A DNA stretch of 51,891 nt. Source: Candidatus Aquidulcis sp. Its GTDB lineage: Bacteria > Chloroflexota > Anaerolineae > Anaerolineales > UBA4823. Shown piece after piece: positions 1-51,891 of this stretch. The stretch spans positions 1-51,891 of the forward strand of contig DYIZ01000008.1 in assembly GCA_020723385.1 (NCBI GenBank), read 5' to 3'. Every line of letters starts with the position of its first letter. Position 1 is the first letter of the stretch. A model generated the notes under the pieces. The model worked only from the letters and a program-made list of their open reading frames with translations, did not search any database and was not told the DNA's origin. The position numbers and the translations under genes are program-made.

Positions 1-64
1 GGGCAGGCTTGTACCGCTGGCCTGGCCGTGATCAACTGTACAGATAGTTGCCCCGCCCGGCAGA

Positions 65-1126
65 TCACGGTTTTATTTCCCACTGTGCTGCCTGTCCATC
101 ACAAAACGTGACCAGCGTCGTCCCATCGGGCGAGAATGCCGGCTTGTGCGAACAGCAGCCATGCTCGTTATTGCACAGTACATTGGAAGAGCCTGACTCA
201 AGGTTATACACGATCAAAGCAGAATGGGGTAAATCCACGTTCAAGTCAACCGCGAGAAAGCGCCCATCCGGGCTGTATGCCAGGGCATCTACTTTGTACA
301 GATCGCCAGCGTCCACCGGAGCGGAGAACGCAGCGATTGTCTGACCGGTTTGCACATCCACCCGCATCACCAAGGGGATATCCTGGAGGGTAGAATCGGG
401 TCTTTTCGACAGCCCAATGGCTGCCTCCTTCCCATCTGGCGAAATAGCCATGGCGAAGATTGACATGGCGTTCGAGCGGTCGTCGAAGTGCAATGGCTCG
501 CTCAGGTCCCACTCCCACTGCGTTTGTTGGGCCACATCCACAGCCCCCAGAAGGTGAGCCTGCCCCACGTAAGCCGCCCGGCTCCCGTCGGGCGTGAAGG
601 GCTGCCATTGTCCCCAATCGGTCGTATGGGCGGATAGCTGCACAGATTCCTTCAGCCGCACGCCCTGCCGGTCCCAGATTTCCAAAAACATGATTGTCTT
701 ATCTTCCCCCCGGCCGACCAACAAGGCGAACGTCCCATCCACACGATAAGCCAGGTAAGGCACATAGTAAACGCTGTCGTCAAAGGGAATCTCTCCCCTC
801 GCAGAGCCATCTGCTGCGGCATAGAAAAGAATGCGACCTTCCTGCCCGACAGCTACTTCGGCGCTGTCGGGGGCAAAGGCGGCCGCGGCTGGCCCATAAT
901 TGGGATAGCCGCGGATTTCCTGCCGCCAGAGGCGCTTGCCGGCCGGCCATGTTCGCATCTCCAGGGTGCGGTCTTTGATGACGATAAAAGAAGCCCCATC
1001 CGGGGCGAGCACGGCTCCCCAAAGCCTGCCTTCGTCGTCGCTAAGTTTGATGACCCGCTGCCCGCCGCAGCCGGCAAGGACTGCCAGCAGGCTGAATAGA
1101 ATCAGCCGCGTGAACCACGATTTCAT
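65..1126 (-). CDS. Secreted lipoprotein with WD40/PD40-like beta-propeller repeats
   Basis: A 353-residue exported protein. The N-terminus (MKSWFTRL, hydrophobic stretch, then LAGCGG) is a lipoprotein signal with the lipid-attachment Cys near residue 20. The body holds repeated 'SPDG'-type motifs (FAPDSAEVA, TPDGSRAAY, SPDGKEAAI, SPDGRFLAV, SPDGTTLVT) typical of WD40 or TolB-like propeller blades, so a ligand-binding or scaffold role outside the membrane is likely; no catalytic motif is seen. An upstream in-frame start at 1141 exists, but ATG at 1126 has GGAGG six bases before it and puts the signal peptide at the very N-terminus. It is the last gene of the minus-strand surface-protein cluster, 43 bp after the preceding gene. 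The exact substrate is unknown. Confidence 0.8.
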   Translation of the reverse strand: MKSWFTRLILFSLLAVLAGCGGQRVIKLSDDEGRLWGAVLAPDGASFIVIKDRTLEMRTWPAGKRLWRQEIRGYPNYGPAAAAFAPDSAEVAVGQEGRILFYAAADGSARGEIPFDDSVYYVPYLAYRVDGTFALLVGRGEDKTIMFLEIWDRQGVRLKESVQLSAHTTDWGQWQPFTPDGSRAAYVGQAHLLGAVDVAQQTQWEWDLSEPLHFDDRSNAMSIFAMAISPDGKEAAIGLSKRPDSTLQDIPLVMRVDVQTGQTIAAFSAPVDAGDLYKVDALAYSPDGRFLAVDLNVDLPHSALIVYNLESGSSNVLCNNEHGCCSHKPAFSPDGTTLVTFCDGQAAQWEIKP

Positions 1127-1169
1127 TCTTCGCCTCCACACAGACTGCGCTCAGTTGCGAATGTTCTCG

Positions 1170-2975
1170 TCACGACTGGCGGCGCTTGTGAAACAGGATC
1201 GCGGCGGCAATCAAACCTGCCGACATCAGCCCAATCGCTAACCCCAAAGCCAATCGAGAAATTTGAGGCGGTTGCACCACCAGGCGGGTCAGGCCGACGG
1301 CCGTTGGTGCGTCGCCCACGCGGGTGACGCCGTTGCCTGCTGACCCCACGATCAGGTCGCTGCCATGCGCCAGGGCGCTGACATCATTGGACAGGAGTGC
1401 GGGATAACGATAGGATGCCAACAAGAAGGGAACGTCTCCCGGCTGGATGCGGGGACGCAGCACCGAAAGGCCCCCGAATCCGCCGAAATCGTTGGTCGCC
1501 ACGTACACTCCAGAATAGCCATTGGCAATATCAATGGCGCTCACTGCATCGGTCATGCCGGTCAGAATTTTATAATCTATGTTTGGATTCGCACTGCCGA
1601 CCCAGCCGTAATGGAAGGTTTCGCCGTTGATGGTGGGGCCTTGATCTTCGTGCAGGATCGTCAACCCCTGGCCGGTTCCAATGTAGACGATGTTGCTGCT
1701 GGCCTCCAGCGGCGAGCCGCCTGAGCGCCCTGCAATAGCGCGTACATCGTTAGAGATCAGCTCGGGGTGAGTACTGGCGCTGTACGGGATAACAGGAGGC
1801 CAGGCGCCGGAACTCGGAACGCTGTCGAAATCATACTTGGCGCACAAGAATGCGCCATTGGCCCAGTACAGATCGTCGCCAACGATGGCGGTTGTCGCGA
1901 TGTCGCCCTGGCAATCGGCGGCCAGGTTGTAGTAGACGGCGTCGAAGTCGCGCATCAGATCGAGCAGATTTCCCGTGGCGACAGCGACGTAAGTATGCCC
2001 GCTAACGACCCCGGCGTCCACATCCCTGACGATACTCGATGTCAGAGAGGGAAGCGCCGGGTTGGCGGCGACCCAGCCGGTGTCGGCGCGGCTGCCATCA
2101 TTGCGGCGGGCCAGGTTGCCGCCCCATTCCCAGCCGGGAGATGTATCGAAGAACGATGCCGAATCTGCCGCCAAATCAATCACGGCCACCCCGCTCATAT
2201 TGCCGCTTTCACCGCCCAGGATGATTTTCCCGTTCACGGCGGCGACCGAATGCACCGGCCCGGCGGCCAGGTTCTGATCGAGCGGCAGCACCTCGCGCCC
2301 GGTGATGGCGAAGCGCATCCAGATGGTGTTATCGGACAGGTCAATGATTTCGACGCCGCCTGTGTATACGTCAGGTGGGTTGTCCACCCCGGTGACGATG
2401 ATGGCGGCCTTTTGGGGGAATTCCCGCGCGGCGCTGCGGGTGCTGGATGCGCCCTCGCCCCACCAGGATGCGAGGGTGAAGGTGTCGTTGAATGTCCAGT
2501 CGGCTCCCGCGGCGAAGGTGATGTCCAACCCGCTGTCCACGCCGTCGAATTCCAGATTTTGCGCGCTGCTTTGGGTGGTGTAGATCGTGGCGCTCCAGGT
2601 TTCGCCGCCATCGAGGGAGGTTTGGAAGCGGGCGGTTCCGGTTTCCCCGGGGGCTGCGATTCCTACCCGGATGCGCTGACCCCGGTCGGTTTGAGCGCCC
2701 GACAGGGTGATATTGGCCGAGGCGTTATCCTCCGGGTTGCCGCTGGTCTTGGCGACGCCGCGCCACCAGTTGGCGTCGAATCCCAGCGTCTGGCTGGAGG
2801 TCTCGCCAGTCCGGTTGTAAATGGTCACATCGTTGATGTGATCGTCTTGCAGTAGGCCGTTGACCTGGGTGTAATAAATCGTGCTGTCAGCTCTAGCGGC
2901 AGTGGTCATCGAAATAATCGGCAAAATTATGAGACAAAATGCCAGAGAGCCCATTTTGACATTGAATTTGTTCAT
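1170..2975 (-). CDS. Secreted protein with C-terminal membrane anchor, function unknown
   Basis: A 601-residue protein with an N-terminal signal peptide (hydrophobic segment about residues 9-27, probable cleavage after AARA) and a C-terminal helix (about residues 575-595, ALGLAIGLMSAGLIAAAI) followed by HKRRQS. That arrangement places a long extracellular part on the cell surface, held by one membrane span with a basic cytoplasmic tail. The middle contains propeller-like short repeats with 'YVAVATGN', 'YIGTGQGLTI' and 'YVATNDFGGFGG' segments. The N-terminal ~180 residues look like a beta-sandwich discoidin/jelly-roll type region. I recognise no enzyme motif. The start has AAGGAAA upstream. 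It lacks the YLPxVRR-like tail of its cluster neighbours and instead uses a membrane helix, so two anchoring strategies occur in one cluster. Confidence 0.75.
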   Translation of the reverse strand: MNKFNVKMGSLAFCLIILPIISMTTAARADSTIYYTQVNGLLQDDHINDVTIYNRTGETSSQTLGFDANWWRGVAKTSGNPEDNASANITLSGAQTDRGQRIRVGIAAPGETGTARFQTSLDGGETWSATIYTTQSSAQNLEFDGVDSGLDITFAAGADWTFNDTFTLASWWGEGASSTRSAAREFPQKAAIIVTGVDNPPDVYTGGVEIIDLSDNTIWMRFAITGREVLPLDQNLAAGPVHSVAAVNGKIILGGESGNMSGVAVIDLAADSASFFDTSPGWEWGGNLARRNDGSRADTGWVAANPALPSLTSSIVRDVDAGVVSGHTYVAVATGNLLDLMRDFDAVYYNLAADCQGDIATTAIVGDDLYWANGAFLCAKYDFDSVPSSGAWPPVIPYSASTHPELISNDVRAIAGRSGGSPLEASSNIVYIGTGQGLTILHEDQGPTINGETFHYGWVGSANPNIDYKILTGMTDAVSAIDIANGYSGVYVATNDFGGFGGLSVLRPRIQPGDVPFLLASYRYPALLSNDVSALAHGSDLIVGSAGNGVTRVGDAPTAVGLTRLVVQPPQISRLALGLAIGLMSAGLIAAAILFHKRRQS

Positions 2976-3015
2976 GTCTGTTTCCTTTCACCCGGCAAGC
3001 GATGCTTGGCAAATT

Positions 3016-3708
3016 TTACGGGTTCAGCGTCAGCAAATACCCTGCGTTTATGTCCTCGGCAGGGATGAGTATTTTCTGATTGACTGGCGTGCCCATGGTG
3101 TTGTCGAAGAAGATATAGCCCACACCCCGCAGGTCATTGCAAGCCTGGGGAGTCCAATCATAGTACCCGATGACGGTCATCGCATGTTGGTGATAACCCG
3201 GCGCATCCAAAATCCACATCACCGGCGGTTGGCCGTTCTGAATGGCTTGCACGATTGTGTCCCAATATGTGTCGCCTGTCGCGGACGGATGATCTTCCAC
3301 GCTGAAGCTGTAGCCGTTAGCGTCAATCACCTGGTCGAAGGCGCAAGCGATGCAGTCCACGTGCGGGCCAGAGTGATGCCAATCCAGCGCGGAAATCAGG
3401 CTCATCCGCTCCTCGGCGTATGTCAAGTTCGGATAGCCGTGCGCTCCCCAATATTCCAGCACCGAGGCTCCGGCAGTGGGCAGGCAGGTGGTCCCGAGGT
3501 ATGGGCCGGAGGCGGTTTGTTTACGGTCAATCATCCCGGAAACCAGGTGCTCGATGCGCTGGCATTGAACACCGAGCGGCGGCACGGTGGAGGTTGGCAT
3601 GGGTTGTAGATTTGCTTCGATTGAACGGTCGCCTTGCGCCAACGTGGCGTTGAAAGTCAAGGCAGTGCAAACCATCAGTAGGGTGAGAATAACTGTTATT
3701 TTCTTCAT
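3016..3708 (-). CDS. Secreted C39-like (papain-fold) cysteine peptidase-type protein
   Basis: About 230 residues, beginning MKKITVILTLLMVCTALTF, a classical signal peptide. The mature part has a 'TTCLPTAGASVLEYWG' motif, matching the catalytic-Cys helix of C39-like domains, and later 'YHQHAMTVIGYYD', matching the His strand. A following Asn/Asp region (FFDNTMGTP) fits the third catalytic position. The family includes bacteriocin-leader peptidases and many secreted proteins of unknown target. An in-frame start at 3801 would put 31 residues before the signal peptide. ATG at 3708 has AGGAG at ideal spacing and is preferred, leaving a 92-bp gap to the upstream gene. No transporter domain is fused, so it is not a bacteriocin exporter. 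The target is unknown. Confidence 0.7.
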   Translation of the reverse strand: MKKITVILTLLMVCTALTFNATLAQGDRSIEANLQPMPTSTVPPLGVQCQRIEHLVSGMIDRKQTASGPYLGTTCLPTAGASVLEYWGAHGYPNLTYAEERMSLISALDWHHSGPHVDCIACAFDQVIDANGYSFSVEDHPSATGDTYWDTIVQAIQNGQPPVMWILDAPGYHQHAMTVIGYYDWTPQACNDLRGVGYIFFDNTMGTPVNQKILIPAEDINAGYLLTLNP

Positions 3709-3800
3709 TTTTCGCTCCTGTTCTTGGGATATTGTTTGCCTCGCTGGCAAACAGCGGGGAAAACCGTAAATTGATCCTCTCAGAGAATCAGTATTTAGCA

Positions 3801-5135
3801 TCAGCGTGAGTATGTGAAGGTTGCAAACTCGCCGGTGGTAAGCAGCCTGGCGGCGCTGCCATCGAAGCGCACTTGCAGGATATACGCATGATCACGATCG
3901 AAATCGTAGGCTTGCAAGAGCAAAGTTTCGGCATCCAGCCAGCCTACCGGGATCACCCATTCCACGGGAGCGCCGATAATTGCATCGAAACTGAACATCG
4001 GTAATTCGGCGGTGATTTGCCCGCCAATCGTAGCGATGCGAACTACAGCTTGAAAAGAAGATGGTTCATCGTACCAGGATCCCGAAGCTTCCATCCAGGC
4101 CACATAAGCATCAATGGGTGAAAAAACAGCATATCCCGCGCCTCGGTCGGTTTCGGGGCGCAACGGGATTTGGAAGGATGCGCCGTTTTCCAGGTTGCGG
4201 ATTGTCAGAGGCGTGCTTTCGTAACCCGGTCCTGTGTAAGCCAGCCACGACTGATCTGGCGAGAGCGCCGAGGGATGGTAGTCTCGGGTAAGCAGTTCTT
4301 CGACCGTTCCGCTCGCCATTTCCACGTAAGATAATCCCTGATGAGGTGGAAAAACGACATTGCCGATTCCCCACGCCTCTAAAGTAAACCAGACCCCTGC
4401 GGGCCGAGCCGCGCCTGTATTGACCAGTAGCGGCAAGAAGTAATAGCTTTCTGGATCGTTATGCGTCGCGATGGGTTGGCTGTTACCCACCGTATCGAAT
4501 TCACCCACGTAAAGGCGAGTTATCCATACGTCGTCCTTCCAATCGAGGATTCCAACGGCTATGACGGGTAAGCCTGGCGCGCCGGCCAACGCACGCACAT
4601 GGATCACCCCGTCCAGTTTCCAGGAATCTCCCGATGAGGCAACCCTCACTACGCCATCTTCGGCATCGTAAGTATTCATCTGATATGCAGCGGCAAAAGG
4701 TAGATTCAAAGCAGGCTGGCTGACATCGTGAACGAAACGATAATCAACGGTGGGCGCAGCAGCCGAGGCCAGCTCACCGCCGGTGAGCGTCCGCCAGACC
4801 AGCGTATCGCGATTCGAAATGGTGATCAGGCCATTGGGAAAAGGGAAAGTCGGCTGTGCAGGGGATAGGGTTGGCAGGGCTGTGGCTGTAGGAGGAATCG
4901 TCTCCGATGGCGTGATCGTTGGAGGGATCGTTTTTGTGGGTGTCACGGTGACGGTTTTTGTCGCAACCCTGACCAATGTCGAGACCGGCTGTACAGGCGG
5001 CGAAGTGGGCAGGGACGTTTGTATTGGTGAATGCAGTGACGGCATGGGGAAATTGCAGGCAAATGCCGTCACTGCAATCGTCAGAACGGTGAGTGTGACG
5101 ATGAAACGCGGATTAGGATAAGGATTTAAGCGCAT
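3801..5135 (-). CDS. Thr/Pro-rich lipoprotein with beta-propeller-like body
   Basis: A 444-residue protein. The N-terminus (MRLNPYPN, hydrophobic core, TAFAC) looks like a lipoprotein signal with Cys at about residue 27. It is followed by a ~65-residue linker rich in Thr, Pro and Ser (about residues 30-95), which probably spaces the body from the membrane through the wall. The remaining ~350 residues contain PD40/WD-like strands ('LSPDQSWLAYTG', 'FSPIDAYVAWM') but no recognisable catalytic site. The gene lies 19 bp after the upstream gene, so translation coupling within the surface-protein operon is likely. The function is inferred only as an exported binding protein. Confidence 0.7.
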   Translation of the reverse strand: MRLNPYPNPRFIVTLTVLTIAVTAFACNFPMPSLHSPIQTSLPTSPPVQPVSTLVRVATKTVTVTPTKTIPPTITPSETIPPTATALPTLSPAQPTFPFPNGLITISNRDTLVWRTLTGGELASAAAPTVDYRFVHDVSQPALNLPFAAAYQMNTYDAEDGVVRVASSGDSWKLDGVIHVRALAGAPGLPVIAVGILDWKDDVWITRLYVGEFDTVGNSQPIATHNDPESYYFLPLLVNTGAARPAGVWFTLEAWGIGNVVFPPHQGLSYVEMASGTVEELLTRDYHPSALSPDQSWLAYTGPGYESTPLTIRNLENGASFQIPLRPETDRGAGYAVFSPIDAYVAWMEASGSWYDEPSSFQAVVRIATIGGQITAELPMFSFDAIIGAPVEWVIPVGWLDAETLLLQAYDFDRDHAYILQVRFDGSAARLLTTGEFATFTYSR

Positions 5136-5154
5136 GGATTAACTCCTGATATCG

Positions 5155-7620
5155 TTATTTTTTGATGACGGGGAGGAAGATTTGATATTGACTCCCGCTG
5201 AACGAGCCGGCTCCGGCCCAGGCCGGTTCGGCTCCGGCGACACCCAGCGCTCGCAGGGAGGATCCATTGGCCTGGACGATGTACAGCATGTTGGTTTCAC
5301 CCGCGCCGGGGTCGGTATCGCGCTGGAAGATCAGCCAGTTGCCATCCGACGACCAGGATGGCGATTTGGAGGTGATCCCGGCCGCGCCGCGCGTTAATTG
5401 GGTGAAGTTCGCCAGCGTGCCGTCTGACTGCACCTGGGCTTTCCAGATTTCGTACTGCCCGCTGTAATCGGCGGCGAAGGCCAGCCAGCCGCCGGCGGGA
5501 GCGAAGGTCAATCCTTGATAATTGGCGTCATCGAGCGTGAGCGTTTCGGCAAAGCTGTTCTGCCTGTCGCGCACAAGCAGCGCGGAATGATCGTTTGTGT
5601 ACGATGTGGGATGCTCACAATACGTGCTGCCCACGCTGGTATAACCAAGCCAGCGGCTGTCGCCAGAGATGGCGACATCGCCAGCCAGCTCGTACAAATG
5701 CACGAACTGGCTGGCAGGCGCCGCGCCCAAATGCGGCTCGAACACATCCCACGTGCCGCATAACTCGATGTAATGTTTGTGCTCCACCCAGGCGGCCAGC
5801 CCGCTGCCATCACGGGCGATGTCGAACTCGCCGTGCAGATTGATGTTGGTATAGAAGGTCTGCGTATCGCTGAGGTCCAGCTCGGTCGAGAGAATGGCGT
5901 TGCTGCTCGACCGGTAGAAATAGATGCGCTGCCCGTCGCCGGAGAAGACCGGCCGGCGGCCCGCCCCAGGGGAGCGGTCGTTCCCCAGGGATGGCAAGTC
6001 CCGCAGGTGGAGCGCCCCCTCCAATTCGTAAGCGATCACCCCGCTCACCGGCAGATTCGTCCCCGCCGTAACGACCGCGCTGCGCTCATTAGAAGCCGGG
6101 CCGTAGTTGCCCGTGCCATCTACCGCAAACACCCGGTAATAATACGTCCCGCTGCCCAGGCCTACATCGCGGTAGCTCGTTCCGGCGACGATCTTGGGAT
6201 TGATCACGGTGTACGGCCCGCCGCTCTGCGCGGCGCGTGCCACGTAATAGCCGCTGATCCCATTGCGGTCGGTTGACGCGCTCCAGGACAGGTCAACCAC
6301 CGTGTCGCCCGGAGCCGCGCTGGTCAGGCCGGGCGCGGTGGGCGGGGTAGAGTCCAGCTCAGCGCGCGCCGATCTGATGCTGTCATCGGCGTTGCGGTCA
6401 TCTTGCCATACCATGTAGGCGCGGGCGTAATCGCCGCTGCCCGCCACGGCAATGGCCGGGCCATATTGTCCGCCCACACCGGTGGGGTCATCTTCGACAT
6501 TTGCCATCGTGAAGGTCAAGCCGCCGTCAATCGAGGTCGAGAGCAGCATGTCGCTGATACCATCATCCCAATTGCCGAAGCCCCATAGGACGGCAACCGC
6601 GCCATTATCATCCACCGCCAGGTCGAACGCGCCTAGCTCGCCGCCTTCTGCATAGTTTACCGATGCAGCTACAGGGCTTCCCCAGGTTTGCCCGCCATCG
6701 TCGGAGCGGCGTACGTACAATACATCGTTGTCGTCGGCGTATGCGGCGTAGAGCTTGCCATCCGGCGCGATTGCCAGGCGCGGCGTGTGTGCGTTAACGC
6801 CTGCCGGGGAGATAGCGAAATCCGTTCCCCAGGTTTGGCCGTGATTGGCTGTGCGGTCGCCGTAGATGCGCATTCCGCCGTCGCGGGCATCTTCCCAGGC
6901 CATGTAGCTGACGTTATTGCGCGATGCAACCGCCATGCGCGAGCCGTCCATCGCCCCGCCGCTGGAGATCGCGCTGCCATTGGGGTCGTTAGCCCGCTGG
7001 CTGCGCCACTGGCTGGCGGCGAAGTCCCACACCAGCCCCCAGACATTTTCGCCGCCGCTGCCCGTCAATACCCGGTCGCTGGCTGCAACGAGCATGTCGC
7101 CGCCCACTGGATCAATGGCAAACTGCGGCTCGATATAATAATTCTCATCATTGCTGCCCCACAGCTCCCAGCTCGAGAAGCTGGCGCCGCCATTGCTGCT
7201 GCTGGCCATGTAGAGACACGTTGGATACCCGCCCATGCAGCCATCGTAGCCCGGATAGGGGTTGAACCACACAACGTAAATCTCCCCGCTGGGGTAAACG
7301 GCGACCGCCGGATCGTCCAGCCCGATCTCGTTTGCCAGCCCGCCGCTCACATTGACATTCGTCCCCCATGTAGCGCCGCCATCGGTGGATTTGGCGAAGA
7401 TCACGTCGGGGTTGTCGAAGGAGGCGCGGTCGTCCAGCCAGACCGCGTAAACCGTCGAACCGTTCACGGCTACATCGGCGCTGTGCACTTGCATGACGCC
7501 GCCGCCGTCATCCACGCGAACATTCGCGCCGAGCAGCTTGCTTCCGGCGAGGGCAGAGCTGGTGACGCCGGCTACCAACAAGAAAATCAGTGCGAGGTAA
7601 ATATACTGGCGAAGTTTCAT
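5155..7620 (-). CDS. Secreted BNR/FN3/PD40 multidomain protein with FLPVIKK tail
   Basis: An 821-residue exported protein. It has a signal peptide (residues 1-25), then a six-bladed sialidase/BNR-like propeller (about 35-425). That region has repeated 'S-x-D-GG-x-TW' Asp-box motifs (STDGGATWG, SDDGGQTWG, SIDGGLTF), which are structural and not evidence of sialidase activity. A fibronectin type III domain follows (about 430-520, starting DSTPPTAPGL), then a second propeller of PD40/TolB type (about 530-805, with FSGDGQRIYFYR, FAPAGGWLAFAAD, WSSDGNWLIFQRD). It ends YQIFLPVIKK, a variant of the tail shared with two neighbours. AAGGTG precedes the ATG. It probably binds carbohydrate or protein on the cell surface; the ligand is unknown. 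Confidence 0.8.
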   Translation of the reverse strand: MKLRQYIYLALIFLLVAGVTSSALAGSKLLGANVRVDDGGGVMQVHSADVAVNGSTVYAVWLDDRASFDNPDVIFAKSTDGGATWGTNVNVSGGLANEIGLDDPAVAVYPSGEIYVVWFNPYPGYDGCMGGYPTCLYMASSSNGGASFSSWELWGSNDENYYIEPQFAIDPVGGDMLVAASDRVLTGSGGENVWGLVWDFAASQWRSQRANDPNGSAISSGGAMDGSRMAVASRNNVSYMAWEDARDGGMRIYGDRTANHGQTWGTDFAISPAGVNAHTPRLAIAPDGKLYAAYADDNDVLYVRRSDDGGQTWGSPVAASVNYAEGGELGAFDLAVDDNGAVAVLWGFGNWDDGISDMLLSTSIDGGLTFTMANVEDDPTGVGGQYGPAIAVAGSGDYARAYMVWQDDRNADDSIRSARAELDSTPPTAPGLTSAAPGDTVVDLSWSASTDRNGISGYYVARAAQSGGPYTVINPKIVAGTSYRDVGLGSGTYYYRVFAVDGTGNYGPASNERSAVVTAGTNLPVSGVIAYELEGALHLRDLPSLGNDRSPGAGRRPVFSGDGQRIYFYRSSSNAILSTELDLSDTQTFYTNINLHGEFDIARDGSGLAAWVEHKHYIELCGTWDVFEPHLGAAPASQFVHLYELAGDVAISGDSRWLGYTSVGSTYCEHPTSYTNDHSALLVRDRQNSFAETLTLDDANYQGLTFAPAGGWLAFAADYSGQYEIWKAQVQSDGTLANFTQLTRGAAGITSKSPSWSSDGNWLIFQRDTDPGAGETNMLYIVQANGSSLRALGVAGAEPAWAGAGSFSGSQYQIFLPVIKK

Positions 7621-7684
7621 GGGACACCTTTTTGATGAACTGTAATTGGTTTTAATCGCAGCTCGTCAGTTTCTGGGATCAGGA

Positions 7685-9727
7685 TTATCTTCGCACCAGC
7701 GGCAGATAAATTTCCATGCCCGCTGGCTCAGTTTCGATGTATTCATCCGCCCCGATGTCGGGGGAAGAATCGCGCAGCTCGCCGTCGAGATCGGCGGACA
7801 CGCCAGCGAGGATGCCGCTTTCTCGGGCGGCGCTCCCGCTCCCGATGTGATAATCCCCCCCGGCGGGCGCGACGAACTGCGGGTTGCCGTCTATCGAGTT
7901 GGTTCCACGCGTCCCGTCGGCGGTGTTACCCCAAAACAGGGTGTGATCCGGGGCCACGCTGCCCCCGCCGGTTGCGGCAATCCCCATCTCTTGCCCGGCG
8001 ACAATGGTGTTAGTCATCACCAGGGTTCCCCCGCCAGCCTCCAGCGAGGCGACGGTTTGTCCAGCGGGTACATCGTTATCGGCGACGGTGTTGTGGATCA
8101 TCGTCACCGCGCTCAGGCTGTAGACGCCTGCCCCGCCCAGGCGGGCAAAGTTATCGGCGATGATGTTGTTGGTCAGGGTAACGGGTAAAGTGGAATTGAC
8201 GTACACCCCGCCGCCATAGCCGTTGCCCGCCTGCTCGCTGACGCGGTTGCCGAGGATGAGGTTGGCGTTCAGCGTGGCCGAGACGCTCCCGATGAGCATG
8301 ATCCCGCCGCCTTTGTGGTCGCCGCCGTAAATGGAATTGCGCAGCTCGTTGGAGCGGATGAGGTTGCGTTCGATGATGGCCGTCCCGCCGTAGACATATA
8401 TCCCGCCGCCTTCGGCCAGCCCGGCGTAAATGCCATTGTCTTCGATGGTGGAATCTCGCAGGGTGAATTGGGTCAGGTTGATGAACAACCCTCCGCCTTG
8501 ACCCTGGTTAGGTGAAGAACCGCCAGCATAATTTTCACGGATGTCGGCGGCGGCGATGGTCAATACACTATCGGTCGCCCATAGCCCTCCGCCATCGCCG
8601 CTGTAGCCGACGCCGTTGCCCTGGATGATGTTTGTGCCGGTGAAGACTGCCGTGGCATTTTCCAGGTAGACGCCGCCGCCAGCGCCGCCGCCTTCCATCT
8701 CGGCTGTGGTGTTATTGATGATCTGGTTGTCTTGCCAGACGATCTCCCCATGTAGCTGGTAAACGCCCCCGCCATAGCCGCGCAAGACATAGTCGGTGTT
8801 CGCGCTGGCGACGTTATTGGCGATGACGTTATCGAAAACGGCGCTCCCGGCTTCGAGCGCCGTCAACGCCACACCGCCGCCGTACCCGTTGCGAGTTTGC
8901 GAGGCGTAATTGCCTTCCACGTGGTTGCCGCTGATCGTCGCCTGCCCGCCCGCCACGTGGAACCCGCCGCCGCGCCCGTTGTTCAGATAACCCGCTCCGG
9001 CGTGATTGCTCACGAACTGGTTGTTCCGAATTGTTCCATCCCCGAAGAGCAGCAGCCCTCCACCCCAGCCGATGACGGCGCTGTTCCCGTCGGCGTCGAG
9101 GGCGAAATTATGGCTGATGGTGTTCCCTTCGATCAGCGTGGCGGCCCCAGCGCTGTCCACGAAGATTCCGCCGCCGTAGCCATCCGCCGCGCCGGTTTGA
9201 GCCAGGCAGCCGGTGATCGTGTTACCGGTGATGGTTGGCGTGGCGTTCACCGCATACACGCAGCCACCCCAACCGGGATCTGGAGTCGCGTTGGCGGCGC
9301 GGCCATTCTTGAGGGTCAGGTCGCTCACGGAGGAGGCGATCGTCGCTCCCTCCGGCCCAATGATCGCCAGTACTCGCCCCAGGGTTTGGGCGTCAATCGT
9401 GGTGGTGTAAGTCGCCGGATCATGGATGGTGAAATCGGCGTTCCAACCGCCCTCCAGAGTCAGCGTGCGGGTGATGAGCAGATCGTGCTCGGCGCAATCG
9501 CCGGAGACCTTGATTGTATCGTTATCCTGCGCGGCGGCCAGGGCGGAGGCGATATCGGCCTGCGCGGTATCGTTCAGGCGCACGGCGCAGGGCAGGAGAA
9601 CCGGTGCGCGTTGGGCTGGCCGGTGTGCGCCAGCCGAGACGGCTGTCTCGACTTTACCCGGCAGCGTCAACAGAATCAGCGTCATCGTCGCCATGACGAC
9701 AAAATGGATCAATCGTTTGTAACTCAT
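7685..9727 (-). CDS. Secreted parallel beta-helix (polymorphic-repeat) protein with YLPLVRR tail
   Basis: About 680 residues. After the signal peptide (MSYKRLIHF, hydrophobic core) there is an N-terminal cap with 'DITVSGDCAEHDLLI'-like strands. A long right-handed beta-helix follows, with recurring 'GGGxxx', 'ITGNxI' and 'NNxIxxN' coils about every 25-45 residues, as in polymorphic outer-membrane/CSLREA-type repeat proteins. The C-terminal part has 'LDGELRDSSPDIGADEY', a frequent closing motif of such helices, then GMEIYLPLVRR. No lyase catalytic residues were recognised, so an adhesin or structural role is as likely as polysaccharide cleavage. An upstream TTG at 9748 would sit before the AGGAG ribosome binding site, so ATG at 9727 is chosen. 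Confidence 0.8.
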   Translation of the reverse strand: MSYKRLIHFVVMATMTLILLTLPGKVETAVSAGAHRPAQRAPVLLPCAVRLNDTAQADIASALAAAQDNDTIKVSGDCAEHDLLITRTLTLEGGWNADFTIHDPATYTTTIDAQTLGRVLAIIGPEGATIASSVSDLTLKNGRAANATPDPGWGGCVYAVNATPTITGNTITGCLAQTGAADGYGGGIFVDSAGAATLIEGNTISHNFALDADGNSAVIGWGGGLLLFGDGTIRNNQFVSNHAGAGYLNNGRGGGFHVAGGQATISGNHVEGNYASQTRNGYGGGVALTALEAGSAVFDNVIANNVASANTDYVLRGYGGGVYQLHGEIVWQDNQIINNTTAEMEGGGAGGGVYLENATAVFTGTNIIQGNGVGYSGDGGGLWATDSVLTIAAADIRENYAGGSSPNQGQGGGLFINLTQFTLRDSTIEDNGIYAGLAEGGGIYVYGGTAIIERNLIRSNELRNSIYGGDHKGGGIMLIGSVSATLNANLILGNRVSEQAGNGYGGGVYVNSTLPVTLTNNIIADNFARLGGAGVYSLSAVTMIHNTVADNDVPAGQTVASLEAGGGTLVMTNTIVAGQEMGIAATGGGSVAPDHTLFWGNTADGTRGTNSIDGNPQFVAPAGGDYHIGSGSAARESGILAGVSADLDGELRDSSPDIGADEYIETEPAGMEIYLPLVRR

Positions 9728-9795
9728 CGTTTCACATCTCCTGCGCAAAATTGGAGCTTTTCAGGGTATGGCTCAATGCAGCCTGTCAGTCCATT

Positions 9796-12700
9796 TTATC
9801 TGCGGACCACCGGCAGGTAAACGGTGTAGTCGCCGCCGGGGGCGCCGCCGCCCTCACGCAGGTAATCGCCCGAGGCCGCCACTGCAAACGGCTGCGGGCC
9901 GTTGGGCACGTTGTAACCGTGGACGATGACGGTGTACGTTCCGTAAACCGCATTCGGAATGGTGACGCCTTCCACGTTGTTGCAGGCGTCCCATTGGCCC
10001 GAGCGCAGGCATTGACCACTGGTGTACAGCCCGGCATTGCCGTAGTAGTGCGTCCCATCGGGAGCGATCACCTCCAAATCGAGATCGTTGACCAGCGCTT
10101 TGGCAGCGGCCGGCTGGCCGGGATAATCCACCCAAACCAGGGAGAAGCGCAGCATCCCGCCGGTTTGGGTTGGCTGAGTGGCTGTTCGGGTGGGTGTGGG
10201 GCTGCCGCCAGGCTGAGATGTGCTGGTCGGGGTGGGTGTGCGCGTGGGCGCGCCGGATTGTGTGGCTGTGGAGGTCGGCGTGCGGGTGGGGGTGGCCGTG
10301 AATTGAGTGGCCGTTGGCGTATTCGTGGGGGTCGCGCCCGCCGAGACGACATCCAGCAGCGTATCATCCACCCAGGCGCGGCTGGACTGGCTGCTGTCGG
10401 TCGTCACGTAGAACCCGAACAACACCGTCTGCCCGGCGACATCGGCCAGCTCAGCGGGGGTCAGCGTGTAAATCTCCTCGGTCCATTCCAAATCTCCCAG
10501 CAAGGCGAAGTCGCCGCAGCGATGCACGTAGGCGAGCGCGCCGCTTTCGTCCCAGATGCCGTAGCAGAAAAAGTCGTAACCTTCATAAGTCTCATCGGTG
10601 CGAAAGCGGTACCAGAAATCAATCGTCACGCCCGACGCGCCGGCGGGGATAGCCGCCGTCTGGGAAAATTCATCGTCGGCGTTGTTGGCGTTGCCCAGGT
10701 GCGCCGACCAGCTCCCACTGTGGAAGATGATATTGGTCAGGTACGGCGCGCCGTAGATTTGCCACGGCGACCACGCCCCGCTCTCGAAGCCGGGATTTTG
10801 GAGAAGTTGGGTGAATGGGAAACTGGCCGCCGGTAAGTCGCCTGATCCCAGGGCGATCTGCCCTCCGCCGGTGGTTAATTTAACTGGGCCGGAGGGGAGC
10901 GGCGTGACCGTTGGCGACGCGGCAGCCGCAGGTTGCGCGGGGGCGAAGAGAGCCTTCGCCGGGAGATTGGCCTGCGGCAGGGTATAGCTTCCCTGCGCCT
11001 GCGCCGGGCCGATGGTCAACTGGTAAGTGGCGCTGCCCCCGGTGGACAGGCCGGCGGTGTTATCTTCGAGCCAGATTTGACGCGGGCTCGCCGGGTTGAG
11101 ACTCCCCACCAGGTCCACCCGCCCCCAACCGGCCACGTTATTGGGGCGTTGGGCGGGGATTTCCCGCGTCGCCCCCGTTCCGTATTGTCCGGGGCTGATG
11201 TCCAGCGCGCCGTTGATCATCACCGCTTTCATCAGCGCCGCGCTGGGATTGGCGAAACCTCGCATCGTCGTCAGCCATTCACGCGCCAGGGCTGCCGCAC
11301 CGGCGGTGAGCGGGGTGGCCATGCTGGTGCCGCCCATGAACACGTAGGCGTCATCCTCGGCGCTGCCGGGCTGGACTAATCCCCAATTACTCAACGTGCC
11401 CCAATCCGAGCCGTCCACGCGCACGTCATCCACCCACCACTGGCTGTTGGAGACGCCCCCGCTCTGGATGGCAAAGCCGAGACGAACCTGCTCGGGAGGC
11501 GTCTGAAAGCCGGTTGCGGATAATGTGATTTGAACCAGTGAATATGAATTCTGCACACCGCTGGCGTTGAGCAGGATGCCGGTATAAGCGCCGGTAGCCG
11601 GGTCCATGACGAGTACGGCCAGGTGGTCGTTGGCGCTCAGGCTGAATTTGTGCCAGAACTGTACATCGAAGTGGCCGCCGGAAGGCCAGATGTTCATCGG
11701 GGCGGTGAAGAGCGCCGACATTGCCCCCTGGGTGAACGTGCCGCTGACGGTCTCCTTCCAGTAATGCGTTCCGCTGTGGGGCTGGTCGGTGATGAGCTGC
11801 CACGGGGTTGCGCCAGTGCCGCCGCCCAACGCGCCGACAATATAGCCGCTGGTGTCGCCTTCCATGGTGTCGTTGAAAAGATATTGGCGGGTGCGCAGCG
11901 AGGCGATGAAGGTGCCCGGCGCGACCACATCCGGCTTGATGCGGCCATCATCGGTCGGCCCACGGCTGGAGAAGGCAGCCAGCCCGGCGGGGTTGTTGGC
12001 CTCCGGGTCGCTGGTGATCGGGTTTCCGTAGCTCGATCCCCACTGGGCTGAGATTCCGGGGCGGTTGTTCTCGGATGCGCCCACGGTGAGCACATTCTTG
12101 GCAGTCCCCGGCCAGCCGACGGAATCGGCGTCAATCACGCCGTTTTTGTCTGTATCTTCGCCTTCGTTCCCGGCTGCGAACAGCACCAACATATCTTTGT
12201 GGTTCCACATGGCCTGGTCGGCCTGCTGGCTGCGGGTGTGATAACAGCCATAGGCAATGGCCTGCGGTGTGCCGCACGGCCCGCCCCAGGAATTGGTGTG
12301 GATGCGCGCCCCATCCGTGTAGGCATCCTGGAACAATTGGCCGATGTCGGTGGGGAAGATCAACTGCCCCCACTGGTTGTACAGCGACTGGAAAACGACC
12401 TCCGCCTCGGGGGCGAGGCCTGCATAAGCCCCCGCGTATTGGTGGGCCGAGGGGTTGCTGCCGGAGGCGGTTCCATTGCCCAGCACAGAGCCGGCTACGT
12501 GAGTGCCGTGCCCGTTGAAATCGCTCCAATCACAGGGAGAAGGGCGGCCCACGCAATAGGTATTGACCACTCTGCCGAGAAGATCGGGATGCAGCGAGCC
12601 CAGGCTGCCCGTATCCAGCCCGGTATCCGACACGCCGACGATTTGCGCGCCGCCGCCGACTCCGCCGGTTCCTCCATACAGATGCAGCGTGCTTCTTATC

Positions 12701-13392
12701 GAATCTGCGTTCATCACGCCGCCGCCCGCGTCGTTGGCAATCTCGGCGGGCAGATCCGATTCTATCCAGATCACCCCATCCAGGTTTGCCAGGGCCGCAA
12801 GCTGACGTGGGGCAATCTGCACCGCGACGTAGCCGGAAAATTCGTTGGCTGCCGTCCCCTCGACGGTTCCGCCCAGGGCTTCGATCTGGGCTGCCAGGCT
12901 TTGCAGGTCAACATCCGGCAGGGTTTCCACAGTGATCGCGCTCGGCGCTTCGTTTTCGAGGGAGGCACTCAAATCTGCCAGCGATTGGTCCAACCGATAA
13001 GCCGGGTGATAGAGTCCCACCCAGCGCACAAACGTAAAAGTCTCGATGACACCGGCGGTCTCCGCATCCATACGAGCGATGAAGGCGTTATCCGGGATAT
13101 AGCCGTACAACTGCACGCCCATCTGGGCGACGGCAGTTTTCCACTCGTCGAGCACAGGGCCGGTAAACTGGAGGATATAGGTTGCCGGTTGTTCCAGTTG
13201 TATCGCCTGCCGCTGCTCGGCGGGGATGGTCGGCTCGCCTTCCAGCGGGTCGAAGACCGCATATTGCAGATAGATCGGCGCTGAGGTGGTTTGTGAATTT
13301 GCCCGGCCGTCACCGGGCGTCATTATGAGTACGGCGATGATCACCGCCAACAGTAGCAGCATCCAGTTAGGTTGAAAAGTTGAGCGGCTCAT
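9796..13392 (-). CDS. Secreted S8 (subtilisin-type) serine protease with inserted and C-terminal beta domains
   Basis: A 1198-residue protease. It has a signal peptide (to about residue 30) and an I9-like/fervidolysin-like prodomain region to about residue 215. The catalytic triad is Asp255 in VSDTGLDTG, His295 in NGHGTHVAG and Ser690 in GGTSMATP; the oxyanion Asn lies in FAAGNEGED. The His-Ser spacing (~395 residues) is much longer than usual because a ~165-residue jelly-roll/MAM-like domain (about 505-670) is inserted between VVAPGTFI and GGTSMATP. A second jelly-roll follows (about 890-1015), then a Thr/Pro linker (about 1019-1078), a P-domain-like module (LVWVDYPGQP, LVNDLDLEV) and the tail YTVYLPVVRR. 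ATG at 13392 has AAGGAA upstream and removes the overlap seen with the GTG at 13413. Confidence 0.9.
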   Translation of the reverse strand: MSRSTFQPNWMLLLLAVIIAVLIMTPGDGRANSQTTSAPIYLQYAVFDPLEGEPTIPAEQRQAIQLEQPATYILQFTGPVLDEWKTAVAQMGVQLYGYIPDNAFIARMDAETAGVIETFTFVRWVGLYHPAYRLDQSLADLSASLENEAPSAITVETLPDVDLQSLAAQIEALGGTVEGTAANEFSGYVAVQIAPRQLAALANLDGVIWIESDLPAEIANDAGGGVMNADSIRSTLHLYGGTGGVGGGAQIVGVSDTGLDTGSLGSLHPDLLGRVVNTYCVGRPSPCDWSDFNGHGTHVAGSVLGNGTASGSNPSAHQYAGAYAGLAPEAEVVFQSLYNQWGQLIFPTDIGQLFQDAYTDGARIHTNSWGGPCGTPQAIAYGCYHTRSQQADQAMWNHKDMLVLFAAGNEGEDTDKNGVIDADSVGWPGTAKNVLTVGASENNRPGISAQWGSSYGNPITSDPEANNPAGLAAFSSRGPTDDGRIKPDVVAPGTFIASLRTRQYLFNDTMEGDTSGYIVGALGGGTGATPWQLITDQPHSGTHYWKETVSGTFTQGAMSALFTAPMNIWPSGGHFDVQFWHKFSLSANDHLAVLVMDPATGAYTGILLNASGVQNSYSLVQITLSATGFQTPPEQVRLGFAIQSGGVSNSQWWVDDVRVDGSDWGTLSNWGLVQPGSAEDDAYVFMGGTSMATPLTAGAAALAREWLTTMRGFANPSAALMKAVMINGALDISPGQYGTGATREIPAQRPNNVAGWGRVDLVGSLNPASPRQIWLEDNTAGLSTGGSATYQLTIGPAQAQGSYTLPQANLPAKALFAPAQPAAAASPTVTPLPSGPVKLTTGGGQIALGSGDLPAASFPFTQLLQNPGFESGAWSPWQIYGAPYLTNIIFHSGSWSAHLGNANNADDEFSQTAAIPAGASGVTIDFWYRFRTDETYEGYDFFCYGIWDESGALAYVHRCGDFALLGDLEWTEEIYTLTPAELADVAGQTVLFGFYVTTDSSQSSRAWVDDTLLDVVSAGATPTNTPTATQFTATPTRTPTSTATQSGAPTRTPTPTSTSQPGGSPTPTRTATQPTQTGGMLRFSLVWVDYPGQPAAAKALVNDLDLEVIAPDGTHYYGNAGLYTSGQCLRSGQWDACNNVEGVTIPNAVYGTYTVIVHGYNVPNGPQPFAVAASGDYLREGGGAPGGDYTVYLPVVRR

Positions 13393-13564
13393 TGGTCTTT
13401 CCTTCCTGTTCACGGAGAGTATTTTGAAGCGCCTTCACCAGGCCATCCTGGGAAACGAAGGTGATTTCCTGACCCGTGGCGACGTGCCGCACCCGGCCCC
13501 GGAGATCATCGTTACGATGAGGATCGTGAAATAAAATCAAGATGAAGGTCTCGCGGTTTTCCAT
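13367..13564 (-). CDS. Small conserved-looking protein heading the surface-protein cluster
   Basis: About 65 residues (MENRETFILILFHDP..., ending LNFST), no signal peptide. The pattern 'RGRVRHVATGQEITF' followed by 'QDGLVKALQNTL' resembles small proteins I associate with Chloroflexota regulators and secreted-protein genes, but I cannot assign a family with certainty. The upstream GTG at 13576 would place GAGG inside the coding region; ATG at 13564 has that GAGG eight bases upstream and is preferred. Its 3' end overlaps the start of the protease gene by 26 bp, which suggests translational coupling. It is the first gene after the proposed promoter with SARP-type repeats. Function unknown; a cytoplasmic accessory or regulatory role is a guess. 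Confidence 0.6.
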   Translation of the reverse strand: MENRETFILILFHDPHRNDDLRGRVRHVATGQEITFVSQDGLVKALQNTLREQEGKTNEPLNFST

Positions 13565-13602
13565 AACCAGCCTCACGTGTGCGTCCGTGATCGTCTGGCA
13601 AC

Positions 13603-13635
13603 AGAATAGCGCACGCGTGTGACAACGGTGTGACA
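13603..13635 (-). promoter_or_regulatory. Candidate promoter with SARP/BTAD-type direct repeat operator
   Basis: On the minus strand the 8-mer TGTCACAC occurs twice, starting exactly 11 bp apart (plus-strand 13628-13635 and 13617-13624). It is followed after 8 bp by TATTCT (13603-13608), a plausible -10 box, with no good -35. SARP regulators are known to bind heptamer direct repeats with 11-bp period about 8 bp upstream of the -10, replacing the -35 contact. A BTAD-containing regulator gene ends only ~90 bp away. Transcription would start near 13597, about 33 bases before the ATG at 13564. Confidence 0.5.
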
Positions 13636-13657
13636 GACACGAGCATGGGATGAAAAC

Positions 13658-13690
13658 AAACTCCCGGAGTTTTGGAAACTCCGGGAGTTT
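13658..13690 (-). terminator. Intrinsic terminator of the BTAD regulator gene
   Basis: A 15-bp perfect stem (13658-13672 with 13676-13690) and a 3-base loop, followed in the minus direction by GTTTTC. It lies 33 bp after the stop codon of the minus-strand regulator. The same core hairpin occurs in opposite orientation at 45575-45611. Confidence 0.7.
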
Positions 13691-13723
13691 TGCCCATTAC
13701 TGACGGTTATTACGCGGTATCTT

Positions 13724-16700
13724 TCAAGCCTTGCGGGATCGCAGGGCAAGATGGAGCGCCGTCAAATCGTCGCGCGGCGGCAGCCCCAGGTCGGATTGCA
13801 GGCGATCCTTTAGGGCCAGGTACGCCTCCAGCGCCGATGGAATATCCCCCAACGACTGGCAGGCTTTCATCACGATCAGCACAGCCTCCTCGTCCCAGGG
13901 ATCGGCCTGAACGGCGCGGCGGGCGGTCTTCAGAGCGGCCGGGTAATCTGTTTGCTGGAACTGCAAACCAGCCAGCCGGTTCAGGCCTTGCAAGAAAAGC
14001 TCCTTGAGGTGCTCACGCTGGGCTAAAGCCCAATCCTGATATGGCGCTTCGGGCAGGTAGTCACCTTTGTAAAGTCCCAGGGTTTTTTCAAGGGATTCGA
14101 TGGCGGACGATCGGCCCTGGGAAGTGCTTACCCCGCGCAGGTCAGGAGGATCGAGCGCCCGCTGAAACTCGACTGCATCCACCCAGGATGCTTCGGGGAG
14201 TTGAAGGGTATACATCTCGTCTCCGGTGACGAGATAGCGGGATGGGAACCCGGCAGGCAGGTCTGGCTCGAGGGTGCGCCGCAGGTCGGCGGCGGCGCGG
14301 CGCAGGCTTTGGCGGGCTTTGTCGGCGGGGGCGTCGGGCCACAGGCTCTCGATGAGCACATCGCTGTTGATCGGCCTGCCGCGCGCATCCAGCAGCATCA
14401 GAAACAGGTCGCGGGCGCTGTAGCGCGGCCAGCTCGTGATCTCCCGCTCTCCCTGGAACAGACGAAAACCGCCGAGGGTGTAAACCCGCAGGGGCGCCGG
14501 GGGAATGGAAAGCAGTTTTTCGATGGCCGACAAGGCTGCATCGCGCACCGCCGGGTGGGGATCGTCCCGCAGATCGGCGACCGCTGACAATACACGCGGA
14601 TGGCCTGTTTCACCTAGTAATTTGCAAGCGCGCTGGCGCAGCTCAGGTTTTAGATTGTCCAGCAAGGGAAGAAGCGAATCAATGGCATGTTGGCCCAGCC
14701 GGGGGAGTAGACAATCTACACATTCAATCGCTGCATTCCATTGCATAGCATCAGCCATGAGAGGGGCTGTATATTTTGCCTCTTCGATGAAAAAGTTCAG
14801 GCATCGTCGCCCACCGCTGTGCTCGAAAGTATGAGCGCGGGACATAGCCTGTTCGAGATGAGAAAGCATGATATCCGGCTGGCCGCGACGTTGGGCGATA
14901 ACTGCTTTGAAAAAGGATAATTGTGTTTGTTCGTAACGGGAATTAGATGGGGAAAGTAACATTAAAGAGCGCGTCAACACTTCATCGGCTTCTGCCAATT
15001 GACCGGCTTCGAGATGCATCATCCCAATCGGGATGAGCGTTCTGCCAAGCTCAAATTGATCGCCCACTTTTTCGCGTAAGCGAACCGCTTCCGACCCCCA
15101 ACGGAATGCTTCGTTCAGGTTGCCCTTGCGGAGGAGTACCTCTCCTAACTCGCTAAGACCTGCGGCTGTCTCAGGGTCGCTGCCCAACTGGCGAGCCAGG
15201 TTGATACTTTCCTCGATGTATCGTTGGGCTTCATCCAAATCACCTTTCACACCCAATACAGTTCCTAAAGTGATCAATGCGAAGAAATGTTCATGCCCCA
15301 ATCGCAATTGAGTCGTGATTCCCAGTGCTCGCCGGACCAGTGATTCTGCGCTTTCGAGGTCTCCCAGGGCTTTGTGCATCAAAGCGCTGTTGACAAGCAA
15401 GGTAAGCAGTTGGTATTGATTTCCGACACGTTCTAACAGATCGCGGGCAATGGCGTAATCTGCCAATGCCAGTGCATATTGACCGGTTAAGGCATAAATA
15501 TACGCACGTAATTTTAGCGCATTTGCCCGGGTGGTCAGGTTTTCGACATTGCGGCTTAATATAACCGATTCGTCTAATAATGCTTGAACTTCAGGGGTAT
15601 AACCACTGAGCTTATAACGGCAGCGCGCCAGGCAACCCAGAATAACGGCGCGGTCGCCATCATTGGAAGCCAGATCCAGGGCCTCTCGATAGACTGCCTC
15701 GGCGGTCAGGTTATCTCCGGCCTGGTTGTAAAGATTATTCCCGCGATCTACGAGTAAAGCGCGCAGCCCGTCATTGTCACCCTGTCGGCGAAAGAGCACT
15801 TCCGCCTGGCGATATGGGATTTCAGCAACTTGCAAATTACCAGAATAGGCGAGCAAACGCGCTTTTGTCAGCAAAAGCCAGGGGTTCTGCTCGATGAACT
15901 TCGCCGGAAACCTTGTAAGCCACCCATCCAGGCGGTGGTAGCGGTTGGTATTCAAGAAATCCATCAGAACCGAATGAAATACCTCGGCTGCTGCGCAAAA
16001 ATCCTCTGCCGACAGGAAGTAATCCAAAGCAAGTTCCTTATCGTCATGCGCCAGGAACCAGTCGGCGGCTCGGTGGTTGAGCGTCAGCAACTGCTCCTTT
16101 CCCCCGATTTCATTGAGTTTTCTCAGTAAAAATTCTCGAAAAAGCGGGTGATAACGGTACCAGTTGCCAGCAGCATCAGCGCATGTGATGAAGAGATGCT
16201 CATGCTCCAGATTCATCAACATTGCCTGAGCATCGTGTAATTCGAGTACAGCATTACACAAATCTGAAGAAAATTTTTCGAGAATAGCCGAGCGAAGCAA
16301 GAACTGCTGTTTGCTGGGTTCAAGACTAATTAATACGTTCGATGCCAGGTAATTGAATAGCGCCCGAGTGTCGCTGGATTGTTCCCAGTCTGTGAGAAAA
16401 GGCTGCCCACTCCTAGATTGTTGTGGCCGGGCGGCCATGCTAATGGCAACCGGCCAGCCCTCCGCGCGGTGAATCAACTGCTCTGTAGCCGCAGTTGGCC
16501 GAATCTCTGCGGATTGAAAAATGGCTGCAATCTCTAGAGCGTTGAAACGCATGTTGGTTTCATCAATGCATTGCAGCCGCCCTTCGAGATCGAGCCGATG
16601 GATGGCAGGAATTTCTGAATGCCGACGGGATGCCAGCACTAGGCGCAGATTAGCTGGCTGATGCCGGAGGAAGCGTTCCATGTAATCGCAAACATCGGTA

Positions 16701-17101
16701 GATTCGGCTATGTAATGGAAATCGTCAATTACCAGCACTACCGGTTTTTCCCAGGAAAGTATCTCACTAACAATAAGAGATTCGATGAAACCGGTCTCTT
16801 TAAAAACTTCACCAGGCTTGAGCCTATCCGTGTAGGCGGCCAAATTGGGGATTACACGCGCCAGGGCATGCGAAAGATAGGTGAGAAAGGTGGTGAGATC
16901 TCGGTCTCTCTCATCAGGTGAATACCACGCCACCGGGAGCTTCGTCTGCGCCGCCCAGGAGGCAAGCAGCCAGGTCTTCCCGTAGCCCGCCGCTGCCACG
17001 ACTTCAACCACCGAGCGTTCGGGGTCTTCGAGCAACTGCGTCAGGCGGGTACGTTCCAATAAGCCTTGGGGTACAGGGGGAGGTAAAACTTTCGTCAGCA
17101 T
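13724..17101 (-). CDS. MalT-like STAND ATPase transcription regulator with C-terminal BTAD domain
   Basis: An 1125-residue cytoplasmic regulator. The N-terminus (KVLPPPVPQGLLERTRL) leads into a STAND/NACHT-type NTPase with Walker A AAGYGKTW (about 37-44) and Walker B VLVIDDFHYI (about 121-130), as in MalT and LuxR-type ATPases. A large TPR region spans about 330-750. A HEAT-like segment (RQRACKLLGETGHPRVLSAV, AVRDAALSAIEKLL, about 800-865) follows. The C-terminus has an OmpR-like winged helix (LGGFRLFQGEREI, about 870-955) and a BTAD domain (about 985-1120), so DNA binding is at the C-terminus instead of a LuxR helix. It is probably activated by ligand binding to the TPRs. Its position beside the 13.6-kb promoter suggests it controls the surface-protein cluster. 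It is divergent from the nucleotidyltransferase gene. Confidence 0.9.
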   Translation of the reverse strand: MLTKVLPPPVPQGLLERTRLTQLLEDPERSVVEVVAAAGYGKTWLLASWAAQTKLPVAWYSPDERDRDLTTFLTYLSHALARVIPNLAAYTDRLKPGEVFKETGFIESLIVSEILSWEKPVVLVIDDFHYIAESTDVCDYMERFLRHQPANLRLVLASRRHSEIPAIHRLDLEGRLQCIDETNMRFNALEIAAIFQSAEIRPTAATEQLIHRAEGWPVAISMAARPQQSRSGQPFLTDWEQSSDTRALFNYLASNVLISLEPSKQQFLLRSAILEKFSSDLCNAVLELHDAQAMLMNLEHEHLFITCADAAGNWYRYHPLFREFLLRKLNEIGGKEQLLTLNHRAADWFLAHDDKELALDYFLSAEDFCAAAEVFHSVLMDFLNTNRYHRLDGWLTRFPAKFIEQNPWLLLTKARLLAYSGNLQVAEIPYRQAEVLFRRQGDNDGLRALLVDRGNNLYNQAGDNLTAEAVYREALDLASNDGDRAVILGCLARCRYKLSGYTPEVQALLDESVILSRNVENLTTRANALKLRAYIYALTGQYALALADYAIARDLLERVGNQYQLLTLLVNSALMHKALGDLESAESLVRRALGITTQLRLGHEHFFALITLGTVLGVKGDLDEAQRYIEESINLARQLGSDPETAAGLSELGEVLLRKGNLNEAFRWGSEAVRLREKVGDQFELGRTLIPIGMMHLEAGQLAEADEVLTRSLMLLSPSNSRYEQTQLSFFKAVIAQRRGQPDIMLSHLEQAMSRAHTFEHSGGRRCLNFFIEEAKYTAPLMADAMQWNAAIECVDCLLPRLGQHAIDSLLPLLDNLKPELRQRACKLLGETGHPRVLSAVADLRDDPHPAVRDAALSAIEKLLSIPPAPLRVYTLGGFRLFQGEREITSWPRYSARDLFLMLLDARGRPINSDVLIESLWPDAPADKARQSLRRAAADLRRTLEPDLPAGFPSRYLVTGDEMYTLQLPEASWVDAVEFQRALDPPDLRGVSTSQGRSSAIESLEKTLGLYKGDYLPEAPYQDWALAQREHLKELFLQGLNRLAGLQFQQTDYPAALKTARRAVQADPWDEEAVLIVMKACQSLGDIPSALEAYLALKDRLQSDLGLPPRDDLTALHLALRSRKA

Positions 17102-17110
17102 GCGGTTTTA

Positions 17111-17139
17111 TTCGCAGGATACCTTTCCACGAGTATAAT
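17111..17139 (+). promoter_or_regulatory. Sigma70-like promoter of the nucleotidyltransferase operon
   Basis: TTCGCA (17111-17116), a 17-bp spacer, then a perfect TATAAT (17134-17139). The expected start near 17146 leaves a ~40-base leader that includes GGAGGGAG at 17177-17184. It sits in the 86-bp gap between divergent genes. Confidence 0.55.
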
Positions 17140-17187
17140 ACAGGCAGGCAATACTGTGTATTCCATTTCTTGTCACGGAGGGAGAGC

Positions 17188-18201
17188 TTGTCTAACGAAA
17201 CACTCAAAATCGTCATCCCGATGGCGGGGTTAGGCACCCGCTTGCGCCCCCATACCTGGAGCAAACCCAAACAGCTTGTGAGCGTGGCGGGCAAGGCCGT
17301 TCTCGAACACGTTTTGGATACCTTTAGCACCGTCCCCAATCCCGGTCAAATCGAGCTGGTCAACATCGTCGGCTACCTGGGCGAGCAGATCGAGACTTAC
17401 ATGCTCGAAAAATACCCGCAAGTCAACGCCCATTATGTGACGCAGGAAGACCCGCGCGGCCAATCGCACGCTATCTGGCTGGCGCGTGACTATCTGCACG
17501 GCCCAATGCTGATGGTCTTCGCCGACACACTCATCGAAACCGATCTGTCGTTCCTGGCGAGGGAAGCTGCCGAAGCCGTCACCTGGGTCAAGCCCGTTCC
17601 TGACCCGCGCCGCTTTGGCGTCGCTGAGTTGGGCAGCAATGGCCTGGTAAAACGTCTGGTCGAGAAACCGCCCGATATGAGCAACAATCTGGCTGTGGTT
17701 GGTTTCTATTACTTCAAATCATCCGAAGACCTGCTCTCAGCCATCGAAGAGCAGATGCGGCGCGATATCCAGCTCAAAGGTGAATATTTTCTGGCCGACG
17801 CGGTCAACATCATGCTGGAGCGCGGACTGAAAATGCGCATCGAGAAAGTGGATGTCTGGCTGGACGCCGGAACGCCCGAAGCTCTGTTGGAGACAAACCA
17901 TTACCTGCTCAGCCACGGGCGTGACAACAGCTCGGAAGCGGCTCGACGCCAGGGGGTGGTGATTGTTCCGCCGGTGTTCATCCACCCCTCGGCGGATGTG
18001 CAAAACTCCGTGGTCGGCCCGTATGCCTCCATCGGGCCTGGTTGCAATGTCCAGAGCAGCATCATCCGCAGCTCGATCCTGGAGGACGGCGCACAGGTGA
18101 TTGACGTGATCCTGGAAAGCTCGATGATCGGACGCAAAGCCCTCATCCAGCGCCGCCCCGGAATGGTCAACGCCGGCGATCATACTGTCCTGACGCTGTA
18201 A
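17188..18201 (+). CDS. Sugar-phosphate nucleotidyltransferase with left-handed beta-helix
   Basis: About 337 residues, RmlA/GlmU-like. The N-terminal motif 'GLGTRLRPHTWSKPKQL' is the nucleotide-binding signature of NDP-sugar pyrophosphorylases. 'VFADTLIETDLSFL' and 'LVEKPPDMSNN' follow the fold, and the C-terminal ~80 residues (PPVFIHPSADVQNSVVGPYA, IGPGCNVQSSII) are hexapeptide repeats. The reaction is sugar-1-phosphate plus NTP giving NDP-sugar and pyrophosphate; the sugar and base cannot be told from sequence. The reading frame is open from 16918 across the divergent gene, but TTG at 17188 has GGAGGGAG upstream and gives the proper N-terminus. The gene starts a probable four-gene operon with 11- and 30-bp gaps to the next two genes. 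Confidence 0.85.
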   Translation: MSNETLKIVIPMAGLGTRLRPHTWSKPKQLVSVAGKAVLEHVLDTFSTVPNPGQIELVNIVGYLGEQIETYMLEKYPQVNAHYVTQEDPRGQSHAIWLARDYLHGPMLMVFADTLIETDLSFLAREAAEAVTWVKPVPDPRRFGVAELGSNGLVKRLVEKPPDMSNNLAVVGFYYFKSSEDLLSAIEEQMRRDIQLKGEYFLADAVNIMLERGLKMRIEKVDVWLDAGTPEALLETNHYLLSHGRDNSSEAARRQGVVIVPPVFIHPSADVQNSVVGPYASIGPGCNVQSSIIRSSILEDGAQVIDVILESSMIGRKALIQRRPGMVNAGDHTVLTL

Positions 18202-18212
18202 GCTGACCGCCC

Positions 18213-18419
18213 ATGCCCGTCGAATGCCGCTCCGACATCGAATACGCCGAACGCCCCCTGGCATTCACCTGGCAAGGACAACGGCACGAGATCCAAGACA
18301 TTCTGCAAGCCTGGCGTATCCCCAACGGTAAACGCTTTCGCGTGCTCACCACCGACGATCAAATCTTCGACCTTTTTTTCGACGAACCAACCGCCGAATG
18401 GCAAATTCACCAACCTTGA
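18213..18419 (+). CDS. Small hypothetical protein (DUF6504-like)
   Basis: A 68-residue protein without signal or membrane segment. The pattern 'PLAFTWQGQRHEIQDILQAW' then 'RFRVLTTDDQIFDLFFD' and 'EWQIHQP' resembles small proteins of the DUF6504 type, in which a Trp-rich beta fold is expected; this match is from memory and is tentative. It begins 11 bp after the nucleotidyltransferase stop and ends 30 bp before the aminotransferase, so it is co-transcribed. Function unknown. Confidence 0.6.
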   Translation: MPVECRSDIEYAERPLAFTWQGQRHEIQDILQAWRIPNGKRFRVLTTDDQIFDLFFDEPTAEWQIHQP

Positions 18420-18449
18420 AACACACAAAATCCAACAAAAGGAGCTGAC

Positions 18450-19616
18450 ATGAGTAGTACCCCCTACCTGGCCCAACGTGTGGTCACCCTCAAGCCTTCG
18501 GGCATCCGCAAGTTTTTCGATATTGTTGCCACGATGAAAGATGTTATCTCGCTCGGCATCGGGGAGCCGGATTTTGCTACCCCCGAACCCATCATCGAAG
18601 CTGGCATCCGTTCGCTTAAAACCGGGGAAACCCACTACACGGCCAACCTGGGCCTGATGGCGCTGCGCCAGAAGCTGGCCGAGCAACTGCACCGGCAGTA
18701 TGGGGTCAATTATGAGCCGGGAGAAGAGATTCTGATCACAGTAGGTGTTTCGGAAGCCCTGTACCTGGCGCTGGCTGCCGTGCTCAACCCTGGCGAGGAA
18801 GTGATCGTTCCCACCCCCTGTTTCGTCTCCTACCAGGGCGACGTGGTCATGGCGGGCGGCGTGCCGGTTGAAGTTGCTACCCGTGTCGAAGATGGCTTCC
18901 AGATGTGTCCTGAAGACCTCGAAAAGGCCATCACCCCCCGCACCAAAGCTATCCTCATCGGATACCCGAACAACCCCACCGGGGCAGTCTACACGCGTGA
19001 AGTGCTGGAAAGCATCGCCCGCATCGCCGACAAATACAACCTGGTTGTCATTTCCGACGAGCTTTATGACCAGTTGGTGTACGGCGTCGAGCATGTTTGC
19101 TTCCCCACCTTGCCAGGCATGTTCCACCGCACCATTTTGTTGGGCGGGTTCTCCAAGAACTACGCCATGACCGGCTGGCGCATCGGTTTTGCCGCCGCGC
19201 CGCGCGACATCATGTCGGGGCTGGTGCGCATCCACCAATATTTGATTATGTGCGCTCCCACCACAGCCCAGGCGGCCGCCCTGGAAGCGATCGTCTCCGG
19301 CCAGCCCTATGTGGATGAGATGCGCGCCGAATACGACCGCCGCCGGAAGCTGATCGTCTCCGGGTTGAACCAGTTGGGCCTGCCCACCTTCGAGCCGCGC
19401 GGCGCTTTCTACGCTTTCCCCAACGTAGCGGTAACCGGCATGGACGATGAAACCTTCGCCCAAAAGCTGCTCGAAGAAGAGCGCGTGGCCTGCGTGCCCG
19501 GCTCCGCCTTCGGGCCGGGCGGCGAGGGCTTTGTGCGCTGCTCCTACGCCACCGCCTACGACAAAATCGAAGAAGCCCTGCGGCGCATGGATCGCTTCAT
19601 GCGAAGGCACGGGTAA
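18450..19616 (+). CDS. PLP-dependent class I/II aminotransferase (aspartate/alanine type)
   Basis: A 388-residue fold-type I aminotransferase. Visible motifs are GIGEPDFATPEP near the N-terminus, 'YPNNPTGAVYT' (substrate/PLP contact Asn), 'VISDELYDQLVYG' (Asp to the pyridine nitrogen), and 'GGFSKNYAMTGWRIGF', which carries the Schiff-base Lys and phosphate-binding Arg. The C-terminal 'FVRCSYATAYDKIEEALRRM' holds the conserved substrate-carboxylate Arg. Length and motifs fit the subfamily of aspartate/alanine/kynurenine-like transaminases in thermophilic and Chloroflexota lineages; the amino donor is uncertain. AAAGGAG lies 7 bases before the ATG. A cytoplasmic amino-acid metabolism role is consistent with gatB, gdhA and amt nearby. 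Confidence 0.9.
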   Translation: MSSTPYLAQRVVTLKPSGIRKFFDIVATMKDVISLGIGEPDFATPEPIIEAGIRSLKTGETHYTANLGLMALRQKLAEQLHRQYGVNYEPGEEILITVGVSEALYLALAAVLNPGEEVIVPTPCFVSYQGDVVMAGGVPVEVATRVEDGFQMCPEDLEKAITPRTKAILIGYPNNPTGAVYTREVLESIARIADKYNLVVISDELYDQLVYGVEHVCFPTLPGMFHRTILLGGFSKNYAMTGWRIGFAAAPRDIMSGLVRIHQYLIMCAPTTAQAAALEAIVSGQPYVDEMRAEYDRRRKLIVSGLNQLGLPTFEPRGAFYAFPNVAVTGMDDETFAQKLLEEERVACVPGSAFGPGGEGFVRCSYATAYDKIEEALRRMDRFMRRHG

Positions 19617-19623
19617 GGGAAAG

Positions 19624-19676
19624 TATCAGGTAGACAGGTACACAAGTAGCGACAATCTTTACCTGTTTACCTGATA
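19624..19676. repeat. Imperfect 17-bp inverted repeat between aminotransferase gene and gatB
   Basis: TATCAGGTAGACAGGTA (19624-19640) pairs with 19660-19676 at 16 of 17 positions. The sequence is built of low-complexity 'caggta/gacaggta' units that continue to about 19688, up to the gatB start region. It may be a terminator or processing hairpin. Confidence 0.6.
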
Positions 19677-19703
19677 CCTGTCTACTTGCCTCCATCCAAT
19701 CCC

Positions 19704-21158
19704 ATGCTCGAACCCATCATCGGCCTCGAAGTCCACGCCGAGCTGGAGACGCAGTCCAAAATGTTCTGCGCCTGCCCGGTGGTGGATACCACCCAGGCCG
19801 AGCCAAACACCGCAGTGTGCCCAGTATGCGCAGGAATGCCGGGCGCGCTGCCGGTGGTCAACCGGCGGGCGGTCGAATACGGCCTGCGCGTGGCGCTGGC
19901 CCTCGGCTGTGAGATCAACCTCGCCAGCATCTTCGCCCGCAAGAATTACTTTTACCCCGACCTCCCCAAAGGCTACCAGATTTCCCAATACGAGCAGCCG
20001 CTGGCCCGCAATGGGCGGCTGGTGATTTCGACCTCGCAGGGCGAACGCGTCATCCGAATACGACTCGTCCATCTCGAAGAGGATACCGGCAAATTGACGC
20101 ACGTGGGCCAGGCGGGGCCGGCATACACGCTGGTGGATCTCAACCGGGCGGGAATCCCGCTGCTCGAGATCGTCACCGAGCCAGATTTTCGCACCGGCGA
20201 GGAAGTGCGCGGGTATGCCCAGTCGCTGCGCTCGATCCTGCGCTACCTGGGCGTCAACTCCGGCGACTTGCAAAAAGGCGTGCTGCGCATCGAGCCAAAC
20301 GTCTCGTTGCGCCCGGCGGGCCAGACGGCGCTCGGCGTGAAAGTCGAGATCAAAAATCTCAACAGCTTCCGCGCCCTGGAGCGCGGCGTGGCCTACGAAA
20401 TCCAGCGCCAATCCGACCTGCTGCAACGCGGCGAGCGGGTGCGCCAGGAGACCGTGGGCTGGGACGAAGCCCGTGAGGTGACCTTTACCCAGCGGGTGAA
20501 GGAGGGGGACGAAGATTATCATTACTTCCCCGATCCCGATCTGCCGCCATTGGTGATCGAGGCAGCCTGGGCAGAAGAAATTCGCGCCGCGCTGCCTGAG
20601 TTGCCTGCCGCCAAATCCCTGCGCTTCCGGGAGCAGTATGGCCTCAACGATTACGACGCCGGGCTGCTGACCGCCGAGCGCGAGGTGGCCGATTATTTCG
20701 AGCAAGCGGTTGCCGCCGCGCCGGAAGCGGCTCCGAAAATGGTCGCCAACTGGATCACGGGGGAGCTGTTTGGGCTGCTCAACCAGGCCGGGACCAGCCT
20801 GCGAGAATGCCGCGTCCCCCCTTCGGCCCTGGCTTCGCTGGTTGGGCTTGTCTCACGGGGTGAGATCAATCAAAATTCCGCCAAATCGGTGTTGGGCGAG
20901 ATGTTCACTACCGGCCAATCTGCCGAGTCCATCGTCGCCTCACGCGGGCTGCGGCAAGTTTCCGATACCGCCGCCATCGCTGCGCTGGTGCAGAAGGCGC
21001 TCGCTGAGAATCCAGCTCAAGTCGCCGCCTATTTCGGCGGCAAAGAGGCCGTCGCCCAATGGCTGTTCGGGCAGGTGATGCGCGCCGCCAAGGGGCAGGC
21101 CAATCCACAGGTGGTGCGCGCCGAACTGACCCGGCAGCTCGCGGAGCGAAAGGATTAG
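19704..21158 (+). CDS. gatB: Asp-tRNA(Asn)/Glu-tRNA(Gln) amidotransferase subunit B
   Basis: About 484 residues, the usual length for GatB. GatB binds misacylated Glu-tRNA(Gln) or Asp-tRNA(Asn), activates the side chain with ATP and receives ammonia from GatA. The N-terminus has 'IIGLEVHAELETQSKMFC' and the Cys-rich 'CPVCAGMPGALPVVN', both GatB signatures. 'KGYQISQYEQPL', 'RIRLVHLEEDTGKL' and 'HYFPDPDLPPL' follow, and the C-terminal YqeY-like helical domain begins about residue 340. A TTG at 19686 would extend it by six residues; ATG at 19704 (MLEPIIGLEV) is the natural start although no strong ribosome binding site is seen. gatA and gatC are not in the window. Confidence 0.95.
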   Translation: MLEPIIGLEVHAELETQSKMFCACPVVDTTQAEPNTAVCPVCAGMPGALPVVNRRAVEYGLRVALALGCEINLASIFARKNYFYPDLPKGYQISQYEQPLARNGRLVISTSQGERVIRIRLVHLEEDTGKLTHVGQAGPAYTLVDLNRAGIPLLEIVTEPDFRTGEEVRGYAQSLRSILRYLGVNSGDLQKGVLRIEPNVSLRPAGQTALGVKVEIKNLNSFRALERGVAYEIQRQSDLLQRGERVRQETVGWDEAREVTFTQRVKEGDEDYHYFPDPDLPPLVIEAAWAEEIRAALPELPAAKSLRFREQYGLNDYDAGLLTAEREVADYFEQAVAAAPEAAPKMVANWITGELFGLLNQAGTSLRECRVPPSALASLVGLVSRGEINQNSAKSVLGEMFTTGQSAESIVASRGLRQVSDTAAIAALVQKALAENPAQVAAYFGGKEAVAQWLFGQVMRAAKGQANPQVVRAELTRQLAERKD

Positions 21159-21234
21159 CTTCGCGTAACCTCATAACGTGAAAAATGTCACTATCCAAAC
21201 CAGCATTCGTCACTTGACGGGAGGCAGGGCATCT

Positions 21235-21266
21235 GCTAACCTCAGGGCACACTCGGTGAGGTTAGC
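21235..21266. terminator. 10-bp perfect hairpin between gatB and gdhA
   Basis: GCTAACCTCA (21235-21244) pairs with TGAGGTTAGC (21257-21266) around a 12-base loop. No T-tract follows, so it may be an operator or mRNA-end hairpin instead of an intrinsic terminator. It lies in the 220-bp gap before gdhA. Confidence 0.4.
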
Positions 21267-21378
21267 GCATATGAACAGGAAAACCAACAACCGAATACTG
21301 TAGAACGCGAAGCGGGCGCCACACCGGGCTGCCCGCTCAACTTGTCACCAACCTACCATTTTCACAAGGAGACCAAGA

Positions 21379-22665
21379 ATGTCTGAAACGATCAATGCTT
21401 TTCAAATGGCTCAGCGCCAATTCGATGGCGTTGCCAAGCAGTTGAACCTGGATCCCCAGGTTTCTGAAATCCTGCGTATGCCGCTGCGCGAATTCAAATT
21501 CCAAATTCCCGTCCGCATGGACGATGGCTCGATCCGCTCCTTCACCGGCTACCGCGTGCAGCACAACGACGCGCGCGGCCCGCACAAAGGCGGCATCCGC
21601 TTCCACCCGTCTGAAACGCTCGACACCGTGCGCGCTCTGGCGATGTGGATGACCTGGAAATGCTCTGTGGCCGACATCCCCCTGGGCGGCGGCAAGGGCG
21701 GCGTTCCGGTTGATTCGGCGACCCTTTCGATCAGTGAAAAAGAGCGCCTGTGCCGCGGTTGGGTGCAGCAGATGTGGAAGAATATCGGCCCCCGCAACGA
21801 TGTTCCCGCCCCCGATGTTGGCACAACCCCGCAGATGATGGGCTGGATGATGGACGAGTATTCCAAGCTGGTTGGTCATTACACCCCCGGCGTCATCACC
21901 GGCAAACCCCTGGGCGGCGGCGGCTCTTTGGGCCGCACCGAAGCCACCGGCTACGGCGCCATCTACACCGTGCGCGAAGCGATGAAGCACCTGAAGATGG
22001 ACCCCACCAAGTGCGTAGCAGCTATGCAGGGTTTCGGCAACGTGACCCAGTACGCATCCATCGGTTTCAAGGAAATCCTGGGCGGTAAGGTCGCTTGCGT
22101 TTCCTGCTGGGACAACCAGGACAAAACCTCCTACACCTATAGCCACAAGGATGGCGTGGATCCCAAGTTCCTGCAATCCATCACCGACCAGTACGGCACG
22201 ATCAACAAAGACAAGGCCCGCGCCGCAGGTTACGTGATCGAAGACGGTGATGCCTGGATTACGAAGGAAGCCGATGTGTTGATGCCCGGCGCGCTCGAAG
22301 GCCAGGTCAACGCCGAGACGATCAAGAAAATGTCCAGCCGGGTGAAGATTGTGGCCGAGGGCGCTAACGGCCCCACCACCCCCGAAGCGGATGATTTCTT
22401 CAAGAAGAACAATATTTTCAATATCCCCGATTTCCTGGCGAACGCCGGCGGCGTCACCTGCTCGTACTTCGAGAGCGTTCAGAACGATATGAACTACTAC
22501 TGGACGAAGGCCGAAGTGCTCGAAAGACTCGACACCAAAATGACGCAGGCTTTCCACAGCGTTCTCGAAATGTCCGAGAGCGAGAAAGTCTACATGCGCG
22601 ATGCAGCCTATATGGTCGCTATTGCCCGTGTTGTGAAGGCAATGGAACTGCGCGGCTGGATCTAA
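21379..22665 (+). CDS. gdhA: Glutamate dehydrogenase (Glu/Leu/Phe/Val family)
   Basis: A 428-residue enzyme interconverting glutamate and 2-oxoglutarate plus ammonium with NAD(P). Family signatures are clear: 'HKGGIRFHP' and 'DIPLGGGKGGVPVD' (catalytic Lys in GGGKGG), 'DVPAPDVGT' (catalytic Asp), 'GVITGKPLGGGGSLGR', and the Rossmann segment 'VAAMQGFGNVTQYAS'. 'ANAGGVTCSYFE' near the C-terminus is also typical. Length is normal for the hexameric small type. AAGGAGACC precedes the ATG by a good distance, and a very strong hairpin follows the stop. With amt and the NarL-type system ~4 kb away it suggests ammonium assimilation. Coenzyme specificity is not determined. Confidence 0.95.
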   Translation: MSETINAFQMAQRQFDGVAKQLNLDPQVSEILRMPLREFKFQIPVRMDDGSIRSFTGYRVQHNDARGPHKGGIRFHPSETLDTVRALAMWMTWKCSVADIPLGGGKGGVPVDSATLSISEKERLCRGWVQQMWKNIGPRNDVPAPDVGTTPQMMGWMMDEYSKLVGHYTPGVITGKPLGGGGSLGRTEATGYGAIYTVREAMKHLKMDPTKCVAAMQGFGNVTQYASIGFKEILGGKVACVSCWDNQDKTSYTYSHKDGVDPKFLQSITDQYGTINKDKARAAGYVIEDGDAWITKEADVLMPGALEGQVNAETIKKMSSRVKIVAEGANGPTTPEADDFFKKNNIFNIPDFLANAGGVTCSYFESVQNDMNYYWTKAEVLERLDTKMTQAFHSVLEMSESEKVYMRDAAYMVAIARVVKAMELRGWI

Positions 22666-22670
22666 ACCAT

Positions 22671-22737
22671 AATATCCCCAAAAACAAATGTGCGTCCGTG
22701 GCATAGCCACGGACGCACATTTGTTTTTGGGGATATT
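22671..22737. terminator. 32-bp perfect-stem bidirectional terminator
   Basis: Bases 22671-22702 are exactly complementary to 22706-22737 with a 3-base loop (ATA). It lies between gdhA (plus, ends 22665) and the phosphatase gene (minus, ends 22736) and overlaps the latter's stop codon. The arm contains A5/T5 so either direction ends in a U-rich stretch. Confidence 0.75.
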
Positions 22738-23515
22738 AAGCCCGACGCTCCAAGATGTCCAGCATCCGGGCATGGATGTGGGGATTGGCAACCAGCAGAG
22801 AGTGGGGCGGGGTGAGAATTTCTGGGCTGCCGTGCAGGGTGGTGACGACTGCCCCGGCTTCCTGGGCGATGAGCGCCCCGGCGGCCAGATCCCAGGCTTC
22901 CAAGCGCAGTTCCCAATAGCCATCGAAGCGCCCGGCGGCGACGTAGCACAAGTCGAGCGCGGCGGAACCCAGCCGCCGCACGGCCTGGGCGCGCACGGCA
23001 AAACGGGTGTAATTGTCTAAATTGTTATCAGGGTTGGTGCGGATGTCGTAGGGGAAACCGGTGATAAGCAGGCAATGGTCGAGATCGGAGAGAGAAGATA
23101 CTTGCAGGGGCTGGCCGTTCAACCGGGCGCCTTGACCCCGCTCGGCTGAGAAGCACTCGTCCCGCATGGGATCGTACACCACACCCAGTCGCGTCTCACC
23201 CGCTTCGGCGTAAGCCAGCGAGACGGAGAAAATCGGCAAACCGTGCGAGTAATTGACTGTGCCGTCCAATGGGTCAACATACCATATCTGGCCGTCTTTT
23301 CCGGCCAGTTCGCCGCTTTCTTCGGCAAGTACCCGATGGTCAGGGAAAAGGCGGCGAATTTCTCCGAGAATGAACGCTTCGGAGCGGCGGTCTACTTCGG
23401 TGACCACGTCAATCACGCCTTTGTGGTCAATCTGATGGCGCTGGCCGAAGCCGGCGCGCAGGATGTCCCCGGCCTGGCGGGCCAGGGTTTCGAGATCGGA
23501 AAGTTGTGGGCGCAT
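22736..23515 (-). CDS. Inositol monophosphatase family protein
   Basis: A 259-residue Mg2+-dependent phosphatase of the IMPase/SuhB/FIG superfamily. Metal-binding motifs are complete: 'VLAEESGE' (Glu), 'WYVDPLDGTVNYSHG' (the DPxDGT signature) and 'LEAWDLAAGALIAQEAGA' (third Asp in WDxAAG). Substrate could be inositol-1-phosphate, a related sugar phosphate, or a 3'-phosphonucleotide; the sequence does not decide. It is cytoplasmic. The gene lies downstream of the receiver gene on the same strand with a hairpin repeat in the 76-bp gap, and its stop is inside the strong convergent terminator shared with gdhA. Confidence 0.9.
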   Translation of the reverse strand: MRPQLSDLETLARQAGDILRAGFGQRHQIDHKGVIDVVTEVDRRSEAFILGEIRRLFPDHRVLAEESGELAGKDGQIWYVDPLDGTVNYSHGLPIFSVSLAYAEAGETRLGVVYDPMRDECFSAERGQGARLNGQPLQVSSLSDLDHCLLITGFPYDIRTNPDNNLDNYTRFAVRAQAVRRLGSAALDLCYVAAGRFDGYWELRLEAWDLAAGALIAQEAGAVVTTLHGSPEILTPPHSLLVANPHIHARMLDILERRA

Positions 23516-23532
23516 GGGGATGGCGGTTGAAG

Positions 23533-23578
23533 GTTGCAGGTTGAAAGTTGAATGAGTTGCTAACTTTCAACCTGCAAC
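23533..23578. repeat. 17-bp perfect inverted repeat between receiver and phosphatase genes
   Basis: GTTGCAGGTTGAAAGTT (23533-23549) pairs perfectly with 23562-23578; the loop is 12 bases. The unit 'ttgcaac' recurs at 23586-23592, reaching the receiver gene's stop. It is low-complexity, like the repeat at 19624, and may be a terminator or transcript-stabilising hairpin. Confidence 0.65.
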
Positions 23579-23591
23579 GTGTACCTTGCAA

Positions 23592-24215
23592 CTATTTTTT
23601 GACCTGCTCCAGCATCTTGAAGAGCTGATCCAGTTCGTGCTGGATTTCTTCCAGATGGAGACGGGCTTCGGCAAGCAGCGCCTCGAAGGCCGGCTTTTGC
23701 TCTGCGGGCAGGGTTTGCAGCAGGCGCTCGGTGCGGGCGATTTGGGTGTTTTTGTGGCGCAGCTTGTTTTCCAGCCGCTCGCGGTAGCCCTGGTAGAATT
23801 CACGGGCGCTCAACGGCTCCGGGATTGTTGGGGGGCCGGCGGTGAGGACTTCGGCGACGGTCAGCAGAAACTCCTCGGTGTCCACCGGCTTTTCCAGGAA
23901 TTTGACCGCGCCCAGGCTGAGGGCAAAGGCTTTGTCCTCGGGTGTGACGTAGGTGGCAGACAGGAAAATGATGGGGATCGAGCGGGTGAGGGGGCTGCTG
24001 CGCAGGCTGTGAGCCAGGGCGTACCCGTCCATCTTGGGCATGAGAATATCGGTGATGACCAGCGCCGGGCGCTCTTTGGCAACTTGTTCGAGCGCTTCCT
24101 GCCCATTGCGGGCGGTGGTCACCGGGTAACCCTTGAACCGGAGGGTGACTTCCAATAGCTCCAGCACATTGGGGATGTCTTCGACAACCAGGAGGGGGCC
24201 AAAAGGTACGTTCAT
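23592..24215 (-). CDS. Response-regulator receiver protein with C-terminal coiled coil
   Basis: 207 residues. A CheY-like receiver fills residues 7-125, with acidic pocket 'VVEDIPN', phosphoacceptor Asp56 in 'VITDILMPKMDG', switch Ser/Thr in 'FLSATY' and Lys in 'FLEKPVD'. The remaining ~75 residues are a charged helix (YRERLENKLRHKN to the end, LFKMLEQVKK) predicted to form a coiled coil, with no DNA-binding domain. It therefore probably acts by protein-protein contact. No kinase gene is adjacent in the same transcript; the NarX-type kinase gene ends upstream at 24269 (54 bp away), so both could be in one transcript. Confidence 0.85.
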   Translation of the reverse strand: MNVPFGPLLVVEDIPNVLELLEVTLRFKGYPVTTARNGQEALEQVAKERPALVITDILMPKMDGYALAHSLRSSPLTRSIPIIFLSATYVTPEDKAFALSLGAVKFLEKPVDTEEFLLTVAEVLTAGPPTIPEPLSAREFYQGYRERLENKLRHKNTQIARTERLLQTLPAEQKPAFEALLAEARLHLEEIQHELDQLFKMLEQVKK

Positions 24216-24268
24216 GCGGCTATTGTAGCCGGTTTTGGGCCGGAGGGCAAGCAGCGATCAAGGCAATC

Positions 24269-25714
24269 TCACAAAGGTAGTTGCAGTATGACAACTGTCC
24301 CTTCGCCGGGGATGGGCTTGATGTCGAGACTACCCCCGAATAGACGCGCCCGCTCGTACATGCCTGCAAGACCGAGGTGCCCACCTCTCACCAGGGTTCG
24401 CACATCTGGGGTGGCAAATCCAGGCCCACTATCCTGAATGGTGATCTGCACTTCGGCCTCTTGAAAAACCAGATTCACCGCCACACGTTCCGCGTTGATA
24501 GCATGTTTGCGTACGTTGGTCAGCGCCTCCTGGGCAACGCGAAATACTGCCAGCTCCATTTCTGGTGCAAGCCGCCGCGGGTCGCCGCTAACCACGCAGG
24601 TGCAATGGATGCCAGGCATTTGTTGTTCCAGATCATCGCATAAAGCCTGCAAAGCTACCGGTAACCCCAGGTCTTGCAGGATTGAAGGGCGCAAGGCGTT
24701 ACTGATGCGGCGCACATCGTTCAAGGTTTGTTCGGACAGCATTTTTAGCTCGTCCAGCCGACGGCGAGCAAGATCGGGATCGCGTTCCAGTTCTGCCCGG
24801 CATAATTCCAATCGCTGTACCAATCCCACAAGGTCTTGCACGGTACCGTCATGCAGTTCATGCGAAAGGCGCTGGCGCTCCTCTTCCTGGCTGATCAGGG
24901 CTTTTTGAGAATACTGCCGTAATGAGCTTTGCTGTTCAGCCAACCGGATCACCATTTGGTTGAAAGAGGCTGTCAGGGCGCGTAATTCCTCCGGACCTTG
25001 CTCCGGCAAGGGATGAAAGATGCTGCCCGGAACAGTCTGAGTGGCAGAACGGGCCAGATTCGTAATGGGTTGAATCACCCGCCCAAGGCTGAGGGATAAC
25101 ATCCCCAGGGAAAGCGCCGTTCCCAGGGTCAGCAACCCCACCAGCACCAGTTGGTAGTAAAACGCCGGGGTCATGATCTTCTCCCAGGGTTCGACCAAAA
25201 CCAATCCCTGGCCGCTCCCGTTCAAGGGAGCGTATGAAACGATCTCCTGATCCTCCGTGACCGGAGAGGTCATCAGCATACTATGAGGCTGTCTCTTGAT
25301 GATAATTTTCTGTAAATTCTTGTCTGTGGCGTAATAGCGATCTGGCGAGCCAGTGGCTGACATCACGCGGCCATCTTCACTGACAAGGAGGAGCAGGCTG
25401 TCAACACCAGGCTGGAGATGGCGCAAAGTTGCTGCCAAAGCCTGATCTACTGGGACCGGCTGGCCGGCCAATATCTCGGACATGTGGCTGGCGGCGGCCT
25501 GGGCCTGAGCCGTGTTGCGCTGTAAGGCCAGACTCAAGGTCATCTCATGCAAGGCTACGGCAGTGACCAGAGAGGCCAGAAGGCTGAAAAAGGCTAGTGG
25601 GAACAGGGAAGCCCAGATCAATTGGCGGCGAATGGTCGAGCCGCCCGTTGAATGTGCGGAATTTCCCTGGGGTTTTGCCGTCTGGCCGCTTGTTTCCAAC
25701 GCCGCTTCATTCAT
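24269..25714 (-). CDS. NarX/LiaS-type sensor histidine kinase
   Basis: About 481 residues. Two membrane helices (about 25-50 and 185-210) flank a ~135-residue extracellular sensor region. A HAMP linker (LSLGRVIQPITNLARS, about 210-265) and short coiled coil lead to the HisKA_3 dimerisation helix with phospho-His in 'RLSHELHDGTVQDL' and a HATPase_c domain ('VAQEALTNVRKHA' N-box, 'DSGPGFA' G1, 'GGHLGLAGMYERA' G2). The gene overlaps the response regulator stop by 8 bp when started at ATG 25714; longer starts at 25723 or 25753 are possible. It is translationally coupled to the NarL-type regulator and divergent from amt, so nitrogen or ammonium sensing is a reasonable but unproven role. Confidence 0.9.
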   Translation of the reverse strand: MNEAALETSGQTAKPQGNSAHSTGGSTIRRQLIWASLFPLAFFSLLASLVTAVALHEMTLSLALQRNTAQAQAAASHMSEILAGQPVPVDQALAATLRHLQPGVDSLLLLVSEDGRVMSATGSPDRYYATDKNLQKIIIKRQPHSMLMTSPVTEDQEIVSYAPLNGSGQGLVLVEPWEKIMTPAFYYQLVLVGLLTLGTALSLGMLSLSLGRVIQPITNLARSATQTVPGSIFHPLPEQGPEELRALTASFNQMVIRLAEQQSSLRQYSQKALISQEEERQRLSHELHDGTVQDLVGLVQRLELCRAELERDPDLARRRLDELKMLSEQTLNDVRRISNALRPSILQDLGLPVALQALCDDLEQQMPGIHCTCVVSGDPRRLAPEMELAVFRVAQEALTNVRKHAINAERVAVNLVFQEAEVQITIQDSGPGFATPDVRTLVRGGHLGLAGMYERARLFGGSLDIKPIPGEGTVVILQLPL

Positions 25715-26369
25715 CGCTGGCATCCAATGTAATCCACCCATGACTGATGGCATAGGCGATAGCCTCGGAGCGGCTGTTCACTGCCAGTTTGCCAAAGATA
25801 TTGCGCAAATGCACCTGGACGGTCTGTGGGCTGATCGCCAATGTTCGGGCAATCGTCTTATTCGATTGGCCCTGAGCTGCGGCGCGTAATACTTCCATTT
25901 CTCGTTCGGTCAGGCTTTCCTGCATCCCTGGGGTGCGATAACCCTGGCGGCCCGAGAGACGTTTTACTACCTTGTCAGCAATGCGTGGGGAAAGCGCTGT
26001 GCCCCCGGCATGAACCATCCGAATGGCGTCAGCCAGCTCGACGCCGCTGGCGGTTTTGAGCAGGTAGCCGCTTGCGCCCGCTTCCAGTAGCGGGAACACG
26101 TAACCGTCGTTATCGTAAGCGGACAACACCAATACGTGAATGGCAGGCCAACGCGCCGTGATGGCGCGGGTGGCTTCGATGCCATTCAAGGCTGGCAAGC
26201 GCACATCCATCACGATCACATCGGGGTGCAATTCGGCAGCCATGTGCACTGCCTCGACCCCATCAGCAGCCTCGCCTACGATTCGCAGATCGGTATATTG
26301 CTCCAATAGCTGACGCGTGCCTTCCCGGACGATTTTGTGATCTTCAGCTAAAAGGATTGTAATGGGCAT
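25707..26369 (-). CDS. NarL/FixJ-family response regulator
   Basis: About 220 residues. The receiver (1-120) has 'LLAEDHKIVREG', phosphoacceptor Asp55 in 'VIVMDVRLPALNG' and 'YLLKTASG'. The LuxR-type helix-turn-helix (about 150-210) reads 'LTEREMEVLRAAAQGQSN' then 'IARTLAISPQTVQVHL'. The reading frame is open to 26516, but ATG at 26369 gives the canonical MPITILLAEDH start. It forms an operon with the downstream kinase (8-bp overlap). A 7-2-7 palindrome 45 bp upstream of its start, in the region shared with divergent amt, is the likely binding site. Confidence 0.93.
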   Translation of the reverse strand: MPITILLAEDHKIVREGTRQLLEQYTDLRIVGEAADGVEAVHMAAELHPDVIVMDVRLPALNGIEATRAITARWPAIHVLVLSAYDNDGYVFPLLEAGASGYLLKTASGVELADAIRMVHAGGTALSPRIADKVVKRLSGRQGYRTPGMQESLTEREMEVLRAAAQGQSNKTIARTLAISPQTVQVHLRNIFGKLAVNSRSEAIAYAISHGWITLDASDE

Positions 26370-26413
26370 GACATCTATCTTAGCACAGAGAAGTCCGGGC
26401 ACAAAGCCTAAAA

Positions 26414-26429
26414 TACCTGAAATCAGGTA
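26414..26429. promoter_or_regulatory. 7-2-7 palindromic operator candidate (TACCTGA-AA-TCAGGTA)
   Basis: A perfect inverted repeat of two heptamers separated by 2 bp, in the 150-bp gap between the NarL-type regulator and amt. The 7-2-7 arrangement is the known geometry for NarL/LiaR-family dimers. Its centre is about 65 bp upstream of a likely amt transcription start (TAGAAT at 26475-26480), a suitable activator position. Confidence 0.5.
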
Positions 26430-26519
26430 GGGCCAGTACTTGTCTCTGTAGATGTGTGAAAGATGCCGCCGGGATAGAATGAAGGTACCCATCCCAAATT
26501 TCAAAAAGGAGAACAATAT

Positions 26520-27746
26520 ATGCAGAACATTGATCCTGCTGCAACGGCACTGGTGCTCATCAGCGCGGCCCTGGTGTTTGTGATGACGCCCGGACTGGCG
26601 TTCTTTTACGGCGGTTTGGTGCGCCGGAAGAATGTGCTATCCATCATGATGCAGAGCTTCATCTCGCTGGGCATAGTCACCGCCATCTGGGTTTTTGGCG
26701 GCTTCAGCCTTGCGTTTGGCAAGGACATTGGCGGCATCATTGGAGATTTGCGCTATTTTGCCCTGAACGGTGTGGGTTTCGAACCTGGCGTGGTGGGCGG
26801 CGTCCAGCAGGTGATTCCCTTCCTGGCCTTTTTCGTTTACCAGGAGATGTTTGCCATCATAACGCCGGCTCTGATCACGGGGGCGTTTGCCGACCGGGTG
26901 AATTTCAAGAGCTACCTGATCTTTCTTGTCTTCTGGAGTGTGTTGATCTATATTCCGCTGGCCCACTGGGTCTGGGGTGGCGGTTTCCTGGCCCAATGGG
27001 GAGTGGTGGATTTTGCGGGCGGAACGGTGGTGCATGTCAGCGCCGGGTTTGCTGCCCTGGCATCCGTGTTCATCGTGGGCAAACGAAAAATCTTACCCGG
27101 GGAAAAAACGCTGCCGCATAACATTACTTACGTGGCATTAGGCACCGGTCTGCTGTGGTTTGGCTGGTTCGGTTTCAATGGCGGCAGCGCTCTGCAAGCA
27201 AATGGGGTCGCCGCGATTGCCTTCGCCAATACAGATATTGCTGGCTCGATGGCGATGATTACCTGGCTGTTCATCTCCTGGATTCACGAAGGGAAACCCA
27301 GCATGACCGGGGCTTTAACCGGCGCAGTGGCCGGGCTGGCGACCATTACGCCTGCCGCCGGGTACGTGCAGCCGTGGGCCGCAGCCATCATCGGCGTTAT
27401 CGCAGCCTTTGTCTGCTACGGCGCGATCCAACTGCGCATTCGCTGGGGCTGGGATGATGCGTTGGATGTGTGGGGCTGCCATGGCGTGGGCGGCGTTCTG
27501 GGCACCGTGCTGACCGGCGTCTTCGCGGTCGCAGCCGTGAACGGCGTCAGCGGATTAGTCGAGGGGAATCTCCGCCAGTTTGGCGTACAGGCTTTAGCGG
27601 CAGCTATCACCATGACGTATGCCTTTGGCGTGACCTGGGTGGTGCTCAAAGTTATGAATCGCTTCTCGCCGGTACGTGTGCCTGAAACAGTTGAAGCCAA
27701 TGGCTTAGACGAAGGCTTGTTCGGCGAACAAGCCTATACGTTGTAA
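26520..27746 (+). CDS. amt: Ammonium transporter (Amt/MEP/Rh family)
   Basis: A 408-residue integral membrane channel with 11 expected helices, conducting ammonium/ammonia as a trimer. It starts directly at the first helix (no signal peptide). Family motifs are visible: 'TPGLAFFYGGLVRRKNVLS', 'WVWGGGFLAQWGVVDFAGG' followed by 'VHVSAGFAALAS' (first pore His), 'WFGFNGGSAL', and 'VWGCHGVGGVLGTVLTG' (second pore His). A short cytoplasmic tail follows. AAAGGAG precedes the ATG. No PII (GlnK) gene follows, unlike the common amtB-glnK pair; instead a hairpin terminator lies immediately downstream. Confidence 0.97.
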   Translation: MQNIDPAATALVLISAALVFVMTPGLAFFYGGLVRRKNVLSIMMQSFISLGIVTAIWVFGGFSLAFGKDIGGIIGDLRYFALNGVGFEPGVVGGVQQVIPFLAFFVYQEMFAIITPALITGAFADRVNFKSYLIFLVFWSVLIYIPLAHWVWGGGFLAQWGVVDFAGGTVVHVSAGFAALASVFIVGKRKILPGEKTLPHNITYVALGTGLLWFGWFGFNGGSALQANGVAAIAFANTDIAGSMAMITWLFISWIHEGKPSMTGALTGAVAGLATITPAAGYVQPWAAAIIGVIAAFVCYGAIQLRIRWGWDDALDVWGCHGVGGVLGTVLTGVFAVAAVNGVSGLVEGNLRQFGVQALAAAITMTYAFGVTWVVLKVMNRFSPVRVPETVEANGLDEGLFGEQAYTL

Positions 27747-27774
27747 TCAAGAGATCTAATCTCAAAATGCATTA

Positions 27775-27829
27775 ACCGAAAAAATAGATTTCGGATGGGC
27801 GCAACCCGTCCGAAATCTATTTTTTCGGT
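27775..27829. terminator. Bidirectional terminator between amt and the hybrid regulator
   Basis: A 25-bp stem (27775-27799 with 27805-27829, one T:G wobble position), 5-base loop, with A6/T6 runs near the outer ends. It covers the stop codon of the convergent minus-strand regulator at 27817. Confidence 0.75.
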
Positions 27830-30800
27830 ATCTCCCCTCCCCCGATTTCAGGGGCATTCCGAAATGCCAGCGGGGACAACCCGGTTTGCTTGCTGAACAC
27901 CCGGCTGAAATAAGTCTGGTCTTTGAAACCAACCTGCCGGGCGATCACGCCAACCGGATGCGATGTGGATTTGAGCAGGGTTTTGGCTTGCAGGATGCGG
28001 TAGCGGTTGAGATACTCCCAGGGAGAGATGCCCGTCTCCCGGTTGAACAGGCGGGTCAGGTAATCCTCGCTGACCCCAATGGCTTCGGCAATTTCCCAAC
28101 GCGCCAGGGGGCGGGCGTAATTTTGATGCAGGTAGACGATCACACGTTTGACCAACGCGCTGGTGTGAGCGGGCAGAGCATCCGAACCGGACAAAGCCTG
28201 GTTCAATGCTTCGAGCGATTCCGCTTCTGTCCAAATGCCTTTGCTCTGGAATGTGACCCGCGTGTGATGCTCGATACGCTTGACATCGTCGAGGCTGAGC
28301 AGCTTGTTGCTCAGGATGATCACCGGCGTCTGCCGCAAGCGAGGATCGGCCCGCATTTGGTCGAGCACCTCCGCGCCGCTCAGACCGGGCATGACCATGT
28401 CGAGCAGCACCAGCGCCGGGATGGTGTTCGTCATGTACGCCAATGCACTTCCACCATCTTCCGCCAGGTGGATGCGGCAGCCAGGTAGCCCCTCGCGCAC
28501 CAGGGCAGCATGGGCGTCGCGCACCTGCGGATCATCGTCTACGATCAGAATCTCGCTGCCCGCGCGGGCCGGGCAGAGCGCATGGATGGCGTCGAGCAGC
28601 GTTTGGGGATGGGCCGATTTGACCGCAAAATTGGTCAGGCCCACGTTGAGCGCCGGGTTGGCAGAGTCGCCTTCGGTTTGCTGGCCGTAAAGGATGAACG
28701 GCGCTGCGCCCAGGGTAGGGTGATGTCGCAGCCGGCGCACCAAAGCCCAATCGCCCGGCTGAGCGTTGGACAAATCCCAGGCGACGGCCATTGGCCGCGC
28801 TGTGGCGAGCGCGGCATCCAGCTCCTGCGCCTGGCGAACCGTCACAATTTTCAGCCCCTGCCGCTGCGCCATTTCGGCAATTTCTGGCGCTGGCAGGCTG
28901 GCAGCCGACAGGAGCAGGAGGACCGGTTCGGTGTCCGCGATAGAAACGTGAGCCTGTTCGATGGCAGGGAGCGGCAGAGTGATGTGGAAAGTGCTCCCTT
29001 TGCCAGTCTCGCTTTCGAGGGTCATCCTGCCGCCGTGCAAAGCCACCAGATGCCGTGTGATGGACAACCCCAGCCCAATGCCCCCGGCGATACGACGCCC
29101 ATGCCCCTGCTCGATGGTGACGAACGGCTCGAAAATCCGCTCCTGCTGCTCGGGCGAAATGCCCCAGCCGGTGTCGCTGACCCAGAAATGGAGGTGTGGC
29201 GGGGTTACTTCTGCGCCGAGCGCCACCTGACCGCGCTCCGTAAATTTGCGGGCATTGCTCAACAAGTTGAGCAGAATCTGGCGCAGGCGTACCGCGTCGG
29301 CGCGGATCAGCGGCAGCCGCTCCGGCAGGTCGAGCCGCCAGGTGAGATCGGGATCAATATTCGAGTCGGCGATGGCGTGGAATGCCTCGACGAACAATGG
29401 CCGGGGGTCGAGAAGCTCGAGGGACAAATCCAGCTCGTCAATTTCGGCGCGGGAAAGATCGAGCAGATCGTTGATGACGCGCAGTTGGTGCTCAGCGTGA
29501 TTTTGGATATTCTGGATGTCGTTTTGCAGGGCGGGATCGAGCGCCCCGGCGTGAGGCATCTCGGACAGAAGGTTTTGGGCGCGCCCGATGATGATATTGA
29601 GCGGGGTGCGCAGCTCATGGCTGACATTGGCGAGCAGGCGGGTCTTGATCCGGTCGGCTTTTTCGGCGGCCAGGCGGGCCTGCTGGATTTCCTGGAAGAG
29701 CCGCGCGCCCTGTAGGGCGCTGCTCAGGTTGTTGCGCAACAACTCGTAAACGTCGCCATCGTGCGGCCCGATCTCGAAAACGGCGTAGCCGATGGATTTT
29801 TCCTGGAAATAGAGCGGCTCGACCACCATGCTGTAGCGGCGATACTGGGGGAGCAAATCCGGCGGGATGAGCTGGCCCACCGGGAACTGCCGCCCCATGG
29901 GTTCGAGAGGCAACCGCTCTCCATCGGTGGACGCCAGCACGAGGCGGGCGGTCGCCGGCGGATTATCGGGCGGGTCGTAGAGGGCAAGGTAGGCGCTGGG
30001 AATCGCCAGCGAAGGCAGGCGTTCGACGAGCACTTCGGTGAGCTGACCCACATCGAAGGCGGTCAGCAAGGCGCGGTTGGTTTCGCGCAGGTTTTCGGCC
30101 TGCCGCTCGGCCTGCCACTGCCGGTAGGACTGGGCGCGCTGGGCGGCTTCGCTGACGGCGACCCGCGCCTGGGAAAAGAGCATTTCGAGACGGGCAAGCT
30201 GCTCAGGAGAAAGACCCGGCAGAGTGTATTTCCGCAGAACTGAAATAACATCCTGCCAGAGCGGTATTTCCAGCCCTGAGCGCATCCCCTGATCGAGGGC
30301 CTTGTCAAGCGCGGCGAAAAGTTGGGAGGCAGCAGGCTGGGTCAAATCTGCCTGGGCTGCTTCGAAAACATTCGCCAGCCATCCGAGACTGGTTTCGTCG
30401 CCCGCCCCCAGGCAAGCCGCCATCTCTGCGAGGCACTGCTCCCGCTGCTTTTTGAACCCAACATCGCCGGATGAAGCCGCGGGCGAGAAGGCTGCCCGCG
30501 CCATCGCCGCGGACGGGCATCCACACGACTGGCGCACGACCAGCCGGGAGGGGAGGGTGATCAAGGCGGGAACAGGCTCCCCCGCCAGTTGGGCAAGCAG
30601 CGCTTCGACGGCCTTTACTCCCTGGCTGTAAAACGGCAAATCTACGGTGGTGAGAGGCGGCGTGGCGAGGCGCTCTTCGATGGAGTTGTTGAAGCCGGTC
30701 ACAGCCAGGTCGGCGGGAATCTGGCAGCCGCGCGCCTGTAAGGACTTCAATGCCCACAACGCCAGCATGTCGCTGACGGCCACAATCGCTTGAAAATCAA

Positions 30801-31149
30801 CCCCGGGGCGCAGCCCGCGCTCGTCGAGCAGGATGTTGACCGCTTCTGCGCCGGATTCCCAGGGCAAGGGGCGCGTCACCAACTGCGGGATGAGCGGCAG
30901 ATCGTAGGATTGGAGCGTGTCGAGGTAAGCCCGGTAACGTTCCTGGGCGTAGTAGTGTTCTTCGGGTCCGCGGATGAAAGCCAGCCGCCGGTATCCGTGA
31001 GTTTCGATCAGGTGAGTGAGCAGCGCCCGCATCCCGTGATAGCTGTCTACCGAGACGGTGGGCGTCCCCTCCATGAACTGCGCCAGGCTGACCATGGGCA
31101 AGCTTTGATAGCGCTGGTGGAAGGATTGGACTTTTGCGGGGCCAATCAC
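27817..31149 (-). CDS. Hybrid sensor kinase/AraC regulator with LacI-type sensing domain (main part of frameshifted gene)
   Basis: 1110 residues in this frame; the N-terminal lobe is in the adjoining frame at 31146-31400. Order: LacI/periplasmic-binding-like domain (1-215, ending 'LVVRQSCGC'), a GAF-like region (about 350-490), HisKA with 'VSHELRTPLNI' (about 508), HATPase (about 615-735; NLLSNARKF, DTGWGI, GIGLGLSI), a degenerate receiver lacking a clear phosphoacceptor (about 745-865), an intact receiver with Asp in 'VLLDMVMPGLSG' (about 868-990), and an AraC double helix-turn-helix (about 1005-1100). No membrane helices, so it senses a cytoplasmic ligand and carries kinase and DNA-binding output in one chain. 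Divergence from the pectin import operon suggests it controls that operon in response to an oligogalacturonide-like sugar. Confidence 0.85.
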   Translation of the reverse strand: MIGPAKVQSFHQRYQSLPMVSLAQFMEGTPTVSVDSYHGMRALLTHLIETHGYRRLAFIRGPEEHYYAQERYRAYLDTLQSYDLPLIPQLVTRPLPWESGAEAVNILLDERGLRPGVDFQAIVAVSDMLALWALKSLQARGCQIPADLAVTGFNNSIEERLATPPLTTVDLPFYSQGVKAVEALLAQLAGEPVPALITLPSRLVVRQSCGCPSAAMARAAFSPAASSGDVGFKKQREQCLAEMAACLGAGDETSLGWLANVFEAAQADLTQPAASQLFAALDKALDQGMRSGLEIPLWQDVISVLRKYTLPGLSPEQLARLEMLFSQARVAVSEAAQRAQSYRQWQAERQAENLRETNRALLTAFDVGQLTEVLVERLPSLAIPSAYLALYDPPDNPPATARLVLASTDGERLPLEPMGRQFPVGQLIPPDLLPQYRRYSMVVEPLYFQEKSIGYAVFEIGPHDGDVYELLRNNLSSALQGARLFQEIQQARLAAEKADRIKTRLLANVSHELRTPLNIIIGRAQNLLSEMPHAGALDPALQNDIQNIQNHAEHQLRVINDLLDLSRAEIDELDLSLELLDPRPLFVEAFHAIADSNIDPDLTWRLDLPERLPLIRADAVRLRQILLNLLSNARKFTERGQVALGAEVTPPHLHFWVSDTGWGISPEQQERIFEPFVTIEQGHGRRIAGGIGLGLSITRHLVALHGGRMTLESETGKGSTFHITLPLPAIEQAHVSIADTEPVLLLLSAASLPAPEIAEMAQRQGLKIVTVRQAQELDAALATARPMAVAWDLSNAQPGDWALVRRLRHHPTLGAAPFILYGQQTEGDSANPALNVGLTNFAVKSAHPQTLLDAIHALCPARAGSEILIVDDDPQVRDAHAALVREGLPGCRIHLAEDGGSALAYMTNTIPALVLLDMVMPGLSGAEVLDQMRADPRLRQTPVIILSNKLLSLDDVKRIEHHTRVTFQSKGIWTEAESLEALNQALSGSDALPAHTSALVKRVIVYLHQNYARPLARWEIAEAIGVSEDYLTRLFNRETGISPWEYLNRYRILQAKTLLKSTSHPVGVIARQVGFKDQTYFSRVFSKQTGLSPLAFRNAPEIGGGEIPKK

Positions 31150-31400
31150 CCCCCCAGGGCAGATGACCAGGTGACCAACCCGTCGAGACAGGTTTCGCTG
31201 GCGAGATGATAAACGATGTTTCGCTGGCTCTCGAAAGCTGCCGTGGTTTCGAGACGTCCCCCCGGAAAGCAGATCAGGTTGACATCGTGGCGCTCGGCGG
31301 CATCGAGCAATCCGGGCAGCATCTCACGGCTGGCGCCCGTATTCAAGCTGGCCAGCAAGAACCCGATCGTGGCACGCTGCTTTGGCGTATCCTCTTTCAT
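31146..31400 (-). CDS. N-terminal lobe of the hybrid regulator, separated by a G7 frameshift
   Basis: 84 residues (MKEDTPKQRATIGFLLASLN... ending WSSALGG). 'IGFLLASLNTGASREMLPGLLDAAERH' is the first strand-helix of a LacI/PBP1 fold, and 'CLDGLVTWSSALGG' would continue directly into 'VIGPAKVQSFHQRY' of the next frame. The junction is a run of seven G on the coding strand (plus-strand C7, 31149-31155). Eight G would restore one ~1190-residue protein. Either the count is a sequence error, the gene is broken, or ribosomes slip -1 on the run. There is no LacI DNA-binding helix before the sensing domain. Confidence 0.75.
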   Translation of the reverse strand: MKEDTPKQRATIGFLLASLNTGASREMLPGLLDAAERHDVNLICFPGGRLETTAAFESQRNIVYHLASETCLDGLVTWSSALGG

Positions 31401-31490
31401 GATATAAGTTTACCTCAACACAGGACGTTTTTGTCCAACTGTTGTACGGTATAGTTCAAGTGAGTTTCTCTATAATTTGGAGGTGTGCCA

Positions 31491-32489
31491 ATGTCCATTC
31501 GAACTCCACGAGGCGGCCGGTCAATGGTTGCAATAACAAAAACTAGAACAGCGCCAACTTTGATAGTACGGGGCCAGCAAAAATTAAGCAAGCTCACCCG
31601 GACGATCATCAAATATCGCTGGCTGTATTTCTTGATGCTGCCCGGCCTCATTTATTTCATCCTGTTTCGCTATCTGCCGCTTTGGAACGCGCAGATTGCC
31701 TTCAAGGATTTCAAGCCGCTGCTGGGGGTGTGGGGCAGCCCATTTGCCGGTTTCAAGCATTTTCTCACTTTTTTCAATTCCTATTACTTCAGCCAACTGA
31801 TTACGAACACGTTGTTCTTCAGCCTGATGAAACTGGTGCTGGGGCTGCCGGTGGCGGTCATCTTGGCGCTGTCTTTGTACGAATCGATGTTCCGGTTCCT
31901 GCGCAAGCTCGTGCAAACCATCTCGTACATGCCGCACTTTTTGTCGTGGGTCATCATGTTCGGCATCCTCCTGGCAATGCTCTCGCCGGGTGAAGGGTTG
32001 ATCAACGAGATCATCAAAGCGGCGGGTGGAAAATCCATCTCATTCCTGACCTCTCCAGCCTGGTTTCGGGTGGTGATCATCGGCTCGGATATTTGGAAAG
32101 AAACCGGGTGGGGCACCATTATTTACCTGGCCTCGTTGATGAGCATTGACCCCACCCTGTTCGAGGCGGCTGCAGTGGATGGCGCCTCGCGCTTGCAGCG
32201 CATCTGGCATATCTCGCTGCCGGGTATTCTCAGCACGATCGTGGTGGTGACGCTGCTTCGCCTGGGCAACGTGCTGGACGCCGGTTTCCAACAGCTTTTT
32301 GTGCTCTACTCGCTGCCCGTTTATTCCGTGGGTGATATTCTCGATACCTGGGTTTACCGCCAGGGCATTCTGGAATTTCAGTTCAGCCTGGCGACGGCAG
32401 TCGGTCTTTTCAAGGGGGTGATTGGCCTGACCTTGGTGGTGTTCGCTAACCGGCTGGCGAAACGCCTGGCCCGAACGGGGCTGTATTAG
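31491..32489 (+). CDS. ABC sugar transporter permease, LplB/YteP type
   Basis: About 332 residues with six expected membrane helices. After a basic cytoplasmic N-terminus the first helix is 'WLYFLMLPGLIYFILFRYLPLW', typical of LplB-like permeases. The EAA loop 'DPTLFEAAAVDGASRLQRIW' contacts the ATPase. LplB/LplC/LplA-type importers take up pectin- or rhamnogalacturonan-derived oligosaccharides and similar sugars. ATG at 31491 has GGAGG at 31479-31483; a GTG two codons earlier is less likely. The partner permease follows after 15 bp and the binding protein after that; no ATPase gene is present, so a shared MsmK/UgpC-type ATPase elsewhere is expected. Confidence 0.92.
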   Translation: MSIRTPRGGRSMVAITKTRTAPTLIVRGQQKLSKLTRTIIKYRWLYFLMLPGLIYFILFRYLPLWNAQIAFKDFKPLLGVWGSPFAGFKHFLTFFNSYYFSQLITNTLFFSLMKLVLGLPVAVILALSLYESMFRFLRKLVQTISYMPHFLSWVIMFGILLAMLSPGEGLINEIIKAAGGKSISFLTSPAWFRVVIIGSDIWKETGWGTIIYLASLMSIDPTLFEAAAVDGASRLQRIWHISLPGILSTIVVVTLLRLGNVLDAGFQQLFVLYSLPVYSVGDILDTWVYRQGILEFQFSLATAVGLFKGVIGLTLVVFANRLAKRLARTGLY

Positions 32490-32504
32490 GCCGAGGAGGC
32501 TGCC

Positions 32505-33383
32505 ATGCGTGTGACGAAATCCTGGGATGATATCCTGTTTCAAATCATCGTGACGATTTTTCTGCTGGGGATTCTGGCCATTGTAGTTGTCCCCCTATGG
32601 CGGGTCTTTATTTCATCGGTAACGCCGCTGAATTACCTCGACCCGAAAACTTTCGGTCTGTGGTTGGCCCCGTGGAAATGGTCAGTCGAGGCTTACAAGC
32701 AGCTTCTCAGCCACCCATCTTTCATCCGGGCGACGATCAACAGCACCATAATCACAGTCGGCGGGACGCTGATCAATATGCTCCTGACGGTGCCGTTCGC
32801 GTATGCGCTGTCCAACCGCAGCCTTCCGGGGCGCAGGTTTTTTATCACCCTTGTCATGATCCCCTTTCTCTTCAGCGCAGGGCTGATTCCCACCTACCTG
32901 GTTGTGCAGAAATTCGGCTTGATCGACTCTTATTGGGCCGTCATCCTGCCCGGCGGCATCAATATTTACAACACACTGGTGATGAAGAGCTTTTTCGAAG
33001 GTCTGCCGGAAGAGCTGAAAGAAGTCGCCCGTCTCGACGGCGCTAACGAGCTGCAAGTGCTCATCTACGTCATTCTGCCGCTTTCACTGCCCATCTTATT
33101 GACCATTGCATTGTTCTATGCGGTCGGCCACTGGAACGAGTTCTTCAACGCCATTTTATACCTCAACGACGCCAAGCTCCAGCCGCTGCCTGTGCTTTTA
33201 CGCAATATCCTGTTAGCTGCCAATATCAACGAATACGTTGAATACGACGCGTTCAGTTCAGCTTCGGTGCAGGCGATCAAAGCCGCCAGTGTTTTCCTGA
33301 CGATGCTGCCGATGGTCATCATCTACCCATTGATCCAACGCTATTTCACCAAAGGTACCTTGCTTGGAGGAGTCAAAGAATGA
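32505..33383 (+). CDS. ABC sugar transporter permease, LplC/YtcP type
   Basis: 292 residues, the second permease of the pair. The N-terminal helix 'IVTIFLLGILAIVVVPLWRV' is followed by the family's 'SVTPLNYLDPKTFGLWLAPW' and the EAA loop 'LPEELKEVARLDGANELQVL'. Six helices are expected. GAGGAGG precedes the ATG. It is 15 bp downstream of the LplB-type gene and ~96 bp upstream of the solute-binding lipoprotein gene, the usual order for this importer class. The substrate is inferred from neighbouring GH105 and GH28 genes. Confidence 0.92.
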   Translation: MRVTKSWDDILFQIIVTIFLLGILAIVVVPLWRVFISSVTPLNYLDPKTFGLWLAPWKWSVEAYKQLLSHPSFIRATINSTIITVGGTLINMLLTVPFAYALSNRSLPGRRFFITLVMIPFLFSAGLIPTYLVVQKFGLIDSYWAVILPGGINIYNTLVMKSFFEGLPEELKEVARLDGANELQVLIYVILPLSLPILLTIALFYAVGHWNEFFNAILYLNDAKLQPLPVLLRNILLAANINEYVEYDAFSSASVQAIKAASVFLTMLPMVIIYPLIQRYFTKGTLLGGVKE

Positions 33384-33399
33384 GTAAAGGAGGCTCAAA

Positions 33400-33483
33400 C
33401 TGACCGAGAAGTCGCCCAATCAAGAAGTAATTTTTCTCGAACAACCATCAATCAAATCTGATTCTAAAGAGAGGTCACAATGA
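33400..33483 (+). CDS. Possible 27-codon ORF with CTG start behind a strong ribosome binding site
   Basis: Between the permease and binding-protein genes, AAAGGAGG (33387-33393) is followed after CTCAAA by CTG and 26 further codons (TEKSPNQEVIFLEQPSIK...), ending in a TGA that overlaps the ATG of the next gene. No ATG, GTG or TTG start is available in this frame. It could be a translated leader coupling to the binding-protein gene or a decayed ORF whose start was lost. Low confidence. Confidence 0.25.
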   Translation: MTEKSPNQEVIFLEQPSIKSDSKERSQ

Positions 33484-35192
33484 AAAAAATCATGTCGAAA
33501 ATTGCGCTGCTGGTTGTGGTGTTGTCCATCCTCCTGAGCGCTTGCGCCCGTCCGACGGACGAACCCATTCCTCCGACTAAAGTCCCGGAAGTTGCTCCGA
33601 CCGATGTGCCTACCAAGGCCCCCGATGCCGCTCCCACCGATGAGGCGACAAAAGCCCCCGAGACGCCTCCCACCGATGTGCCGCCAACTCCAGCCCCGAC
33701 CGAGATCATCCCGACCGACATCGAGCTGTGGGCCGGCGGCCGTGTCTCCGAGGCCGGCCCCCCACCTGACGATTGGGCGGCTTACCAGATCATCAAAGAC
33801 GAGCTAAAAATCAATCTGGAACTGGTGCTATTGCCCTCTACCCAGGCCGACCAGGATACCAAGATCAATGCCGCTGCGGCCGGCAATTCACTGCCCGACC
33901 TGTTCATGGTCAACCGCGATACCTGGTTCAAGCTGGTGGAAGCCGGGCTGGTCGCCAACGTCGAAGAACTGCTGCCGCTGATGCCCGTCCGCACCCAAAC
34001 GCACTACAGCGACGCTGACCGCAACAAGCTGGTCGTTTACAACGGGGCCATGTACGGCCTGCCCGATCCCGGCGCGATGCCCATGACCGACAGCCTGGTC
34101 ATCCGCAAAGACTGGCTGGTAAAACTCGGCCTCGAATCGCCCAAAACCCTGGATGATTTCCTGGCTGTCGCCAAAGCCTTCACTTTCGATGATCCCGATG
34201 GCAACGGTACGGATGACACATACGGCTTCTGCGCCTTCATTGACGGCTCTGGCCTGATCGCGGCTGGCGTCGGCCCGCGCTTCGATTTCATCTACGGTGC
34301 TTACGGTGTAGCTGGCACATGGAATCTGACGAGCAAAGATGCCTTCGGCCTGAATGCCCGCGACCCGAACTACATGCTGGCTACCCAATTCATCAAGACT
34401 CTCAATGACGAGAAGGTCATTGATCCCGACTGGCCCACCTTGAAGAAAGACGAGTTCCGCGCCCGCTGGAAGCAAGGCAAGTGCGGCATGATGCACGAGA
34501 ACTTCGCAGCCCTGGCTAACAAGTCCAATTACAAGGATTTCGACGCCAACTTCCCGGATGGCGAGTGGGCTGTTATGGATGCGCCCACTGGCCCGGATGG
34601 AAAGAGCGCGGCTGGGATCGTGGTCAAGACCGCCCGCATCTACGCCGTCTCGCAGAAGGCCATGGACGAGGGCAAAGGCCCCGCTATCGCCCGCTTGCTC
34701 GAATGGATGGCTAACGATGAGGGTTACTTCCTGCTCGGCTTCGGCGTGGAAGGTGTGAACTATGTACTGGACGCCAATGGCTACATTTCAACCGAAGGCC
34801 TCGAAGACGCTGCTAAATGGACCTCCAAAGAGGCCCAGCCGCTGACCCAGCTCGCTAACATGGTCTACATCTTCAGCGACATCGAGCTGAAGGCGCGCTA
34901 TGTCGCTTATCAGACTACCAACGGGCGCACCATGGACCCGCTGGCTTATTACTCCGCCTTTGGTGAACAGCCTTTCACAGAATCCACCGGCGCGGCCGTC
35001 ATCAACCCGCCTGCCAACGCGGCTGACTTCATCCGCTTCTACAGCGAGAATATCGTGCAATTCGTTCTCGGCCAGAAGCCGCTCGATGAAACTACCTGGG
35101 CTGAATTCATCGCAGGCCTCGACTCGCTCGGCGCTAAAGAACTGGAGGCCGATGCCCTGGAGACGCTCCTAGCCACTGGTTTCGTGAAGTAA
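33480..35192 (+). CDS. Extracellular solute-binding lipoprotein of the LplA/LipO type (ABC importer)
   Basis: 570 residues. The lipoprotein signal 'ALLVVVLSILLSACARP' places Cys near residue 22. A ~50-residue Pro/Thr/Ala/Asp linker with repeated 'APTDVPTKAP' units follows. The rest is a cluster D-type binding protein: 'LPDLFMVNRDTWFKLVEAGLVANVEEL' and 'LPDPGAMPMTDSLVIRKDWLVKLGLE' are typical of LplA/YtcQ proteins that present oligosaccharides to LplB/LplC permeases. GAGAGG is near the ATG. A clear terminator hairpin follows, so this gene may be made in excess over the enzymes downstream. Probable ligands are unsaturated galacturonide or rhamnogalacturonan oligomers, by context. Confidence 0.92.
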   Translation: MKKIMSKIALLVVVLSILLSACARPTDEPIPPTKVPEVAPTDVPTKAPDAAPTDEATKAPETPPTDVPPTPAPTEIIPTDIELWAGGRVSEAGPPPDDWAAYQIIKDELKINLELVLLPSTQADQDTKINAAAAGNSLPDLFMVNRDTWFKLVEAGLVANVEELLPLMPVRTQTHYSDADRNKLVVYNGAMYGLPDPGAMPMTDSLVIRKDWLVKLGLESPKTLDDFLAVAKAFTFDDPDGNGTDDTYGFCAFIDGSGLIAAGVGPRFDFIYGAYGVAGTWNLTSKDAFGLNARDPNYMLATQFIKTLNDEKVIDPDWPTLKKDEFRARWKQGKCGMMHENFAALANKSNYKDFDANFPDGEWAVMDAPTGPDGKSAAGIVVKTARIYAVSQKAMDEGKGPAIARLLEWMANDEGYFLLGFGVEGVNYVLDANGYISTEGLEDAAKWTSKEAQPLTQLANMVYIFSDIELKARYVAYQTTNGRTMDPLAYYSAFGEQPFTESTGAAVINPPANAADFIRFYSENIVQFVLGQKPLDETTWAEFIAGLDSLGAKELEADALETLLATGFVK

Positions 35193-35209
35193 ACCAGACA
35201 CTCGATCAA

Positions 35210-35252
35210 GAGGCGGGCGGCAAACAACCGCCCGCCTCTCTTAGGGTTTTTT
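35210..35252 (+). terminator. Intrinsic terminator after the binding-protein gene
   Basis: GAGGCGGGCGG (35210-35220) pairs perfectly with CCGCCCGCCTC (35228-35238), then TCTTAGGG and six T. The T-tract abuts the ATG of the GH105 gene, so downstream expression needs read-through or another promoter. Confidence 0.8.
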
Positions 35253-36389
35253 ATGTCACCGCTCTCATCGCAGGTCATGGTCGCAACGAACTCTTGGGCA
35301 ACCCGCATGGCCGATTCCGTGCTGCAAACCTACCCGGCGACGCAGTGGAACTGGCACTATGAGCATGGGTTGGTCGTCAAGGCGATTTGGGAAGCCGGCC
35401 TCGCTACCGGCAATCTGCGCTACGAGCAGTTTGTTCGTGATTGGGTGGATCATTTCGTCACACCAGAGGGCAACATTCGCACTTATTGCGAGAGCGATTT
35501 CAACCTCGATCAGATCAACCCGGGGAAATTGCTTTTCCCGATTTACCAGCGCACCGGAGAGACGCGCTACCTGCGGGCGATCCAGCGCCTGTGGGATCAG
35601 CTAAAGAATCAGCCGCGCAATCCGAGCGGGGGATTCTGGCACAAGCAGATTTACCCCGACCAGATGTGGCTGGATGGGTTGTATATGGCCGGCCCCTTCA
35701 TCGCCGAATATGCTCACACTTTCAAAGAGCCGGGCATCCTGAACGACGCGACCCGCCAACTGATCCTGATCGAGCAGCACGTGCGCGACCCCAAGACCGG
35801 CCTGCTCTATCATGCCTGGGACGAGAGCCGCCAGCAGCGGTGGGCCAACCCCGAAACCGGTTGTTCGCCGCAATTTTGGGGCCGGGCGATAGGCTGGTAC
35901 GCCATGGCGCTCGTTGATGTGTTAAATTTCCTCCCTGTGGCGCATCCCGACCGCCCTGTCTTGGTGGGTATTTTGAGCCGCCTGGCGCAAGCCCTGTTGC
36001 GCTTCCAGGACCCGGCGACCGGTTTGTGGTTCCAGGTGATAGATTTGCCCGAGCGCCCCGGCAACTACTGTGAATCGTCGGTTTCGGCAATGCTGATCTA
36101 TGCTTTTGCCAGGGCGGTCAGCCGGGAATACATCGCTCCCGATTTCCTGACCGTGGCGCGGCGCTCCTACCGCGGTTTGCTCGAAAACCGCATCAAAATT
36201 GATGGACGCGGGAAGCTGACCCTCGAAGGCACTTGCAGCGTCGCCGGGCTGGGCGGCGACCACGACCGGGATGGTTCGTTCGAATATTACGTTGGCGAGA
36301 AAATCGCCGATAACGATTTCAAGGGTGTGGGGCCGTTCATCCTGGCCGCGCTCGAAATGGAATCCGCAGAGGGCGGTCACAAACCATGA
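35253..36389 (+). CDS. Unsaturated rhamnogalacturonyl/galacturonyl hydrolase, GH105 (YteR/YesR family)
   Basis: 378 residues with no signal peptide, so it acts in the cytoplasm on imported oligomers. GH105 enzymes remove the 4,5-unsaturated uronic acid from the non-reducing end, giving 4-deoxy-5-ketouronate (DKI). Family motifs of the (alpha/alpha)6 barrel are present: 'NWHYEHGLVVKAIWEAG', 'YPDQMWLDGLYMAGPF' with the catalytic Asp (about residue 136-141), 'WDESRQQRWANPETG' and 'FWGRAIGWYAMALVDVL'. The chosen ATG directly follows a T-tract and has no ribosome binding site; ATG at 35277 with AGGT upstream is an alternative. It overlaps the GH28 gene by 4 bp (ATGA), indicating coupled translation. 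Confidence 0.93.
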   Translation: MSPLSSQVMVATNSWATRMADSVLQTYPATQWNWHYEHGLVVKAIWEAGLATGNLRYEQFVRDWVDHFVTPEGNIRTYCESDFNLDQINPGKLLFPIYQRTGETRYLRAIQRLWDQLKNQPRNPSGGFWHKQIYPDQMWLDGLYMAGPFIAEYAHTFKEPGILNDATRQLILIEQHVRDPKTGLLYHAWDESRQQRWANPETGCSPQFWGRAIGWYAMALVDVLNFLPVAHPDRPVLVGILSRLAQALLRFQDPATGLWFQVIDLPERPGNYCESSVSAMLIYAFARAVSREYIAPDFLTVARRSYRGLLENRIKIDGRGKLTLEGTCSVAGLGGDHDRDGSFEYYVGEKIADNDFKGVGPFILAALEMESAEGGHKP

Positions 36390-37693
36390 CCGCTGCAATC
36401 TCATTGACCGAGCAGGCGGCTATACCGAGCGTTCGCGCCTTCGGCGCGTGCGGCGATGGCTGCACGCTGGATACTGCCGCCCTGCAGGCTGCGATAGACG
36501 CCTGCTCCCAACGCGGCGGCGGCACGGTATTCGTCCCGGCGGGAAATTACCTGACGGGGACGCTCACCCTGCGGGACAATATCACCCTCTATCTCGATGG
36601 TGGCGCGACCCTGCTGGGCAGCGACAACCCCGCGGATTACCCCATCACGCCAAACCGGTGGGAGGGCGCAGAACAATCTACTTACGCGCCGTTGATTGCC
36701 GGGGAAAATCTGAGCAATATCGCCATCATTGGGCGGGGGGCCATTGACGGGCGCGGCGCGGCCTGGTGGAAATCCTTCCGTGAGAAAAGCCTGGCTTACC
36801 CCCGCCCCCGGCTGATCGGTTTCATTGACTGCGCCAATGTGCTCATCGAGGGCATCCGGCTGACCAATTCACCGAGCTGGACGATCAACCCGGTGCGCTG
36901 CCAAAACGTCAGCGTGCGCGGCGTGACGATCATCAACCCGCCGGAATCGCCCAACACCGATGGCATCAACCCCGATTCTTGCCGCCTGGTGCGCATCTCC
37001 GATTGCCACGTCAGCGTCGGCGACGATTGCATCACTATCAAAGCCGGCACCCAGCACGAAAAACCCGACCGCCGCGCCCCCTGCCGCGACATCGCCATCA
37101 CCAACTGCACCCTGGAGCGCGGTCACGGCGGAGTGGTCATCGGCAGCGAGATGAGCGGCGGTGTGCAAAATGTGGTTATATCCAACTGCGTTTTCATTGG
37201 CACCGACCGGGGGATTCGCTTCAAATCCCGGCGGGGGCGCGGCGGGGCGGTCGAGGATGTGCGCGTCAGCAATCTCATCATGGATGGCGTGCTCTGCCCG
37301 TTCACCATGAATTTGTACTATCACTGTGGGGCGCGCGGCGACGAGTTCGTCTCCGACAAATCGGCCCAGCCGCTCGACGATGGCACACCTGCCTTCCGCC
37401 GCATCCACATCAGCCACGTCTCAGCGGTGGATGTGAAAATCGCCGCCGGGTTTCTGTATGGATTGGCAGAGATGCCTTTAGAAGATATTTCCTTCAGCGA
37501 CATCTCGGTGGCATTAACCAGCGGCGCGCAGGCGGCCTACCCGGAAATGGCTGATGGCATCCCCAGTATGTCGCAGGCCGGATTCTTCGTGCGCAACGCC
37601 AAGCGCATTCGCTTCGACCACGTCGAAGTCACCGGGCAGCTTGGCCCCGCGTTCGATCTGGACGACTCGGTGAGGGCTGAGATTTATCCATGA
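36386..37693 (+). CDS. Glycoside hydrolase family 28 (polygalacturonase-like), intracellular
   Basis: 435 residues, right-handed beta-helix. All four GH28 signatures are seen: 'PNTDGINPDSC' (NTD), 'SVGDDCITIKAG' (DD), 'ERGHGGVVIGSE' (GHG) and 'IRFKSRRGRGG' (RxK). GH28 hydrolyses alpha-1,4-galacturonosyl or rhamnogalacturonan linkages by inversion. No signal peptide is present, which points to exo-type cutting of imported oligomers instead of extracellular depolymerisation. The start ATG overlaps the GH105 stop. The N-terminus 'VRAFGACGDGCTLDTAALQ' is the usual GH28 start of fold. Whether the substrate is homogalacturonan or RG-I is not resolved. Confidence 0.95.
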   Translation: MTAAISLTEQAAIPSVRAFGACGDGCTLDTAALQAAIDACSQRGGGTVFVPAGNYLTGTLTLRDNITLYLDGGATLLGSDNPADYPITPNRWEGAEQSTYAPLIAGENLSNIAIIGRGAIDGRGAAWWKSFREKSLAYPRPRLIGFIDCANVLIEGIRLTNSPSWTINPVRCQNVSVRGVTIINPPESPNTDGINPDSCRLVRISDCHVSVGDDCITIKAGTQHEKPDRRAPCRDIAITNCTLERGHGGVVIGSEMSGGVQNVVISNCVFIGTDRGIRFKSRRGRGGAVEDVRVSNLIMDGVLCPFTMNLYYHCGARGDEFVSDKSAQPLDDGTPAFRRIHISHVSAVDVKIAAGFLYGLAEMPLEDISFSDISVALTSGAQAAYPEMADGIPSMSQAGFFVRNAKRIRFDHVEVTGQLGPAFDLDDSVRAEIYP

Positions 37694-37713
37694 ATCAACT
37701 GGAAAGTAATTTC

Positions 37714-37798
37714 AGCCACTGAGAGCACAGAGTCCACAGAGAACCCCAAAAAAATCGGTTCATCAACCAACTCAGTGCTCTCAGTGATCTCTGTGGCT
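37714..37798. repeat. Imperfect hairpin built of 9-nt periodic 'CACwGAGnn' units
   Basis: The left arm (37714-37742) and right arm (37770-37798) are imperfectly complementary. Each is made of three tandem 9-mers of the type CAC(A/T)GAGNN. It fills most of the 134-bp gap before the KDG kinase gene. A related element lies at 38893-38970. Confidence 0.55.
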
Positions 37799-37827
37799 AG
37801 GTCAGCACTTTTGCATGGGAATTATCT

Positions 37828-38862
37828 ATGAAAAAGATCATCACCTTTGGCGAGATCATGCTCCGCCTGGCCCCGCCGGGCTTCCAACGCTTCACGCAGG
37901 CGCGGGCTTTCGAGGCGGCTTACGGCGGCGGCGAGGCTAATGTGGCTATCTCGCTCGCCAATTTCGGCGAGGATGTGGAATACGTCACCCGCCTGCCTAA
38001 AAACGAGCTGGGCGACGCCTGCCTGATGAGCCTGCGCGCCAGCGGCGTCCAAACCGGTCACATCCTGCGCGGCGGCGACCGGCTGGGGATCTATTTCCTA
38101 GAGACCGGCGCAGCCCAGCGGGCCAGCAAAGTCATCTATGACCGCGCCGGGTCGAGTTTCGCTGCGATCCAGCCGGGGATGATTGACTGGGATTCGGTTT
38201 TCGATGGGGCCGACTGGTTCCATTGGACCGGCATCACCCCGGCGGTCTCCCAGGGAGCGGCGGGAGCTTGCCTCGAGGCGATCCGCGCCGCCCGAAAGCG
38301 GGGCGTCACCGTCTCGTGCGACCTGAATTATCGCGCCAAGCTGTGGAAGTGGGGCAAACCCGCCGGAGAGGTGATGAGTGAACTGGTCAGCCTGTGCGAC
38401 ATTGCGCTCGGCAACGAGGAGGATGCCGAAAAAGTCTTCGGCATCAAAGCCCCCGAGGCCGATGTCGCTGCCGGGAAAGTCGAGTCCGGCCCGTATCGTT
38501 TCGTCTGCGATGCCCTGGCGGCGCAATTCCCATCACTCAAAACCATCGCCGTCACTTTACGGGGGTCGTTCTCTGCCAGCCATAACAGTTGGTCAGGGGT
38601 GTTGTGGCAAACGGGGCAATTCTTCGTTGCACCGACCTATGATATTCTCCCCATCGTTGACCGGGTGGGCGGGGGCGACGCGTTCATGGGAGGGCTGATC
38701 TACGGCCTGCGGCATTTCTCCGGCGACCCGCAGAAGGCGCTGGCATTTGCCACGGCGGCCGCCTGCCTCAAGCACAGCATCCCCGGCGACTTCAACGCCG
38801 TCAGTGTCGCAGAAGTGGAGACGCTGATGGGCGGCGACGCCTCGGGGCGCGTATCTCGATAG
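37828..38862 (+). CDS. kdgK: 2-keto-3-deoxygluconate kinase (PfkB family)
   Basis: 344 residues. PfkB sugar kinases carry 'GGGEANVAISLANFG' at the N-terminal signature and a GxGD catalytic motif near the C-terminus, here 'DRVGGGDAFMGGLIYGL' with the catalytic Asp. The opening 'KKIITFGEIMLRLAPPGFQRF' is typical of KDG kinases. It phosphorylates 2-keto-3-deoxygluconate (KDG) to KDPG using ATP in the cytoplasm. Context supports this: KDPG aldolase follows and KduD produces KDG. GGA-like bases before the ATG are weak, so initiation may be moderate. Other PfkB substrates are less likely. Confidence 0.92.
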   Translation: MKKIITFGEIMLRLAPPGFQRFTQARAFEAAYGGGEANVAISLANFGEDVEYVTRLPKNELGDACLMSLRASGVQTGHILRGGDRLGIYFLETGAAQRASKVIYDRAGSSFAAIQPGMIDWDSVFDGADWFHWTGITPAVSQGAAGACLEAIRAARKRGVTVSCDLNYRAKLWKWGKPAGEVMSELVSLCDIALGNEEDAEKVFGIKAPEADVAAGKVESGPYRFVCDALAAQFPSLKTIAVTLRGSFSASHNSWSGVLWQTGQFFVAPTYDILPIVDRVGGGDAFMGGLIYGLRHFSGDPQKALAFATAAACLKHSIPGDFNAVSVAEVETLMGGDASGRVSR

Positions 38863-38892
38863 CAAAGATGAGTTCACCGACGAAGCTGGATT

Positions 38893-38970
38893 TTTTACCG
38901 CGGAGACACAGAGAACACAGAGAGAAGCAAAAAATAAAAACTCCGCGCACTCTGCGGCTTTGCGGTGAGA
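38893..38970. repeat. Imperfect hairpin, second copy of the 9-nt periodic family
   Basis: The left arm 38897-38925 ('accgcggagacacagagaac...') and right arm 38941-38968 ('ctccgcgcactctgcggc...') pair imperfectly. Both consist of 9-nt periodic CAGAG/GCAGAG units related to the element at 37714. It lies between the kinase and aldolase genes. Confidence 0.55.
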
Positions 38971-39027
38971 AAAAGTTTTCTACAGCGCCACCCAAGATTT
39001 GCGCATGTTTTATACGGAGAATGACCC

Positions 39028-39708
39028 ATGCCGCGATGTATGCGATTGGAAGTCATCAATACCCTTCTCGATATCGGCCTGCTGCCGCTCTTTTACAATG
39101 GCGACGTGGAGACAGCGAGGGAGCTGGTCTCGGCCTGCGCTCGTGGCGGCGCGCGGGTCATCGAGTTCACCAACCGGGGCGAGCTGGCCTACCCGGTTTT
39201 CACGGAACTGGTTCAGCAAACGGCTAAAACGAATCCAGACGCCATCCTCGGTGTGGGTTCGATTTTGGACGCGCCCACCGCAGCGCTCTTCCTGGCCGCG
39301 GGGGCCAATTTCGTCGTTGGGCCGAGCTTCAACCCGGAGATTGCCCGGCTGTGCAACCGGCGGAAAGTGCTCTACATGCCCGGCTGCGCCACCGAGACCG
39401 AGATTTCCACGGCAGAAGAGTACGGCGCGGAAATCTGCAAGATTTTCCCCGGCGAGACCGTGGGCGGGCCAGCATTCATCAAAGCCGTCATGGCTCCCTG
39501 TCCCTGGCATCGCCTGCTTCCCACGGGCGGTGTGGAGGCCAGCGAAGCCAGCCTCAGCGAGTGGGTCAAAGCCGGCGCGGCGGCAGTCGGCATGGGCAGC
39601 AAGCTGGTTTCGGCGGCGGCTGTCAAAGACGGCGATTTCGACGGTATTGCCGGCGTCACGTCACGGTGCATCGGCTGGATCAGGGCGGCGCGGGGGCAGG
39701 CAAAATGA
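39028..39708 (+). CDS. kdgA: KDPG aldolase (2-keto-3-deoxy-6-phosphogluconate aldolase family)
   Basis: 226 residues of the Eda/KdgA class I aldolase family. The Schiff-base Lys is in 'GAEICKIFPGETVGG', and 'LLPTGGVEASEASLSEWVKAG' is the phosphate-binding loop region. 'GARVIEFTNRGE' carries the conserved Glu, and 'LGVGSILDAPTAALFLAAGA' also matches. It splits KDPG into pyruvate and glyceraldehyde-3-phosphate, closing the pathway after KdgK. ATG at 39028 has GGAGA about seven bases upstream; a second ATG four codons later is possible. The 165-bp gap before it holds a repeat element but the strand and order suggest the same transcript. Confidence 0.9.
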   Translation: MPRCMRLEVINTLLDIGLLPLFYNGDVETARELVSACARGGARVIEFTNRGELAYPVFTELVQQTAKTNPDAILGVGSILDAPTAALFLAAGANFVVGPSFNPEIARLCNRRKVLYMPGCATETEISTAEEYGAEICKIFPGETVGGPAFIKAVMAPCPWHRLLPTGGVEASEASLSEWVKAGAAAVGMGSKLVSAAAVKDGDFDGIAGVTSRCIGWIRAARGQAK

Positions 39709-39744
39709 ATTGGGTGCATTTCATTTCGGTTGATAGTCTATTTT

Positions 39745-39867
39745 GTCATTCCGAGGAGCGCTCTTTGCGACGAGGAATCCCTGCTACATCTGCTACTCTA
39801 CTGCCTTTGCAGGCTTCAAAAAGTAAACCTTTCAGGGATTCCTCGCCAAAAAACGGCTCGGAATGAC
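39745..39867. mobile_element. MITE-like 123-bp element with nested inverted repeats
   Basis: Outer perfect 11-bp ends GTCATTCCGAG (39745-39755) and CTCGGAATGAC (39857-39867). Inner perfect 13-bp arms are CGAGGAATCCCTG (39771-39783) and its complement (39833-39845). No coding capacity. The 'GTCATTCCGA...GAGGAATC' pattern resembles dispersed repeats I recall from other bacterial genomes. It sits between the aldolase and isomerase genes. Confidence 0.6.
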
Positions 39868-39891
39868 ATCCTATACTCAGGAGTATAAACG

Positions 39892-40710
39892 ATGAAATAT
39901 CATGCTTATCTAACCTCCAATCAGGGGCTGAATACCCCATCTATCAACCCGTGCAAGCTGCTCGATTATGGGTTTCTCAAGCTGGCAGCAGGCGAGACTT
40001 ATCACGCAGAGACCCCGGGACGCGAAATCCTGGCCGTGATCCTGGGGGGCAAGGCCTCATTCGAGGTCAACGGGAAGTCTTTCGAGCGTGTCGGCGGGCG
40101 GCCCAATGTGTTCAGCGGCAAGCCCCACTCGGTGTACATCCCTGCCGGGGCGAAGTTCAGCATCCAGGCAGCCGGGCCAGTTGAGATCGCCTTGCCCAGC
40201 GCCCCCAGCGATTTGGAGACGGAGCCATATCTCATCGCTCCCTCCCAGGTTGCCAGCGGATCGTGGGGCGCGGCCAATTTCAAGCGTCACTATAATCAGA
40301 TTCTCACCCTGGCTTCCCAGCCTGATCTGCCGGCGCGGCGGCTCATCGCTGGTGAGACGTACACCCCCAGCGGCAACTGGAGCACTTATCCGCCCCACAA
40401 GCACCAGGTGGACGATCTGCCGCGCGAGGCCTATCATGAAGAGATGTACTATTTCAAAGTCAGCCCCGGCGATGGCTTCGGCATTTGCCGCTACTACACC
40501 GAAGAGGGCGAGGAAGAATATTTCACGATCCGCGACAACAGCATCCACATGATGGCGCGCGGTTTCCACACCATCGCCAGCGCGCCGGGATATACCACCT
40601 ACTATCTGTGGTTCCTGGCGGGCAACCAGCGCGTCCAGGCTGTGGTGGACGACAGCGCCCTGGCGTGGGTCGGGCGCACCGTGGCGATGCTGAAAGAATT
40701 GGGACACTGA
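39892..40710 (+). CDS. KduI/IolB-family isomerase (IolB type; probable DKI isomerase by context)
   Basis: 272 residues, bicupin fold. IolB (5-deoxy-glucuronate isomerase) features are clear: 'SNWSTYPPHKH'-like 'SGNWSTYPPHKHQVDDLPREA' region, with metal-binding His residues and the following 'YHEEMYYFKVSPGDGFGICRYY', and 'HMMARGFHTIASAPGYTTYYLWFLAG'. IolB and KduI belong to one family (both isomerise 5-keto/5-deoxy uronates). No inositol genes are near; KduD follows 11 bp later and KdgK/KdgA precede, so it most likely converts 4-deoxy-5-ketouronate (DKI) to 2,5-diketo-3-deoxygluconate. This would be an IolB-type protein doing KduI's job. A GGAGTA-like site lies before the ATG. Confidence 0.8.
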   Translation: MKYHAYLTSNQGLNTPSINPCKLLDYGFLKLAAGETYHAETPGREILAVILGGKASFEVNGKSFERVGGRPNVFSGKPHSVYIPAGAKFSIQAAGPVEIALPSAPSDLETEPYLIAPSQVASGSWGAANFKRHYNQILTLASQPDLPARRLIAGETYTPSGNWSTYPPHKHQVDDLPREAYHEEMYYFKVSPGDGFGICRYYTEEGEEEYFTIRDNSIHMMARGFHTIASAPGYTTYYLWFLAGNQRVQAVVDDSALAWVGRTVAMLKELGH

Positions 40711-40721
40711 GAAGGATGGTT

Positions 40722-41489
40722 ATGGCTATTCTCGACGCGTTCAAACTCGACGGCAAAGTTGCCCTGGTCACCGGCGCAGGGCAGGGATTAGGGCAGGGTA
40801 TGGCGCTGGCGCTGGCCGAAGCGGGCGCGGACATCGCCGGTCTCGATCGCATCAACAGCGAGCAGACGGGGAAATTGGTGGCCGATCTCGGTCGCCAGTA
40901 TCACCCGATTGTCTGCGATCTGCGCCAGGTTGGGGCTGCTGATTTCCAGGGAATTGTCGCCGAGATCGTGGCGCAACTGGGGCGGCTCGATATTTTGGTC
41001 AACAACGCCGGCATCATCCGCCGCGCGCCGGCCATCGAGTTCAGCGAGACCGATTGGGATGATGTGCTTCATATCAATCTGCGCTCAGTGTTCTTTCTCT
41101 CGCAGGCCGCAGCCAGGGTGATGATCCCCCAGGGGGGCGGCAAAATCATCAACATCGCTTCGATGCTATCGTTCCAGGGCGGGATCATCGTTCCGGCCTA
41201 TACGGCCGCTAAGAGCGGGGTGGCCGGGATCACGCGCGCCCTGGCCAACGAGTGGGCGAAGCACGGCGTCAACGTGAATGCCATTGCTCCCGGCTACATG
41301 GCGACCGATAACACCGCTGCCCTGCGCGCTGATCCGAAGCGATCCACCGCCATTCTCGACCGCATCCCGGCCGGGCGCTGGGGCGCACCCGGCGATCTGG
41401 CTGGCGCCGTGGTATTTCTGGCATCGGCTGCGTCCGATTACATGCACGGAGCTGTCATCCCGGTAGACGGCGGCTGGCTTACCCGCTGA
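40722..41489 (+). CDS. kduD: 2-deoxy-D-gluconate 3-dehydrogenase / DKII reductase (SDR)
   Basis: 255 residues, short-chain dehydrogenase. Cofactor site 'TGAGQGLG' (residues 17-24), 'LVNNAGIIRR', Ser in 'INIASMLSFQGG', and the catalytic pair in 'PAYTAAKSG' (YxxxK). 'IIRRAPAIEFSETDWDDVLHIN' and 'WGAPGDLAGAVVFLAS' match KduD strongly. It reduces 2,5-diketo-3-deoxygluconate to KDG with NADH. ATG at 40722 has AAGGA upstream; the frame is open further 5' inside the isomerase gene but this is not coding. The last 85 codons are duplicated without any base change at 45094-45351. Confidence 0.92.
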   Translation: MAILDAFKLDGKVALVTGAGQGLGQGMALALAEAGADIAGLDRINSEQTGKLVADLGRQYHPIVCDLRQVGAADFQGIVAEIVAQLGRLDILVNNAGIIRRAPAIEFSETDWDDVLHINLRSVFFLSQAAARVMIPQGGGKIINIASMLSFQGGIIVPAYTAAKSGVAGITRALANEWAKHGVNVNAIAPGYMATDNTAALRADPKRSTAILDRIPAGRWGAPGDLAGAVVFLASAASDYMHGAVIPVDGGWLTR

Positions 41490-41647
41490 AAGAATGACGG
41501 TACGTAGAATCACGAGAGCCGGGTACGCCAGTCCCGGCTCTCTCTAAGGAGGAGAAGAAACGCTTTCTACTTGTCCTTATCTTACCAATAATCGGTTTGG
41601 CTTGCTTGGCGACTGCCCCACAATACCCCGATGATTACCCAACGATC
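41232..41647 (+). repeat. Left copy of 416-bp direct repeat (kduD 3' end plus downstream DNA)
   Basis: Bases 41232-41647 match 45094-45509 at constant offset 3862. Only four differences are seen (41596, 41597, 41609, 41630), all transitions and all in the last 52 bp. It contains the final 85 codons of kduD, a GC hairpin (GAGAGCCGGG...CCCGGCTCTC, about 41516-41541) and a lipoprotein-leader-like frame. Confidence 0.97.
41516..41541 (+). terminator. Hairpin downstream of kduD
   Basis: GAGAGCCGGG and CCCGGCTCTC pair around TACGCCAGT or close to it. No strong T-tract follows; TCTCTAAGGAGG comes next. It is duplicated in the right repeat copy near 45378-45403. Confidence 0.5.
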
Positions 41648-41650
41648 TAG
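41555..41650 (+). pseudogene. Start-less remnant of a lipoprotein gene (left copy)
   Basis: After AAGGAGGAG (41546-41554) the frame reads KKRFLLVLILPIIGLACLAT... and stops at TAG 41648, just past the repeat boundary. The hydrophobic stretch ending GLAC is a lipoprotein signal pattern, but no ATG/GTG/TTG is available at the expected place. The right copy (45417-45563) reads on to RQRSCSASLF...VK. Probably a truncated former gene downstream of kduD. Confidence 0.45.
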
Positions 41651-41772
41651 CCACCTGATAAGTACACTCGCCCCCCAACCGATCGAGAGTTCCTGTTCAC
41701 CGCTGCGTTCAATAACTACTGGTGCGGGTGAGATTGAAAGCATCCTAAATCATCTCGCTCGATCCAAATCTA

Positions 41773-41781
41773 TGCTATACT
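41773..41781 (+). promoter_or_regulatory. Extended -10 promoter of the LuxE/LuxC cassette
   Basis: TGCTATACT (41773-41781) fits TGnTATAAT with one mismatch. No -35 is obvious, as is usual for extended -10 promoters. A start near 41788 would put the transcript's 5' end at the first stem of the leader RNA. Confidence 0.5.
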
Positions 41782-41787
41782 TTCTCC

Positions 41788-41920
41788 TGATCCAATCAAA
41801 CGCTGGGGGACATTGGGATTAAGTCCAGCAGCCAACCTCACGCGATGGGGACGCGTGGCCGAGGGAGTAATAATGTATCCAGGCCGCTCGCGCTTCTGCC
41901 GCGAGCGGTTTGTTGTTTCA
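41788..41920 (+). ncRNA. Candidate structured leader RNA ending in an intrinsic terminator
   Basis: ATCCAAT (41790-41796) can pair with ATTGGGAT (41812-41819), while GCTGG (41802-41806) in that loop can pair with CCAGC (41825-41829), an H-type pseudoknot. CACGCG (41839-41844) and CGCGTG (41852-41857) form a hairpin closed by CCT/AGG. A 9-bp GC stem (41884-41892 with 41900-41908) followed by TTTGTTGTTT is a clear intrinsic terminator. The order promoter, folded domain, terminator, ribosome binding site, genes is that of a riboswitch or attenuator. No known class could be assigned. Confidence 0.5.
41884..41918 (+). terminator. Intrinsic terminator within the cassette leader
   Basis: CCGCTCGCG and CGCGAGCGG form a perfect 9-bp stem with a 7-base loop, followed by TTTGTTGTTT. 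It lies 40 bp before the ribosome binding site of the 25-codon ORF, so it could gate expression of the cassette. Confidence 0.7.
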
Positions 41921-41957
41921 ATCGTCACGATGTTTTGACATTCGGGAGGAGGTAAGT

Positions 41958-42035
41958 ATGATGAGTAAGCTCACTGACCGCTTTTATGGGCTATTTGCTC
42001 AGGAAATAGAAGCCGGAATTGTCGCCGGTATTTAG
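41958..42035 (+). CDS. 25-residue peptide ORF upstream of the LuxE-like gene
   Basis: GGGAGGAGG (41944-41952) precedes ATG-ATG and 23 further codons: MMSKLTDRFYGLFAQEIEAG then IVAGI and TAG. The ribosome binding site is the best in the cassette. The peptide is amphipathic (charged N-terminal half, hydrophobic C-terminus ending GI). The LuxE-like gene starts 3 or 15 bp later and has a weak site of its own, so translation is probably coupled. It could be a leader peptide that only drives coupling, or a small functional partner or substrate of the two enzymes; nothing in the sequence decides. It is too short for most gene finders. Confidence 0.55.
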   Translation: MMSKLTDRFYGLFAQEIEAGIVAGI

Positions 42036-42050
42036 GCGGTGGCGCTACAT

Positions 42051-43463
42051 ATGAAAAATTCATCTGATCCTCTTTCTCCGCTCTACACCCAGCTCATCCG
42101 CCAGGTGCAGGCCTGGGCTATGGCCGAAGGGTATGATCCCAAGCAGGCCGCCCAGTTACGCCGCCAGGCGATATTATCCAACCACGCCCATTACCTGGAG
42201 TGCATTCCCGCCTACCGCCGGTTCGCGCAGGAAGAAGGCATTGGGCCAGAGACGACCATCGAAGCGCTTCAACAGCATTTGATGCTTCCCGATGGTCTGT
42301 TCAAGAGCTACGATCAGACCTGGCTGGACGAGGCCAATTTCACCCGAATGAATACCTGGCTGACGGAAATCTTCCACCAGCCAGTGAGGGTGGATGTTAG
42401 CCAGGTAACGACCATTGACGATTGGATCGCCCGCCTGGCCGAGAACGGCATCCGCTTGGTGTACAGCTCGGGCACCTCAGGCAATTTCTCGTTCGTACCG
42501 CGTGACCAGGCTGCCTGGGATCTGTTCACCATGGCCAGCCGGTGTTACATCGCCCCGTTATTATTACGGCGAAAAGCCGGGACGCTGTGGCAGCGACTGC
42601 TTGCGCGTCCGGCGGTGAAGCTGCTGCCGCCAGCAGTATTCGCCGAGATCAGCCGGCGGATCGGCGTGCATGGGTATGATGGCTTTTTCCTTGATTTCGC
42701 CCACGGCCACACGGGTAATCAGAGCCTTACGCAGGAGCTGGCCGGTCTTTTCCGCAAACATTTCTTCCTGTACGAAACGAACCTGTCACCCACCGTCTTG
42801 CGGCTTTTGCGACGCGGCCCCACGAGCGAGCAGGATCAAGAGCAGTTGCGCCAGCTTCAGGATGTCATCGTCACCCGCAAGGTCGAGAATTATCGCCGCC
42901 TGGCCGAGCGCATCCGCCAGTCCATCTCCGAAGGGCAGAAAATTTTCATCTTTGGCGTGACCCAGCAATACAAGGAATTGTGCGAACTCTTGCTCGAAAG
43001 CAGGCAGCCCCTCCGGCTCAGGGAGGGCAGTTTCGTCCTCTTCGGCGGGGGATGGAAATCGTTCACCGGCGAGAGGATAAGCCGTGAAGCCCTGGTTGAG
43101 ATGATGTCCAGCAGTCTCGGCCTGCCGCCCGATCACATCCTGGAAGGCTACTCGATGACCGAGATCAACGCCTTTATGCTGCGCTGCAACCACGGGCGTT
43201 TTTACATCCCACCCACCATCGAGCCGGTGATCTTCGACGAGGTGCTCAACCCAATCCGCGGAACGGATGTGCGCGGCGTTTTCGGTTTCCAGGACTCCCT
43301 GGCGCAGGCTTACCCAGGCTTTATCATCACCGGTGACGAAGTGCGCTACGTTGAGGAGGATTGTCCCTGCGGTTTGGTGGGGCCGGCGGTGACCGAGATC
43401 GGGCGGGCGCGTGCCCAGGAGGTCAAGGGCTGCGGGGGCATCATGGCCTCCCTGAAAGGGTAA
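42051..43463 (+). CDS. LuxE-like acyl-protein synthetase (ANL superfamily)
   Basis: About 470 residues. LuxE activates a carboxylic acid with ATP to acyl-AMP, then loads it onto its own Cys for transfer to LuxC. Motifs: 'LVYSSGTSGNFSFVPRD' (about 136-152, the AMP-binding P-loop), 'ILEGYSMTEINAF' (about 363-375), 'IITGDEVRYVEEDCPCG' (about 425-441) and 'EIGRARAQEVKGCGG' at the end, where a Cys sits near the C-terminus as in LuxE. A GTG at 42039 is an alternative start. The LuxC-like gene begins 2 bp after the stop, so the pair is co-translated. No LuxAB or LuxD is nearby, so a non-bioluminescent aldehyde-forming role is expected. Confidence 0.88.
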   Translation: MKNSSDPLSPLYTQLIRQVQAWAMAEGYDPKQAAQLRRQAILSNHAHYLECIPAYRRFAQEEGIGPETTIEALQQHLMLPDGLFKSYDQTWLDEANFTRMNTWLTEIFHQPVRVDVSQVTTIDDWIARLAENGIRLVYSSGTSGNFSFVPRDQAAWDLFTMASRCYIAPLLLRRKAGTLWQRLLARPAVKLLPPAVFAEISRRIGVHGYDGFFLDFAHGHTGNQSLTQELAGLFRKHFFLYETNLSPTVLRLLRRGPTSEQDQEQLRQLQDVIVTRKVENYRRLAERIRQSISEGQKIFIFGVTQQYKELCELLLESRQPLRLREGSFVLFGGGWKSFTGERISREALVEMMSSSLGLPPDHILEGYSMTEINAFMLRCNHGRFYIPPTIEPVIFDEVLNPIRGTDVRGVFGFQDSLAQAYPGFIITGDEVRYVEEDCPCGLVGPAVTEIGRARAQEVKGCGGIMASLKG

Positions 43464-43465
43464 CG

Positions 43466-45061
43466 ATGGAAACCATTTGCCAGAAATACCGCTTGCTCTA
43501 CAACGATGAGGGCGTGATTCGCACGCCTTTCCTGGTCAAAGGCCAATTGATCCTGCCCCCCGAGATCAGCCGGAAGCAAGTAGAGTCCGCCTTCGCCGGA
43601 CAGCCGCCGGACATTGGCTACGTCAAATTGCCGAACGCCCAACTGCTGCGTGAACCGGTCATTGACCCGGTCACACTCAGCTACACCGGCGGCTATCAAT
43701 ATCAAATCCTGCCTCCTGTGAACCCGGTCGAACTGATCGAGACGGATTACAACCGGCTGGTCAATGGGCCGTATGCCCTGAGCGTCGAAGATATTCTCGA
43801 TTACCTGCGCCAGATTGCATCTCAGCTTCAATCTGGATGGGCCACTGTCGAGCGTGTGCGACAGTTGAGCGGTCGTACCAGCCAACACCCTGCACCTTAC
43901 CTGGACGGCGCTTTCGCCGGTCTGCTGGCCGGGTTGGATACCAAGGCTGGCCGCAGCATGATTGACCGTGAATTGGCCGCCTGGGGACTGCCGGGCAGCC
44001 GCTTCCTGGAAGATTGGGTGGAAGTCTCCGGCCAGGTCGTTCCTGGGCTGGCGTCGTTCCTGGCGCAGGCGCTGCCCGGAAGCGCAGCGCCCCAACCGGA
44101 AGCCCGGACGCTCATTCGGGCCATGCCCACCCGCCAGTTGCACATCACGGCTGGTAACGCTCCGCAGGTTCCACTCATCTCAGCGTTACGCCTGGTCTTG
44201 ACCAAATCTGCCGGGGTGATCAAATTTCCCTTCGAGGCAACTCTCCCCGGCGCATTGGTGGCGCTGGCAGCATACACCGCTGCGCCCGATCATCCCCTCA
44301 CCCAGAATCTTTCCGCGGTGTACTGGCAGGGCGGCGATGAGGCCGTCGAAAATATCCTTTTGATGCCGGGAACGTTCGACCGGGTGGTGGTGTGGGGCGC
44401 GCCGCAGGCAGTCGCCTCGGTGCAGGCGCGCGCCAGCTACACGAAGATGATCAGCTTCAACCCGCGCTACGGCGTAAGCCTGATTGGCCGGGAGGCGCTC
44501 GCCGACCTGGATGCAGCGGCTTTCCTGGGGGCGACGGATGCCATGATCCTCAACCAGAAGGCTTGTAATGCCTCCCAGATTCACTACCTCGAGGCCAGCC
44601 CTGAGCAGGCGAGCGAGTATACCCGCCGCCTGGCTGCGATCCTTGCTCAGTGGGATGCCGCCGCTCCGCAGTTCGTGCTGCCCACCCAGCGCGGCCAGAT
44701 CAAACGCTTGCGCCGCGGCAAATATGCGCAGGCTGACTGGCAATTGAATACGCGTGAAGGGGAGTTTGCTTCCGGTGTGGTGATGATCCCAGAAGCGTTC
44801 GACGTTTTGGATCACCCGATGTGCCGGTTGATCGTGGTGCGGCCTGTTTCCAGCCTGGAAGATGCCCTCCAATATCTGCACGCTGGGGTATCGGCGGTAG
44901 GCATCTATCCAGAAAGCCGCCGCGTGGCGTTCCGGGATGTTATCGCTGCCCGGGGAGTATCGAGCATCTTCCCGCTCGGCCAGTGTGAGCGCGTTTATCC
45001 CGGTTTCCCGCAGGATGGGATGCTCGTGCTCAGTGAGCTTGTGGATTGGAAGAATGGGTAG
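43466..45061 (+). CDS. LuxC-like acyl-CoA/acyl-protein reductase
   Basis: 531 residues of the LuxC family, which reduces an enzyme-bound acyl thioester to an aldehyde with NADPH. The nucleotide-binding region 'LHITAGNAPQVPLISALRLV' and 'GVIKFPFEATLPGALVALAA' match the family, and the catalytic Cys is Cys367 in 'MILNQKACNASQIHYLE'. The ~130-residue N-terminal extension before the reductase core ('LKGQLILPPEI' region) is common in non-luminous homologues. ATG at 43466 overlaps no other gene and is 2 bp after the LuxE-like stop. 32 bp after its stop the duplicated kduD fragment begins. Substrate (fatty acid, amino acid or peptide C-terminus) is unknown. Confidence 0.88.
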   Translation: METICQKYRLLYNDEGVIRTPFLVKGQLILPPEISRKQVESAFAGQPPDIGYVKLPNAQLLREPVIDPVTLSYTGGYQYQILPPVNPVELIETDYNRLVNGPYALSVEDILDYLRQIASQLQSGWATVERVRQLSGRTSQHPAPYLDGAFAGLLAGLDTKAGRSMIDRELAAWGLPGSRFLEDWVEVSGQVVPGLASFLAQALPGSAAPQPEARTLIRAMPTRQLHITAGNAPQVPLISALRLVLTKSAGVIKFPFEATLPGALVALAAYTAAPDHPLTQNLSAVYWQGGDEAVENILLMPGTFDRVVVWGAPQAVASVQARASYTKMISFNPRYGVSLIGREALADLDAAAFLGATDAMILNQKACNASQIHYLEASPEQASEYTRRLAAILAQWDAAAPQFVLPTQRGQIKRLRRGKYAQADWQLNTREGEFASGVVMIPEAFDVLDHPMCRLIVVRPVSSLEDALQYLHAGVSAVGIYPESRRVAFRDVIAARGVSSIFPLGQCERVYPGFPQDGMLVLSELVDWKNG

Positions 45062-45093
45062 GACATACAACCAAGATATATTCTTTGGAGGGT

Positions 45094-45351
45094 ACGCGCG
45101 CCCTGGCCAACGAGTGGGCGAAGCACGGCGTCAACGTGAATGCCATTGCTCCCGGCTACATGGCGACCGATAACACCGCTGCCCTGCGCGCTGATCCGAA
45201 GCGATCCACCGCCATTCTCGACCGCATCCCGGCCGGGCGCTGGGGCGCACCCGGCGATCTGGCTGGCGCCGTGGTATTTCTGGCATCGGCTGCGTCCGAT
45301 TACATGCACGGAGCTGTCATCCCGGTAGACGGCGGCTGGCTTACCCGCTGA
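45094..45351 (+). pseudogene. kduD: Truncated duplicate of kduD (last 85 codons)
   Basis: Encodes TRALANEWAKHGVNVNAIAP to the KduD C-terminus, identical to codons 171-255 of the intact gene. It lacks the cofactor site and the YxxxK catalytic motif, so it cannot be an active reductase. The frame is open back to 45046 inside the LuxC-like gene end, but there is no start codon near the GGAGGGT that precedes it. It is a by-product of the 416-bp duplication. Confidence 0.9.
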
Positions 45352-45509
45352 AAGAATGACGGTACGTAGAATCACGAGAGCCGGGTACGCCAGTCCCGGC
45401 TCTCTCTAAGGAGGAGAAGAAACGCTTTCTACTTGTCCTTATCTTACCAATAATCGGCCTGGCTTGCTTGACGACTGCCCCACAATACCCCAATGATTAC
45501 CCAACGATC
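45094..45509 (+). repeat. Right copy of the 416-bp direct repeat
   Basis: Matches 41232-41647; identical through the kduD part and hairpin, with four transitions in the last 52 bp (45458, 45459, 45471, 45492). Its left edge falls exactly on a kduD codon boundary (ACG) after GGAGGGT; its right edge is followed by unrelated sequence (CGTCAAAGG). Confidence 0.97.
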
Positions 45510-45563
45510 CGTCAAAGGTCCTGTTCGGCATCTCTCTTTACCCCCGCCCCGAGTGTAAAGTAA
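45417..45563 (+). pseudogene. Start-less lipoprotein-leader remnant (right copy)
   Basis: Same frame as 41555-41650: KKRFLLVLILPIIGLACLTT..., with two synonymous changes and Ala-to-Thr and Asp-to-Asn changes. It runs past the repeat end for 17 more codons to TAA. No start codon at the expected distance from AAGGAGGAG. It probably represents the older sequence continuing downstream of kduD. Confidence 0.4.
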
Positions 45564-45574
45564 AACAGTCGGGT

Positions 45575-45611
45575 AAGACCCCCCGGAGTTTCCAAAACTC
45601 CGGGGGGTCTT
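45575..45611. terminator. 17-bp perfect hairpin sharing its core with the 13.66-kb terminator
   Basis: Bases 45575-45591 pair perfectly with 45595-45611 around a CCA loop, followed by TTAC. The core CGGAGTTTCCAAAACTCCG is the reverse complement of the terminator at 13658-13690. It lies 12 bp after the lipoprotein-remnant stop. Confidence 0.65.
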
Positions 45612-45714
45612 TACGGTTGCTGGCAGCTCATCAAATCGGCAGCTTCACACCTTACAATTCGGAAATAACCTGTAACAAATGACTGCAAGGGGCGTTAACA
45701 AAGGTGATAATTAA

Positions 45715-45755
45715 ACCGCGTGGGGGTGCAATCACCTCCGTAGAACAAATGCGGT
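45715..45755 (+). promoter_or_regulatory. Leader hairpin upstream of the giant surface-protein gene
   Basis: ACCGC (45715-45719) pairs with GCGGT (45751-45755), and inside GGGGGTG (45722-45728) pairs with CACCTCC (45733-45739) around CAAT. TTTTCTC follows. A GATAAT at 45706-45711 is a possible -10. The rest of 45612-45866 (apart from this) shows no other clear structure to me until TATGGAGG before the ATG. Confidence 0.35.
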
Positions 45756-45866
45756 TTTCTCAATCCAATGCAGCGAACAGAAACACTATCAAAACATCGG
45801 AACACTGAACGTAATGGAAATTCGTTCCCATCTCAACTTGTATTAAAACCTATGGAGGCAAACTAA

Positions 45867-48800
45867 ATGCTATCGTCACAAACATCGAATAACCGCAAGT
45901 GGACACGGCTGGCCGCGTTGATGCTGCCAGCCATTATCGTTATTATTGGGATGGCGGCTGGTTTTCAAATCCTTCAAGCCCGCGCCCTGGGCGTGTTGAC
46001 AGTCGAGATCTCAGCCGGTTACAACCTGGTGGTGGACTCGAACGTCAGCTCTCCATCCACCTATGGGCCGGCCGTCGCCACCGTGGCAGGGACATTCTGC
46101 AACAATGGCGACGAAGCTCTCACCGATGTATACGGCTACATCGGCGATTATACCGGCAGCGGCACATACCTCGGAACGCCGGGTACCTATCCCACCCGCT
46201 CATCGGACAGCGGTGGGCCGTTCGACGACCAACACCCTCACTTGGCCGGGTCCGGGACTTACGCCTTCCAGCATCTCGGCGGCGGGCTGGGGACGGACGA
46301 TGCCATCCGCTACATCGGCGCGCTGAATCCCGGCGAATGCCGCGTGCAATACTGGCATTTCAAGTACCCGCAGTGCGAAAACTCGGGCGGCGCGTTCAAT
46401 CCGCCCATGTGCGAAGCTGGTACGGACCCCGTGTGGGGCGTCACCCGCGACCCGAATGATGACTTGTGGCTGACTTTCGACATCTGGGGAGCATCCGCCG
46501 AAGGCTCGACCGGAAGCGTCAGTCATACAATGACCATGCGCAACGAAATTTCGGCCATGGCCAACAAAATCGAGCCGAACCCCCTTGGCTCATGGTTCAA
46601 CACCAACGCGAATACCGTGCGCCCAGGGGATGTCATTACCTCCAACGGCGTCCGCTATGAACTGGGCAATATCAATAAAGGCTTCGATAACGACGGCGAT
46701 TACGTTTACGACTACAACGCCTGGATGCAGCCCATCGGAGATGCCGCATACGACCCAAGCTGCTTCCGGCTGATCCGCACCACTGGGGTTGTGACCGTCT
46801 CGCGCAGCGGCGGCCTGCCCGATATGATCATCCCCTTCACCGACCAGTTGTACTTCACCAACTTGCCGGTCGAAAATAACGGCGCGATTGGCAACGTTTA
46901 CTACACATTCCTGGCCCTCGGGGGGCCGTGTAGCACCACGATGACGCCTTATCAGGAGGTGGCATCCGGCGCAGATAACGAGAAGTTCAACGCCGACTTC
47001 GGCGCAGGCATTCCGCCGGTGGTCAGCAGCTCGCCCGAGGTAACCCTCACCAAGAGCAGCGACCCCAACATCGTCCCGCTCGGCACAACCTATACCTATA
47101 GAATGGTATTTGCAAATCCATCGGACGCCGACGCCGGGCTGTCACTCTCGTCCGGGTTTGGGGTGAGCGCGCCGCTGATGGTGGCCGATACCGTACCCGA
47201 TGGATTGGAATACATCGGCGGGAGCGCCACGTACAGCCTGAGCTTCGCCGGAACGGTGACGATCCGTTACTCGACCGACGGGGGCGCGACGTGGAGCGAG
47301 ACGGATCCCGGCACCCTGGAAAGCACCGCCGCCAATCCCGTTGTCATCCAATGGTGGCTCGACCAGACCCTGCCAGCTCACACCACCGGCGTGGGCAACT
47401 TCGCCGAATTCGACGCCCGCGCCCCCGTCACGTACACCGGCGATCCGGTTGTCGAGAACTGCGCCCAGGCCAGCTTCGGCGACAGCACGCCTTTCACCGA
47501 GAGCTGCGCCCCCACCCTGATCGAGGGAACTCTGACAATTGGCGATTTCGTCTGGCGGGATGAGAACGTCAATGGCCTGCAGGATGACGGCGCGACCGGC
47601 ATCCCTGCCGTTCATGTCTGGCTGTATTGGGACGATGGCGACAGCATACTCGACGCTGACGACATTTTGCTGAAAGAGACCGACACCGATGGCAGCGGCG
47701 CTTACAGCTTTACCGATATGCCAAACGGTACGCATTATCTGGTCGTGGTGGACAAACTGGACAGCAGTCTGCCCCAGGGATACCGCCCAACAACCCCCTA
47801 CCAGGTGATGGTGACATTGAGCGGCTCGAACGTGCTCACCGCCGACTTCGGCTTCGGCCCGGCGCTCAAGACCACAAAAGAACGCATCTCCACCAGCCCG
47901 GTCAACCCCGGGGATTCTGTCACATTCCAAATCGGCCTCGAAAACCTGCTGCCCGGCAGCGGCTCCAGCGTGCGCGCCTGCCAGTATCGCACCTGGTCAA
48001 CCGCTGAGGATGCCGCGCACAGCGGCGCAGCGGGCGGGGGTGCAGCATTCCAGAGTATTTCCAATATTTATGGCCCTCCCAACAACACGTATGCCGTCTC
48101 GCCGTTGGCCAGCAACTCCGAAGTGCTGGCGGTGACCGGCTTCAACCTCGGGACGCATCCGGGCACCATTACCAAAGTCGAGGTGCTGCTGCCAGTGGAT
48201 TTTCTGCCTGCCATCGCCGGGACGCTCCAGGTGAAAGTTCTGCGCGTCTCCGACGGTGTAGAAATGTACACCGGCGCGCTCGAAGATATTTCCACATTCA
48301 CAAAGGCCACCCGCACCTATACGATCTGGCAGACCGGCGATCCGGCCTCAGTGCTCTCTGACTGGGCTGCTTATACCGGCAGCCTGTACAGCATTCAGCT
48401 TACCAGCAAGAAATCGGGCAACCCCTCGGGCGACCTGCTGGTGGATGCCGCCGGGTTCCGCATCACCTCCGACCAGACTGGCTGCGGCAGCCTGGAAGAA
48501 GACATCACCTACCTGCCGCTGACCGACACGTACAACTCGAGCGAATTGCAGTACCTTTCGGCCAGCCCCGCGCCCGACAGCGTTGCGGCGGGCACGCTGA
48601 CCTGGAACAACCTGGGCACGCTGTATGCAGGAGGCACCAAGACCGTCACGGTGAACTTCCGCGCCCTGCGCGCCGCCAACCCCTCCACCAACTACGCTGA
48701 TGTAAACAACGCCGCTTTCGGTGACGGCCGCCTGACCAATGACCCGCCAGTCGTCAACGCGACGGTGGTCATCAATATGGTTGGCTCGATTGGCGACCGC

Positions 48801-51800
48801 GTCTGGTACGATATGAACGGTAACACGGCTGATGACAGCGAGCCGGGCATCAACGGCGTCACGGTGCGCCTGTGCGGCACGCTCAACAACTGCACCGGCG
48901 GCAACCTGCTGGCGACCACCACCACCGACACGACCGGCGCATACAAGTTCTCCGCCCTGGCGAGCGGCACCTATTACGTTTGGGTCACCGACCCCGGCGG
49001 GTACACGCGCACTTACGATCCCCAGGGCGCTGCCGACAGCAAGGCGCAGGTGGTGCTCACGCTTACCGGAGATCCCGCAAACGACAATATCACCACCATT
49101 GACTTCGGTTACGACAACGGCGCCAACGGCGCCGTCAAAGGCTACGTCTGGTACGATGCCAACACCAATGCAACCATGGACACCAACGAAAGCGGCATCT
49201 CTGGCGTAACCGTCGAATTATGCCGCGGCACAGCGCCAACCTGTACGACTTCCCTCGGCACGACCACAACGGCTGCCAATGGCTATTACCAGTTCTCCAC
49301 TGTGCCAGCGAATACCAATTACTTCGTGCGCGTCACTGCCCCGGCCGCCTACCCGGTGCAGACCGCTGATCCGGATGTCGCAGGGGTGTGCGGCGTTGGC
49401 TGCAATAATTACACGGCCAATTTCGATGTCTCGGCCGATCAAACGAAAGGCCCGTATAACTTCGGCTACCGGCAAAATGGTTCATCCACCATCGGCGATA
49501 CGATCTACAAAGACTGGAATGGCGACGGCTCGCAGAATCTCACCACGGAAGAAGGCATCTCCGGCGTCACCGTGCGACTGTACCGCGATCTCGATGGCAG
49601 TGGCAATGTGGACAGCGCCGATTTGCTGATGGGAACGCAGACCACCGGCGCCAGCGGCGATTATCTCTTCACCGGCCTGGAAGCTGCAACTTATATCGTT
49701 CAGGTTGACCGCACGGCCATACCGCCCGCCAGTTACAACCAGACCCAGGATCCCGGGGAGACCGGCGTCTGCTCGGTGTGCGACAGCCAAAGCCTGCGCG
49801 CCGCAGACGGGACCAGCCCCTACCTCAACGAAGATTTCGGCTACAAGCCCACCGGCTTCGGCTCGATTGGCGATTTCGTCTGGCGCGACCTCGATGCGGA
49901 TACGAATCAGGATGCTGGCGAGGCTGGCATCCCCGAGATCACCGTCTGGCTCTATGAAAACAGCAACGGCGGCGGCCTGGATGCAAGCGACGCGCTCATT
50001 GCGACTACTGAAACCGACGCGGATGGGCTGTATCTCTTCGATGGCCTGCCCGCCGGGGATTACATCGTTGTCGTGGACACCGCCGATGGGCAGCTTCCCA
50101 CCGGCTCCAATGGGCTGACCTACGTGCTCAGCACCGCCAACAGCCCGTTGACCGTCAACCTGCCCACCGCCACTACCGACTACACCAGCGCCGATTTCGG
50201 CTTCGCCCCCAGCGGCTTGATCGGCGACTTCGTCTGGCAGGATAACGATGGCGATGGCACGCAGGATACCAGCGAGCCGGGGCTGGCTGCGGTGAGGGTT
50301 TACCTGTGCGCTTCCAGCCCGTGCAACGCCGGAACTGCGCTGCAATACGACGACACCGATTCGAGCGGCAAATACGAGTTCACCGGCCTGGCCGCTGACG
50401 ATTACGTGATCGCAGTAGACTCAGCCACATTGCCCTCCGGCGCCGTGCAAACCTACGACCCAGACGAGCCGAACGGCGATCTGCCCTGCACCGTTTGCGA
50501 CCACCAGGCTGCGATTACCCTCCAGCCGGGGCAGGTCAACCGCACGGTAGACTTCGGCTACCGCCCGCTGGGCGTCATCGGCGACACGCTGTGGATTGAC
50601 GCCAACGACAACGACTCACGCGACGATGGCGAAGCGGGCGTGGCAGGCGTCACCGTCCGGCTGCTAAATGGCGGCGGGAGCGAAATCGCCTCGACGACGA
50701 CCGACTCGGACGGCTACTACTCGTTCGGCAACCTGTCGGGCGGAGATTACACCGTGGTCGTGGTTTCCGCATCTCTGCCAGCGGGTCTCTCTCAGACGTA
50801 TGATCCCGATGGGTCTCTCGATAACCAGTCAACCATCACTCTGCCCGCGGGCGGGTCGAATTTCGGCCTCGATTTTGGGTATCGTTTTGAAGGGGCACGC
50901 ATCATCAGCGGGACTGTCTTCAACGATGAGCGCTACAACGGCGGGCTGTACACCCCCGCCGACGGCGACCAGCCCTATGAAGGGGTGATCGTCTACCTGT
51001 GGAAGGGCAGTGTGTTAGTCGGCACAACGACCACCGATCCTACCGGTTTCTACCAGTTCACCGGTTTAACTGCTGCCGATGATTACGTGGTTTCGACCAA
51101 TAAAAATGCGCCGATCTATAACGAATCTCATCCCACAAACCCCACCCCGAACACGATCCGCTACGTGGATATTTCCGTAAGCGATCAGCCCAACCAGGAC
51201 TTTGGCTTCGGCGGCGTGGATTATGGCGACCTGCCGGGGATGGAGCCGTTCGACTACGCCAACACACTGGACAGTGACAATGGCGCCCGGCACACGATAG
51301 GCGATTTGTTCCTGGGAGCGGGTGTGGATTCTGATCCCGATGGGACAGAAAGCAACACCGCCGAAGGGGATACGCGTGACGACGGTGTGTTACGCGCCTC
51401 CGGGCAGAATTGGATCCCGGACACAGATGTCAACCTGATCGTGGATGTGGAAGGTAGCGGCGGCTACCTGGTCGGCTGGTTCGACTGGAATGGCAACGGC
51501 TCCCTGGCCGACAGCGGCGAGATGGTCGAATTTGGCGCGGTGATCAGCGGGACTCAGTCGCTGCCGCTGCACATCTCGGCCGACTACACTCTCCAGCAGC
51601 CCCTCAACGTGCGTTTCCGCCTGTACGACGGCGATCCCGGCGCGCCAACTACAACCGGGCTGGCGCTCAACGGCGAAGTGGAGGATTACCGCTGGCTGTT
51701 CGGCCCGACGGTGGTCAGGCTCGAAAACCTGGCTGTCAAAGCCGGGTCAGGCTCGACTGTGTTTTGGCTTGGGAGTATTGCGCTCGTTGGGCTGATGACG

Positions 51801-51845
51801 GGCCTGTGTGGCCTGGCAGTGAGCTACAAGCGCCGGGCGAGATAA
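45867..51845 (+). CDS. Giant cell-surface protein with eight SdrD-B-like repeats and a GEVED domain
   Basis: 1992 residues. An N-terminal membrane/signal helix (about 18-42) is followed by a unique ~350-residue region, a DUF11-like segment (about 390-540, 'VTLTKSSDPNIVPLGTTYTY') and the first SdrD-B domain (about 555). A second DUF11-like stretch and ~200 residues lead to repeats 2-8 beginning near 973, 1088, 1207, 1332, 1450, 1569 and 1677. Each repeat opens like 'IGDFVWRDENVNGLQDDG' and has a 'TDxxGxYxFxxL' strand; the Asp-rich loops suggest Ca2+ binding and a rigid stalk. The GEVED domain (about 1855-1945) ends 'GLALNGEVEDYRW'. A C-terminal helix (WLGSIALVGLMTGLCGLAVS) plus YKRRAR anchors it; no LPXTG. 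GGAGG precedes the ATG. An adhesin or stalk role is inferred. Confidence 0.9.
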   Translation: MLSSQTSNNRKWTRLAALMLPAIIVIIGMAAGFQILQARALGVLTVEISAGYNLVVDSNVSSPSTYGPAVATVAGTFCNNGDEALTDVYGYIGDYTGSGTYLGTPGTYPTRSSDSGGPFDDQHPHLAGSGTYAFQHLGGGLGTDDAIRYIGALNPGECRVQYWHFKYPQCENSGGAFNPPMCEAGTDPVWGVTRDPNDDLWLTFDIWGASAEGSTGSVSHTMTMRNEISAMANKIEPNPLGSWFNTNANTVRPGDVITSNGVRYELGNINKGFDNDGDYVYDYNAWMQPIGDAAYDPSCFRLIRTTGVVTVSRSGGLPDMIIPFTDQLYFTNLPVENNGAIGNVYYTFLALGGPCSTTMTPYQEVASGADNEKFNADFGAGIPPVVSSSPEVTLTKSSDPNIVPLGTTYTYRMVFANPSDADAGLSLSSGFGVSAPLMVADTVPDGLEYIGGSATYSLSFAGTVTIRYSTDGGATWSETDPGTLESTAANPVVIQWWLDQTLPAHTTGVGNFAEFDARAPVTYTGDPVVENCAQASFGDSTPFTESCAPTLIEGTLTIGDFVWRDENVNGLQDDGATGIPAVHVWLYWDDGDSILDADDILLKETDTDGSGAYSFTDMPNGTHYLVVVDKLDSSLPQGYRPTTPYQVMVTLSGSNVLTADFGFGPALKTTKERISTSPVNPGDSVTFQIGLENLLPGSGSSVRACQYRTWSTAEDAAHSGAAGGGAAFQSISNIYGPPNNTYAVSPLASNSEVLAVTGFNLGTHPGTITKVEVLLPVDFLPAIAGTLQVKVLRVSDGVEMYTGALEDISTFTKATRTYTIWQTGDPASVLSDWAAYTGSLYSIQLTSKKSGNPSGDLLVDAAGFRITSDQTGCGSLEEDITYLPLTDTYNSSELQYLSASPAPDSVAAGTLTWNNLGTLYAGGTKTVTVNFRALRAANPSTNYADVNNAAFGDGRLTNDPPVVNATVVINMVGSIGDRVWYDMNGNTADDSEPGINGVTVRLCGTLNNCTGGNLLATTTTDTTGAYKFSALASGTYYVWVTDPGGYTRTYDPQGAADSKAQVVLTLTGDPANDNITTIDFGYDNGANGAVKGYVWYDANTNATMDTNESGISGVTVELCRGTAPTCTTSLGTTTTAANGYYQFSTVPANTNYFVRVTAPAAYPVQTADPDVAGVCGVGCNNYTANFDVSADQTKGPYNFGYRQNGSSTIGDTIYKDWNGDGSQNLTTEEGISGVTVRLYRDLDGSGNVDSADLLMGTQTTGASGDYLFTGLEAATYIVQVDRTAIPPASYNQTQDPGETGVCSVCDSQSLRAADGTSPYLNEDFGYKPTGFGSIGDFVWRDLDADTNQDAGEAGIPEITVWLYENSNGGGLDASDALIATTETDADGLYLFDGLPAGDYIVVVDTADGQLPTGSNGLTYVLSTANSPLTVNLPTATTDYTSADFGFAPSGLIGDFVWQDNDGDGTQDTSEPGLAAVRVYLCASSPCNAGTALQYDDTDSSGKYEFTGLAADDYVIAVDSATLPSGAVQTYDPDEPNGDLPCTVCDHQAAITLQPGQVNRTVDFGYRPLGVIGDTLWIDANDNDSRDDGEAGVAGVTVRLLNGGGSEIASTTTDSDGYYSFGNLSGGDYTVVVVSASLPAGLSQTYDPDGSLDNQSTITLPAGGSNFGLDFGYRFEGARIISGTVFNDERYNGGLYTPADGDQPYEGVIVYLWKGSVLVGTTTTDPTGFYQFTGLTAADDYVVSTNKNAPIYNESHPTNPTPNTIRYVDISVSDQPNQDFGFGGVDYGDLPGMEPFDYANTLDSDNGARHTIGDLFLGAGVDSDPDGTESNTAEGDTRDDGVLRASGQNWIPDTDVNLIVDVEGSGGYLVGWFDWNGNGSLADSGEMVEFGAVISGTQSLPLHISADYTLQQPLNVRFRLYDGDPGAPTTTGLALNGEVEDYRWLFGPTVVRLENLAVKAGSGSTVFWLGSIALVGLMTGLCGLAVSYKRRAR

Positions 51846-51891
51846 CCAACAACCTGCAGGGGATGATTTAGAACGCGAAATTCGCGAAAGG

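Follow-up and report, generated by a model that had tools for sequence, protein, structure and literature searches.

A LuxE-LuxC-like gene pair in Chloroflexota as a probable free-standing acid-reductase unit

What a luxE-like and a luxC-like gene do in a genome region without luciferase, and which of the surrounding elements belong to them, are the questions raised by this locus of Candidatus Aquidulcis sp. Herein, we analyzed a window of 51,891 bp, which is the whole stretch of contig DYIZ01000008.1 studied, and the features around the two genes are listed in Table 1. In our reading, which we regard as probable, luxE-luxC is a free-standing two-gene acid-reductase unit with its own promoter that supplies an aldehyde for a non-luciferase use, and the short ORF and the leader upstream lie outside the system.

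Table 1. Features at the luxE-luxC locus (positions in the window)
Feature	Position	Strand	Remarks
kduD (2-dehydro-3-deoxy-D-gluconate 5-dehydrogenase)	40719..41489	+	Complete upstream neighbour; NCBIfam TIGR01832, 384.8 bits vs cut-off 338.85
Direct repeat, left copy	41232..41647	+	416 bp; last 258 bp of kduD and intergenic element
Hairpin element, diverged copy 1	41497..41585	-	62 bits vs 97.2 for the canonical copy
Intrinsic-terminator-like hairpin	41880..41912	+	Upstream of the promoter; 41880-41920 folds at -24.2 kcal/mol
Probable sigma-70-type promoter of luxEC	41935..41962	+	TTGACA-16-TATGAT; -10 box 41957-41962
25-codon ORF	41958..42035	+	Behind GGAGGAGGTAAGT; no evidence for being a gene found
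luxE-like gene	42051..43463	+	470 aa; ANL/PaaK-fold acyl-activating enzyme; SSGTSG motif; C-terminal Cys461 in KGCGGIMAS
luxC-like gene	43466..45061	+	531 aa; acyl reductase; Cys367 in NQKACNASQ
Direct repeat, right copy	45094..45509	+	412/416 identical to left copy (99%); carries truncated kduD
Hairpin element, diverged copy 2	45359..45447	-	62 bits

Predicted chemistry of the LuxE-like and LuxC-like proteins

The first-pass annotation had placed a LuxE-like and a LuxC-like gene 2 bp apart, and Pfam searches confirmed both: the former product was assigned to PF04443 (E 2.8e-21; 76.3 bits vs a gathering score of 24.9) and the latter to PF05893 (E 5.4e-39; 134.6 bits vs 21). The LuxE-like protein also matched PDB 7xc6_E (E 1.1e-12) with the KGC cysteine aligned, and the LuxC-like protein matched 7xc6_A (E 6.3e-16), again with its cysteine aligned. 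Lys-Gly-Cys461 was invariant in all nine rows of the LuxE alignment and Cys367 in all ten rows of the LuxC alignment; we take these residues to be the C-terminal acyl-carrying cysteine and the catalytic cysteine, respectively. The predicted LuxE fold was closest to PaaK1 (2y27_B, E 2.7e-10, TM 0.50), one of the PaaK-type acyl-activating ligases, and the predicted LuxC model was poor (pLDDT 66.8, pTM 0.49).

The families, the 7xc6 matches and the conserved residues support the earlier proposal that the two enzymes convert an acid to an aldehyde. Judged from sequence, the explanation that fits the pair best is a reductase that uses ATP and NAD(P)H and acts on a carboxylic acid, probably a fatty acid. 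The LuxE-like enzyme would activate the acid with ATP and carry the acyl moiety at Cys461, close to its C-terminus, and the LuxC-like enzyme would take this moiety onto Cys367 and reduce it with NAD(P)H to the aldehyde. Since no luciferase lies beside the pair, the product, most likely a fatty aldehyde, would feed another use, such as a fatty alcohol, an ether or a surface lipid. This predicted chemistry follows from the family and the conserved residues; the substrate, cofactor and use given here are those that we infer.

Like the LuxC-LuxE fatty acid reductase of luminous bacteria (7xc6), the pair comprises two enzymes, homologous to the chains of that complex. Unlike it, the window pair has the gene order E-C, has no adjacent LuxA or LuxB and scores far under the NCBIfam equivalog cut-offs (51.3 vs 550 bits for LuxE, 95.2 vs 750 bits for LuxC), so the substrate may differ from that of the true LuxE and LuxC. 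The LuxE-like protein also exceeds the LuxE of 7xc6 (373 aa) in length by ~100 aa. The absence of luciferase noted in the first-pass annotation was borne out, as the genome holds seven luciferase-fold matches, none of them on this contig. Among the six scanned against NCBIfam (all but L109), five fitted F420-type LLM oxidoreductase models, with no LuxA or LuxB model listed for these five; L106 had no NCBIfam match, the wrong strand having probably been taken. No LuxA or LuxB was recognised among the scanned matches. LuxD gave no match in a search without a positive control. A bioluminescence operon of the luxCDABE kind was rejected on the equivalog scores and the lack of LuxA and LuxB on the contig.

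Sequence elements upstream of luxE

The luxE-luxC unit would be transcribed from its own promoter, located behind a terminator. The site at 41935-41962 was the sole 11-of-12 sigma-70-like site on either strand of the 51.9 kb window, and an equally good one appeared in none of 300 shuffled versions of the 150 bp that precede luxE. In six of the 11 homologs, a site scoring 10 of 12 lay 14-51 nt ahead of the luxE position used (shuffle P 0.01-0.083), and the other five (L026, L029, L030, L069, and L070) showed no outstanding promoter in the 150 bp scanned. The luxE position used for L027, L029, and L030 was no start codon.

A folded leader with a terminator had been described in front of the short ORF. 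The terminator hairpin was retained in our analysis, but the rest of the leader folded no better than shuffled sequence. The region 41780-41960 had a fold z of -2.49, which comes mainly from the hairpin, because 41785-41878 alone gave a z of +0.68. A role for 41788-41920 as a leader controlling luxEC, by riboswitch or attenuation, is quite improbable, even though TGCTATACT before 41788 resembles, by eye, an extended -10 and a terminator hairpin comes after it. The promoter stands downstream of that terminator, and the Rfam search of 41480-42100, up to E 5, returned just two chance-level matches and none at the gathering cut-off. The DNA search of the source genome recovered the leader itself alone, and the part before the hairpin was unmatched in 100 relatives, with the first few candidates per genome scored. 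A riboswitch was thus rejected on the Rfam result, the folds with and without the terminator and the DNA searches.

The 25-codon ORF had been linked to the two enzymes as a peptide with the strongest ribosome binding site of the unit. The ORF is present, and GGAGG just before an ATG is uncommon in the window: over both strands, it precedes only six starts of 15-60 aa ORFs, and this ORF accounts for two of them with its two starts. However, its Shine-Dalgarno stretch sits in the spacer of the promoter, and its start codon falls inside the -10 box. Conservation was checked by aligning the peptide locally, with shuffled peptides as controls, to the 300 bp that precede luxE in 11 related loci, and no upstream region (0/11) contained a clearly related ORF. 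In nine of the 11 loci the best match was no better than those of shuffled peptides. The match in L068, reached by 1 of 100 shuffled peptides, was a 9-residue stretch crossing the luxE start; that in L030 was a 13-residue local match (score 26, also reached by 1 of 100) spanning the start of a 29-codon ORF. A short ORF behind a Shine-Dalgarno-like stretch preceded luxE in two of the 11 loci, L026 (55 codons, TTG) and L030 (the 29-codon ORF, ATG), the latter following a promoter-like TTGACA-17-CATAAT seen by eye beyond the 150 bp scanned. In L070, the overlap of luxE with the gene before it leaves no room for an upstream short ORF. When 101 genomes were searched, the source genome alone gave a good match, and the best other E, 0.038 per genome, is what chance would give over 100 genomes.

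That the ORF encodes a genuine peptide on which LuxE-LuxC acts, by modification or activation (to a peptide with a C-terminal aldehyde, for instance), is therefore very unlikely on the absence of a clear relative in all 11 upstream regions, the 101-genome search and the position of the start codon, although the good Shine-Dalgarno stretch, the adjacency to the pair, the short ORFs of L026 and L030 and the weak L030 match speak for it. A RiPP-like peptide-modifying cassette was likewise rejected, as a conserved precursor ORF is absent in the 11 related loci and the ORFs in two of them look unrelated.

Flanking repeats and neighbouring genes

The cassette is enclosed by 416-bp direct repeats, which the first-pass annotation had missed. 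Because the unit stands between them, recombination probably brought it in or rearranged it. In composition there was no signal of a foreign origin, which was rejected on this ground: the tetranucleotide distance of the cassette was 0.160, against a mean of 0.181 (sd 0.032) for the other windows. Repeats can cause mis-joins, and the assembly comprises 239 contigs; an assembly artefact behind the repeats and the order of the cassette is nevertheless unlikely, since the copies differ at four sites, all within 41596-41630, and their flanks are unlike on both sides. It is less probable still that the pair is a relic without function, brought along by a recombination event. The flanking repeats with a truncated kduD copy and the patchy distribution (a close LuxE occurred only in G004 and the source genome among the genomes of the family searched) would fit a relic, but both frames are intact, the invariant residues are kept and the composition resembles the rest of the window.

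Each repeat copy also contains a hairpin element that had been overlooked. It is conserved and covarying, was matched in 122 of the 201 genomes of the order sampled and had no Rfam match; its RNA is probably read from the minus strand.

Related pairs and other settings of LuxE-LuxC

By sequence, the pair belongs to a sparse, divergent LuxE-LuxC subfamily of Chloroflexota. Its LuxC is 49-59% identical to those of the subfamily (11 other pairs examined), and the close LuxC clade of 11 rows, including the window LuxC, has a grouping support of 100/100. Every one of the 11 related loci that hold both has LuxE and LuxC next to each other and in the same order. The Chloroflexota pairs of G048, G377, and G251 are likewise adjacent, but their LuxC proteins are 25-27% identical and fall outside the close clade; an SDR-like gene, named by eye, adjoins the pairs in G377 and G251. 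No relative was found among viral contigs.

In L025 and L068, the next gene found 3' of luxC encodes a heliorhodopsin, on the same strand and ~0.5-0.6 kb away. Heliorhodopsin occurred in eight of the 12 pair-carrying genomes including the source, a count that includes some close relatives and comes without a phylum background rate; in the source genome it lies on a different contig from the pair. On this neighbourhood and co-occurrence, heliorhodopsin could receive an aldehyde cofactor made or recycled by LuxE-LuxC. The pair would form retinal, or an apocarotenoid aldehyde related to it, from the corresponding acid, which would give lineages that are often anaerobic a route to the chromophore independent of oxygen. 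We consider this extremely unlikely. The available parts of the heliorhodopsin papers PMC8612252 and PMC11109279 yielded no luxE or luxC link.

The first-pass annotation had called the set a candidate undescribed system. Its kind is not wholly new, as orphan luxE and luxC are reported in flagellin glycosylation islands in the available parts of PMC7874193 and PMC4875605. These islands likewise hold LuxE and LuxC without luciferase, with a proposed role in fatty acid channelling. They add ACP, FabG, AMP-ligase and glycosyltransferase genes, whereas the identified neighbours of the window pair are kduD and an SdrD-like protein.

With the weak peptide and riboswitch lead removed, and the hairpin element of the repeats set apart as a separate RNA candidate present in most sampled genomes of the order, the acid-reducing LuxE-LuxC machinery appears in genomes of Chloroflexota as a divergent unit that stands alone. 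Given such a unit, luxC and luxE matches in environmental genomes should not be taken as bioluminescence.

The LuxE-LuxC pair, its family and its distribution

The window is contig C55 of its genome (239 contigs, 6.43 Mb). The first-pass annotation had described a LuxE-like and a LuxC-like gene 2 bp apart in it, and the coordinates, Pfam scores, 7xc6 matches and invariant cysteines all agreed with this. LuxE scored 76.3 bits (Pfam cut-off 24.9) and LuxC 134.6 bits (cut-off 21), and each matched one chain of 7xc6, the LuxC-LuxE fatty acid reductase complex of luminous bacteria. The KGC of LuxE and the AC of LuxC aligned with the corresponding 7xc6 cysteines, which we take to be the acyl-carrying and catalytic cysteines, respectively. 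Cys461 and SSGTSG were invariant in the LuxE alignment (9 rows), as was Cys367 in the LuxC alignment (10 rows). The predicted LuxE structure (pLDDT 76.7, pTM 0.79; below 50 for the final 14 residues, including Cys461) matched PaaK-type ligases; the LuxC prediction was of too low quality for use. Both proteins scored far below the NCBIfam thresholds of the luminous enzymes. Judged by their sequences, they are members of the LuxE and LuxC families, not bioluminescence equivalogs.

Coordinates of the cassette and associated features
Feature	Position	Remark
Direct repeat, left copy	41232-41647	holds the 3' end of complete kduD
Hairpin element, left window copy	41497-41585	minus strand
Hairpin	41880-41912	before luxE
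Promoter-like site TTGACA-16-TATGAT	41935-41962	best in 150 bp upstream of luxE
Short ORF	41958-42035	25 codons, before luxE
luxE-like gene	42051-43463	
luxC-like gene	43466-45061	
Direct repeat, right copy	45094-45509	holds truncated kduD
Hairpin element, right window copy	45359-45447	minus strand
Hairpin element, canonical copy	L074:1494-1568	

Scanning genome contigs for LuxC revealed 11 loci, nine close and two actinobacterial (32-33%); the close relatives with names were Chloroflexota. Across the phylum, 20 of 400 genomes contained LuxC at E <= 1e-20, and four of these 20 (the own genome, G418, G432 and G456) had LuxC of the close group. LuxE matched 11/101 genomes (own and relatives) and, apart from the own genome, was close only in G004 (61%). 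All 11 other close loci with both genes (L023, L024, L025-L030 and L068-L070; LuxC identity 49-59%) had them side by side in the gene order of the window; L031 had a partial LuxC only. In the tree, 11 close LuxC rows, the window included, clustered at 100/100 on a long branch. Other neighbours of the pair varied among loci. In L070 (3703-6506), a gene for a GlcF-like CCG/4Fe-4S protein ran at its end 4 bp into luxE, suggesting an operon in that genome; in L025, a Na+-decarboxylase beta subunit and an acetyltransferase lay upstream.

The region upstream of luxE

The pair had also been linked to a 25-residue peptide, a link that the conservation check did not bear out: none of the upstream regions of 11 related pairs had an ORF clearly related to the short ORF. 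Some SD-preceded short ORF occurred in two of them, L026 (55 codons, TTG) and L030 (29 codons, ATG). The best peptide match in L030 covered 13 residues spanning the start of the 29-codon ORF, and that in L068 spanned the luxE start itself; each was equalled by 1/100 shuffled peptides. As for the proposed folded leader, its hairpin stood, and the remaining part did not (folding z +0.68). For this part, Rfam matches were at chance level only, and DNA searches brought up no relative, either in the own genome or in 100 related genomes, for each of which the first few candidates were scored.

The promoter-like site had 11/12 matches (0/300 shuffles as good) and was the only 11/12 site on either strand of the window. 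Its -10 box covers the start codon (ATG) of the short ORF, and a transcript from this putative promoter would therefore begin at ~41969, inside that ORF. A 10/12 site lay shortly before luxE in six of the 11 homologs (shuffle P 0.01 to 0.083), and no site stood out in the other five. The simplest reading, resting on consensus matches, would be the order terminator, putative promoter, luxE-luxC.

Direct repeats and a conserved hairpin element

Two 416-bp direct repeats bracket the cassette. The copies are identical at 412/416 positions, and all four mismatches lie within 41596-41630. This arrangement fits integration of a repeat-carrying circle, or tandem duplication followed by loss; that the repeats are an assembly artefact seems improbable. 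Part of the left copy (41552-41647) can be read as a sequence resembling a lipoprotein signal, KKRFLLVLILPIIGLACLATAPQ; this reading lacks a start codon and is probably due to chance. Two strong hairpins in the window, at 45575-45611 and 13658-13690, have 23 identical bp in common, oppositely oriented, and are perhaps bidirectional terminators. Beyond the right copy, 45867-51845 encodes a protein of 1992 aa with SdrD/SdrC-like repeats and, by eye, a hydrophobic stretch at each end.

Within the repeats lies a hairpin element. With window 41480-42050 as query, ~41505-41560 matched 55/101 genomes, and the canonical form (contig C112 of the own genome) matched 122/201 genomes of the order, the own genome counted in both. 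A strictly filtered model search across the phylum found it in 19/201 genomes, which all belong to the same class; Rfam gave no match. In an alignment of 35 rows (two window copies, 13 of 30 closer loci and 20 hand-picked divergent copies), 8/10 stem pairs showed compensatory changes, and 0/500 shuffles were as good. In plus orientation, all nine unpaired cells were A-C, with no G-U. On the minus strand, with the window copies left out, 99.7% of 329 cells paired, with nine G-U and one unpaired cell; G-U pairs appear solely in this reading. The loop is GGCGT; on the minus strand, TTCTCTTCTTCTCCTCCTT precedes it. This pairing pattern suggests an RNA from the minus strand with CUCCUCCUU ahead of the hairpin, and the element is a candidate for a new small RNA, with a stretch that resembles an anti-Shine-Dalgarno sequence. 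By eye, the next gene on the right resembled an ABC transporter ATPase in 17/30 element loci, and the left-hand gene a 3-methyladenine DNA glycosylase in 8/30.

Heliorhodopsin and the predicted role of the pair

In two related loci, luxC was followed on its own strand by a heliorhodopsin gene (L025:8107-8868 and L068:1-432). Heliorhodopsin was found in 8/12 pair-carrying genomes, not in G418, G577, G580 or G583, and in 0/14 control genomes, which were not picked as Chloroflexota and give no background rate. In the own genome it is on contig C96, away from luxE-luxC. In the genome of L028, a heliorhodopsin fragment lies at the edge of a contig (L146), where the next gene is of the same kind as in L025. 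We regard the association with luxE-luxC as a lead only.

According to passages of two reports, flagellin glycosylation islands of Aeromonas (PMC7874193) and Enterobacteriaceae (PMC4875605) carry orphan luxE/luxC, and a lipid part of the glycan has been suggested for them (PMC7874193, PMC4875605). From the observed family, residues and pairing in the window, we infer activity, cofactor, substrate and use: LuxE-LuxC would be an acid-to-aldehyde reductase, and its substrate is probably fatty.
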